From Astropecten irregularis (Eukaryota > Echinodermata > Asteroidea > Paxillosida > Astropectinidae), in contig OZ020255.1 of assembly GCA_963971285.1 (NCBI GenBank), positions 1,550,001 to 1,614,000 on the forward strand: DNA of 64,000 bases, in the 5' to 3' direction. Made by a program: the position numbers and the translations under genes. Numbering within the stretch: position 1 is the first letter of the stretch; every line of letters begins with the position of its first letter. This document shows, one piece after another, positions 1 through 64,000 of the stretch. Below the pieces are notes generated by a model. The model searched no databases, was not told the DNA's origin, and worked only from the letters and a program-made list of their open reading frames with translations.

Positions 1-242
1 CAGATAATGTCCAAATGCTAAAAAATGCGATTTTTAGGTTCCAAGTTACTCGGACTAGTGTGAGCCTAAATTTAATAAACAAGGCTTGAGGCTAGGCTTG
101 AGAAGTTATTCTGCTACATGCCATTTGAGGCCCCAAAACTAAATCGACGAAGAAATACTGCACCTTTGTCATGTATATCAAGCCCTTCATTCCATTTAGT
201 ACACACACGAAAATATCGTACATAGACCCTGTCTCAATTTGG

Positions 243-767
243 GGCGATTGTGGGTTTACGGGATCCCAAAACACATTGATTTTTTTGGCTCTGAACTAAC
301 TTCTACTCCTCAAAAATGACACTTTTGACTTTCAGCAAATGTTCCTAGGTCCTTAAAAGCCTACATTGAAGAAATTTGTTAAACATTTCAGGGTTAAAAT
401 TCAATTTTCTTACGCGCTTCTTGTAAACTTTAAAACAGACCGTCTGATCGCGTGAGGCCATTTTGTCTGGTCTGATTAGTCTAGTGCCCAGACCCAACAG
501 ACCAAGAGTCCTCAAAATGTCAGAGTGGAAACCAGACTATTCTCGTCTGCGGCCGTCCGTGCGGCGGTGAAATATGGTACAATCTTGGTTACCGTTTTTA
601 CCCCATAATTTCCCTCAAAAATCAAAGCCCTGCCCTCTTTCCAAAAATTTAAGCTTGGTAATATAAAGGAGGAGACCAACAAAGTAGGCCTATATGTAGG
701 TAAGTTACTTTTCAAAAAGAAGTTTCCTTTCCTTTATAGTTTTAGGACCCGTAAAGCTACAATCCCC
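243..767 (-). mobile_element. Element A copy 1 (~525-bp DNA element, 8-bp target duplication)
   Basis: TIR-like ends GGCGATTGTGGGTTTACGGG and the complement GGGGATTGTAGC are flanked by the direct repeat CAATTTGG (235-242 and 768-775). The body is the reverse complement of 30109-30625. An 8-bp duplication and short TIRs are compatible with hAT or P superfamilies. A more diverged plus-strand relative occupies about 1020-1600. Confidence 0.8.
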
Positions 768-2332
768 CAATTTGGGGTGTGTGCTACCTTAACATGTATC
801 TGATGGAAGCTAGTAGAACGCACACCAGAACCAACGGGACAAACGTCAATGGTGTACACCATGATGTTCCAACAGAAAACCCAAATAAATACGACAAGTC
901 AAATACATGTATTGTGTTAAATCCACAGTTCCCCTGTTGAGACTGTGGTCATTCATAATTATTAAACATGTGCAGGTTACCTCAGTTTAATAGAACAGGA
1001 TTTTTTTCACAAAACAATAGCTTCTACAGTTAAGGAACTCACCTAAATATGTTGGTTGTGATGTCCTCTTCAATATTTGCAAGGTTTACCTTCGTGGAAA
1101 GCGGGCAGGGCTTTGATTTTTGAGTGAAATTATGAGTTAAATTGTAACGACGACGCGCCATAATTTTCAGACGATACACTGAATATAGTCTGGTTTCCGA
1201 CCTGATTTGTACGACTCATGGAATTGTTGGGTTGGGTACCAGACTAACCAGGCTAGAACGTCGGTGATTGGCTGCTGGTAGTTTGTGACAAAATAAAGTC
1301 ACTCGTCTGACAGGATGTTTTCAAGTTCGCAAGAATTAAGCGGGAAAGAAAATTGTATTTTTACACTGAATTATTGTCAAAACATGTTCAATGTAAGGGT
1401 TTCAGGACTCGGGAAGATTTGCATGAAGTCACAAACCTAGTTTTGGAAAAGTAGAAGCTGTTATTTTGTGAAAATGATCCTGTTGTTCTAAACTGATGTA
1501 AGGGTACGAGGCACTTGTCTGGTTTGGTACACATGTAAGTGTAGTGTAGAGGGTCAATGCATGCATGAATAAATAAGTTCCCTACAGTCAAGGTTTAGTG
1601 CCTTAGCAAAAGTTAGGATTAACTCCTCACTTAATGGTAGAAAGTGTGTATTAAAGATTGCAGCCCCAAACTGCATTCTGTAATAAATAAGAGCTGATGT
1701 TTAATATTCTACATGTACGTAGCAAAATGACAAAAGGTCAGCACTGCAAAAATATGGGTATATTATTTTTTTTAATAAAAACATCTTATTTCTGCCTAAT
1801 TTGGTAGTAAAATCTGGATTGCCAGCAGTTAGTGATATTTCCCCTTCACCAGTGTTATTTATTTCTATGAATCTCATTTAAACTGTACATACAGTGAAGT
1901 AGTGGACAACAAAAGTGAAAAAACCCTGTTCAGCAAAGTCAAACTGCAGATACAGTTTGGTATTTCACTGGTTCAATCCAGAAATGGACCCTTCCGGTCT
2001 GTCAATCAAACTGTGCGCATTGACCAATTGGAGGACGCCTTTTAATCAGGTGACCACGAAAGCCTCGGTCAATCTCGGTCACACGCTTATATGTGAGCAC
2101 ACACGTGGGCGGGGCTTACTGAAGCAAAGCCGGAACGGTCCATTGACAAGAATGAACACAGCAATGAATTGTACACTTGTACATACAAAACAAAAGTACA
2201 TGTAAACGCAACGAAAAGTCTGTAGTAAAGACTGACGTTATGTCGGACAAAATGGCCACAATTTGTCAGACCTCAAATCACGCATTGTGATTGGTCAATT
2301 TGTGAAAGGGGCGTGGCCTACTGGATAAGTGT

Positions 2333-2540
2333 ATACACGGGTTTACACCATGGCGGCCATCTTGGATTTTGATCGCAACTTCAAAACGAGGCACTTCCAC
2401 GTCGCATGCGCACTTTTAGTGTAAACCCGTCCATAGTCGAAGACAATACACGGGTTTACACTTCAGCGGTTTTGATCGCGACTTCAAAACGAGGCACTAT
2501 CACGCATGCGCTTTTTTCGAAGTGTAAACCCGTGTATTGG
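2333..2540. repeat. Two adjacent TACACGGGTTTACAC foldbacks
   Basis: The motif ACACGGGTTTACAC occurs at 2335 and 2449 and its complement at 2421 and 2522, bounding two ~95-bp units that share TTGATCGC.ACTTCAAAACG. Tandem insertion or duplication. Confidence 0.78.
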
Positions 2541-3720
2541 TCAGCAGGGTTTGATTGAGAAAGACAACCCTCAGATTTTAGACTAACTGACCATTCTGCG
2601 CACCTCGTTATGTCGGGACCGGACCACATGTTAAAGTCATAAAAATTTTACAATTACATGTACTATTCTTTTCAAATTCCCCGAAGTAGGAAAAAACATT
2701 ACAGTACTAATATTTGACCACCATTACTTAGTGATTATAAAAGCAATAAGGCACTTTTTGATACTTCATATTAAAAAATGGCCGATTCCAAATAGTGCAC
2801 CACCAAGACTTTACAATGTGTTGGCCAATCACAATGTAAGGAATTTGTCGACCCATTCCAGATGCATATTTGGAGGCCAAATTTTGTGAACTGTGATTGG
2901 CCAACGTGTGGTGAACTCTTGATGGCGCACTATTTGGAATCGCCAAATATTCACACATAAAAACTTTTCCACAATTCATTGATTAAAATTATTATAAACA
3001 AAACACAAGTCACACAAACTAAGGTTCTTATGACACACAAGTTTTCGTGCGGTGTTTCAAGGCAATTTGTATCGTGTCATACTGGAATTTCAGTGCAAAG
3101 TCGGGCTAAGGATTCTAGACTTTTGGTTGTTTGATATGTAGACTAATTTTGGTGTAAAAGCCAAGAAGTCGTTGAGATAAGGCAAGGAAACTATCATTAT
3201 TATCAGTACTTGACCAGTAAAACCTCCATAACTCAAACTTGGATAACTCAAAAGTCCTCTTTACTCAAAGTGATGCTTTGTTCCCGCCAAAAGAATAGGC
3301 TTCTGTGTACATAAGTACTTCTGTATGTCAAATTACCTGTGGCCAAAACCCTGCTTAAGTCAAATTTTTGTCCCTCCGAACAATAAAACAAATCGTAGCC
3401 GAGTCTGTCCTTATTAGGTGCTACAGGTATATAATTGAAAATGAAGTACATGTACATGTAATTTGGCATATGTAACATGCCATTTACTATTGTGAGTCGA
3501 TTCCCCTACTCTATGTGCACAAACCCGCATGAAGACGACTTGAAAATTCAAGTTGCGTTAGTCAAAGTCTGGATAACTCAAAGTTTACATTCATTCCCTT
3601 GAAGTTTGAGTTATCGAGGTTTTACTGTACTTACAGCAGGAAAATTCCCATACAACCTTGGGAAAACCCATGCAATCAGGTGTAAGGACTGACAGCCCTG
3701 TCCACACGAAATCCTGCCTT

Positions 3721-3847
3721 GGGGATTCGAACCCCATCCACATGACATGCAGCCTCGGTGGGATTTGAACCCCATCCACATGCCATGCGGTCTCAGTGGG
3801 ATCTGAACCCCATCCACATGACATGCGACCTCAGTGGGATTTGAACC
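3721..3847. repeat. 38-bp tandem repeat, ~3.4 copies, with a tRNA B-box-like word
   Basis: The unit starts GGGATTTGAACCCCATCCAC and continues ATGACATGCGGCCTCAGT. GGATTTGAACC is the complement of a Pol III B box, so it may derive from a SINE head. Confidence 0.75.
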
Positions 3848-4487
3848 TTTGATTCTGGATGTGGAGGACAATTACAAGTGCCACAACACCATCCATGGGC
3901 CGCAATGTGCTGTTGTTTTCATGGATTTGGTAAAGAACCAAGACGACATATAAAAAAGAGGGCTATTGTGAAGTCAGTTAAAGTAAAAATGAATCAATGT
4001 GACGAATCGTTATTGGTCTTCATCGTCTTTTTTGAGATCTGGTGTGTGCATCGCTCGTTCCATTGATTCTGTAAATCGGCCGTTGTCCTGGGCCGTAGGG
4101 CTCCTGCTTCCATCTTCATCAGCCAGACCATCAAGGTTATACGTCTGAGCATTATAACCGCAGCACTGCAGACAAACCAAGGAACGTAAATCATCAACTC
4201 ATCTGGGGACAATTTCACGGCGCTGCTTAGCACAAAAATTTGCTAAGCATGACATTTCTGTCTTAATAAAAACAGGGTTAACAACCAAATTTCCATGTGT
4301 TGCGTATGGCTTGTGAATGTTCTTTGGCTGTTGTTCACTGACCATGAATATCAAATGGAATTTTTAATGGTGGTTTGTTTGACTGGTCAAGACATTTTTG
4401 CGCTAAGCAAATTTTTGTGTTAACCAGCGAAGTGATATTACACCCTGATCTTTAATTTGTAAGGGAAAATTATTTTCTCTTAAAAAA

Positions 4488-4735
4488 AGCAAATTTACAG
4501 GAGCGGGATTTGAACCAGCGACCTCCTGAACACCGTACAGGTGCTTTAGCAACTGAGCCATCCAGCCATAGGTTGGCGCACCACCAACGTAGGGCTGGAT
4601 AGCTCAGTTGGTAAAGCGCCTGTACGGTGTTAAGGAGGTCGCTGGTTCGAATCCCGATCCAGTCAATTTTTCTTTGTTCATCTTTCAATGACTCAAAAAT
4701 TCAGTCAGTTTCCCTTGTGGTTATTTGATGATTAT
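4488..4735 (+). repeat. tRNA-derived SINE-1, inverted pair (palindrome)
   Basis: The plus unit 4591-4735 has a tRNA-like head with A box TAGCTCAGTTGG and B box GGTTCGAATCC, then the body TTTCTTTGTTCA...CAGTCAGTTTCCC. A minus-strand head (4497-4575) precedes it head to head. Other copies: 13808-13945 (+), 17925-18035 (-), 22008-22145 (-). Called SINE rather than a tRNA gene because head plus body recurs. Confidence 0.82.
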
Positions 4736-4985
4736 CAAAAAAGCAAATGATTATTAATGAAATTCAGTCAGCTTTGCTTCTAGTAATAAGCTGAAGATTA
4801 ACCCTAACCCTCTACATTTACCACACAAGACAAAATCCTGCTCACCACACATTACCACAGTCTCCACAGAGCTGGGACTGAATCATAGACTACACATCAA
4901 CACGTAAACCACACTGTGGTGTATTGTGGTATTCAGGATACCACACGTACCTCAGCAAAAACTATGGTATGCAGGTGGGTTAGGG

Positions 4986-5341
4986 TTAAGGTAATATCAT
5001 ACTTAGGTTTTTGTCAAAGAAATACAGATTCATGGGCAAAAATATCAAGACAGATACAGTAACAGTAATCTGTGAAAATTTCAGTCCCATACGGTGCCCA
5101 CTTTTTAAGAAAATGGGGAAAAAAGGCCACAGTATTTCTTTTGTATTTTCTCTTTTATTTTTTATCTTTAAAAAATCAAAAATAATGTTGGTCATTGGTT
5201 TTACTCTTTTCTGGATAAATACAGCATTTCAGGCAGAAATATTTTAACGGTATGTTCCTACCATCACCATCTTCATACCTTGCAAGATAAAGGTAAATCT
5301 GTGAAGATTATTGTTTTGATATGCTATCAAAGTATGATACA
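4986..5341 (+). repeat. TTAA-family foldback, copy 1
   Basis: About 355 bp with inverted ends resembling AGGTAGTATCATACTTTGG, a left TTAA, and the central hallmark GATTCATGGGCAAAAATATC. It lies just 3' of NRAMP exon 14. A TTAA target fits the piggyBac or Kolobok classes; the family is non-coding. Confidence 0.75.
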
Positions 5342-5402
5342 TGTACTACATTTAGTAACAGATTCACTAAGATCTTTGTTGGCAGCAAGTCTATTTACTC
5401 AC

Positions 5403-8400
5403 CGGTATGGGAATCTTTTCTAAGCAAGTCACTCCCAGGGTGATGAGACAGAACCAAATCTGCAAAAGAAAAAAACACAAAAACATGTTATTTTTTTACA
5501 TCATCAGCTTCCAAGATCATGCCCAGCACTTGTGGATTTTCTCCCTTTCGAAGGTCTGGCAGAAACATGATTTTTTCTTCAGATCCGAGGGCAATGAGTT
5601 GTGCGTTGGTTCTCTCCTATGCTACGAGGGTTTTTCTCCGGTTTTCCTCCCTCCATAAAACCAAGCACTTTCAATCTCAGGCTCCGTAATCATAATGGAT
5701 TGCCGGTATTGCTGGCAGCTGAGGGCGCCGATAATACCGGCAATCGGATTACGTTGTAGCCCGTGCTTTGTAACTTAAAGAAAAGGCGTGTAATAAATGC
5801 AATTATTTATTTATTTATTTTATTTTATTTAATGAGTGCCTTTATGGTTCATTAGTTTTGGTGACCTCTTTGACTGATGATCTTTGGTCGTGTGAGACCC
5901 TCACTGGATTGCAATAAGCGGTCTTAAAAGAAGCGTACAAGTTTTGCAAGGCCTCAAAAGAAAAATTATTGAGTTTGAGACAGAAAATGGACTCAACAGT
6001 TCGTAAACAGTGCAAACAGTCACCACGGGAAATCTTGGTTCATCGATGCTGGGTTTTTCAAGGAAATCAAGATTTAGTGTCAGTTCTGACTAAAGCTGGT
6101 CTAACTATCATCAGCCATTACAGTTGATCAAACCTTTTTCTCAGATTGCCAACGACTACCTTAAGACTTTCCCACACTTAGTCCCAGTGCTAGAGACCTT
6201 CTTATCAAACAATAAGACCCACTCGCCGAAGCATTACCTTAATCCTTTAAATCGGGCCAAATCAACCGCCGGAATGCAGGGACCCAGATGTGATCTACCG
6301 TCCCCACGTAAGCATAACAACAGCTGTGCGTGTAGTGCATACCAAAACAAATTTGCTGATATTTGTTACGATGTACAAAATGTCAATTTTTATTTGCCGA
6401 ATTCAAAAAATGGACCAGTTCAGACCATATTGACAACATATACGGATGAACAAAGAAACCTGTTGGCAATCCAAAACAACTCAATTTATTTCCGGGTGTC
6501 TCCGAATCTTGCAACAACAAAAACAGGTTAATAAAGATTATTTTTTGAAAAAATAGTACATTGGAGACTGAGGTGCCATACGTCATCAAACAATTCCTTG
6601 CTCAAGTGCAACCGCAGAGCGGCAAGGTGCTATATGCATAAAGACACTTGGAGCATGGAGGAAGAATTGAAAAGACAATGCTTTGGCGAGGGGGTCATTT
6701 GATCTCTGGTAATTTGTTCGAACTTCTATCATTCCTTCCTTCATGGACTCACCAAGTAGCAGATGAAGACGATGTAAGCACAGAGCATGATGGCTACCAG
6801 GACATACATGGCCCAGTGCTGTGGTAAGCTGGGCACATAGGTCACCACGAAGAACATGTTGATTCCGATAACGACGATAGCAAGTAGGAAACAAACCACC
6901 TTGGCAAATCTGCATAAAAAAAACCCAATGAGGTAAAGAAGCCGTTAAAACGTGGAATAAAAAGACCCAGAATGCAGTATGAGTTAAGACAGCTGTTGGT
7001 CTTTACCCCTTCAGCCTGGGGAGCATCCATAGCAGCCCCACGTCATGGTCTCATACATGTATTATTCATGATTGCTTTGTTATTTCCATTGAAATGCATT
7101 GAATGGGGGCATTGTCTGGAACAAGAGGTTCTGGGAACCTTTATTTTCCACAAAGGTCTGCTCATTGTCGTACATTCACCCCCATAATTTGCATTTGAAA
7201 ATATCTGCATTTTGGAGTTGACCGCAATCTCTGAGTTCCGAACATTTGGGCTTGAATGGATAAGAGTGCACCTTGAATACAATTTATTGCCCTTCAACAA
7301 CGTAGATAAGCGCTTCACTATTAAGTGCCTTTTGAGCACACATGAACAAATCATGTGCTGGCTCAGTTGGGATTCGAGCCCATGACCTCCTGCTTATTAG
7401 TGCAGATGCCATACCGCTATAGGCACCGAGCTAGCTGGGGTCAGCAGAGTGAATTGAATCGAATCGAATAGTTTGCATAATTCTCTCCACGACGAATAAA
7501 CCAATAATAACAGATTAATTACAGCGCCTGCCGATAAGGGATTCAATTCACTCCGCTGACCCCAGCTAGCTGGGCGGCCTAGCAGGTATGGCATCTGCAC
7601 TAATAAGCAGGAGGTGGTGTGGTCGAATCCCAACTGAGCCAGAGCATGATTTTTTTATGTGCACTCAAAAGGCTCTTAGTGAAGTGCTTATCTATGTCGT
7701 TGAAGGTTAATAAATTGTTTGCATAATTCTATCTCCTAGACGAAAAAATCAATAATAACAAATGTGAATTGAATTGAATCAATTCATTGATTTTGTAAAC
7801 GACAGCAAAAAAATTACTTACATTCCATTTTTGAAGTCGTTCATTAGCTTCTCGGTGCTTGTAAATGTTAAGATGGGTATTAAGGCAAATGGAAGCTGTG
7901 GTAAGCAAACAAAAGACAACAGACAATGAAATCAGCATGATTATAGCAGTGATGACAAAACAATACTTCCTATGGTGGGGTTCTGTGACCTCATGGTCTG
8001 GCGTGTCCTACCAAAGTCTTGTGGTCAATCTACAGATTGTGGGTTCGAATCCAGCCATGGGCTAGTGGTGCTTGCATCCTTTGGGCAAGACGCTTTTGTC
8101 ACATATTGCTCCTCTTCACCCAAGTGTACATGGCTACATGTGAGTGTAGAGATGGCTTTGTGGTTTGATAAGCCTCTGTGCACTGAATACGGCAGTCAGG
8201 GCTGGCTCTATACTCCCCAGGGAGTTGAGATGGTTTCAGGAATGTAAATTATGGCTCGATGACCAGGGATAATAATTGATTTGCGCCATGAGTGTCATGC
8301 TTGGCGGATACCGGCGCATTATAAGTGTCCATTATTATTATTATTATTATTATAAATAATAGCTGACAATACTGCAATACAATAGGGTATACATAATAGG

Positions 8401-8475
8401 TGACAATTCTAACATGGTTCCAAACTCTTCAATTATCGCAAAACCTGTCTCGGGGCCTTTCTCAAAGCTCGACTA

Positions 8476-8506
<31 letters not shown>

Positions 8507-11500
8507 AGCTCCGTCGCTGTTTTCATAAGCTGAAAATATAGGTTGGGGTTTTCCATTGAAGCTGAAGCTCTGTTGTCAGAGAATCTACTTCCTAACTGCA
8601 GCCAAATACCTCTATTTTGATACCTGTCATTTTGAAATGGATTCACAAAATGGAGCCGGAGCCGGAGCTTTCAGAAAAGCCCAAGATCTATGAGCCCTGT
8701 CCTCACCTGTAAACTCATGACAACGTTCAGCAGGTCGTTCATGCCCGTCAGGTCATTGACCCCTTTGAAGACAGCGATGAAGATGGTGGGGAAGATAGCA
8801 ATGGACCGTGTCAGCATGATCCTCCTCCAACGAGGCCACTGCAAATTCAGGAAGCCCTAAGTCAAGACAGAGAGAGAGAGAGTCAAGTCCAGCATGAAAC
8901 CAGCTCAGGTGCCGATTTCACTAACGCTTTGTGATCATCGCTAAAGCCAAAATCCATCGCTACATGGCAAATGGCTGCACAAAGTAGCGATCGATTTTCC
9001 GTTTAGCAATGAATTTGGGCTTTAGTGATGATCGCAAACTATTAGTGAAATCGGCCCCAGATCCACCATACAGCCATCCATCTCAGTCAAGATCATTGCC
9101 TGTAGATTGTGGGACAAGTCATGATGATGCCCTTGCACAGATTCACCCTGTCATCCAGCTTTGCAATCCTACTGGAAAACTAAGATCAATCTTAGATCAT
9201 GACCCTATCTTTAGGGCTCCGCACTCGAGCTACTTATAGAATACACCCTTTATATCGACAGCTATAGTTACCCGGATGTTCAGACAAATTATTAACGTGC
9301 AAGTTAATTGGGCAACGTGCGACTTGTTTGTCCAAACATCTGAATGTGACATCACGAGTGCGAAGCCCTATTGCTAACCAAAGTGTGACGTGGTGAAGCA
9401 AATCGCTATGGTGATAGTGGCAGGCCATAAAGGTATTATCATACTTCGGTTTTTGTCAAAGAAATGCAGATTCATGGGCAAAAATATCAAGAAAGATACA
9501 GAAATAGTCATCTGTGAAATTGTCAGTCCCATACGGTGCACACTTTTTGAGAAAACAGTGAAACTTAACTTTATAAAAAAAAACACTGTTATAATTTGAA
9601 TTGTGACATCACACGTTGCTTCGCAATTGGGAAAGATTAAGATTTTTAGATCAATCTTAAAAGTGCTTTGTGAAATCGACCCAAGAACAGAGAAAAAAGT
9701 AAAAGTAATGCAACACAATCACATCGTGGGCATATGTGTGTTAAGGACATAAGCACATTTTGGACAACTTTTCTGACCTCCATGACAAACTGTCCGGCGT
9801 ACGTCCCTGTCATCGTTGAACTCTGACCCGATGCTAGGATTCCCACAGCCCAGATATACAAGGCTGCCTCGCCGAACTCACATCCCAGGTACACACCCTG
9901 CATAAACACACACAAACAAGCAACTTGTTATGATTCATTCATGAAAACTGATGGTACTGCTACAATGGGAGACTATTGACTAACCATTGTTAACCTTAAG
10001 AGGGCGACATTCACCGTTCTCGGGAAACGTGTGCCGTGTTGTTTTGTGAATACAAGTAATAAACTGCTGTAAACTGCTCATCAGCCAAAATAATGAACTG
10101 AAATGTATAAAATGCTTAAAGTAAGGAGGGCCTGACGCGTTTCGATCCTACCAGGATCTTTTGCACGAATATTCGTGGTAAACACAACCGGTGTAAAATA
10201 AGCGCATGAAAATGCCAGGTACATACTGTGCAGTGCCCGGTTGTGGTGGCAGGGGGGATATGAGTTCCCCAAGAACAAACAAATGCAGAATCTTTGGAGA
10301 TTAGCCATCAAAAGGGCGAGTTACAAACGATCATGGTGGCACACGGCAATTATTGTTTTGTGCACAAAGTTTTTACTTTGGCAAGCGAGACCTAGCACAT
10401 TATTCATCGCCAAACATAAGAATTTCACCTCACTTTGTGTTTTCAGGCATTAAGATTGGGGTGGGCGGCAATGAGAAGCTAAAAGTTAATTGTAAATGTC
10501 CTGAATTTAATGTTCACAGCATTTTCCTACGTCTTTTGTAGAGATTTTTGACAATCGCCGTACTTAAAGCGTGTACAGGAGTTTCCGGGAGAACGGTAGT
10601 TTGCTTCCCTCCAAAAGTCTCCCATTCAGGACAAATTTCGAGCGACCAAAATATTTTGTTTTCACAACACACTTGCTGACTATACATGCGCTGCTTACCA
10701 GACATTACCACAAGCTTTCGAATCGTAAACCACGCATTACCACACAAAACCACACTATGGTGTATTGTGGTATGCAGCAAAGCACTCTTACCACCTTTAC
10801 CACAGGAAAATCCATGTGTGGTAAATTGCAATATATACAAGTGGGTTAGGGTTAAGTCAATGGGCCTTTACGAAACCTGGCTTGAGGCTAGACTTGGTAC
10901 TTATTTTGCTACCGCCATTTGAGGCCCACAATACAAAATGAAGGGATTGGGCCACACGACACGAAGCCGAAGAAAGGCTCCAGCTTCGCCATGTATCTCA
11001 AGCCCTTCATTTCATTTAGGACACAAAATGGCGGTAGCAAAATAAATCCCAAGCCTAACCTCAAACCTCATTTCGTCAAGGCCCTATGTTTAGCATGTAG
11101 TCTTTTTTTTAAACAAATACTGATTTAAATTGATAAATTTTGTTAGATTTAGAGAAAACTGAAGACAATTCTCTTACCCCTTTGTAGATGTCCATATCTT
11201 TGATCAAGTCGGTGTTGTTGGGAAAGATATCAGCATACATACTGCCCTGTGCCACACACATTTCATGCTATGGACAGAGACAAATAAAAAACCAACGTCA
11301 ATGAAACAATTTCTATTCCTTTCAAACAGATTACCCAACGCTTAAAGCTGTGAAAGCCTGATGCTTCAATATTAAATGTAGCAAGATCTTATTCAAAGTC
11401 TTAAAGGTATTATCATACTTTGGTAGCATAACGAAATAGAAATCTCCACAGATTTACCTATAACTTACAGGGTATAAAGATGGTGATGGTAGAAACATAC

Positions 11501-14500
11501 TGCTAAAATGTTTCTGCCTGAAATGCTGTATTCATCCAGAAATGAGTAAAACCAGTAACCAAAATTATTTTTTATCTTTTAAAGATACAAAATTAAAGAG
11601 AAAAGGTTTCTGTGGCTGTTTTTCACTGTTTTCTCAAAAAGTGGGCACCGTATGGGACTAGAATTTTCACAGATGACTGTTACTGTATCTTCCTTGATAT
11701 TTTTGCCCATGAATCTCCATTTCTTTGACAAAAACCAAAGTATGATATTACCTTTAATGATAATAACAAAAGAACAAGAACATACACGACATAAAATATG
11801 TCAACTGAGGAGAGTAGCGGAACAAAAGGGGACACAGTGCCCAGGACAATGGTTAAAACAATGACACTTTCACGGATAGCTAGCCTATGGAATTTGTTTT
11901 AACACAATAGACTGATTCATTAAGCCTCGCCCCATTTGTTTCTGACAAATCACAGTTGTGGTTTATGTCCAACATGCGTTCACTAAAGGTCTGACAAATG
12001 TACGTGTGTACGTACGCGTGACAGGAATGTGCAGTGAAGCAATGAAGAGGAACACCTGTTCATTGCCCACATGTGCAGTGGGAGGGGCTTACTGCATTGG
12101 TCTATTTCAGCCAAACTGTTTTACAATGCATTTCTCATATACCCTTACTGCACACTTCTACCAATACTGCGAAAAAGGCCAAGCAAAATGTTCAATTGGG
12201 GAAAAAATTTGAATTGTTGTTGCTTTAGACAGATCATCAATGCCATCAGGTTGCAGTTTTGACAAAAAAGAGAAAATGTATCAGAGTGATTTCAGACAGG
12301 CTGTTGAACAAAGATACTTGACTATTATTGCTCAGTTGGTAGAACACGGGCCGATTTCGCCAAACAAATTGTGATCATCGCTTAAGTCAGAATCTAAACG
12401 GACAATTGATCGCTAATTTACGTAGCAATTTTCCGTTTTAGCGATGGACTTGGGCTTTAGCGATGATCGCAAAGCGTTAGTGAAATCGACCCCCGGTATG
12501 GTATTTCAGGGTGCAAGTTCGAATCCCGCTTCCACTAAATCATTCTTCGTTCACTGTTAAATAATTGAAAAATGAAATAAATTGGCAAGAAGTCGTAGGG
12601 AACCCAGGAGCTTCAAGGACATCTTACTATTTCCTCGTTGGTATGTTTGTAGAGTCCTTGAGCGAAGACAGACACCACAAAGAGATTGATGATGAAGGCA
12701 ACTAGCAGAGCGATGCAGGCCTCGATGAAGAAGTACATGTTAGCTTCCTTGACTGCCTCTTTCTTCTCTCGATGTACCTCCCTCGACTGTCAACAACAAC
12801 AACAACAACAACAACATCAACAACAAAACAACTAGACATATATGGCTGTTGTAAACAGCACATAAGGCTTTTCTGCATATGACATAAATCTAGAAAGATA
12901 TGAGGCTTTGCATGGTGACAATTGGTATGTGGATTGGTTTGCGGAAACACCATGTAAGAATCGTTTGTACTTTCACACTTATATTTCGTTTGCACTTCTC
13001 GTAAGGTCTCAACGTTTCGACTAGCCTGCTCTAGTCCTCTAGGCATGCTAGGTCTAGGTCTTCTGATGCATCACATGTCACTTTCAGATTCTTTATCAGG
13101 AAAAGGCATATTTTTTTGTTTTAGTTTTTTGGTGGATGTGGGGTGGGTTAGATTCAAGAGGGTGTGATAGAGATCGGGAAAGCCAGGCATTCCGCGGAGT
13201 GTCCGCCTCCATACCTTGACTAGAGCTGAGTGCAGGTAGATATTATGAGGCATGATGATAGCACCAATGATGCCCACTGCTTGCAAGGTGGCATTGCTGT
13301 CACAGCCCTGACACCTAGGGATGAACAAACCAGCCAACACGGCCTTCTGATCCGGACCCACTGTGATGTACTACAGGGAAATAATCATAACGTAAAACTT
13401 CAAATACACCCATTTTAGTTAATGCTCCAGAACATTAATAGCTAAAAAGCACATGAATACAACCATATAAATACAATATAATATCTGTTACTAATGATTT
13501 TTTCGTCGGGGATATAGAATTATGCAAATATTTTAATATCCTTCACAGACCTAGATAAGCATTTCACAAAATGCTTTGTGAGAGCACATGAAAAAAATCA
13601 TGTGCCGGCTCAGGTGGAATATGATATCTAATCAAATGAAATAAAGTAATTGAAAGCTATACTCCAGGGATCATTTTATCGATACTCGCAGCAATGCTAC
13701 AACCTGGGAACAGTACATGAGGGACCACTCAAAAAGAATACAGCTTTTTAATTAATATAATCATCAAATTTCCACAAGGGAAACAAAATGAATTTTAATG
13801 TTGAAAGGTGAACAAAGTTGGTAGAGCGCCTGTAGAGTATTCAGCAGGTCGCCGGTTCGAATCCTGCTCCTGTACATTTTTCGTTGTTCACCTTCCAATG
13901 ACTTAAAAAATCAGTCAGTATCCCTTGTGGTTATTTGATGATCAAATTAAATTAAGTTGATAAAACATAACATTTTAAAAACTTTTCATACAATTAAAAT
14001 ACAGACAAAAAACATGTTAATTTTGTCAGATTTTAAAGCAGTTTTGTTATGGACAGCCAGACATGGCCAACAGTTGTTTTTATGTGCTGCTGTTGTTTTC
14101 ATCTTGCATGCAATGTACTTCGTTGCCTCCAAGTTACACAAAAAGTTTGACATTGGGTTCATCACTCTTAGCAATCAGTTAAATTCATGTTTGATCAGTG
14201 TTATCATTGGGATCAAATAAAATCAATTTATTGACAGTTTTTATTATTGGGATGGGAAATTAGATGCCACAATATAATATTCATATTCATATTCACCTCA
14301 TATCCGAATGAAACGGCCATGATGGTAATGAGAATGGCAAAAAATGCCTCCAGCTTGCGTAATCCTGGACAAAAACAAAATGGAGAAAAGTGCCAAAGAT
14401 AACTTATTATGGAGGTTTACAAAACGGGGGCTCACGCTAAGGCTCCAGCCCTCTCATGCAGATGCTTAAAATATGGAATGCGGTTTTTCATTGAAGCTGA

Positions 14501-17500
14501 AGCTCTGTTTCCCTTTTCAAACAAGAGAATCTACTTCCATACCACAGCCAAAAGCCTCTATTTTGATACCCGTTATTTAAAAATGGATTCACAAAATGGA
14601 GCTTCAGCTTGAGCCTAAGCCTCCGTTTCGTTTACGCCCTAGGTACACAGGAATGTTAGGGCTACAGAAGGGACAACGAGGTTTCTGCAGAGTGTTGGAA
14701 TTTGACAGATCCACGAAGGTCACCTCTAAACTGAGAGTTTCAAGTTATTGATCTGTTGGATAACGGCAGATTCAGGAAGACACTAAAATGTTTTGGTGTT
14801 AGGGAGATGGGAAAGAGGTTTCCATAGGGGTTGGTCCAATGTTGGAGTAGAGTCCTCAGATCCGAGTACAGAGTACTCCGAGTACTTCAAGGACTGGGTA
14901 CTGGGCCGAGTCCGAGTACAATGCTGTCGAGTACAAGTCCTTAGTATCGAGTCCGAGTACATTCAAGGTCGAGTACTGGGGGGAGTCCGAGTACCAAAAT
15001 CTGAGTCCACGTCCGAGTACAGTACCAACTTTTGTTTCACAAAGATGTTTATAATTGGATGTTGATCATGTTATGCCACTCTTCTCCGAAATTAATGTTT
15101 TTCAAACCTTGCAAATGACACTGTGCTGCTTACTCCATTTTATACTAAACTCCCGATGATCTTCATACTCCCATTGTATAGTTTATCGGTAATCGGCAAC
15201 ATTATCATCCGTGAAATTGTAACGAAAATGAAACTTGCACTAAATGGTTAAGTGCTCCCAAAATTTGAGTACATGGAATCGAGAACAGGCCAAGTACATT
15301 TATTTTCGAGTACATTTTATCGAGTATGGGCAAAGTACATTTTATTTTCGAGTACTTTTAATCGAGTACGGGCCGAGTATTTGTCTGTACTCCAGTTGTA
15401 CTTGAGTACGAGTACGAGTACTCCAACACTGGGTTGTTCCCATTTGACAGCTCCGGGTACCTACCATACTTATCCAGGAAGAGAAAGACAAAGGTGTCTG
15501 TGATGGTAATCAGCACGCCTGCATACAGAGGAATCCTGAAAGCAAAAGATAGGATGTACTCGAAATAAGCAAAAGGTTATTCCACTTTTTTCACCCATGC
15601 GGGAACAAAATGCCGGCATGGCTATGACTGGCAATTACTTTTGACCTAGGGTCAATTTCATAGAGCTGCTTAACCACAAACATTTCCTTAAAGGTAGTAT
15701 CATACTTTGGTAAGAAACCAAAACAGAAATGTTCACAGATTTACATATAACCTACAGGGTATGAAGATGGTAGTGGTAGAAACATACCGTTTTAAAACAT
15801 TTTTCTGCATGAAATGGTGTATTTATCCAGATATTAGTATAACAACGACCGAAAATCTTTTTAAAGATCAAAAATAAAAGAGAAAAGACTTAAGAAATAC
15901 TGTGGCTGTTTTTCACTGTTTTCTCAAAAAGTGGGCACCGTATGGGACTGAAATTTTTACAGATGACTGTTAATGTATCTGCCTTGACATTTTTGCCCAT
16001 GAATCTGTATTTCTTTGATAAAAACCAAAGTATGATACTACCTTTAAGGACAATTCCGATACCCAAGATATTAAAGTTCCTGACTCACTTTCCGTTGGAC
16101 AGCAGGTTGAATGCAATGGCCGTGCCGATAACCTCCTGCATGTCTGAGCCTATGATGGCAATCTCAATCATAAGCCAGAGTAGGATGCGTGGGACCTTGG
16201 GGTATTCCCTGTAGCAGACCTCTGCCAGGTGTAGGCCCGTCACTACCCCAAGACGAGCTGCTAGACGTTGCAGTAAGAGCCCCATCAGGGTGGCCACCAT
16301 CAGTACCCATAGCAACTGCAATAAACAATAATCATTCAATATTTCAAAAGCCACGTGAAGAAGACACAAATGTAGAGCCTAGAGCCCAGTACATACTTGT
16401 GTATTGAATTAAAGGTATAATACATGATTGATAAAGGTCCCAGAACAGCACTCACACTTTGTCTGGTCCAGCATGTACATGAAATGATAAACCTGCGAAA
16501 ATCTGAGCTCAATTGTACATTTGAGTCATGAGAAAATACATGTAGCGAAAACCCAACTCAATTTTTCTTATAAGAATGGTTTTGATCAATATCCAGAGAT
16601 CAAAACTGTTCTGGGTCTTTGTTTGACTAATTTCTGGATAAATACAGCATTTCAGGCAGAAATATTTTAACAGTTTGTTTCTACCAGCACCATATTCATA
16701 ACCAGAAAGTTATACATGAATCTGTCAACATTTCTATTTGGGTATTTTACCAATCCTGTAAGTACTGTACCTAAAATCAGTACCAGAAGCACCTGTACCT
16801 CAAAACCCTGTGTAAATTCACCCCGAACACTGCCTAATGATTTCTGGGCTTGGCTTCATACCTGAAAGTTTGCATGGAACCCGGACTGCAGATCTGACTC
16901 AATGTTGCCTGGATCCAGGTAGGCTATACTCATTAGGAAGCCCGGGCCCGTGAACGCCCAGAGCTTACGGAAGCTGAAGGAATACTGCAAGAAAATGAAT
17001 ACACATATGAAGAAAGTAACACACTGTACGTAAGAGGAACGAAAGCAATGTATGTACACATAATGTTTACCATGAAAATGAAACAATATGCTGGCAGTGG
17101 CATCTAAATGAATGTTGACAATTATTTTTGCTCAGAGTAAGGAAGGCCTGACATGTTTCGATCCTAGACATGCTAGATCGATCCTGCTAGGATCAAAACG
17201 CGTCAGGCCCTCCTTACTCTAAGCTTTTTATAAATTTCAGGTCATTATTTTGGCTGATGAGCAGTTTGCAGCAGTTTATTACTTGTATTGATAATTATTT
17301 TTGTCAGCAATAAACAAACTACAGAAAAGTGTAAATGAAATTTACATGGGTCTCATGCATATTCATTATTCATATTTTACAAAAACACAAATAACAAAAA
17401 ACCTCTATGATATCAAAAGTGAAAAGTAAACAAAAATCTGAAGATTTTGCAAAGCTGAAATGAAGCAATACTGTATGTTCATACTACGCCACACATGAAC

Positions 17501-20500
17501 AAAACATATTTAAGGAAAGGAGCTAGGTTCTGAAGGAAATGAGATTGTTTTAAGAATCCATTATTCCAGCCAATGCGTACCAGGGCCAAATTCCTATTAA
17601 CCTCCAAAGCCTCAAAAACCTGCTTAGCACCAAAGAATCTCGCTTGTAAAAAAGAAATGGTTTAGCAATTTCTCTTAATAGGGCTCCACACTTGTGACGT
17701 CACATTCAGATGTTCGGACTAAAAAGTCGCACGTTGCCCAATTAACTTACATGTAAACATTGCGATATTTGTCCGAACATCCGGGTAACTATAGCTGTCA
17801 ATATAAAGGGGTATTCTATAAATAGCTCGAGGGCGGAGCCCGATTCCTTTTGCTTGCACATGTACATTAAACCAAGGTGGTTTTTTGCTTGAAATTCCCA
17901 CATAAATCACAACTGCACAAGAGGAAACTGACTGAAATTAACGTCATTGAAAGATGAACAAAGAAAAATTGACTTGAGAGGGATTTGAACCTGCAACCTC
18001 TGGAAACCATACATGCCATACTGCTTTTGTTAGCAAAAACCAAACAAAACAAAAAATAGCATGGATATTTGGCCCAAATCCCTCTTTTTATCAAGAAAGT
18101 GATTTACAATTATCAAATTTGTTTTCTGCTTAGTCAGATTCCAGTTTAAACCACCTGTGGCCGATATCACAAAGCCAGGGGCCAATTTCATAGAGCTGCT
18201 TAGCACAAAAAATCGCTAAGCATGACATTTCTGCCTAAATAAAAACAGGATTAAAGAAACATTTCCATGTGTACATAATCACTTGTGATTGTTCTTTTTC
18301 ATTGGGCAAGCCATTTTTGTGCTAAGCAATTTTTTGTGCTAAGCATCTCTATAAAATGGACCCCTTATGATTGATTGTAACTAGAGATACGAAGGATAAC
18401 CCATCATATCCTACGCAGGGCTGCAATGCATCATAAGTCCTACAATTGATAGCAAGTTACGACGAGTTTGGTGAAATCAACCCCTGGTTCTTTAAAGGTA
18501 GTATCATACTTTGGTTTTTGTCAAAGAATTACAAATTCATGGGCAAAAATATCAAGGAAGATACAGTAACAGTCATCTGTGAAAATTTCTGTCCCATACG
18601 GTGCCCACTTTTTGAGAAAACTGAAAAACCGCCACAGTATTTCTTAATTTAAGTCTTGTTTCTTTTATTTTTGATCTTTTAAAAGATCAAACAGATTTTC
18701 GGTCGCTCTTTTACTAATTTCTGGATAAATACACCATTTCAGGCAGAACAATTTTAACAGTGTGTTTCTACCACCACCATCTTTTTACCCTGTAAGTAAT
18801 ACGTATATCTGTGAACATTTCTTTTTGGTACATCTTACCAAAGTATGATACTACCTTTAACAATGCACAACAAACCTGACTCCTTTCAGTGGAAATCGAT
18901 CGAGTTTCAGAAAATTAAAATAGAGATAAATCGTAAAAAAACATTCTACACTGCTTTTTCTTGTTTAGTATCAATGCAGCCACAAGCTTCAAATAAAATC
19001 ATGTGATTTGAAAAGTGACAGAGCAAACTATTGCATACAAAAATATGCTTGTATTATATGATTTAGTAATGAGCTTTAATAAACCATGAATGACATAACC
19101 TGTGATGATTTTTCATGTCTAATTAATTTAATTTTTTTTTTAATTATGAGGAATAAAGCTGGCAGTAAAAAAAGGAAGAAAGAAATTGTAAAACTGGAAA
19201 TGGACGAGGCTGGCAGAATGTTCAGCACATTGTGTGTAAAACAGCTTACACAAACATTACACAATACACAATGTAGATGTACATGTACCATACAGTGCAT
19301 GTTTTTCTACATAACCTTTGCCAGTTTACTACATGTACATCTTTAAAATACAGGCAAATCCAAATCGTGTGTCATCAAGAATTGGCCAGTCACAATGTCG
19401 GGAACATACTGACATACATGTCTGCATGTAGGACATTTCATGTTTGTAGCTGTGCTACCAGAAGAATAATCACACGACCACCTGTTCATTGGGGGAGCAT
19501 GGAATCATTACATGTACATGTAAGTACAGTACATATCCAGTAGGTACTGCATTGGGATCAAATAGCCAAGGACAACATAAGAGACCGCGCCAGCCTCCAC
19601 AGGACAATTTTTTCTGGTGGCAGATCGAGTCAACCAGGGGCCAATTTCATAAAACTGTTAAGCAAAAAAATTTGCTAAGCATGACATTTCTGTCTTAATA
19701 AAAACAGGGTTAACAACCAAATTGTCAAATGTTGTGTATCACTTGTGATTGTTCTTTGGCTGTTGTTCGCTGACCATGAATATCAAATGGAATTTTCAAT
19801 GGTGGTGGCGAGACATTTTTGTGCTAAGCAAATTTTTGTGCTTAACAGTTTTATGAAATTTGCCCCTGGGCTCAAATTTCGTTAAAAAAAAGCACTTGAC
19901 AGCAGGTCTAGTAACTGAAGCATTTTACTAGACCTGAACTTTCACTAGACCTATGGCATTCATGAACAATATTGTATAACAATATTGTATTTTATATTGT
20001 GTCAAAAAATCACCAATTTAGGAACCATTTATTTATGCAAGGTAAACAAAATCACTGTATAGCCGGACCAGTGCAGCACACACTTTACTAGACTGACACT
20101 GAAATCACTAGGCTTGGTCCACGGTCTAGTGGATATTTCAAGCCCTGTCAACGTGAAAGATTTTGAGCAAATTTTATAAATATCGAGGAAAGAGTGTATA
20201 AATTGCATCACAGGCAAAGGAAAATACAAGGGCTTAGCTTCAAAAGGAGGGATTAACTTAAGACACAGGTCTCAGGGACTTGGCAGAAAGGTTCTACAGA
20301 GTGTATCAGAGCACGGCAAGAATAGCTCTCAGGAAAAATTCAGAGATATCTAAATCTGATGTCACGGTATACTGCAGTATAGGGCTTTGACAAAGAAAAG
20401 TCTGTGGTCCAGACATGCTAGAATTACATGTAGTCTGATCTTGCTGAATATCATGCATGCATCTAGCACAACAAAATGTACTCGATACAAACTAGTTAAG

Positions 20501-23500
20501 GTTAACTTCAGAAATCAGAAATCTCAGACGTCTCAGAAGGTGGAATAAATGTACATGTAAAGTGTACTGGTAATTGAAATTTGAAAATATGACAAAAAGG
20601 TTGAATGGTACTTATCAAAGGTAATTTCATACTTTGGTTTTTATCTAAGAAATGCAGATTCATGGGCAAAAATATCAAGCAAAATATAGTAACAGTCATC
20701 TGTGAAATTCCCAGTCCCATACGGTGCCAACTTTTGAACAAATAGTGAATAACACCTACAGTCAGACGGTTGACGATATTTTAATCATCAAATAACCACA
20801 AACATGACAAGGGAAACTGACTGAATTTAAAGTAATTGAAATGTGATCAAAGAAAAATTTACTAGAGCGGGATTCAAACCGGCAACCTCCTGAACACTGT
20901 AACAGTGTTGAGGAGGTCGGCGCTTCGAATCCCGCTCCAGTCAATTTGTCTTTGTTCAATTTTCAATCACGGTATTTACAGATTAAGAAAAAAAACTCGC
21001 CGTTATCTATTATCTTTAAAAGATAACAATTGTTTTGGGTCATTGGTTTGACTCTTTTCTGGATAAATGCAGCATTTCAGGCAGAAAAATTTAAACGGTA
21101 TGTTTCTACCATAACAATCTTTATACCCTGTAAAAAGTTATAGGTAAATCTGTGAAGATTTCTGTTTTGGTATGCTACCAAAGTATGATAGTACCTTTAA
21201 AATTGAATGTGACAAAAAATGCATAATTATGTTTTTGCAGATGACTATTCTCATGAATTATTGCGAGCATTACTGCATGGAGATGACTAAAAAAAACAAT
21301 GCTTTGGTATTTGTGCCAGTAAAACAAATTTGAAAGCACTATTTTTTATTTTTTTTATTTGGGCTAGTGCCTTGTAAAATGTCTCACATTGATTTTGAAG
21401 TCCTTAAAACTGCCTATAAAGATCCTGTTTCATGGATAAATGTTCAACTTGTTCAAACTCCGAGTGCTGATTATGCAAGTTATGCAGTTTACTGCATTAT
21501 AAACAGGCACAGAAGAATAGGATATACATGTAGCAGATGCTGTACATACATGTACATGTAAGCATGTACATGACTGTATATTAAAGCATAGCTGGTTGTT
21601 GTGGGTTACATGTAGAAAGGAACTTTGCATAAAATGTTATGCCTTATACAATGAGACCTTACTCTCTTCGGTTGATCAAATATCAGCTGGAACAATCTCA
21701 TCGGTTGCGCCTGCAAAGTCAAATGACATTTGATATGAGAATTGCTAGGTCAAAGTACAGTACACTTGCCACAATGTAACAGAGTCGCACATCAAGCCAA
21801 AAGGAAAATTTGAAAATTTTTGGAAAACACGTTAAAGAGCTGTGTTATGATATCACAGTCCTACAATGACACACATTTGCAATACGTCTGCACATAGCAA
21901 ATTAAATGGGAATATATAAAATAAAATGGAAAAGCAAATAAACATTGAGATTGTTCTCATTTTAAACACATATTTACATACTTGTAACATACACATGTGA
22001 TAACCTCAAGGGAAACTGACTGAATTTTAAAGTCATTGAAAAGTGAACAAAGAAAAAATTTACTGGAGCGGGATTTGAACCAGCGACCATCGGGATACCG
22101 TACCAGCATGGCGCTCTTACCAACTGAGCCATCCAGCCATGCATGTACGTTGGTGTTCCCAATAGTCAATTACATGTACAGTATCTTTGTTCATTATGGC
22201 AGTCAGAAGCCATGAAACCACGCACACATACACCACCATACCCCAAGGATCATGTACTTGTAACATGTTTGTTTTCGTAGTCTTGTCTACCCTTCAGAAA
22301 GCAGAACATTGGCAAAACAAAGACTTCAATGTTTAAATTCCTGAACAATCTGCATGAGTTTATGTATGAATAGTTTGAAAGTTTACCTTTTTACAAATAA
22401 CAAACAAATGTATACATGACATGTATTGTACATGTATGGACATGGCAATGGGCAGTTTGTAGAATATTTTACATGTACATGTACTGTCATGTATTGAATC
22501 ACCGTTTTAATCATATGACTACATGTACACTTTACCTAAACACACACAAGGTATTCTGTACACCTTTCTTTCGAATTTAAACATGCCAAGATATTGCTGA
22601 ATGCAATGAACACAACACAAACAATGGTGGTACAGGTATGTATTTTGTACAAATATCGTGTACAGTTATGGAACATTTGGTAAAATGCTGATTTGGGTCA
22701 CAGATTGTGTCAAGAAAATGGAATATTTTGCAAAATTTGGCCACCCAATTTTTTTTTTAAATCACCACGTTTTGTAAAATATGTATACAGTACATGTATG
22801 TACAGGTGTATGTACAGGTGTATGTACAGGTGCATGGAAATCTACATGTAGCCTACAGTGTACTTACACAAATAAATTTTACATAATTTTTAAAAGCTCT
22901 CAGTCGGCTAAATAGCAATTTAACAACTCAAAGGGACATATTTATACAAGCCATGCTGTGCTTCACAAAGAAAAATTGATGGTTTAATTATTTCCCTAAA
23001 CCTATGATACCTACCTGCATGTTTGTTAAGGTCGTTTCTCAGCGACAGTAAGCTCAATATGGCCTCAACTGCATATGTTTAGTGTACATAAAATACAGAT
23101 TCAATTGTGCAAAGTGGGACCTGCATTGCAGGGAAAGGCTACCAGTATTATGATTTTAACTGCTGAGTGATTGAATGAATTACCAAGCAATAGTGGTACA
23201 GTAATTAATTTTCTGTTTTTTGTATTGTATTGTATTTATTAATTTATTTATTACTTAACGACACTGCAGATAGATAACAAGACATAATGTACATGTATAG
23301 CAAAGGGTAATAAACAAGCGAAGAAATTTACATGGCCTGCTTGTATGTAAGTTTATTAAATATAGACTGTTATACAATATGCATCAATTTCATCAAGCTG
23401 TCAAGGAGTGCTCTGGTCTGGGCTAGTTTCATAGAGCTGCTTAAGCAACAAAATTTCCTTAAGCACCAAAAACCTTGGTAAATAAAATCAGTATGCCAGC

Positions 23501-25443
23501 CAAAACTCCTTGTATGCTCAGCAAACATTGACCAAATACAAGTCAAAAGCAGTAAGCATCACATGAAAATTTGGTTAGTAATCCTGTTTGATCAAGGAAG
23601 ATTTTCCATGCTTAAGCAAATTTTGTGCTAAAGCAGCTCTATGTAATCGCCAGTACAGATGGTTTCAGGAATGTAAATTATGGCCTGATGACCAGGGAAA
23701 ATAATTAATATGCGCCATGAGCTTCATGCTTGGCGGATACTGGCGCATAATAAGTGTCCATTATTATTATTATGTATAGGCCTACATGTCTTGTAAATCT
23801 CTTGCCCGGAAAAACCACTTACGTCTTCGCCCTCGGGGATGGGCACACGATGCTCAAAGTCTGGATCTTCCTCCGTGCTCTTATCGACACTGCCTTGGTC
23901 AAGGTCCCCGTTGATACTATTAACATTGATGCTAGCAGTGACGTCTGGGTCTGCGGAAATATGCTCATCAGGTTCATTGTTCAAGATGCCGTACTGGGTT
24001 CTCTCACCAACTAAAATAGAAACAGACAATTTGGAGAGTTTATTTGAGAAAATTTAGTCCAAAGCAAATCAAGCTAGTATCAAGCATGATACCCTGGGTC
24101 CAATTTCATGGCAATGCTTAGCACAACAATTTGCTAAGCATGACATTTCTGTCTCTATAAAAACAGGATTAAGAACATAATTTCCATGTGTTGTGTATTG
24201 CTTGTGATTGTTCTTTGGCTGTTGTTTACTGACCATGAATATCATAATGGAATTGTTTACGGTGGTCTATTTTATTGGGAAAGACATTTCTGTGCTAAGC
24301 AACCATTCACACTAGACCCATGGTAACTCCCGGGGACACCTTTTCACTAGTTGCTTTTCCCCTGGAAAAATATAAAAACCCTGGGATTTCGGCTTGAACC
24401 CTACCATGCCTACTCCCGATCACTGGAGGTAAACATTCCCCGGGGAAAGACTATTCCCCAGGAATTTCTTTGGTAGTGTGAAAGGTCCGACCAAAATACC
24501 CTGGCAATGTCCTGCCAATTCCCCGGGGAATTTGTCTAGTGTGAAAGCCCCATAGAGCTACAGTATATTAAAATTACTAGAGCTCTGCGTTCTCCGTACA
24601 TAGACGCTTTGAAGCCGTCTGGGTGCAGTCATTTTGAATTTGTGTGCGTGTCTGTAGAACAAGAAAACTTTGACTGGAATGCCTTTCAAAGAGTGTACTC
24701 TTTATGCAACGCGCAAGAAAGTACATGTATGTGTGAATGCTGCTGCTGTACGTGACCCAACTGCTGATAAAATCCAACGTCATGGCAACATTTAATAAGT
24801 GCAGCCCGTGTACGCAGACTGTGCAAAATGAAAAACACATTTACCGCAGGTGTGTCAGATATTGGGCGTATTTGGCTCCCTCAACTGTCAGTCAACCCAA
24901 ACACAAGCCTACCACCTGGCGCTGACCTTCCTCGCAAGAACTGGTCAACACTAAACCGGATACGGACGGGTGTTGGCCGATTCAACGCCAACATGCACCG
25001 CTGGGGTCTGCGCCCATCAGCAGCCTGCCCGTGCGGAGCCGAGGAACAGACCGCCCACCACATCATCCACGAGTGCCCCATCTTCCCCCCACCCAATGAC
25101 CTGGACCTCAATAATCTCAGCCCTGACACAGTGAGCTGGCTGCAGCGGCTGAGCGACACTGCCTAGCTGCCTCATACGAAAGAAGAAGAACGTACAAAAA
25201 AACATACAAAATGTGATGTTTTTCATAGGTTTGTGCACAAACATGGATGCGCCCAGCAGGCATCACTCTGTACACGGAGCTAGCGCTCTAATAATTTTAA
25301 TATCATAGCTCTATGGAAAGCCCCTAAAGAAAGTATGAGAGAGAAATCTTGGACTTACATAATGCCAGTTCCCTGGGGGAGTCTGTTCGCTGGGAGGATG
25401 TGATTTGTCCCATAGTATCTGGTTCCTCAGAAGTTGACATCAT
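5403..25443 (-). CDS. SLC11A2-like (NRAMP): SLC11A/NRAMP (DMT1-type) divalent metal transporter, 14 coding exons
   Basis: Proton-coupled importer of Fe2+/Mn2+ and related metals at plasma or endosomal membranes. Coding exons in transcript order: 25443-25359, 24010-23823, 16984-16862, 16315-16089, 15535-15465, 14364-14297, 13370-13215, 12786-12628, 11267-11178, 9897-9778, 8856-8707, 7895-7822, 6909-6753, 5459-5403. All have AG/GT borders and the phases join without a break, giving about 575 residues; vertebrate DMT1 is about 560-570. TM1 carries the metal-site motif [12 protein letters not shown]6 carries [12 protein letters not shown], and the family transport signature [18 protein letters not shown] is in exon 10. 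Exons 1-2 encode an acidic cytosolic N-terminus. The start is the first of two adjacent ATGs at 25443; an AG just upstream suggests a 5'UTR intron. The 3' end is uncertain: exon 14 ends at a good GTGAGT donor, but reading through gives only VSK and a stop at 5391. No end-of-gene exon was recognised in 1-5390. Introns, up to 6.8 kb, are full of transposons. Confidence 0.97.
7285..7707. repeat. tRNA-derived SINE-2 inverted pair
   Basis: Arms of about 150 bp (7285-7450 minus, 7540-7707 plus) carry a tRNA-like head with GATTCGAGCCCATGACCTCC / GTGGTCGAATCCC and the shared tail AGCTAGCTGGGGTCAGC. Single copies: 13545-13620, 38155-38340 (-), 49350-49490 (-). In NRAMP intron 12. Confidence 0.8.
8911..9058. 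repeat. 148-bp GCCGATTTCACTAACG foldback
   Basis: Arms read GGCCGATTTCACTAACG...GATGATCGC and the inverse. Related copies at 12348-12494 (inside a SINE) and 33690-33828 (left end missing). Non-coding MITE-like unit in NRAMP intron 10. Confidence 0.8.
9431..9600 (+). repeat. TTAA-family foldback, truncated
   Basis: Left half only (AAAGGTATTATCATACTTCGG... to TGAGAAAACAGTG), abutting another repeat at 9241-9430 that recurs inverted at 17686-17845. In NRAMP intron 10. Confidence 0.7.
10212..10440 (+). pseudogene. THAP-domain relic, frameshifted
   Basis: From the ATG at 10212 the frame reads [13 protein letters not shown], the classic start of a C2CH THAP zinc finger. After the six-G run at 10252-10257 the similarity continues in another frame as [19 protein letters not shown], fitting the FP...LR..W....R core. 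A third frame gives [14 protein letters not shown], where C..HF would be expected but the histidine is serine. THAP domains occur in P-element-like transposases and host genes derived from them. Two frame changes and a lost ligand mark this as a decayed fragment. It lies in NRAMP intron 9, opposite to the gene. Identification is by eye. Confidence 0.55.
10858..11090. repeat. GGGCCTTTACGAAACC foldback
   Basis: Arms carry GCTTGAGGCTAG...GCTACCGCCATTTGAGG and the inverse. A decayed copy is at about 78-230, next to element A copy 1. In NRAMP intron 9. Confidence 0.7.
11401..11757 (-). repeat. TTAA-family foldback, copy 3
   Basis: Full length with TTAA at both ends, in minus orientation. In NRAMP intron 8, 134 bp from exon 9. 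Confidence 0.85.
12328..12580 (+). repeat. SINE-1 copy interrupted by a 147-bp foldback
   Basis: A box part GCTCAGTTGGTAGAAC ends at about 12346; the foldback 12348-12494 follows; the B box GCAAGTTCGAATCCCGC is at about 12513-12529 and the SINE body continues. In NRAMP intron 8, close to exon 8. Confidence 0.75.
14405..14641. repeat. GGCTCAGGCTC-type foldback family
   Basis: Arms with CCATTTTGTGAATCCATTTT, AGAGGCTTTTGGCTG and AGCTGAAGCT, ending in simple GGCTC(C) repeats. Copies at 8456-8696 (expanded GGCTCC run at about 8478-8505), 14405-14641 and 45766-45972 (in SDF4). Confidence 0.75.
14837..15431. mobile_element. hAT-like foldback rich in GAGTAC
   Basis: Ends CAATGTTGGAGTA and the complement CAGTGTTGGAGTACTCG. 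The flanks GGTTGGTC (14829-14836) and GGTTGTTC (15432-15439) are an 8-bp duplication with one mismatch. The sub-terminal parts hold about 20 clustered GAGTAC/GTACTC words. In NRAMP intron 5, 33 bp from exon 5. Confidence 0.75.
15688..16047 (-). repeat. TTAA-family foldback, copy 4
   Basis: Full length, TTAA at both ends (15688-15691, 16044-16047). It sits only 42 bp from NRAMP exon 4. Confidence 0.88.
16409..16755 (+). repeat. TTAA-family foldback, diverged subfamily
   Basis: Starts TTAAAGGTATAATACATG; shares the right half (TTTCTGGATAAATACAGC...) with the main family but has a different left half. A sister copy is at 58469-58802. In NRAMP intron 3. Confidence 0.75.
18492..18860 (+). repeat. 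TTAA-family foldback, copy 6
   Basis: Full length with TTAA at 18492-18495 and 18857-18860 and nearly perfect terminal inverted repeats. In NRAMP intron 2. Confidence 0.9.
19636..19866 (+). repeat. GGCCAATTTCATA foldback, best copy
   Basis: About 231 bp; ends GGGGCCAATTTCATAAAAC and its complement; the arms share CTTAGCACAAAAATTTGCT. Other copies: 4215-4445, 18178-18363, 23423-23652 (subfamily), 24100-24305, 35572-35803 (inverted), 48317-48585 (diverged) and 50034-50275. Non-coding. Confidence 0.85.
20612..21200 (+). repeat. TTAA-family foldback, split by a palindromic SINE
   Basis: Left half about 20612-20758 and right half about 20985-21200. Between them lies the palindromic tRNA-SINE (20765-20980), so the SINE arrived later. 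Confidence 0.75.
20765..20980. repeat. SINE-1 palindrome inside a TTAA foldback
   Basis: Two SINE-1 heads in opposite orientation join at about 20900 (ACACTGT/ACAGTGT); arms of about 70 bp include AGCGGGATTC and the TTTGTTCA body. Confidence 0.8.
24828..25166 (+). pseudogene. Non-LTR retrotransposon ORF2 C-terminal remnant
   Basis: A 112-codon frame encodes [20 protein letters not shown] followed by [18 protein letters not shown] and ends ...WLQRLSDTA before a stop. The CxCG...H....CP zinc-knuckle-like block after an RTG(V/H)GR segment is typical of the C-terminus of reverse-transcriptase ORFs in invertebrate non-LTR elements. No RT catalytic domain precedes it, so it is a 5'-truncated copy. 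It lies in NRAMP intron 1 and is flanked by imperfect inverted repeats (24548-24605 and 25255-25322). The codons are more GC-rich than the surroundings. Confidence 0.72.
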
Positions 25444-25689
25444 ACGACCTTACAAGAGATCCTGTGAAAATGACCAACATAGGTTTTTGTTCAGCACTGG
25501 TAGCTAGCCTCTGTCAACAACCATTCGTTCCAATAATCTTATTTTCAAAATGCAAATAATGAAACTACCATGGCGACATTTTGACATTTACGGTAAGTTC
25601 TGTTTTTTGGAGAAAACTAGAACTTCCTGTCTTTTATGTAGATTTGTGTGTGTCCCATTTGCACATTAAGTTTAATCATGTTAATAGCC

Positions 25690-25806
25690 AAAACTGACTG
25701 AATTTAAAGACATTGAAAAGTGAACAAAGACAAATTGAGCGGGATTCGAACCAGCAACCTGCTGAATACCCAGGCAATTTGTCTTTGTTCACTTTTCAAT
25801 GACTTA
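25690..25806. repeat. SINE-1 palindrome, short form
   Basis: Arms TCATTGAAAAGTGAACAAAG and the inverse flank about 45 bp of tRNA-like head with the B box complement GATTCGAACC. Upstream of NRAMP exon 1. Confidence 0.75.
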
Positions 25807-25855
25807 CATGATACGTGATGTTATGTAGCATGTACCGGTATTCTGACCTGGGTTA

Positions 25856-26356
25856 GGGGCCGTCCATAAAGTATGTACGCACGAAATGCCGACTTTTTTT
25901 ACCCCTCCTCCCCCTCTGTACGCATGGCGTACGCGGTGGTCCCAACCCCCCCTTCCCCCCTGTACGCATACGCATTCCACATTAGGTTTTTCACTTCTCG
26001 TGGTACCTTGCTTTAGCATCATTAAAATTTCACCGTAATCCGGGCCGGTACCGTTATTGGGACGTCACTTTCAAATTCTGAAATGAATGACTAAAGTTTA
26101 ACAGGTTTTTATACATTTACAGATGGATTTACTATTTTTTATGTTGAATAAGAAAAAAAAACAAGTAAAAAACAAAACAATCCCGGTGCTTTTTTCACGT
26201 TTCTTACCTCTCTTTTCGCGCGATAATGCTATGCAAAATGTTCGCTTGCGTACGGTACGCATTGGCCTTAACCCCTCCCCCCCTGTACGCATGGTGTACG
26301 CATCGTTAACAACCCCCCTCCCCCCCTTTGTGCGTACGTACTTTATGGACGGCCCC
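25856..26356. mobile_element. PIF/Harbinger-like foldback
   Basis: Ends GGGGCCGTCCATAAAGTA and the complement, flanked by TTA (25853-25855, 26357-26359). The 3-bp TWA duplication suggests PIF/Harbinger. Interior arms carry TACGCATGG(C/T)GTACGC. Between NRAMP and PYM1. Confidence 0.75.
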
Positions 26357-26718
26357 TTAATGAAACACTCATACTGATATGAAAGGTGGTTAGTCAGGGA
26401 ATGACCAGTGGTACATGTATACATGTATAGTCAACTCAACATTTTGTACAGAAGGGCCTATGCATGTACGTGTATGCACTGTCATCTCCAAAAGAAGGAG
26501 TGATGGCTGTCTAAATGGTAATTTACTGAAAATGTTGAGTAAACCTCTCAAAGACAGTTCTTCTCAGAACCACTCTAACATACTACATACATAGAATGTA
26601 CATGTATGAGCATGCATTCCATGTTATAAATTGTCACGGGTCAAAGGTTAGTTCTGAGTCCCACACCATGCAAAGCTTCTGTTCATACATGTAGGCCTAC
26701 ATGTACTAGACTATATTG

Positions 26719-27067
26719 TTAAAGGTAATATCATACTTTGGTTTTTATCAAAGAAATACAGATTCATGGGCAAAAATATCAAGACAAATACAGTAACAGT
26801 CATGTGAAAATTTCAGTCCCATACGGCGACCACTTTTTGAGAAAACAAAGAAAAACAGCCACAGTATTTTTTAAGTCTTTTTTCTTTTACAAGATCAAAA
26901 AGATTTTCGGTCGTTATTTTACTAATTTCGGGATAAATACACCATTTCAGGCGGAAGAATTGTAACGGTAGGTTTCTACCAGCATCATCTTCATACCCTG
27001 AAAGTTATACGCAAATCTGTAAACATTTCTGTTTTGGTCTCTTACCAAAGAATGATACTTCCTTTAA
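26719..27067 (+). repeat. TTAA-family foldback, copy 8
   Basis: TTAA at both ends, with the hallmark left and right halves. Upstream of NRAMP exon 1. Confidence 0.88.
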
Positions 27068-27478
27068 CATGTTTAACATGATTAAGAGAGAATGTCTAGA
27101 AGAAACCCAAGCACGTACCGTCTAAAAACCTTGTCAGTAGTATTACTACAAATTAATGGAAGTTTCCCACTACATTCTCCATTCCCGCTGAAGAACACGG
27201 AAGATGCAATCCACAAACACAACATACACACAACATAGTGCTTGTTATTTCACTCAAGTCACACATACCATGTACATGTAAGTTACAGTATTGGTACTGG
27301 ATATTAAATTACAATCATGAAAATCTGACAATACAAGGCTATAAGTACCAGCAAAATTGTACAAAATGTTAAATGTGTATTAAGCAGTTGCTGTTCAAAG
27401 CAAACAGAAAAAAAAACATGTACAGTACTAATGAAGTCCATTTACTGAATGCCACTGAATAGCCACAAGTTGAGCTGT

Positions 27479-27854
27479 TTAAAGGTAGTATCATACTTTG
27501 GTACGACACCAAAACAGAAATGTTCACAGATTTACGTATAACTTACAGGGTATGAACTATGAAGGTGGTGGTACACATGTACAAACATATCGTTAAATTT
27601 CTCCACCTGAAATGGTGTCTTTATCCAGAAATTAGTAAAACAACGACCGAAAATCTTTTTGATCTTTTAAAAGAACAAAAATAAAAGAGAAAAGACTTAA
27701 GAAATACATATGTACTGTGTCTGTTTTTCACTGTTTTCTCAAAAAGTGAGCACCGTATGGGACTGAAACTTCCAGATGACTGTTACTGTATTTGTCTTGA
27801 TATTTTTCCCCATATATTTCTTTGATAAAAACCAAAGTATGATATTACTTTTAA
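27479..27854 (-). repeat. TTAA-family foldback, copy 9
   Basis: Full length with TTAA at both ends, inverted relative to its neighbours at 26719 and 28151. Three copies within 1.8 kb. Confidence 0.88.
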
Positions 27855-28150
27855 GCATGTTAAGCAAAAAGAATTATCTCAATAGCGTAATTAGTCTCCT
27901 GGTAAACAACAACAATACAATAACAGGAAAACAATTCACTTTGCAGTTTGTAACCACCAAATACATGTACTTGTACAATGGCATGCTACATGTACATGAA
28001 AAGCAGTTTAGTTTATAGCATTTAGCAATAATATGTGAGTTACAATGGGTATATTTTTTGCTTTCATTCTACATGTATGTAGCTTGCAAAAGCAATGCAA
28101 TCATTATGTTTTAAAAGCAAACTGCTAACTCCTTTCCATCAACATTAGGC

Positions 28151-28516
28151 CTAAAGGTAGAATCTTACTTTGGTTTTTATCAAAGAAATACAGATTCATG
28201 GGCAAAAATATCAAGACAGATACAATAACTGTAAGTGTAATCTGTGAAAATGTCAGTCCCATATACGGTGCCCACTTTGTGAGAAAACAGTGAAAAACAG
28301 CCACAGTATTTCTAAAGTTTTTTCTCTTTTTTTTTTATCTTTTAAATGATCAAAAAGATTTTCAGTCATTGTTTTACTAATTTCTGGATAAATACATGTA
28401 CACCATTTAACTTTATCGGTAGGTTTCTACTAGCATCATCTTCATACATTTAGTTATACATAAATCTGGGAACAATTCTGTTTTGGTCTCTTACCAAAGT
28501 ATGATACTACCTTTAA
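28151..28516 (+). repeat. TTAA-family foldback, copy 10
   Basis: Left TTAA mutated to CTAA, right TTAA intact (28513-28516). Confidence 0.85.
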
Positions 28517-29986
28517 GCCAATGCGCAACAATGACACACAAAATACATACAATGTTACAGTACATGTACACTAATGAAAAAAGTGCACAAAATGCACACA
28601 ACCATGTAGTTGTACACATACACACAGTATACACAATTACCTCATTCTGCAATGTACGAGTACTGGATGCTGCAGATGTAATATTGAAATTTAAAACAAC
28701 AAAAGAGATTATCTTAGTCTTTTAAAGTCAAGAGTTCAAATTAGTGCCAGGCTGTTCAAGATTGCAGCTTGTGCGCTGAACGTCCGTTTCAAATTTTTAA
28801 ATGGTCTCTGAAATAGAATGGCTTGAACATGTGCCAAAAAGCAAAATTTTGGGGGGGATTGTGATTTTACCCACTTCCTCACACTGTTTCAGGGTTAACA
28901 ACAGGTTTTTTTGTTTGTATGCTTATTAGTATTTCCATATTCATGAGCAAAACTGTGATGTCATCTTGGGAACTGAGAGCAGTAACCCAATTGATAAATG
29001 CCAAACCGTTGCGGTTGTTTTATAGGTTTTCTGACGTACCTTTTCCTCCTCAATGGGTTTTCCTTTAACTCAACTGGTGGTGTAACTTTTTTGCCAAACC
29101 ATTTCTGTGGGACAAGTTTGCCTCTTCATTTTTTATTTTTTTTTCATTATGGCATGTATGGGGCTTAAATACAATTACTGACATTGGTTCCCCACATGAG
29201 CATGCATGAAAAGCCCCCATTTTGCAAAAAGCCATTCAAATGAAAACCAAATGCTGGTTTGAAACCAAAATAAGACTTGCCATTCATTATCTGTCAGTAT
29301 ATTCTCTGTATGAAGGCAATAAAATAACCTGACTGAAAAAAAGCACTGCAGGAACACTTTAAATTAATAAAACATTTGACACTATGCCGGGTGGTAGTTA
29401 AATGCATTTAAATAATTAATTATCACTGATTATATGCAAAAGAATCAGAATCAACGTCCAACGGTCAGCAGTACAACATATCCATCGACCATACAATTTA
29501 TTTGCAAATTCATACGGCGCTCTCAGCATACATGTAGGCCTAAACAACAAATAGACCCAACACACGTTGCTATGAATATTCAACGACCTAACAATCACAC
29601 TCAGACGGTGGCGCGGTTTCGCGATAAAATGGCAACAAAAATACAGCTGACCAAAGTTCAAATACGAACGTGGAGTCCTTGAGTTCTCGAACGTCGGGTG
29701 ACACCATAAAAAATGGTCAAAAGGTTAAAGGAATGTACAAATTTGTACGTTTTTGGTACCATTCGAAAGATCGTGGCGAGGTCTGTTGAAGTGACAATTA
29801 TGATTCGAGTGGGCGTTTCTGAGTATGTGCCCATGCGCATCAGTTTCATTCATGAAAACTTCCATTTCTAGTCAGTGCGATGACGTCACATAATGATATG
29901 ATCGGGACGCCCTCTTGTGGCCGTTTCGTGCCAATTCATGTATTTTCCGCTGTGTGCAGTACATGCAATTTAAATATTTAACTCTT

Positions 29987-32190
29987 AACCGGTGCCCCAA
30001 ACCCCACAGTTTGACTGGGACCCAGTCTATTCAGGATGGTGCTAGTACAGTAGTAGCAGAATGAACGTTAATTAGCAAAACGGACATGAACACGGACAAC
30101 GTGTTTTCGGGGATTGTGGGTTAACGGGTCCTAAAACTATAAAGGAAAGGAAACTACTATTTGAAAAGTAACTTACCTACATATACTTTGTTGGTCTCCT
30201 CCTCTATATTACCAAGCTTAAATTTTTGGAAAGAGGGCAGGGTTTTGATTTTTGAGGGAAATTATGGGGTAAAAACGGTAACCAAGATTGTAATATTTCA
30301 CCGCCGCACGGACGGCCGCAGACGAGAATAGTCTGGTTTCCACTCTGACATTTTGAGGACTCTTGGTCTGTTGGGTCTGGGCACTAGACTAACCAGACCA
30401 GACAAAATGGCCTCACGCGATCAGACGGTCTGTTTTAAAGTTTACAAGAAGCGCGTAAGAAAATTGAATTTTAACCCTGAAATGTTTAACAAATTTCTTC
30501 AATGTAGGCTTTTAAGGACCCAGGAACATTTGCTGAAAGTCAAAAGTATCATTTTTGAGGAGTAGAAGTTAGTTCAGAGCCAAAAAATTCAATGTGTTTT
30601 GGGATCCCGTTAACCCACAATCGCCGTGTTTTCAGCCTCGCTATCTGTCCACCTAACGTTAAAGCTAATACTAATAGCCTAAATAATTAAACCCAAGTTC
30701 TTTTTTGGTCACAAATTTAATAAACAACAACTAAACCAATTCACTGGAAATAATGCCTTTTTAACCTGATCGCGAATAGGCCTATATCTGAACACAGCAA
30801 CGGATTTGTATTTTGTAAATCCATCATGATCAACACTGTCACAAAACTGGGATTCCTAACGTTAGTTTCGTCGCACCGGATTTGTAAATCCGACGATTCC
30901 AAGATTCGTTACACAAATACCCACATTTTGAAAGTCACTCTCCTAGTCCTAGGCCTACCTGAGTTTTCTCCCACAAAATATACTTACTTATTGGGTCTTG
31001 TTTAAGGTCCTAGTTCCAGTCTTCAGTGATTGTAAATTGTGATTGAGTTCCTACAAAAGTACTATTAGTAAACACCTGCGTATTGCACATGACACAGTGC
31101 ACATTCTTATTCATTGTTTTGTGACAAAACCTTGACATGCTTGATTACGCAAATCGTGTCACGAGAACTACAGGGTACCCCGACTATTTTGCGTGCTATG
31201 TTTATAGAAGCAAGCGTCATGTATCCTGTCGTCTAAAAAAAAGATATGAAATCAGGTTGGGGCGGGGCCAGCCAGTGGGAGGTTAGACATGTGTCCGATA
31301 TTGTCAGCGGCTTGCAGAGTTTCCCATTGACTCGTGTGTAATCATAAGCCGTAGCCATTTGATTTGGGTGCGACTTACGAACACCGGCTGTTATTACTAC
31401 GCCCTCTATCGACGATCGATCACGCTGATTTATTTACGCTGTACGATAAGTTCAGTGAAAAACAGACATTCTTTTAGCTTGTAGCAATGGCTTCGTCTGT
31501 TAAAACAGTAACGGATGAAACAGGTAAGTAGTTTTATTGTCCCACTGCTGTTTGCTCGAGCTCCAGGGATTTACTTTTACCTTTATAACGATACTTACCA
31601 TCGATGACGCGTCGACCATCGATCATTCGCGATCTTGACATCGCATAGGCCTACCAAGCACTTGTTGAGGGCGCCCTTCAAGCTGTTTATGGTGAACATT
31701 TATTGCAGGTGCTACTACTAGTAGTACAAGTAGGCTACTACTAGTACTACATGTACATGCTACATGTGGTACTGCAAAGTACTACATGTAGTACTGCTAG
31801 TGCCCACATGTAGCTACTAATTATGCTAGTGACAGATAATGAACATGTTGCAACGAATCTTGGAACCGTTGGATTTACAAAACAGGTGCGACGAAACTAG
31901 CTAGAATCCCAGTTTCATTGGCGGATTTTCAAATCTGTTGTTGTGTTTACAGAGATATTTGTGGTCAGGTTAAAAAGGCATTATTTTCAGTATATCGGTT
32001 TATTTAGTGTTGATTTGTGACAAAAACAACTTGAGTTTAATCATTTGAGGGGGACAGCGAGGCTAAACACACGTCGCCCGCGTTCACGTCCGTTCACATT
32101 CATTCCAATTCCACTAACCGTGACTAACGTTAGCACCATCTTTAATAAACTGGGTCCCATGGGTCAAACTGTGGGTTTGGGGCACTGGTC
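29987..32190. repeat. Large inverted repeat flanking PYM1 exon 1
   Basis: The left arm, about 29987-30910 (including element A at 30109-30625), is the inverse of 31852-32190. Shared blocks in order from the outside are a CCGGTGCCCCAAAC start, AGCCTCGCT.TC, AATGCCTTTTTAACCTGA, TAGTTTCGTCGCACC and CCAAGATTCGTT. Arms without element A are about 350-400 bp and about 70-80% identical by eye. The spacer holds the PYM1 promoter and exon 1. Confidence 0.8.
30109..30625 (+). mobile_element. Element A copy 2
   Basis: A 517-bp copy with ends GGGGATTGTGGGTTAACGGG and the complement GGCGATTGTGGGTTAACGGG, flanked by the direct repeat GTGTTTTC (30101-30108, 30626-30633). It is inserted in the left arm of the inverted repeat around PYM1 exon 1; the right arm keeps the empty site (about 32060-32075). 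Confidence 0.88.
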
Positions 32191-33201
32191 GTACACGTAC
32201 CGCCGGTGCCCATAGATTTAAAAAAATATTAAACTCCATGACCGGTGCCCCAACCCCACAGTTGGTCATTTTGTAAGGAATTTTGAGTCACCCTGAACTG
32301 ACTAAGTTTAGACCCAGTAACTCAATAACCGGGCGCCAAACTCCTTTTTTAATCTTGGGTGTCGACAGGGGGTCGGAAAGCATCTCTAATATAACTCTAT
32401 GGTTGGATTAGACAAAGTGTGAGTGCTGTTCTGTGACCTTTTCCAATCATGTTTTATAACTAATTTGCTTAAACTGGATTTTCGACAGGTACCTATATCC
32501 CGGCTTCACAACGACCTGATGGCACATGGAGAAAAGCAAAACGTGTCAAAGATGGATACATACCTCAAGAAGAAGTACCAGTGTAAGTATCGGGACGTTC
32601 AAGAAAAAACCCAAAATTGAATCAAACTTTGGTGTGATTTTGATTTTTGATGATGATGATTAAAAATTGCTTTTTCAGGTTTGAGAGCAAGGGCAAAAAA
32701 TGGATGAACAGCCGGCCGACACTTCCGCCGGGGCTAAACAACGATCCCGTCAAGCCCAAAGAGATCCAGCTGGTCCCCGAGACGTCTGCAAAGAGTTTGT
32801 CCAAGTCGGCCAAGAAGAAGGAAAAACGGAAGCAGAAACGTCAGGAGAAAGCCTCGGCTGATGAAGAGGGGGCCCTCCAAGCCCAAGACCATGAACAATC
32901 TGACGCAGTCGCTGAGAAGCTGGCCGGAGTCCATCTCTCTAGCACGACAAGCGGCAGCACTACCGTCACCGACAAGAAGAGTGCAGTGGAAGCATCCAAA
33001 ACAACTGGCAGGGCACCTTCGGCTCCCCCAGACAAGCGTGCCAAGACGTTACGGAAGAAGATCCGGCAAATGGACGAGCTCCAGGCCAAGATAGACTCTG
33101 GCGAGATCCAATCACCGAGCCAAGAACAATTGGACAAGCTGTCCAGGCGGTCTGAGGTGGAATCAGAATTGGACGACCTAGTGGATGAATTTGGAGTTTA
33201 A
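31487..33201 (+). CDS. PYM1: PYM1, partner of Y14 and Mago (exon-junction-complex disassembly factor)
   Basis: Cytoplasmic, ribosome-associated factor that binds the Mago-Y14 heterodimer and recycles exon junction complexes. Exons are 31487-31523, 32489-32582 and 32679-33201 (stop TAA), joined in phase for 217 residues; human PYM1 has 204. The N-terminal Mago/Y14-binding block reads [20 protein letters not shown], then [16 protein letters not shown] and a PELPPGL-like RPTLPPGL. A lysine-rich middle ([13 protein letters not shown]) follows, and the C-terminus is a predicted coiled coil containing [17 protein letters not shown]. The start is the only ATG before the first donor, and the short [13 protein letters not shown] leader fits the family. 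A GC box (31259-31270) lies upstream, and an AATAAA is at 33524. Exon 1 lies between the arms of an inverted repeat (29987-30910 and 31852-32190). Confidence 0.97.
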
Positions 33202-33392
33202 GACAAAATTGTCTTTTTATTTAACAGTAAAATTTACTTTGCAAAGTTTCCTAGTCTAGACTTGCTTCTTAGTATTGTACATTGATTTAATAGCACATTC
33301 AGTACATTTTACAGTGGGTTTTGTATCATACTGTAAGAGTAGTTTTTCTTTTTATACAAAAAAAAAACACCTAAACCAAAAACAAATTCTCC

Positions 33393-33438
33393 GGTCTCCT
33401 ATTGAGGACTAGAGCAGGCTAGTCGAAACATTGAGACC
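33393..33438 (+). repeat. Hairpin-GAAAC motif, family a (hammerhead-like fold)
   Basis: Outer stem GGTCTC/GAGACC, then TTGAG, the hairpin GACTAG-AGCAGG-CTAGTC and GAAAC. An inverse copy with flanking sequence lies at about 12885-13055 in NRAMP intron 7. In the PYM1 3' region. Confidence 0.6.
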
Positions 33439-34254
33439 TTAATACGAGAAGTGCAAACAAAATAGAAGTGCAAAAGTACGAACGATTCTTACATGGTGTT
33501 TCCGCAAACCTATCCACATGCAAAATAAATTCTGAAATCCCAAGTCTCGCAATCTCTGTTTAGTGCAGTCATTTTGCTGTCCACATAGAACTGATCAATA
33601 GGTCTGGTTCCCCGTGTTCTTGTTTAAAGTGAAGCCGTCCAGCCTCTTGAGTCTGATTCAAGTCCGAGCCTTTTCCATGATCTAACCAGGGGGAGATCAT
33701 CGCAGAAGCCCAAATCCATCGCTAAACGGAAAATTGATCGCTACTTTGCGTAGCTATTTTCCATTTAGTGATGGATGTTGGCTTTTAATACTGATCATGA
33801 TTGCAAATCGTTAGTGAAATCGGCCCCTGAAAAACTACTAGTAAATCAAGTAACAAGCATGCCAGGAACAACATCAACTCTTTTTAAAATTTGTCATTTA
33901 TTGCACCATATGGCCATAACCAGATAACATACGAGAATGTGAAATGATCCCAAATACTGCTATTTTAACGTGTTTTTAAACCTGGGACAGACTTCGTTCA
34001 ATTAGGCCAGAAAAGCAAGGCTCTTTAGTAGTTACCATATAGCAGTTACCATTTAGTAGTTACCATATAGCAAAAGCACTACCGGTATACAAATAATGAA
34101 TGTTTATGAGTGGAATGGTAAAAATAATTTAATGAGGTGACAGATGGACTGTTCCATTTCACGAGGCGAAGCCGAGTGGAATGGAACAGTCCATCTGTCA
34201 CCGAATGAAATTATTTTTACCATTCTACGAATGTGAAACATTCATTATTTGTTT

Positions 34255-34615
34255 TATATAACATCTAAGTAGATCTTTGTCATTTGATTTTGATTGGAGG
34301 ATAACATTTTAAAAGTTAGCGAGACAAAAAAAGCTTAAAATCTTGGCAAACTTTATGCTTTTATTACAGTAACGCGCGTTGCACACCAACGCGTACGCGC
34401 GCACGCAGTGACAAATAAATGGAACGCCGCTTGACCAATCACGTATTAGAGTTTCTGGCGTGCAATGGTACAAATCGAATGGCACCAAAAATGCACGGTG
34501 GATGGAACAAATTTCAACGGTTGTGACGTAAGCCATGAATTGGTCTATTTATCAAATATCACGTGACATACAATCCTCCAATCAAATGACAAGGATCTAC
34601 TAAGGTGTTATATAA
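34255..34615. repeat. Foldback with TTTGTCATTTGATT arms, plus an adjacent palindrome
   Basis: Arms ATAACATCTAAGTAGATCTT...CAATCCTCC lie at 34258-34300 and, inverted, 34573-34612. Immediately left, 34090-34260 is a near-perfect palindrome centred on CACGAGGCGAAGCCGAG with GACTGTTCCA arms. Confidence 0.75.
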
Positions 34616-36377
34616 TACTTGATAAACGGTTAGTTACCCATCATGTTCATGAAGCATACCTCATACGCAAAATTCAAAAGAACCTGCGTAATACTCAAAA
34701 CTTGCAACTAAAATTGGAACTTTGTGACAAGTCTTCCCATTCCTGATAAGACAAGGTTCCTCTTATAACAAGGCTCTTGCAAATTCACAAGAACATCTCA
34801 TTAACAAGGTCCCACTGTATTCGAACAAAATAATGCCTACTGACAATATACACTGAATTTGCATAATAATATTATATACAATGAGTTGATAATTTTGGTG
34901 TAGTTTTATTTATGTAAATAATAAATCCTATTCTCAAGGTAAAGATGCCTCTATTTGTCCTGACCTCAGAATTAATATTATAATTGATTATTTATATGCT
35001 CCAATATTAAAATTATATATTACATGTGCTTGGCACCCGAGGAGCCGCATAATTATATTACACAGAGTGAACAGCGACAGTTTCCAATTTTCCTATCCGA
35101 AATCCTATAGACAATTCCAAGGGACTTGAAAAGGATAATTCAGTCGGTGTTTTGTTTGCACTGGGGACATCTACTTGGGTATTAAAGGTTTACTGTAATC
35201 TAATTTGGGAAAGGGGTGAAAGTGCTTTAAAATCATTGCTTAATACATAATTAATGACTATATAAATTTATATTTCTATGTAAGTGCTTCATTTTGAACA
35301 AAAAGTTACAAAATCAGTACATGTACGCCCCGCCCCCCAAAAAAGTCCCCATTGGAACCGCTCCACGCAACAATAACGTGTGACATCACCTACAAAACTA
35401 GTGTAGGCTCGCACCACAGTACACTGCATGGCGTTCTGCATGTGATGTAGGCAAGGTTTTTCATCGCAAAAAGTGGGGTGCTAAGTTACAGGTCTAAAAT
35501 ACCTCCTTTTTCTATATACAATATTTTTTAGCACAAACAATGACAGACAGGTTGATTTTTATAACAATACAGGGGCCAATTTCGTAAAACTGTTCAGTAC
35601 AAACATTTGCTTAGCACAAAAATGTCTTGCTCAATAAAACAAACCACCATTGAAAATTCCATTTGATATTCATGGTCAGTGAACAACAGCCAAAGAACAC
35701 AACACATGGAAATTTGGTTGTTAACTCTGTTTTTATTAAGACAGAAATCAGTGTCATGCTTAGCAAATTTGTGTGCTTAACTGTTTTTTGAAATTGGCCC
35801 CTGATGTATTTAACTTCACATGAGTTTTGATTACAGTAAACCTTTAAAGCACAGAGTGTAAGCGCTGATTCTACGCTTACAACAAGTAGAGCCAAATTGG
35901 GCCAAAGTCACACAGTATACACAGAACACCAGGTGGAGAAACACTGATAAATGAAGACGGCCAACTCTGATCAAGTATCTGAAAATTAGAAACATGAAAT
36001 CAATGATTCATTAAAAGATAAATTAGACCTGGGAAATCTGCTCTTCACCAGTAACATTACATGTACGGTGATCAGGGACTAAGTTGTAGCAATACAAGTA
36101 AAATCAAGGGGTCTGAAAAATGACTCATCCCAGGATCTCAGTGGTTTAATTGAATGTTTCAAGAGAGCGATAGTCATTCAAAATTGAGTTCTTAAAAAGT
36201 AAAAGGCAAAAGAAGACCGTGGTAAAATTCTTGTCAGAAAGGGAATCAAATAATTTCTCATTTTATTGTTCAGTACATTTAAACAAATTTCCAGTTCCAG
36301 ATAGTAAGTGAAACAATTGCAAGCTTCTGTGAGTGTAGAAGATATTGTCTCAAATAAATGTAGCAGTAACAGTGTAA

Positions 36378-36695
36378 AGGCCTTTTCACACTATCCAAGA
36401 TCTCGGGGTTGGAACCGGATTGAACCCTGAGAATTTTTTTAACTCTTTCCAGTTTTCACACTTGAAAAGTTTCAACCCCGAGCCAAACCGGGTAGGACGG
36501 CTGAACCGGATCGAAATTAACCCGGTTCGGAACTGCATCTTTCACAGTGATGTGTATTGTGCGAACCGGTTCACCAAAAATGTAGTGTGAATGTTGCGTT
36601 CCTTCGATCCGGCTCAAAAACTTGCTGGGCTGAACCGGGGCAGATCTGGGTTGGTTTCAACACGGATCGAAAAGGTGATAGTGTGAAAAGGACTT
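36378..36695. repeat. CTTTTCACACTATCC foldback
   Basis: Ends CCTTTTCACACTATCC and the inverse GATAGTGTGAAAAGG, with inner ACCGG-rich arms. Relatives at 24290-24555 and 44630-44875. Non-coding. Confidence 0.75.
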
Positions 36696-36850
36696 AAATG
36701 GCAAATAACAGGTCTTACAGTCAGTATTTTGCCCACAGAAATTCTCGCAGAGGAACATGAAAACCAGGTTAATGCAATAAGTGAACTATAATGTCCTTTG
36801 ATTTTGGGCTAAAGGTAGGTGGTAAGGGTTGAGAAGATTTGTACACAAAC

Positions 36851-39519
36851 CTTTTAGGGCATACTCCATAGCGCTGGATATTGTGTGCATGTCTACTTCA
36901 ATGCTCTTGGCCCAATTCTCTACATCACCAAGTTCCTATGGCAATAAAAATAAGAAAGTTATCTTATTATTGACACTAGTGCTGGGCAAAATCGGGGAAT
37001 TTCATATCCGGTCTGCCGGTTACTGATTTTAAAACAAATCAGGTTAATAGCAGGCGCGGTTCTAGAGCCAATATTTTTTGGGGGCTAGAAGAGCCTTTTT
37101 TTTTTTTGGGGTGGGGGGGGCTAGAAGACCCAATACTCGCGCGCGCGGGTTCTTCTAACACTCGCTTCTGCTATGTCTTATTAGGGGTCGAAAACATGGA
37201 CATATATTTTTTATGTAATTGGCGCTTAATCACTGAACAAATCCAGTATTTTCAAAACTTTTTTTTTCACTTGCATTTTCTGGGGGCTTGGGGGGGCTAG
37301 ACCAAATCTTGGGGGGGGGGGGGGGGGGGGGGGGGTTACAGCCCCCCCTAGAACTGTGCCTGGTTAATAGATAGTTAACCTATGTAATCACATGGAACAT
37401 GCGTGACCATGTGCAATTTATGGTATATACGTCTTCTTTAAATGTGATTGTCACTTTCAGAATGCTTTTTACAATGTTGTTTTTTTTAGATAAAGCATTT
37501 AGATCCAGTACATGCAATGTTTAATTTAGATCCAGTTTGTGAAAAGCATATTTCTACTTGACAAAATGGACAAAATAACTGACTGAAATTCTAGTTTTCA
37601 CTTTTGGGGTTGTTGAGCATGAGGCAAATGTTCGTTTCTGTTATTTCCCTTTCAGTTTCGGTTAACGGTTAGTGAAAATTTGTAACCGGAATGCTGCCGC
37701 CAATGTCTCAAAAAAAGTCTCCCATTGCTGCAACGTCTTGGTGGGTCTGTGAAACCACCGTCAGAAATGACCCTGGGGAGGGGGGGGGGGGGGGGGAAGG
37801 GGAGGGGGAGGGGATATGCAATGACACTGTGTTTGGCAGCGGGATTTGCGTGTACCGTACCTTGAGGGCGGTGTTGAAGTTCTCAATCAGAGACAGCCAC
37901 TGCATGCTCTGTTTGGCAAACTGGGCAGCGTTGGCCTGCAGTTGCCTAGACTCTGCATCCAGCCGTTTCTCATTGGCATAGGCCATGGACACCCTGACAA
38001 AACCAAATCATGAAATCATCCAAATTGTAAACATCTGAGATGGAAGCCAGTCAAGTCATGCTCCTTCAACACCCCTTATAAGGCTTAGCTCTTTTCAAAC
38101 TTTGATATGGAGGGCTTCATTTCACAGAAAGGGATGACAACTATGCTAGTCCCAATATGCAAATTAAGCTTGCCCTTCTCCGACGTAGATGAGCACTGTA
38201 TACTCAGAGCTTGTGAGTGCACATGAAAAAATCATGCGCTGGCTCAAGTGGGATTCGAACCCACAACCTCCTGCTTACTAATGGGGATGCTATACCACTA
38301 GGCCACCGAGCTAGCTGGGGTTTGCGGGGTGAATTTAATCCAATATCAACGCGGGTACAGTAATTAATAATGAATATTGAATGGTCCCCGCTTATACATT
38401 TTGATCAGGCAGCTGGAACACTAATGGGTTATTCTATTTCAAGTCAACCAAATGGTCCCCTGTTGACCCTCTTCGATTTTGATGAAATATTATGAAAATC
38501 TCTGACGGTGACCTGTGAAACTTTCAGACAGGAAACTTGGCCCTATTATAAAATACGTTTTAACAACAGTTTTTGGTGAGTGACCAAAAACTTTGAATAA
38601 CATTTCCAGTAACTACATGTATGCACATATGTGTAGGTATTTAAAAGTTATAACTTTTCCTCATTAATTATAAACACATTTAAGACTGCCGACTCACTGC
38701 CGACCACAGTACCCATACTGTACATACCTGCTATTAACATTTCCAACCAGTGCTTTGGTCACATTGATAGCAGCTGCAGTTGTCTCTTTTCTCCTTTTCT
38801 CTGTAGAAAAAAAAATAATAATACAACTGATACAGCTAATTAGTAATTAATGAGTAACGAGCTAATAGCTCAGCACGGAGTGACGTCATTCCAACTCGCT
38901 GACCTTGAAGCGATGAAAACAAAGCAGCAAGTTGTATGGGTTTTAAGACAAAAAGCTGCCAGAATTGTTTAATCTTAGTAGCCTATAACGGTATTTCAAA
39001 GAAGGATTATTGTCCGAGGAAAAAACTAATGTTACTGAGGACTCGACAATTGGTGAAAGTCGTACAGAACACGATTTCTCCTTCTAACGTTAGCTCTTCT
39101 TGACAAAAATATTCGGAAAACATTTCGCGACGATGGACAGTTTGTGTTTATGTGCGTGATTTGTCAGTAGCTTGCACCATGGAGGAAGGAAAAGGCTTGC
39201 ACCATCTACATGTTGGTTTTCATCGGTTGTCAAATTCATGGGAATGAAAGTACCCGGATGTCCGCGCTGATACTAGCTATAACTATAAATAAGTATTTTA
39301 CTTTTAGCAATAATAATTAATATTCAGACATGTCGGACATCGACAGTGCCACAGTGCCACCCACTGTGGATGGAATTGTCTGTCTGGAAATTAGAAAAAT
39401 CACAAAAATTAAAACCCTGCAATATTGACGATCCGAATGTAGGCCTATCTAATCATACCTTGCTGATCCTTCCTTCCAGCCTGTTTGGCTTGATGTTCTT
39501 TCAACAAAGATGCTAGCAT
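36851..39519 (-). CDS. BLOC1S1: BLOC1S1 (BLOC-1 subunit 1 / GCN5L1)
   Basis: Subunit of the BLOC-1 and BORC complexes (lysosome-related organelle biogenesis and lysosome positioning), also linked to mitochondrial acetylation. Exons in transcript order are 39519-39459, 38800-38728, 37993-37861 and 36935-36851; all have consensus AG/GT borders and the phases join. The protein begins MLASLLKEHQAKQ, continues KRRKETTAAAINVTKALVGN, then LQANAAQFAKQSMQWLSLIE and ELGDVENWAKSIEVDMHTIS, matching the human protein throughout. About 117 residues are encoded up to LKG at 36851; human has 125. The final few residues come either from a small unrecognised exon after the GTTTGT donor or from reading through to TAG at 36786. 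It is transcribed divergently from the integrin alpha exon 2.8 kb away. Intron 3 has a 16-G run and a G25-bearing MITE. Confidence 0.96.
37051..37362. mobile_element. hAT-like MITE with a G25 tract
   Basis: Ends CAGGCGCGGTTCTAG and the complement CAGGCACAGTTCTAG, flanked by an exact 8-bp duplication GTTAATAG (37043-37050, 37363-37370). It contains 25 consecutive G at 37311-37335. In BLOC1S1 intron 3. Confidence 0.85.
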
Positions 39520-39571
39520 TTTGCAGACATTTCATTAACAATTTGACAACATTTCTCAAAACGAAGAACAA

Positions 39572-40339
39572 GGCCGTGTCCCAATTCACTGGCTGTGGCC
39601 GCTGGCTACGGCCGCGGCTGTGGCCGCGTCTTCGAACTGGATTCAGCCAGTGGAATTGGGACGCGCCTTCGGCCGCGTAGACGCGCCTGTCGGGACGATT
39701 TGAATTCATACGCGCAACTGAGGTCATGGCAAGCCAAATGCCAAATAATTCGATATACACTGTTTATCGGTGAAAAACAATCTTTATCTAGATAAAATTT
39801 GTTTATTACAGAGTTTTTCTCAAAAAACAGTGTTTATCATGTCGGAATAAAGTGTTTTCTTGGCGAAAAACGTGTTTATCTCCGATAAATAGGGTTTATC
39901 GAATTATTTGGCATTTGGCTTGCCATATAAAGTTGGCCCGGCCACAACGAAGTCAGGCCGTGTCCCAATTCACTGGCTGTGGCCGCTGGCTACGGCCGTG
40001 GCTGTGGCCGCGTCTTCGAACTGGATTCAGCCAGTAGAATTGGGACGCGCCTTCGGCCGCGTAGACGCGCCTGTTGGGACGATTTGAATCCATACGCGCA
40101 ACTGAGGTCATGGCAAGCCAAATGCCAACTAATTCGATAAACACTGTTTATCGGTGAAAAACAATCTTTATCTAGATAAAATTTGTTTATAACAGAGTTT
40201 TTCCTCAAGAAGCAGCGTTTATCATGTCGGAATATAGTGTTTCTTGGCGAAAAACGTGTTTATCTCCAATAAATAGGGTTTATCGAATTATTTGGCATTT
40301 GGCTTGCCATATAAAGTTGGCCCGGCCACAACGAAGTCA
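39572..40339 (+). repeat. Tandem duplication (~385-bp unit) with nested foldbacks upstream of BLOC1S1
   Basis: 39572-39956 and 39957-40339 are near-identical units. Each has a GC-rich GTGTCCCAATTCACTGGC foldback followed by a 201-bp foldback (39726-39926; 40110-40310) with ends ATGGCAAGCCAAATGCC. Related GC-rich units lie at 40345-40482 and 41698-41823; the adjacent block CATTGATCTCCATTATACAC is inverted between 40499 and 41698. Confidence 0.85.
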
Positions 40340-40643
40340 CCTTCCCTTGTGGCTTGATATTCGTGACGTCGCGGCCACAGCCACGGCCGCAGCCAGTGAA
40401 TTGGGACGCGGCAACAAGATAGACGCGCTGCCAATAGCCGCAGCCACGGCCGCAGCCAGTGAATTGGGACACGGCCTCACCTTCCTTGTGGCTTGATCAT
40501 TGATCTCCATTATACACTGGATAGGACATCGCGCGCCATCTTGTGTAACGCGTGCGTTTGCTCAGGAGGGTTTAGAAACTTCAAGCGCGGGTCGGCGCAG
40601 AGACCGTACGCAACACAAACAAATGAAGTTTGGGGGTTGGGGC

Positions 40644-41167
40644 CATAGATATATATAAAAACTAGATGACGCACCCGTGCACAAACTAATGGGAGCTATA
40701 TCCGTTATGCAGGACGCGGTCATTTAATGTAGGACTAGATGACGCACCCGTGTATTAACGAATGGGGGGTTGCACTACGCTCACGCGCTTATAAAAAGCC
40801 GCGCCGTTACGCGTTACGCAGTACGCGATGCACCAAGAAACATGATGGAACGCCGTAGCTATATTCGGTGGCTTAGATTGTTTGTCGGTAATTCCATCAT
40901 TTAATTTGCCAATTTCATCATTTTATTTTCCGTTTTGTCATTCCGGTCGCCAATTCCAACATTCAGTTTATCATTCTGTCATTCTGTTCGAAATTTCCAT
41001 CATTCAATTTGGCAAAATGAGTGATGGAATTACCGAAGCAAACAATCTAAAAAGACAGCTACGGCATTCCATAAAAACGGATTCGAACTAGTCCCATCGG
41101 AAATGGCGCCGTTTAGACGTGGCCAAGAGCAGCCAATGCGACATCTAGTTTTTTTTATATATCTATG
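40644..41167. mobile_element. Foldback element, 524 bp, 8-bp target duplication
   Basis: Ends CATAGATATATATAAAAACT and its inverse; exact flank duplication GTTGGGGC (40636-40643, 41168-41175). It contains an inner palindrome (AGATTGTTTG.CGGTAATTCC and inverse, 40875-41055) and a repeated CTAGATGACGCACCCGTG. hAT-sized duplication. Between BLOC1S1 and the integrin exon. Confidence 0.85.
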
Positions 41168-42333
41168 GTTGGGGCAATAAATTTACCATATATTTTGCTG
41201 ATTTTCGAGTGGTTTAGAATTAAACTTTTGGAGGAAATACCTTACTATGGATTATAGGATGTGTTATGCGTTTGTGGATGTAGGCCTACGAATGCCGGGG
41301 TGCACGGATGACACAAAAAGAGGGATTTGATTCCATAAGTAAGCGTTTTAGTCTGCAGAACAATAAGTTTAAGTGTGTGGGAATAATTATAACTTTATTT
41401 GAAAAGAATTCTAGAATCCTTATTTCATTTGCCTTTTTTGAATGATCGTAGTAATTAAGCTGTAGTTTGCCGGTAACTTTTTTTAACTGATTTTTTTAAT
41501 TTGGAGCAAACAAAACTCATCAACTCGACGATATTGTTTTAAGTAAGCCTTATTTTATCTATAAATAACTACTGTGAACTATCATGATGGCATTCATCAG
41601 CGCATGCGCAACCCTCCTAAACGGGGCCGCGCGTTTTACAGGAAGCGCTGTACAAAAAGAATACGCGTGTCCTATCCAGTGTATAATGGAGATCAATGGG
41701 CTTGATATTCGTGACGTCGCGGCCACAGCCACGGCCGCAGCCAGTGAATTGGGACGCGGCAACAAGATGGACGCGCTGCCAATAGCCGCAGCCACGGCCG
41801 CAGCCAGTGAATTGGGACACGGCCCAAGTTTCTGTGTCACTGAAAATCCAACAGTGCATAGCGCCCCCAAGAGTTTTTTTTTGTGGGCGGCGGCTTTGAC
41901 ATAAAATCCAATGCAGTCTTGAATCAAGACTAGAACCACACAAACCGCAAAATGAATTATTCATGAGCTTTACTATCCCTATTTTTCGTTAAAAAACAGA
42001 TACAAAACCTATATTACGTGCGCAAAATGTCACTTTGTGAATATATAAAGTTATTTTTATAAGAATATTTTTATTTCATAAGACTGTACCTGATATTTCA
42101 TGAATTTTGGAGCGATTTTTATGCACAATCGGCCCTTCCCATCAGTAAAGGTCATGACCTGAGTTGACCTCGTTTGACCTTGCCAAGGAATTTCCTATGA
42201 ATAACATCATGTCAATGTGGTTTCTTTATGCAGACGATTCTACGAAAGAATGTTGACACATTTCTCAATCTGCTCTTCATTTCTCTGATATAATCGCAGT
42301 CCTTCGGTATTTTTCTTCCAGAATTTTGACAAG

Positions 42334-42542
42334 ATGGGGACGATACGGATATGTAGATCATTTTCCTTCCTTTCTGTAGTAATTTTAGGACTTCAAATTG
42401 TTCAAATGGAGTGTTTTAATTTAGAAACTCGGCTACCGATGGTGAAAGAGGGACCGCTGTTGAGCCGGTTTGGACTTTCGTTGGCTGAACACAGATTGAC
42501 CAAAACAAGAGCATCTTTCCGTGATGGTTACAATGGAAGTTT
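42334..42542 (+). CDS. Integrin alpha subunit, first coding exon (partial gene)
   Basis: The exon encodes a signal peptide (hydrophobic FSFLSVVILGLQIV at about residues 10-24), then FNLETRLPMVKEGPLLSRFG and LSLAEHRLTK. This is the start of the integrin alpha beta-propeller, whose blade 1 typically begins FNLD...GS.FG.S. The VKEGP spacing is closest to the laminin-binding ITGA3/6/7 group. It ends NGS plus two bases at a GTAAGT donor; the next residues expected in the family are LL(V)GAP. An AG at 42320-42321 may be a 5'UTR acceptor. No downstream exon was recognised in the remaining 21 kb, so the rest of the gene is beyond the window or displaced by the rearrangement described in findings. Integrin alpha identity is firm; the subclass is tentative. 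Confidence 0.85.
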
Positions 42543-42822
42543 GTAAGTAAAGTAAACTGTCTTTATAAACTGAAATTGTCTTTTTTATATTCATCTATAT
42601 TTTATGTTTTTATTTTCTGTGTGTTTGTGTGTTTGTTTTGTTTGTTTGATTGTTGTTTTTATTTGTTTTTTAGACAATGACAATGTATCTCATCTGTGCA
42701 TTTTCACTGTTGTGTTAGGCCTACCAGGTTACTGTCAAAAAAGAACTAGGGGGATTGTGATAAGACGAGTCCCAAAACTATAAAGGAAAGGAACACTTTT
42801 TGAAAAGTTACTTACCTAAATA

Positions 42823-44322
42823 TAGTTGCGATGATCGTAACCCTAGGTCTGACATGGGGACAGGGACCTTAGGGTTACGACACTTTGTTAATAAAAAGTG
42901 ATCGAAACACTTTTTGGCCAAGTTCTGAAATAGAATTGTCCTTAATTTTCCACTTTCCAAAATCCCAACACAAAATCTGACTACATGGATGTGATCGGTA
43001 CTTATCAATGAGTCATATAAAACCACTTTGAACATTGAAAGATCATTTTCTGCAGAAAAAATAACCCAAAACTTACCGAAGGTGTCGAGATTCCCTCCGT
43101 TCGCCGTCAATCGGCCATTTTGAATAGTGCGCAGTGTGCCATCTCGACCAAATTACGTCATGCGCAATGCCGTTTTGGCTGTTCCACCTTTCAAACTCCA
43201 ACTCACAGCCCTATGGATGGAGGGTGTTCCCAGAATAACACGTGCGCTGTGATACCGTGTACACGCATATCACATACAGTATGGAGGAGGTTTTTTGTTA
43301 AGTCCGCATTGTTTACCCATGTCAAGCTGCCGCTGACAATTCAAATCTTTCATCATGAACTGAAGGAAATTGCTAAGATTTTCAAATGATTTCCTTTACG
43401 AATGGTCCCGCAAACAGACAAAATGTTAGCAAGTCACAAACTCGGCGCCGACCGGCCGACCCAATCCATGATCAAACAGAAATAAAAAGGTCATCCACCT
43501 TATCACAGATCGCGCAGTGGTCGGAATTAACGGTGGACTGCAAAATATATCCGGTCTTCAATAACACCCAAAATGATCATACCCGGTAGGACAGTAAGAA
43601 CATCTTCATAAAAATATCACCGGAAAATTCCATGGGAAAAACCACCATTTCTTACTGCAAATCTGTACCGAGCCGGCCAGCCGTGAGCCACCGTCCGTAA
43701 CGGTGGAACGAACCCGGCCGCGATCCAAACAGGTAGCCTTCCGACCGGGCGCAACATTCACTTTATTTCAAGCCCACGGCATGAGGCCTACGTGTAACTG
43801 TACCGTGATTGAGACTTTCGCTGGTGCACGTGTACACAATGTACGTTTGCTTTGAAACTGTAGCTATTACTCACGCACGCGGCGCGGATACCAGGCTGTC
43901 TGTCTCTGCGGTGTGATGTGGGCAATGTTTTTTACGTCTTAATTTAATGCGATCGTCGTCGGTCGGTTTCGGAAGGATTTCACAATATTTTTTAGATTAA
44001 GTATAATTATGAAAAGAGTGTTTCTACTTGGCCAATTGAACAAAAAAACTGAGTGAAATTCAAGTAAGATTTATAAGCTGATGAGCCTGCGATTTGCGGT
44101 ACTTTGGAAGGACGGTCGATCAGAATTTTTATATTTAGATCTCGCAACGATATAACGCATACATATCATGTATACAAAATAAAATACACTCCATTTCTTC
44201 CTCCATGAACCGTATTTTCGCATGTGTTCGATGTCGGTGTTGGTCGGAAAAAAAATCACGCCGTATACGTTTTTCTTCACCTGTCATGAGCCGCGAAAAA
44301 ATAAACTTAATTCGGCAGTTTC
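42823..44322 (+). mobile_element. Second copy of the MULE-like element, left 1.5 kb, cut by the N gap
   Basis: Base for base it repeats 54721-56216. Only about five differences were seen by eye over 1.5 kb: an extra C near 55353, A/G at about 43606, A/G at about 43678, and T- and A-run length changes at about 43926 and 44298. It stops at the N gap, so its right TIR is not seen. It is preceded by ACCTAAATA (42814-42822), inside element A. Confidence 0.85.
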
Positions 44323-44522
44323 NNNNNNNNNNNNNNNNNNNNNNNNNNNNNNNNNNNNNNNNNNNNNNNNNNNNNNNNNNNNNNNNNNNNNNNNNNNNNN
44401 NNNNNNNNNNNNNNNNNNNNNNNNNNNNNNNNNNNNNNNNNNNNNNNNNNNNNNNNNNNNNNNNNNNNNNNNNNNNNNNNNNNNNNNNNNNNNNNNNNNN
44501 NNNNNNNNNNNNNNNNNNNNNN
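44323..44522. other. Assembly gap (200 N)
   Basis: Exactly 200 unknown bases. The left side ends inside the MULE-like element; the right side is unrelated DNA about 430 bp upstream of an SDF4 exon. Any reading frame across it is an artefact. Confidence 0.99.
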
Positions 44523-44950
44523 AACATGTCAAAGCAATGCCCAGGGGCACAAAGGCAATGCTCAGGAAATCTATTGTTTCATCTCCACCTTGCAAAACCT
44601 TCAGGCCTCCTTTTTGATCCATGTTAAAACCATCCCGGATCTGGCCCGGTTAATTTAGCCCGGCAAGTTTTTTAATCGGATTGAAGAGATGCAACATTCA
44701 CACCACGTTAATAGTGAAACTGCTCATACGACACGGATCATGGAGTAAAATGCATTTTGGAACATGGTCCTTATTACCGGGGTAAATTTCAAATGTAAAA
44801 AGGGTTTAACAAAATCTCAGGGTTGGATCCAGTCCCAACCTAGAGATTTCGGATAGTGTGAAAAGCCCTTTACATTTCCTTAATAATCCCCTTCTGAATA
44901 AACCCCCTGGGCTCAAGTATCTGTGTTTTTTGTGTGTCCATTTGATATAG

Positions 44951-46529
44951 AGGACTACCTGACGTACCGTGATCGCTGGAGCCGTGCCGATGAGGATGAT
45001 GACGATATCCTAAACCAGGAGGAGTTCTTTGCCTTCCTGCATCCTGAACACTGCAAGACCATGCTCAACCTCCTTGTGGATGAGCTGCTGCACGATTTCG
45101 GTGAGTACAAGGGTCAGGGGTCAACGGTCATGTAAGGCGATTGAGATAAATCATTTAAGACTTGTCATCCAGTCTTTGTACGGTCTTGTCAACATCTTTC
45201 TCACTCAACTCTCTGTAAATACTCTCTTTACTTGCCAAGAGCAAGATTTTGGAGAGTGAGGTTGGCGTAGCAGTTCTTCCTTTGCCTTTCACCTCTGGTG
45301 GTCCGGGTCCGAGTCCTGTCCAGTCCACAAATGGATTGGGTTTTCAGTTCCTACTTGATGCTGTGGGTTTTACCCAGAATATCCTTTTGGGGTTTTCCTC
45401 CCACGTCTTAAACTGCATCATCTTCTTCCCATCATCTTCCTCATGGATGTAAATATTGCTGAGGTGCCGCAGACTTGGGTTGATATTTTTCCTCACTCAC
45501 GAAAGAACTTTTTCCCCGTGCCCGGCCAGATACGGACGGAGACGCCAAGCTGACCCTGGGGGAGTTTGTCTCCCTGCCCCAGCTGAGCAGCAAGGAGCTG
45601 GACAAGGCAGCCAATCAGGACGAGTGGGTCCGGGAACGGGTCCGAGAGTTCAAGGACAACATGGACCTGAATCACGACGGCGTGTGCGACGGGAAAGAAC
45701 TCGAGGTAGGGTGCTGCTTGAAGCATGTTCTTGTTTTTGTCTAACCCTGCCTGTCCATGGGGACGACTATGGGGGTTTATGCAATAGAGACTCAGGCTCA
45801 GGCTCTGGCTCCATTTCGTGAATCCATTTTAAAATAACAGGTATCGAAATAGAGGCTTTTGGCTGTGGTTCGGACGTAGATTCTCTTGGTTTGAAAAGGT
45901 AAACGGAGCTGCAGCTTCAATGGAGAGCCTGAGCCTGAGTCTGAGCCCGAGCCTCCTTTTCGTAAACCCCCATCAACTTCATCATATGACTCCAGCTGCG
46001 AGAGTTTCAGGGAGTATTGTTACAGCCAGTCCGAGAGACTGCTGCAGAAGTGAGTCCTGAAACATGATGTACATGAAGGCCACTGTCAACCACAAGCACT
46101 TAGTGCTTACTGCAATGTTTGATATTAACACTATTAACCATCTGCACCTACCACACAAGACAAGAGCTGCTTATTGCACATTATTACAGTCGCCACAGGG
46201 GTAACTGGATCAGAGTTCAGAGTATGAAGTCAAGTTCATTCATACCGCTGGGACTCAAGTCGCGTCACCAAAATTTATGACTCAGGCTGAGACATTGACT
46301 CGAGTTCATACAAGACTGCTTTAACATTCTCCTCCGCCTTTCTGTCAAAAAGATTTACGTGGACCCAAGGAATCGTCAACACGCAGAAGGCGAAGCTAAC
46401 CACCTCATCGGCGTAGCGGACGCCAACGGAGACGACAAGCTCTCCCCGCAGGAAGTTCTGAGCAACTACTACATCTTCATCGGCAGCAAACTCTACAACT
46501 ACGGCAGGAATGTTCACGATGAGTTTTGA
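44951..46529 (+). CDS. SDF4: SDF4/Cab45, 3' part: last three coding exons
   Basis: Cab45 is a Golgi/secretory-pathway EF-hand protein that sorts cargo with Ca2+. Visible exons are 44951-45100, 45530-45705 and 46353-46529 (stop TGA), with matching phases. Exon a encodes DRWSRADEDDDD followed by FAFLHPEHCKTML; the HPEH segment is typical of SDF4. Exon b contains EF-hands DTDGDAKLTLGEF and DLNHDGVCDGKE. Exon c contains DANGDDKLSPQE and ends FIGSKLYNYGRNVHDEF, like human SDF4 ending VHEEF. Calumenin/reticulocalbin was considered because of the HDEF end, but the HPEH block and the GSKL.(N/D)Y...VH(D/E)EF tail favour SDF4. The 5' exons are absent: 400 bp upstream is the N gap, then a transposon. 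Intron b-c holds a CTCAGGCTC-rich foldback at 45766-45972. Confidence 0.93.
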
Positions 46530-46739
46530 GGTCACTCATTTCTTATTTTGACTTTTTTTTTCTAATTTTTTTCTAATTTTTTTTTGAAAATTTTGTATTG
46601 AGGTTGTATGGAGTCACCTATTGTGATGGTAATTGAACAACATGACGTACAATTTTGTTTGACAAACAGACAAATGGAGAGTCAGACAATCAAGCAATTT
46701 CTTTAGGTGGTGGCAATGCAAAACAGAACAGACAAACAA

Positions 46740-47155
46740 GTAGACAAATGTAGAAGGTGGTGCCGTGGTGGCAATGCCATGTCTCACTGAGGTGAGCAAC
46801 CATCTGATAGAACAGACAAACAAGCAGACAGATGTAGAAGGTGGTGCCGTGGTGGCAATGCCATGTCTCACTGAGGTGAGCAACCACCTGACAGAACAGA
46901 CAAACAAGCAGACAAATGTAGAAGGTGGTAGCAATGCCATGTCTGACTGAGGTGAGCAACCATCTGATAGAACAGACAAACAAGCAGACAAATGTAGAAG
47001 GTGGTGGCAATGCCATGTCTCACCGAGGTGAGCAACCACCTGACAGAACAGACAAATAAGTAGACAAATGTAGAAGGTGGTGGCAATGCCATGTCTCACC
47101 GAGGTGAGCAACCACCTGACAGAACAGACAAATAAGTAGACAAATGTAGAAGATG
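46740..47155. repeat. Minisatellite, 75-92-bp units x ~5
   Basis: Units contain AGACAAATGTAGAAGGTGG, GGCAATGCCATGTCTCAC and GAGGTGAGCAACCACC. It starts about 210 bp after the SDF4 stop, probably in its 3'UTR. The length of the units keeps minus frames open, giving a spurious 231-codon ORF. Confidence 0.9.
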
Positions 47156-49963
47156 ACAATTGTAAATTGTAGGATTGTAAATATTCAAAGTCAATGATGA
47201 CCTCCCATACATGGATCATTGAATAACAAATTCCACCGACCATGCTATCAAACAGAATAATAATGAACAATTTCTGAATTGACGGAAATCTTTCTCTGAT
47301 GTTATACATCGTAGTTCACAGCTATGGCAGATCCATCGCAATGAAAGTTGCAAAAACCTTCTCGGACCCAGCCAGGGATCAACAAATTTTGTACAGATTA
47401 GGTTGTTATTCTTCTCTTTTTTTAGATTTTGATTATCTTTTATTATTAATTTTTCTTCTTAAAAATTTTTTTTTTTCTTTAACAGTTTTACTTCTGGACG
47501 TTTATTTCACTTTTTCTTGCAAACGAAAAATGTCTGGTACAAAAAGTCTAAAAATATTCACCCATGAATAGCTGGAAAGGCTGATGACGCCTTGCGACTT
47601 GTTCACAAATTTTTCACAATAACATTATTAATTACGCACAGTATCTGGGGACCTATGCCAAGATGTTGGACACTGTAAAATCATGGAAGATCGGACGACA
47701 TGCTGTGCCACAAAATGTGATTACCGGTAGCAATTTCTGCTTACTGCAGAATTCTACTCCTAATTTAAACATTTTTCGCTTAGCATGGAATTTCTATGCT
47801 AGAGCAAGATGTTCTCATTTATGCATATGCAAACGACTGAAAACTTCTTGCTTATTTGTGGGATAGTACACTGTATCTTGTACTGCAAGCACCAAATGTT
47901 CTTAAATGCCGATTCTGCTAACAGTAAGCACAGACATGATACTGATACCCTATATCATCCCCAAAACCCAAGATGAAAAAATCCTAGATCAACTTGAGAT
48001 GCAATATATAGATAGGGTGTAAATATATAATTTTTACAAAATTGAAATGATCAGAATTTGTTTGTTTTTTCTTTATTTTTATTCAGTTTTGTTGTTTTTA
48101 TGTGGTATTTTCTTCAGTCAGCTGAAATTTGAGAGGATTTTTTGCAAGTTTGGTATTTGAAAGAGGTCATTTGAGAACACGGAATACATTGTGTATCATT
48201 GCCCCAATGATAGAAAAGATGGATGTTCAAATGGAATTTGAGGTATGAAACTTGCCCGTTTAGAATAATGTTTGGTGTCAGGAGATATTAACAATAAAAT
48301 GTTTTTGATGACATGCTTGGCCCAATTTCATGAAATCTGTTAATGCCCATTTTCGTGCTTAAGAACACTGCATGCTAATCGATCCGTAATTCTAGGCTAT
48401 TACCTTGATTTTTTTTTTCTGCTAACACATTGTCATGTGCATTCTGCAGAAAGTCCTTGTTTAGCAAAGCCAAAAAAAACTCTCCCGTGAAATACGCTAT
48501 AAAACCTTAAGCAAAAAAAGCTATCTGCTATTGTAAGCGAAGCATTTTGGCTTACGGTAACAGATTTCATAAAATTGGACCCAGGCGACGTTCTCCTCAA
48601 TTTTGTTTATGCTAGTATTACTTAAACAAGTGTATGTTGCCTTTTTGATATAATTATATCTCGTGAGTTTACGTTTTATGTAAACCTCACTCGTGAAATT
48701 AATGGCGTGAATTTGTGCGGTTTGCATAGGTTCGTGTACCATCTATAATCCTGCGTTACGACGGCTAGATGTAATTGTTAAACATTGTTATGTGTATGTC
48801 ATGTTGAAATTGTACAGATTCATTTCTTTCTTATTTGTGGAACAAGTAGGCTTTCGGTTCGGGTCTTTTCGAGTAGTCCCGAGCCGAGAGCTGAACTCTC
48901 GCCGTAGCCATGAGTCTCGCGAGAAAGTAGAGCGGTTTGAGATGTGTGAAAGAGACGATGACTGCGACTTTGAATGACTTGGCTCCAAGTCTAGCCACGC
49001 CTTGGTGGAAGGACTCAACTATTTTAGTATTGCACAGCATTATATGTGCAATTTGTAGATTTTGTAAAATTTTGTTCAATCACTTTTTTTTTTGGGGGGG
49101 GGGGGGGGGGTGTTTCATGTATTTGTAATTTTTGTGTTGTTTTAATTTATCATTTAACAGATTTTGATTTATAAATTCATAGATTTGCATGCTTTGATTA
49201 TTAATAATAGAAAAAAGTTCATGCATTATGTTTTATACATGTATGGTGATGTTTATAATGCATTGAGTCATTGTACATACATGTACACTACAATGCATGT
49301 TCATTGTTTTTCACTCATATTCATTTTTCTCATTAGAGCATAGGTTGTATGCAAATTAGGCTTGCCCTTCACCGACGTGGATGAGCACTGTATACTCAGT
49401 GCTTGTGAGAGCATGTGAGAAAAAATCACATGCTTGCTCAGGTGGGATTCGAACCCACGACCTCCTGCTTACTAGTGCAGATGCCTATACAGCATAGTAG
49501 TTGTATTGGGTCCAATTTCATAGGTTCGTTCAGTTTTTTAATACAAGAGTGTGCACAACCTCACTTACAAGCCATAGTCATATGAGTTTGCTTGGTTAAA
49601 AAAAAAATGAACAATCATGTTTTACAGTTGACTGTCATTACACAATCTTTTTAATAATTAGTAATAAAAAAGTGAAAAGAATTAATTGTTTTAATAATTC
49701 TAGCTGTTTTATTTTCATTTTTTGTTTTTTTGGTCACAGTTTATTCTCCATTTCTTTGCAACATAATTGATGTGATACATGTACTGTACATGAAATAGCA
49801 CTTTTACAGTATTAGAAAATATTTCTAATAAAGAGGAAAGTATGGAATGCAGTTTGTGTTTTCCTCTCTTTATTTCTGTTTTTGTTTTCAAGTTTGGAGT
49901 ACGGTATGTTCCAGGGTTGGACCACTGGGGCAGTTCAAATGTATACAACTGTTTAAATAAAGG

Positions 49964-50500
49964 TACTATGAGACTTAGGTAGAATACCAAAACAGAATTC
50001 TTCACAGATTTACCTTAACCTATAACTTACAGGGGCCAATTTCATAGAGCTGCTTAAGCACAAACTTTGCTTAAGCATGAAACATCTTCCTTGATCAAAC
50101 AGGACGACCAACCAAATTTGTATGTGATGTTTACTGCTTTTGACTTGTGTTCAGCCATTGCTTGCTGAGCATAACATTCACAGGGAGTTTAGGCTGACAT
50201 ACTGATTTTATTATAAGGTTTTTGGTGCTCATAAGCAAATTTTGGTTCTTGAGCAGCTCTATGAAATTGGGCCCTGATTATAAAGATGATGATGGTACAT
50301 GTAGAAACATACCATTAAAATTTAATTTGTCTGAAATGCTGTATTTATCCAGCAAAAAGTACAAACAAAGTCAAAAATATAGTTTTGATCTTGGGCTGAG
50401 ATCAAGAGTCCTGTGAATAGATTTACCGTGAGAATTGTTCACTGTTTTATCAAAAAGTGGACACTGTATTGGGACTGGAAATTTCAGGCCACTGATTTCA
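49964..50500 (-). repeat. TTAA-family foldback interrupted by a GGCCAATTTCATA foldback
   Basis: Outer fragments 49964-50033 and 50276-50500 belong to the TTAA family; the inner 50034-50275 is a complete ~240-bp foldback with ends GGGGCCAATTTCATAGAGC and its complement. In the SDF4-B3GALT6 interval. Confidence 0.75.
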
Positions 50501-51867
50501 GGAACAATGCAAATGTAGTGCACTGTCCACTGGCATTGCAGGCAACCAAGAGACTAAGTTAATTTCGACCACTGCTATAATATGAATAAATTTGAAATGA
50601 ATACCATTATGAAGTTTACAATTGAGTGTGTTTTGGTCGCACTGTAAATAATCAGTTGAACAGCTGAGTTATATGAGTTAAAGATTATTGTAAAAGGCAA
50701 AATAATACATTTTTAAAAAAACATTCTTCACAAATTCTTTCCACATTGAGAGTACTGTGGACTCAACATGCTCAAAGCAGTTTTAATAGCACCATGGAAA
50801 TTAATGGCAAAATTGGCAATGTGTATTAAACAAATTTCAATATTTTAATACTACTGTTTTAATTTTAATCAGGACTTTCAAGAACACTCTGGAATTTCAG
50901 TGACCAAAAGTGAAATGTCCGAAGACAGTGTCATAAGAATACCGCAGAGTGTGGTATTTTGTTAAAGGACTGTAGAGCCCAGGCACACTAATTTTACATG
51001 GGGCTTGGGGCCGATTTCATAAAGCTCCGTGATGCGACGCGTCTTTAGCTGTGAAGCGTCGAATAGATGCGATGAGTCCATAGAGTATGGATGCGTCTTA
51101 ACTCTGCGACACCTTGTAAGCTTTATGAAATTGGCCCAAAATTACCCAACTCTGTCCAAGTCCAAAGAATGTGCCATAGGGATACTGGACTCTGTCAAGT
51201 GGACAGTGTGGTACATGTATATAATGACATATGACCATACAGCCCAGACACTAAGTTAATATGGAGGCTTCGTAGCCCAATTTGGTTTTTGATGGCCAAA
51301 ATTATTTTGCTGCATGCAATTTACTATCTACAGAAGTTGGAATGTTTGATTAATTATCTTTATTATTAAAGTTGGCAAATCAAGCCCTTGGCTTGAAATA
51401 AAATGGCAAGTTTTGATGGCAGTTTTCAATCAAATTTATAATTACGATTAACATAAAAAATTGTTTTGGCAAAGTGAATAGACATGTATGCCAAAATACT
51501 GTCTATAAAAAAGGATGGCACACAAACATAAATTTGCATCTTCAGCATGAATAGAAGTTCTGTTTTTCTTTTAAACATTACAAACAATTAATCAAAATTA
51601 CTCAAAAACATTTTTAATTTCAATGTAAAATCTACACGAAATCTGAACAATTCTACTAAACTATCAAGCTTGAACAATTCAAATTATTTGTAATCCGTAT
51701 AAAAGTAATAAAATTTCTGCGCAGGCACGTTATCAATATCTCTGGACATAGTTCTTTCTTCTTCAAAACATTAGGAAAGATTTAAAAATTGTATCTTGAT
51801 GATTAGGCCTACATGTTGCAGAATTTAACATGGTGTTAAAATTTACTTGGGGTTAAGGAGGGCCTGA

Positions 51868-51925
51868 CGCATTTCGACCCTAGCAGGATCTTTCTCAAAG
51901 GCTAAATGACAAGGGGACAATTGAA
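51868..51925 (-). repeat. Hairpin-GAAAC motif, family b
   Basis: On the minus strand: GCCTTTGAGAAA, the hairpin GATCCTGCTAGGGTC, GAAATGCGTCAGGCCC. Copies at 10118-10165 (-), 17137-17225 (palindromic) and 59700-59790 (+). Several share the flank word GCATTTTATA(C/T)ATTTC. Confidence 0.65.
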
Positions 51926-52306
51926 CATGCAAGTAAAGTTGCACTTTAAATGGATGAGAGGATCAGAACAAAGGGAGGACTCAGAAGAAGGTAAAAAGTA
52001 ATGTTGGGTGGGGTAAGAAATAAGATGAATTCCGGAAAAGGAGACAACAAAACAATCATGTCATTCATTTCCTTCCTGGATGTTGAGGCCATGGGGTTGA
52101 TTGGTCCGGAGAATTTTCATCCAAACTTGCTTCCCGCGTCAGGGCCTCCAACTAAGCATTTTATATTGTTTTTGTCCACTTGTAATTTAGCCTTCAAGAA
52201 AGATCCTACTAGGATTGAAAACAAATCAGGCCCTCCAACTCCAAGCATTTTATATATTTCTCAAAATGCTGGAATCGACCAAGCCTACATTATACCCCTT
52301 TACCCA

Positions 52307-53314
52307 TTAAGGTACCCCTTCTACCCTTTCACAACACTCAGTGGGTATGTTATCCCAGTTGTAGACATATGATAACCTAAACTGCTGCTCCTTGGCGCAC
52401 ATTTTGCCTGTCGCCTGTAGCTGTTGATACTTAGACCTCATGTCCTGTATCGACTGTTTGTGCGTGACGATGTACACATTGCGACAGCCCCTTGACTTGA
52501 ACTCGGTGTCGAACCGGGGGTCGTGCTCACGCTTAACATTGATGGCGGCGAGCCACGACCCAACGGAGACGTCCTCCGCGTGGTATCTTTTCAAATACGG
52601 GCCGTTGTTTGAAATGAAGCTGACCAGATCGGAAGAGAGGACGTACCCCCCACCCATGGCATACGGTATGTAACGATCGCAGAGGACCCATTCGGATTCG
52701 GCGTATTTGCCGGTGCGGTGAGCATGAGCCCGACCGTCGAAGAATCCCCAGTAGAGCCGCTCTCGGCTCTTGGACTTGAGCTCACGAACCATGGCGTCGA
52801 GTCGGACGTAGGTGTCGTCGTCCGTCTTCAGGACATACTGGAAGTCGACGTTGCGGTCCAGCCACGTCATCATCTGGATGACCTTGTTGGTGAGCGAGCC
52901 GAAGGAATCCTTGAGCTTGGGGAGAAAGAGCAAGTCTTTGTGTCGCAACTGTTCCGCCTCCAGCATCTTCTTGTCGGACTCCTTCAGCTCCGAGGTGCCC
53001 ACCACAAACTTAGGCAGGACTTCCTTGCTGTGTTTCTGAAGCCAGGTCTCCCGAATCGTGTAGCGTCTCTCGATCAGCTGGGGGCCTGTCATGATGAACA
53101 CCACCAGGAAGGCGGAGAGCTTCTTCTTGGTGCGGGGTGCAGCCTTTCCCATCTCTTGATGGCCCTGCTGCTGTGGTTCACAGGCAACAGTCTCGGAGCT
53201 CTTGTTACCGGAGCCATCGTTACATGTTGCGATGATGTAAATGATGAACAGCATGAAAACACATGGCATCAAAATCACCAACTTATTCATGTTTGAACTT
53301 GCCTTTCTACCCAT
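52307..53314 (-). CDS. B3GALT6: B3GALT6, beta-1,3-galactosyltransferase 6 (galactosyltransferase II), intact
   Basis: Golgi type II membrane enzyme that adds the third sugar of the glycosaminoglycan-protein linker tetrasaccharide. It is a single uninterrupted exon of 335 codons, intronless as in human. A short cytosolic tail precedes the membrane anchor LVILMPCVFMLFIIYIIATC. The GT31 domain has RRYTIRETWL, the DxD metal site in KTDDDTYVRLD, the YAMGGGYVLS block and EDVSVGSWLA. The tail REHDPRFDTEFKSRGC to CCERVEGVP closely parallels human B3GALT6, which ends EGIP. The start is the ATG at 53314. The frame is open nine bases further up to a TTG, but that is not an initiation codon here; a TTTGACAG acceptor at 53329-53336 implies a 5'UTR exon. 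It is convergent with SDF4, 5.8 kb away. Confidence 0.97.
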   Translation of the reverse strand: MGRKASSNMNKLVILMPCVFMLFIIYIIATCNDGSGNKSSETVACEPQQQGHQEMGKAAPRTKKKLSAFLVVFIMTGPQLIERRYTIRETWLQKHSKEVLPKFVVGTSELKESDKKMLEAEQLRHKDLLFLPKLKDSFGSLTNKVIQMMTWLDRNVDFQYVLKTDDDTYVRLDAMVRELKSKSRERLYWGFFDGRAHAHRTGKYAESEWVLCDRYIPYAMGGGYVLSSDLVSFISNNGPYLKRYHAEDVSVGSWLAAINVKREHDPRFDTEFKSRGCRNVYIVTHKQSIQDMRSKYQQLQATGKMCAKEQQFRLSYVYNWDNIPTECCERVEGVP

Positions 53315-54720
53315 ATCTTTCAAGTCCTGCTGTCAAAAGAAACATGATGAAAAAGAAATACAAATAGAAAAGTTCAGTATTGTTAAATGACTGAAAACAG
53401 TCACAAGAAGAACAACATTATTCAACAAGGCACAAGCACACCACAGAAATCAGAATTTTGACAACATAGGGCCTAGGCATATGATTAGGCCCTATACAAA
53501 TTTACAATTAACATTTTTGTTAAGCCCAAAACAAAAAAAAATAATTTTGTGTTTACAAGTTTTTTGTCATTTTTTTTCTGCATTAGGCTAAATGATCTTT
53601 CGATGTTTGCAATGGTTTGCAATATGATTCCTTACTTAGGAAATGTACATGTAGGCCTACCTCAAAACGCCCCTAACTGGTTCCAGTACTAACGTTAGTG
53701 ATCAACTTCAACAAGTTCAACTTCAAGAAAGTTCAAGAATGGTCGTCAGAGGAATTCTAATTCTATCAATAATTCTTGCCGGTCCGGGGCCTAGGCAGTT
53801 GACAGAAAGTAGGCTAGGCCTAACTAGTAATGACTACGATTTTTTGGTCCAAGATCGTATTTTTTCTTACCCAGTTTCACTGTCTTTGCCTTTGGTGCAG
53901 ATCATTCGTAGGAACCGATCAGCAAATCACAATTCAATATTTCTGAACATCGTGATTCACAAACACGTCATTAAAAACCAACGTGCCACCATTCTTCGAG
54001 TCTTTGCCTTCGAACACACCGACTTCGAGAAGCTTTGCCAACGTAGCACTTTTCTCCAGGCCAGTCTACATCTGCTGGGCCAATCATTGTGGATTTGCCG
54101 ACAGATACACCTTGTTTCAGGTCAAGGTCCACCGTGGGAAATCAGACGAACTCTCGTCTCAAATTACAAAAAGTTTAATGGGCGCCGCCATCTTGACTGG
54201 TCCCTAAACCACCGTGTAACAGGAAGCCGATATCCCGGTGAATGTGTACCAGTGAAAAGTTTTGCGCGGTGCATTATGGGAATAGACAAAATGGCTGCGC
54301 CCATGAATGAGGAACACTTTCCTTCGACTTCGAGGAAACTCGAAAATGGATGGTTTATTTACAAAAGATCAAGATCAGTTGCAATTGAACTGTCGTACGT
54401 TTGGTAGTGTTTCATGATAACACCCCGTAAAGTAGTCCGTACCCTGTTTTCACCGAGAAAGAGAGTCACAATCTTTTCGGTTTTGCAGGAACGTTAGCAT
54501 GGAGGGAGCCGGGAGGATGTGTACGGCGCAGCGTGTACAATTACAATAGGGCCTACGTACACACCGAATGCCCTACACACCATTGCATTGCCACAGCACA
54601 ACTAAGTGGAACAAGTTGTATTTGTGAAAATACAAGTACAAAACAACAGCTTGCTGAGTCTGCAATAATCTTCCCTTACACATTACACAAGTCAAGTTAC
54701 AGTCAAGTCAATAATAAGCA
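53315..54720. other. B3GALT6 upstream region with an unassigned 222-codon frame
   Basis: A plus frame at 53739-54407 matches no family I know; its last part, MAAPMNEEHFPSTSRKLENG, follows CATTATGGGAATAGACAAAATGGC and looks like a possible first exon, but there is no supporting homology. The B3GALT6 5'UTR exon and promoter should lie here on the minus strand. Confidence 0.4.
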
Positions 54721-56786
54721 TAGTTGCGATGATCGTAACCCTAGGTCTGACATGGGGACAGGGACCTTAGGGTTACGACACTTTGTTAATAAAAAGTGAT
54801 CGAAACACTTTTTGGCCAAGTTCTGAAATAGAATTGTCCTTAATTTTCCACTTTCCAAAATCCCAACACAAAATCTGACTACATGGATGTGATCGGTACT
54901 TATCAATGAGTCATATAAAACCACTTTGAACATTGAAAGATCATTTTCTGCAGAAAAAATAACCCAAAACTTACCGAAGGTGTCGAGATTCCCTCCGTTC
55001 GCCGTCAATCGGCCATTTTGAATAGTGCGCAGTGTGCCATCTCGACCAAATTACGTCATGCGCAATGCCGTTTTGGCTGTTCCACCTTTCAAACTCCAAC
55101 TCACAGCCCTATGGATGGAGGGTGTTCCCAGAATAACACGTGCGCTGTGATACCGTGTACACGCATATCACATACAGTATGGAGGAGGTTTTTTGTTAAG
55201 TCCGCATTGTTTACCCATGTCAAGCTGCCGCTGACAATTCAAATCTTTCATCATGAACTGAAGGAAATTGCTAAGATTTTCAAATGATTTCCTTTACGAA
55301 TGGTCCCGCAAACAGACAAAATGTTAGCAAGTCACAAACTCGGCGCCGACCGGCCCGACCCAATCCATGATCAAACAGAAATAAAAAGGTCATCCACCTT
55401 ATCACAGATCGCGCAGTGGTCGGAATTAACGGTGGACTGCAAAATATATCCGGTCTTCAATAACACCCAAAATGATCATACCCGGTAGGACAGTAAGAAC
55501 ATCTTCGTAAAAATATCACCGGAAAATTCCATGGGAAAAACCACCATTTCTTACTGCAAATCTGTACCGAGCCGGCCGGCCGTGAGCCACCGTCCGTAAC
55601 GGTGGAACGAACCCGGCCGCGATCCAAACAGGTAGCCTTCCGACCGGGCGCAACATTCACTTTATTTCAAGCCCACGGCATGAGGCCTACGTGTAACTGT
55701 ACCGTGATTGAGACTTTCGCTGGTGCACGTGTACACAATGTACGTTTGCTTTGAAACTGTAGCTATTACTCACGCACGCGGCGCGGATACCAGGCTGTCT
55801 GTCTCTGCGGTGTGATGTGGGCAATGTTTTTACGTCTTAATTTAATGCGATCGTCGTCGGTCGGTTTCGGAAGGATTTCACAATATTTTTTAGATTAAGT
55901 ATAATTATGAAAAGAGTGTTTCTACTTGGCCAATTGAACAAAAAAACTGAGTGAAATTCAAGTAAGATTTATAAGCTGATGAGCCTGCGATTTGCGGTAC
56001 TTTGGAAGGACGGTCGATCAGAATTTTTATATTTAGATCTCGCAACGATATAACGCATACATATCATGTATACAAAATAAAATACACTCCATTTCTTCCT
56101 CCATGAACCGTATTTTCGCATGTGTTCGATGTCGGTGTTGGTCGGAAAAAAAATCACGCCGTATACGTTTTTCTTCACCTGTCATGAGCCGCGAAAAATA
56201 AACTTAATTCGGCAGTTTCGGCACACGTATAGGGTGTTTTGAGGGGTCTGGTCAATTCTATAACCTGTAATTTTTTTTAACCCAATACACCGAGCATGCT
56301 GTACGCGGCTGCTCGGCGGCCGTACCGTTGATATGGAGTATGGACACGCTCACACACTGTATCATCATGCGAGCGCAAGTGATACGAGCCCTCCATGGGG
56401 CTGTGAGTTTGAGTTTGAAAGGTGGAACAGCCAAAACGGCATTTCGCATGACGTATTTTGGTCGAGATGGCACACTGCGCACTATTCAAAATGGCCGATT
56501 GACGGCGAACGGAGGGAATCTCGACACCTTCGGTAAGTTTTGGGTCATTTTTTCTGCAGAAAATGATCTTTCAATGTTCAAAGTGGTTTTATATGACTCA
56601 TTGATAAGTACCGATCACATCCATGTAGTCAGATTTTGTGTTGGGATTTTGGAAAGTGGGAAATTAAGGACAATTCTATTTCAGAACTTGGCCAAAAAGT
56701 GTTTCGATCACTTTTTATTAACAAAGTGTCGTAACCCTAAGGTCCCTGTCCCCATGTCAGACCTAGGGTTACGATCATCGCAACTA
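54721..56786 (+). mobile_element. MULE-like DNA transposon, non-autonomous, 2,066 bp with ~400-bp terminal inverted repeats
   Basis: The ends are TAGTTGCGATGATCG and its complement. The left arm (54721 to about 55123) and right arm (about 56385-56786) match as inverted repeats over roughly 400 bp. The right end is followed by ACCTAAATA (56787-56795), which equals the 9 bp before the other copy's left end (42814-42822). Long TIRs plus a 9-bp duplication suggest the Mutator/MULE superfamily. No transposase frame is recognisable inside. The left flank here (ataataagca) does not match the right flank. Confidence 0.8.
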
Positions 56787-57029
56787 ACCTAAATATACCT
56801 TTGGTGATGTCCTCTTCTACATTATTAGCAAGGTTAGTTTTGTGGAAAGAGGGCAGGGCTTTGATTTTTGAGGGAAATTAGGCCTATGGGGTAAAAACAA
56901 TAACGAAGATGTAACATTTCATGGCCGCACGAACGGCCGTAGACGAGAATAGTGTGGTTTCCACTTTTTGTGAGGACTCTTTAATCTGTTGGGATTGGGC
57001 ACTAGACTAACCAAACTAGACAAAATGGC

Positions 57030-57484
57030 TAAATAAGTACGGCTACTTTTTGTTATAATCAAACAATGATGACAGCGTCTGCTGAAGAAAAAGAAAGAAG
57101 AAAGAATCATGATCCTCTATGCCCTCCCCAAGTCTTTGGAGGGGATTGACAAAGACTGAAAGTGTCTTAATGATTTTGTCGGCTTAAGGGTCAAATGTCT
57201 CCCAAAATGTCATCAATCAACTTGGAATTATGCACAATTGGAGATTGAAAACTGGAACTGGAACTTGAACGAAAACTTGAACTGGAGTTTAAACTGGAAA
57301 CGGAGAGGTCAGATGAACAACAACGATGTCACACATATCAAGAAGAGGCCAAGGATACATACATGTACTACCTAAGCAGACACTGTCATCATAAATAAGT
57401 ACGGCTACTTTTTGTTATAATCGAACAATGATGACAGTGTCTGAGCACTGAAGAAAAAGAAAGAAGAAAGAATCATGATCCTCT
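57030..57484 (+). mobile_element. Miniature element with terminal direct repeats (TRIM-like)
   Basis: Direct repeats 57030-57118 (89 bp) and 57392-57484 (93 bp), both starting TAAATAAGTACGG and ending ATCATGATCCTCT, bracket about 270 bp. The unit is flanked by AATGGC (57024-57029, 57485-57490). The uninterrupted target AATGGC is seen in element A at about 30406. The repeats lack TG...CA ends and no coding frame is visible, so an LTR-type origin is inference. A small inverted repeat (CAGACACTGTCATCA) straddles the right repeat. Confidence 0.65.
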
Positions 57485-58468
57485 AATGGCCTTGCGGTGT
57501 CAGACGGGTTATTTTCAAGTTTGCAAGAAGCGTGTAGAAAATTGCATTTTTACACTGAAATGTTGCACACATTTCTTCAATCCAGGCTTTTAAGGACCCA
57601 GGAACATTTGCTGAAAGTCAAAAGTGGCATTTTTGAGGAGTAGAAGCTATTTAAGAGCTAAAATAATCAATGTGTTTTGGGGATCCCTTCTTATCACAAT
57701 CCCAAAATTTTCTGTGTGTTTGTTTGTTTGTTTAGTTTGTTTGTTTGTTTTTTTAATTTATTTTGGTTTTTATGAGAATATGATTTCTGACCCCTAAAAT
57801 GACTGTTATTTAGCGATCTGTGGCATAATGACTCACCCTGGTGTTCCTGATGTCTTGCAGAGGCGTTCAGAAGATATTTCGGATGTCAACAAAAACGGGC
57901 AATTTTCAGCCCAAATTTCCCTACGTACAAAAAGGTCACGGTTCCCGTGACTTTTCCCATCATGGGGCTTTGTGAAATAATAAAGAAATACATTAGAACT
58001 ATTTCTACGAATCGAGCCTACATTCGATTTACGTATGTAGACGTCTGGAGACAACAGAACAAACGGAACCAGTCTACTCAGTACATTATGCGACTACTGT
58101 TTTTTTTTTTAAAGTTGAACAGGTATTTGAGTGAATGCACTCCATCGATTCATATCTATTTCAATAGGCAACAGTCATCGCATAATGTAATGGATACTGT
58201 CAGTATAAATTATAATGCATTGAAATATTTGATTGACAAGTCAACTGCTTGGGCATGTGTCAATCAGAGGATACATGTACAGGTGTAATGCATCCTTGGG
58301 AAATCCCAACGAACAGGAGACATTGCATTAAGCCTGATTAAGGCAACATAGTTGGCCCTGGATTTGGGTGGACTGATCTTATTGATATTCACACACAGGC
58401 CAGAATTTCCAGTGTGACTTGTTCCCTTTTAATTGCTCAATTTGCAGTAATTGATTGAACACCCATAA

Positions 58469-58802
58469 TTAAAGGTACAATACATGATTGGTAAAGGTCA
58501 CAGGACAGCACTCATACAAATGTTGGTGTCATACTTTGTCTGATCAAACATGTACATGAAATAATAAACAGGTGAAAATTTTAGCTCAATCGGACATCTG
58601 AGACATCACTAATGAGAAAATAGCAAACACCCGACTAAATGTTTCTTATTTATAAAAGAAAAAAAAACATGAAGAATGGTTTTGATCTTATCCCGAGATG
58701 AAAACTGTTTTCGATCTTTGTTTTACTAATTTCTGGATAAATACAACATTTCAGGTGGAAATATTTTAATGGTATGTTTCTTCCAGCACCATCTTCATAC
58801 CT
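58469..58802 (+). repeat. TTAA-family foldback, diverged subfamily copy 2
   Basis: Starts TTAAAGGTACAATACATG, sister to 16409-16755. It runs straight into a repeat (about 58855-59040) whose inverse is at 5922-6070. Confidence 0.72.
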
Positions 58803-59133
58803 TGGGATATTAACTCAAACAACTCAAGTGAGGGTGTCCTTTATGTTTGTTCCAAAAATCGTTCAGACGAGCGATCTTTGGAAAAGACACCAAATCTTGA
58901 TTTCCTTGAAAACCCAGCATCTGATGAACCAAGATTTCCCATGGTGGCTGTTTACACTGTTTACAAACTGTCAATTTTCTGTCTCAAACTCAATAACATT
59001 TTTTTTTGAGGCCTTGCAAATCCTATACGCTCCCTTAAAGTATACTACATCATAGGCCTAAACTACATTTTGCAAGTGATACACACTGGTCACAGAATCT
59101 GTCAGGCCAATACAATAAGATGGCTAACATTAC

Positions 59134-59529
59134 TAGGGCTGTAAGTTTACGAATAATTTTGTAACCGGTTACCCGTCTGTTTTTCGGTTACGGTTACGAT
59201 TACCCTTATAACAAAGAAAACAAACAAAAACAAAGAAATAGTAAGTTTGGGTCTTTTAGGAACTTGGTTGACAACATTCTTTTGTCACAACATTTGGCAT
59301 TGGTAGACATAGCAAAATGTTTGGCCTTTGCTTTGCATAAGCCTGCTGGTCCAATTTTCAAAAGATCATTGACATTTTTTTCTTTGTGAACTCTAGAAAT
59401 GTCTATGTTTCAAAAAGAAGAGGCCATTATAAAAAAGATACTTTTCGATTAACCTAACTGGGAAAATGTACCCGGGTACCCTTTCGAACGGTCGGTTAAC
59501 CGGTTAACCGGATACAAACTGCAGCCTTA
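59134..59529. mobile_element. hAT-like MITE, 396 bp
   Basis: Ends TAGGGCTGTAAGTTTA and the complement TAAGGCTGCAGTTTGT with an exact 8-bp duplication AACATTAC (59126-59133, 59530-59537). Inner GGTTA/CCGGTTA repeats. Non-coding. Confidence 0.85.
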
Positions 59530-61888
59530 AACATTACCATGGTTTAATAAATGTTATTACAATGTACATGTACATATAGTCTGGCAACTTTGATCTTGCC
59601 TACCTGACCCCTCTTTGTCTGACCAATCCCCCACCTATTGTCCTGATCCCCCTCATCCATTCATTTGTGTTTCTATTCACTTGCATGTTCTTGTCCTCTT
59701 GTCATTTAGCCTTTGACAGTTTGAGAAAGATCATGCTCAGAACCTCAGATCGAAATGCGTCAGGCCCTTTTAACTCTTTAGTTAGCTGAACATTTTATTA
59801 CAATTTTGTTTTCTTTTTGGAGGCATTATTGTTTTGCTTTCATTTCCACCATTTACATCAACATCGTGAATTAATTTTTAGTGTTCATTATTGACTGAAA
59901 CTGATATTACCAGGACATTAAGGAAGGATATTTTTACTTGAACATTGTCACAGTTACTTTTTTTTTTTTTTTGTACCACTTGGATTGTTGACTAAGAGAA
60001 GTTAATGTAGCTCAACACTGCACGAGAACATGTACTTTTAAGCACCAGCTGTAAAAAAAAATAATTAATCTACAGTACATGAAATGATGGGATACAGTTT
60101 AGCTACTCGATGAAAAGCAGACAGCCTCTGGCTTCTGTATGTATACATCTCTTACTGACTTACATTTATAAACAAAATTCTTCTTACATGGCGTGACATC
60201 AACTGTTCCTATTTATTATGGACATTTGATGTTGTATACCTGTAACAACATGTTCTTACATGAACATGTATTCCTACATGTACATGGAACATGATATATA
60301 TTTACATACATCTATGTACATTGTAGGCCAACATGTACACGTACAGGTATGTAATTTATGTACTGGTACTGTACTGTATGTTGATGTACGTATTTAACAC
60401 TATGTAATTAATATCATTTGTGCAATTTGTAGAAATGTAGAGTTACCAGAGTGTTAAGACATTTTACCTTCACGGTACATTACATACTAGGTAGGTGTAC
60501 ATGGGTGTATGTACATTGCACATGTGAATGTGATATACCATACATGTGTAGTTTTGCAGTGGTCACCGAGCTGTTTCCAAATTTGGTGATGCCGCATGGG
60601 GTATATGCCACACTGTGCGCTGTGTGTACACGTACAGTACTGTACAGTACTGGCCTGGCACAGCATTATGTGTGCACAGTATGTAGAATTCTATAGAACA
60701 GTGTAGGTATACAGTGTACCATAGTGTACATTACACAGGACATGCGTATCATATTCATTCATGCACTGGGAATACATAAAAATACCTGCATAAAAGAAAA
60801 TCGTTTTGTTTTTTTAAGTTTGTGGTATATTTTCTTTCTAGGTCAGTTGGTGCAACATTTTAGTGAAAACAAATTTTATTGACATATTGATGCTGTGACA
60901 AATGAAGAATGATACAATGTGTAACACTTATTAAGAAATCTTTATTTTTCTGGTCAATCTTACATCATGTACTTATGTACACTGTACAGTACATATATAT
61001 GTACGTGTATCAAGAAATTAATTACTGGAAGCCCCTACCGGTTGCTGCAGTTTGATTTTATGCACCAAAATCAAATATCAATAGTTTTTTAAGAAATTGT
61101 TGATCAAAAAAAAGTTTGAACAAAAAGTAATAATACCAAGGCAGTGGCCACAGGCAACATACTGCTTTATGTGGGTTAGCTCTGTAGGGGGTGGCTTCTT
61201 GAAGTTCAAGTGCCGTCATGGCTGTGTACACAAGTTTGCTACAGTGAACAAGACACAATTTAAAGTAGTTCACTGGTAGAATGATTGATGTGATCATGGA
61301 GGAATGAATATGATTTAATACCAGTAACCTTTATTGTTTAGTGCAGAGGGTGCATAATGTGTCTGCACAATCAGACAATAGGCATTTCCTGTTTTCATTT
61401 GAACACCATGACCATGAAAGGAATCGGGTTACTGTGTACAGTCATGACAGCTGTGTGAACCAAACTGAACTGCAGTGTTTATTGTAATCAGCCTTGTGGA
61501 TGTAAGTTTACATGTAGGCTACATACATGTAATCATTACGTTTGTTGTATGATACATGTACCGAAAACATGATCACACAACCCACCCACCACAAATGTAC
61601 TAGACACTGTACATTATGTACACATGTACGCACACTTTAATTTTGTACAACTTGTGTTTTTACAACTTTATCATGTGAGTCATCTTCAGTAGTGAGTGTT
61701 TGAGCCCAATGTCATGTGGATGAACTACATGTACTACTGTGACTGAACAGGTGTACAGGTGTACATTGTACAGTGCATGACTATTTTACACTGCTGTATG
61801 CATACTGTACATATGTACACTGTATGTACTGTAGGTGTAACAGTAAAATAAAATGTTAAACAGGGTTATGGGTCCACTGCACTGTATA

Positions 61889-62330
61889 CAGCGTGTCCCC
61901 CCAAAAAACGCAACACTTGTGTTGAGAACTGTTACAACTGTATGAAAATTAAACTGTTTAATATCACTTCAAAATTCAGATTTTATACAGCCATATGTCT
62001 TGGCTATCGCCATGTGCAATTTGAGCAAAATTGGACTGAAATTGAGAGAAAGAAAACTAAGACTGAATCACCCAACCTCAAAACCCGATTTTCATCTTTC
62101 TTTCAATAGGCCTACACATTATTGACCACTTATTCTGGAATACTGCAAAAATTCTACTCATTCAATTGGTCATATTTTCGCCAATTTCAGCCCAATTTTG
62201 CTTAAATTCTACATGGTGATAGCCAAGACATAGCTGTATCACTATGTGAATCTTGAAGTGATAATCAGTTTAATTTTCTTATAATAAATAGTTCTCGACA
62301 CTAGTGTTGGTTTTTTTGGGGGACACCCTG
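61889..62330. mobile_element. Tc1/mariner-like foldback, 442 bp
   Basis: Ends CAGCGTGTCCCCCCAAAA and the complement CAGGGTGTCCCCCAAAA, flanked by TA. Inner arms carry ATGTCTTGGCTATC and the inverse. No transposase. Confidence 0.8.
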
Positions 62331-63400
62331 TATAGACCTACAAGTTAAACAAAAAGAAAGGATAGGCCTACACAGTAGATGCATTGTATGCAGAAATTAA
62401 CCACAAAGTATGAAATACATGTACTGTCCGTAGGCCCACAATCTGACAATGTCTGACACTGTAGGCCTATTCAGTGTTATACAGTTTATTATTATTATTA
62501 TTATTTATTTGACCAACAAACAAGCATACAATACAAGAGAAACAGTACTAACAAAAACACAGAATAATAAATTACGACCAAAATAAACGTTAGCGGGGAC
62601 CGAGAACAGAAATCTGAATACATAACATTAAGTTTAGCACTTAATTTGTATAGTGGTATACAAACTGTAAAGTACATGTATGTACACTTGCAATTTCTTT
62701 TGCATTATGAACAAGACTCCTAAGAGAATTAAATCACATTAAAGCCAGGACAGCTCATGGCTCGAGGCCATCTGTACACATGTACATAGTACATCTTAAC
62801 ATCTTAATCTTATATCAGGGATGCACACAGTTACAGTAGTACACAGCATCTTTGATAATGATATCATTGCCCAAGCCGCTGGAGGTTATTAATAATATAT
62901 CTGGCTCATCTTCCCAATGCACTAATGAGATGTGTTCCCAGTGTGAGCAGTGGGAAGGGAAGGGAGGATGTTCCTGGGATGACTGTAGGCTGGAAGAGAT
63001 TAGTCAGACCTTGCAGGAAAAAAAGCCCAGCACTGTGGGAGGAAATTATAGGTCCTAAACCTATGAGGATGCATGTGCACGTACGTAGTGCGGTCAAGAA
63101 TGTGGTGATTCAGAGAAAACATATGGCCGAGGAACTGAATAAGACTCATCACGCATCCCGCATCCATCATGTCCATGACCTTCTTTCTCACAATTCGTGA
63201 GCAAACTTAACATTGAAAATGAATTTGAGTTTTTTGTGTTGTATACTTGTATACATGTGCTGTCTTCATTTATAAATATTGAAGTTTCTTTTGTGTTTTT
63301 AATACAAATATTAGATTGCTGCTAACAGCTTATCAACCAAAATAATGACTTGAAATATGTACAAAAAAAAAAAATAATAATAATAAATAAAATAAAGAGT

Positions 63401-63725
63401 TTAAAGGTAGTAGGCCTATATATCATACTTTGGTAGCATACTGAAGCAAGCATCTTCACATATTTACAACTTACAGGGCATAAAGATGGTGATGGTAGAA
63501 ACATAAGTTTCTGCCTGAAATGCTGTACTTACTATAATTTATCCAGAAAAGAGTAAACCAGTGACCAAAATTATTTTTGATCTTTTAAAAATCAAAAAAA
63601 AAAAAAGAAGACTTAAGAAATACTGTGGCAGTTTTCACTGTTTTCTCAAAAAGTGGCCAGTGGCACTGTATAGGACTGGAATTTTCACAGATGACTGTTT
63701 CATGGTGTTGATATTTTCAGGACAA
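63401..63725 (-). repeat. TTAA-family foldback, copy 13, right end incomplete
   Basis: TTAA at 63401-63404; minus orientation; similarity fades near 63725. Confidence 0.75.
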
Positions 63726-64000
63726 TGACAATGGTAATGACTGTTGCAAATATGTAAGTAAAATGATGTAAATTTGGTTGCAAGGATTAACAACGGGCAT
63801 GCAACCTTTCCTCTAATCAGCTGATTTCCTCTTCTTCATTTTTTGCCATTGTAAAGTGAAAAAACATTGTTATTAAAGTATGGTAAGGATTGGAATTTCC
63901 TTACAGTACGTGTGCATTTCAATGTACATGTACATCGTACATCATAGATTCCAAAGCAATGACAATATTTTGTTACATGATGCAGTACTGTACACTCATG

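Follow-up and report, generated by a model that had tools for sequence, protein, structure and literature searches.

The window analyzed here comprises 64,000 nucleotides of chromosome 12 (chr12; sequence C19) in the Astropecten irregularis assembly eaAstIrre1.1. Its left flank is marked by the C-terminal coding exon of PYM1 (partner of Y14 and mago; 32683-33198, + strand), which displays 69%, 54%, and 53% identity to PYM1 of Patiria miniata, Acanthaster planci, and Asterias amurensis, respectively. Exon 1 of an integrin alpha-7-like gene lies at 42334-42542 on the + strand (61% to the A. planci integrin alpha-7-like protein), with a GT donor next to it. Further to the right are the left piece of an interrupted repeat (element A), a first copy of a MULE-like foldback element, a scaffold gap of 200 N (44323-44522) that is the only one in the window, a block with SDF4 and B3GALT6 sequences (44523-54720), a second copy of the foldback element, and the right piece of element A.

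The block begins exactly at the gap (44523, right after the 200 N) in mid-SDF4, and the gene is truncated there. Using tblastn with a human SDF4 (Cab45) sequence, we located three exons (44968-45099, 45529-45705, and 46356-46526; + strand), and the + strand of 44523-54500, when scanned with Pfam, yielded only a weak EF-hand below the cut-off. An earlier note on this DNA had assigned both SDF4 and B3GALT6 to the block; this holds for B3GALT6, which is intact, but SDF4 is represented by its three C-terminal exons only. The B3GALT6 coding sequence lies in one exon on the - strand (52307-53314) and has 335 codons and a stop, its product matches PF01762 (E 8.3e-32), and it displays 84% identity to P. 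miniata B3GALT6-like.

Element A is interrupted at 42822|56787. Its left piece (42750-42822, + strand) ends in the 9-bp sequence ACCTAAATA (42814-42822), whereas its right piece (56787-57703, + strand) begins with a second ACCTAAATA (56787-56795), and this pair directly adjoins the outer ends of the two foldback copies, at 42823 on the left (copy 1) and at 56786 on the right (copy 2), just as the earlier note had reported. Three relatives of element A within the window are unbroken at the split point (i.e., ~30109-30625, ~767-243 reversed, and the more distant ~975-1505), which bears out the claim that element A resumes without loss after the break. The distant relative has ACCTAAATA at 1041, and the two close ones, with which the left piece was aligned, have ACCTACATA at the split point. 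The location of the split was thus correctly given, but alignment with the relatives corrects the extent of element A to ~42750-42822 plus 56796-57703; its right piece contains an insertion of ~455 bp (57030-57484). The 8 bp outside the element (AGAACTAG and AAAATTTT) match at only 4 of 8 positions, so the expected 8-bp duplication is missing, a caveat already raised in the earlier note and an observation that counts against the proposed assembly error discussed below. The two close relatives (B and C) have perfect 8/8 duplications (GTGTTTTC and CCAAATTG).

Foldback copy 2 (54721-56786, + strand) is full length (2,066 bp), with inverted arms of 398 bp that differ from each other at 7 positions. 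Copy 1 (42823-44322, + strand) comprises the first 1,500 of the 2,066 bp and, as had been noted, stops at the 200-N gap, which hides its inner end. Judging from its sequence, copy 2 is probably a non-autonomous element. The copies resemble Mutator-like (MULE) non-autonomous foldback elements and their MITEs in having long inverted arms and target duplications of 9 bp. No transposase domain was found in the six frames of copy 2, and for this reason the superfamily name is a putative one, given after what such duplications and arms usually mean. Of 20 family loci analyzed by script, 4 lacked an exact terminus at one end, leaving 16 that were tabulated: 10 have target duplications matching at 9/9, 1 has a 10-bp duplication, 4 (including copy 2) have mismatched ones, and 1 touches a gap.

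The two copies are 99.67% identical, in line with the near-identity over 1.5 kb that had been claimed for them. They display 5 differences in ~1,500 positions, namely three single-base indels in single-base runs and two A/G differences. At all 5 sites copy 2 has the state of its six nearest family copies. The state of copy 1 at 4 of the 5 was also scored in more distant copies, in 13 (all lying in a larger deletion), 3, 2, and 1 of 19, and therefore the differences need not all be sequencing errors. In addition, copies 1 and 2 have in common 3 sites in the first 1,499 bp that none of the six nearest relatives has, and one of these sites is missing from all 19 other aligned copies. None of these private sites lies before MULE position 1162.

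The block has a perfect counterpart on chromosome 21 (chr21; sequence C29). Over 10,256 bp, window positions 44523-54778 match chr21 9,570,053-9,580,308 without a single difference, the block itself (44523-54720) being 100% identical to 9570053-9580250. This region of chr21 has no gaps across 9566001-9586000, carries the further 5' SDF4 exons that are absent from the window (9568504-9569621), and has a second B3GALT6-like gene adjoining B3GALT6. Contamination from another species was rejected, since the block shares repeat families with its flanks and has its identical counterpart on a different chromosome of this genome.

At the right edge of the chr21 block, we found a 70-bp MITE between TAATAAGCA duplications, which consists of the first 58 and the last 12 bp of the MULE. 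The corresponding switch region in the window (54712-54778, + strand) combines TAATAAGCA, which on chr21 is the target duplication to the left of the MITE, with the initial 58 bp of the terminal repeat, a partly palindromic stretch common to the chr21 MITE and the chr12 MULE. TAATAAGCA followed by the initial 20 bp of this repeat (at most 1 mismatch) occurs at only two places in the genome, chr21 and this join. The left flank of copy 2 had been described as lacking a partner, and a second element end with that flank had been proposed as something to look for elsewhere. Indeed, no partner is present in the window, but there is one on chr21, where TAATAAGCA recurs beyond the 70-bp MITE. We had expected a full MULE as the chr21 partner, which proved wrong, as the site in the assembled haplotype is the MITE. 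The 4 kb to the left of the chr21 block in this haplotype gave no match to the MULE.

On chr12, the block lies in intron 1 of the integrin alpha gene, with the later exons to its right. Within the window, tblastn detected exon 1 of the integrin gene but no other, since exon 2 is located just past its edge, at chr12 1615725 (window-equivalent 65725; A. planci protein as query). In all, 23 further integrin matches were found on the same strand of chr12 at 1615725-1639693, in gene order except for one overlapping pair, and no gap is present in 1614001-1694000. The three + strand frames of 57.7-64 kb had no Pfam match. The sequences to the left and right of element A have a full-length 100% match on chr12 only (40 candidates scored per search). 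Comparison with related genomes, as the earlier note had advised, revealed that PYM1 and B3GALT6 are on different sequences in all 4 named echinoderms in which both were found, among the matches listed; in A. planci, the PYM1 and integrin matches listed are consistent with a single contig.

Based on these sequence comparisons, we consider it highly likely that block 44523-54720 would be a chr21 overhang misplaced on chr12 during assembly, and that the true locus would read A-left, one MULE, and A-right. This is the arrangement that had been suggested as the simplest (42822, one 2-kb element, and 56787), and it gains support from the identity with chr21, the integrin exons to the right, and the lack of linkage in relatives. 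The duplicated SDF4/B3GALT6 genes on chr12 are very probably not real.

We propose that a chr21 overhang of ~10 kb, about the length of one HiFi read, came to lie at the left end of the right-hand chr12 contig, where it would have been produced either by one chimeric read or by one read being joined through a short overlap. The attachment between chr21 and chr12 would have occurred within the 58 bp with which the terminal repeat begins. Consequently, the overhang may have blocked merging of the true chr12 neighbors, both of which would reach into the same MULE. Hi-C scaffolding or curation would then have set the two contigs adjacent, correctly, with the gap and the foreign overhang trapped between them. 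The 200 N are probably a placeholder size (the other 3 gaps met in fetched loci also have 200 N each), and the chr21 portion could extend further left inside this unsized gap. Copies 1 and 2 would represent one element assembled twice, and the true order would be integrin exon 1, A-left, the 2,066-bp MULE, A-right, and integrin exon 2, with an intron 1 of ~11.3 kb and not 23.2 kb. The join suggested in the earlier note, through the identical element, needs a change in one detail, as the assembled chr21 haplotype has at this site no second 2-kb copy but a 70-bp MITE, which shares its initial 58 bp with the MULE.

We counted in favor of this artefact that the 10.26-kb overhang is close to the mean HiFi read length of 9.85 kb (22.66 Gb in 2.30 M reads) given in section 5 of the genome note (PMC11480709). 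The start of the block at the gap, the rarity of the TAATAAGCA and terminal-repeat combination, the sites private to copies 1 and 2, and the agreement of copy 2 with its six nearest relatives at all 5 differing sites were counted on the same side. On the other side, the right-hand join (54721-54778) lies within a contig, with no gap, and 58 bp of shared sequence is little for joining long reads by overlap. The occurrence of copy 1 states in more distant family copies was also weighed against the artefact. The genome note (PMC11480709), in the passages drawn on here, mentions no PCR amplification of the HiFi library. Given the short overlap and this silence on PCR, the exact route to the chimera stays conjectural.

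A compatible variant of the artefact, which we regard as unlikely, posits an unassembled chr21 haplotype with a full 2-kb MULE at TAATAAGCA, so that the assembler would have had an overlap of as much as 2 kb between near-identical elements for the join. Both the composition of the MITE from the two ends of the MULE and the distribution of private sites agree with it; since copies 1 and 2 share none before position 1162, the left part of copy 2 could derive from another full-length copy. However, identical 70-bp MITEs were found at 28 other places among 40 candidates scored, and therefore the chr21 MITE is most simply explained as an independent MITE insertion.

The earlier note had left the choice between the assembler and recombination in the animal, and the sequence data appear to favor a contig-end artefact. 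A real, very recent rearrangement would require a break in the chr12 MULE and its repair with 10 kb or more copied from chr21 via the terminal repeat (i.e., templated insertion or translocation), which would leave one MULE on either side of a second SDF4-3'/B3GALT6 copy within the integrin intron. The unbroken join 54721-54778 in one contig would fit such an event, as would a switch point in a shared, partly palindromic terminal repeat, which homology-mediated events give. However, the MULE copies, which would have formed at the same moment as the block, have 5 differences in 1,500 positions compared to 0 in 10,198 for the block (Fisher P 3.4e-5; for substitutions alone, 2 versus 0, P 0.016), a contrast not readily expected from one genuine duplication. 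The truncation of SDF4 exactly at the assembly gap, the separation of PYM1 and B3GALT6 in relatives (among the matches listed), and an overhang of about one HiFi read also speak against a rearrangement, which we deem quite improbable. There is an equally slim chance that a chr21-to-chr12 event placed a second B3GALT6 in the integrin intron and that the foldback element is a repeated rearrangement point in this genome.

A composite transposon, in which two MULEs and the 10-kb block moved from chr21 into element A and created the ACCTAAATA duplication, was at first the most attractive biological reading and agrees with the matching outer 9-bp sequences and with an inner flank of copy 2 unpaired in the window, but it is now barely credible, as the assembled chr21 site, with a 70-bp MITE at its right, no MULE match in 4 kb at its left, and the inner-flank partner on the far side of the MITE, removes its main requirement. 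In the alternative transposition and macrotransposition of maize Ac/Ds (e.g., PMC4270019 and PMC3744419), a pair of closely spaced element ends can displace or rearrange the intervening DNA; since the assembled chr21 source has no second full element, a process of this type is unsupported here.

The artefact resembles the false duplications and false gene gains treated, e.g., in PMC9516828, in that a gene-bearing segment occurs twice and the second copy is an error. Those are tied there to haplotypes, whereas the extra copy here would come from another chromosome and be attached at a transposon terminal repeat. According to PMC10234299, contig ends in HiFi assemblies cluster in repeats and leave unresolved joins, a trait shared with this locus; the breaks it describes in human are mainly in segmental duplications, satellites, and GA/TC-rich sequence, whereas a 2-kb foldback DNA transposon is involved here. 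No published report of this misjoin appeared among the titles listed (e.g., the best 8 of 359), which is no proof of its absence. If uncorrected, the misjoin would leave the A. irregularis annotation with a spurious second B3GALT6 and a spurious half SDF4, and would make the integrin intron 12 kb too long. A cheap forensic test may consist of searching for unequal target duplications on a young transposon together with an adjoining fixed-size gap and a perfect copy on another chromosome.

Since some other foldback copies in this assembly lie at gaps or have mismatched duplications, the error may recur and could be searched for. Gaps were found in 2 of the 20 family loci (L023-L042) versus 0.17 expected (P 0.012, with loci taken as 5 kb each), an excess that is no more than suggestive of the same trouble at other copies. 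We looked for the same signature at family copies with mismatched target duplications. Repetitive sequence flanks L029 on the right and L040 on the left, and for neither flank did the 40 candidates scored include another 100% match. At L038 (C8:34661038), the flanks could not be traced to a single clean insertion site, and the left one has a partial second match (92-98%) ~10 kb to the right on C8. The MULE of L038 and 1.5 kb of its right flank are shared with unplaced contig C101 (99.74%), and ~6.3 kb further right there is a 200-N gap with a terminal repeat directly after it, which looks similar to the locus described here.

We consider it very probable that the block at 44523-54720, which carries the C-terminal SDF4 exons together with B3GALT6, is chimeric sequence overhanging the end of a contig, because it begins at a gap and in the middle of a gene, is about one read long, and differs in divergence from the transposon copies beside it. 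These copies belong to a foldback (MULE-like) element that interrupts another transposon, element A. Copy 1 (42823-44322) is cut by the single scaffold gap in the window (N 44323-44522), and copy 2 (54721-56786) is complete at 2,066 bp with 398-bp inverted arms. The 9-mer ACCTAAATA abuts copy 1 on the left (42814-42822) and copy 2 on the right (56787-56795); its only third occurrence in the window, at 1041, is the corresponding place in a distant element A relative. Two nearer relatives of element A, at about 30109-30625 and 767-243, run unbroken across the split point; on this comparison, the halves of element A and the two 9-mers are both sides of a single insertion, which bears out the reading of the earlier note. 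The caveat raised there about the outer edges also holds: the 8-bp duplication found around both close relatives is absent from element A (AGAACTAG vs AAAATTTT), and age may be the cause. Inside element A lies a ~455-bp insertion (57030-57484) that neither the 30109 nor the 767-243 relative contains. With direct terminal repeats of 94 bp (57030-57119 and 57392-57485, 94%) and ATGGC at each side, it resembles a small LTR-type (TRIM-like) element.

Sequences left and right of element A gave one full-length 100% match each, on chr12 (C19; 20,066,109 bp), among 40 candidates scored. Exon 1 of an integrin alpha-7-like gene lies at 42334-42542, and PYM1 (32683-33198) is its close neighbor. No second integrin exon was found inside the window; exon 2 lies beyond it at C19:1615725-1615853, and 23 matches to the Acanthaster planci integrin protein extend up to C19:1639693 on one strand, in gene order save for one overlapping pair, with no gap in C19 1614001-1694000. 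As later integrin exons stand to the right of the block on the same strand, both flanks are, by protein similarity, parts of one chr12 gene, with the block as assembled inside its first intron. This intron measures about 23.2 kb including the block, versus about 11.3 kb with one element.

Searched against the genome (168 contigs, 475,729,200 bases), the B3GALT6 end of the block (52310-54720) matched at full length and 100% identity in two places, its own and C29:9577840-9580250 on chr21 (13,675,778 bp). Indeed, when 20 kb of C29 was compared, window 44523-54778 equaled C29:9570053-9580308 with 0 differences in 10,256 bp, and C29 has no gap across the shared segment. Only SDF4 exons matching residues 201-362 of the human protein used as query occur in the window; residues 55-175 were matched at C29:9568504-9569621, left of the shared part, and these exons are missing from the window. 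A 76-bp minisatellite of about 4 units or more (46723-47155) downstream of SDF4 is identical in the chr21 version. To the right of the shared segment, C29 carries a 70-bp MITE (C29:9580251-9580320) with TAATAAGCA on each side; its opening 58 bp and closing 12 bp are identical to those of the 2-kb foldback element. Allowing at most one mismatch, TAATAAGCA joined to the terminal repeat start was found in the genome only on C29 and at the window join. The left flank of copy 2, for which the earlier note saw no partner and proposed a search elsewhere, thus has one on C29, across the MITE and not a 2-kb element. The MITE is largely palindromic. It recurs at full length and 100% identity in at least 28 other places (among 40 scored candidates), suggesting a very recent burst. 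The B3GALT6 of the block shares 84% identity with Patiria miniata, 82% with Asterias amurensis, and 81% with A. planci. A second B3GALT6-like stretch lies about 1 kb further right (C29:9581205-9581956; 67% over 752 bp), and two B3GALT6-like proteins are on equal-length sequences in P. miniata, A. planci, and A. amurensis (among the matches listed).

Among the matches listed for both genes, PYM1 and B3GALT6 were on different sequences (perhaps not all whole chromosomes) in all four named echinoderms: P. miniata (14,560,089 vs 48,504,769 bp), A. planci (2,510,654 vs 3,751,176 bp), A. amurensis (17,751,778 vs 17,110,720 bp), and Amphiura filiformis (86,018,223 vs 67,502,775 bp, where a match may be to either B3GALT6-like gene). 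In A. planci, PYM1 and the integrin are on a sequence of the same size (2,510,654 bp); human ITGA7 and PYM1 are also near each other, at 12q13. Collectively, the chr21 identity, the integrin continuity, and this comparison with relatives, which the earlier note had proposed, support its model of one 2-kb element with the block joined in, and sharpen the mechanism.

The genome report (PMC11480709) describes the Astropecten irregularis assembly eaAstIrre1.1 as 475,837,774 bp in 186 scaffolds (chr12, 20.07 Mb; chr21, 13.68 Mb) with 786 gaps, assembled with hifiasm, purge_dups, and YaHS from 22.66 Gb of HiFi data in 2.30 million reads; from these figures we computed a mean read of 9.85 kb, about the size of the block. 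All four gaps met within the stretches examined are exactly 200 N, so this size is probably a placeholder. A real duplication is a most improbable origin of the second block: the copy pair and the block pair would be of the same age and should show like divergence, yet copies 1 and 2, near-identical as the earlier note had it, show 5 differences over 1,500 positions and the blocks 0 over 10,198 (Fisher P 3.4e-5; P 0.016 for substitutions only). Copy 2 agrees with the six nearest family members at each of the five sites, and it is copy 1 that deviates, in three cases by one base within a run, as would low-coverage errors near a contig end; against an error, four of the five copy 1 states were also scored in some of the more distant copies. 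In addition, copies 1 and 2 have in common three sites within the first 1,499 bp that none of the six nearest copies has, as fits a single element assembled twice. The chimeric join could have formed through a chimeric molecule that switched within the 58-bp shared repeat, through a read ending at that repeat and a short-overlap join, or, should the other haplotype of chr21 carry the full element, through a longer overlap.

The case is of low biological interest; its value lies in a concrete assembly correction and a way to find further cases. The foldback element has at least 121 genome matches (from the best 40 of 1,952 first-look candidates), the top 20 of which were extracted as loci; 16 were tabulated, and the other 4 had an exact terminus on one side only. 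Target duplications at the 16 were a perfect 9 bp in ten, 10 bp in one, and mismatched in four, including copy 2, with one left end touching a gap. Gaps occurred in 2 of the 20 loci versus 0.17 expected, and at L035 (C12:2903910) and L040 (C12:2212825) 200-N gaps touch, or lie about 0.27 kb from, 2-kb copies. Together with a case on C8, the mismatched duplications and excess of gaps suggest that the element may be a weak point for assembly. More specifically, L038 (C8:34661038-34663042), L059, and L039 (C101:5517-7523) comprise a C8 copy and its counterpart on the unplaced C101. The C8 copy looks like a candidate second chimeric join: its right side matches C101 at 99.74%, the 9-bp duplication is intact on C101 and mismatched on C8, and a 200-N gap about 6.3 kb to its right has a terminal repeat directly after it.
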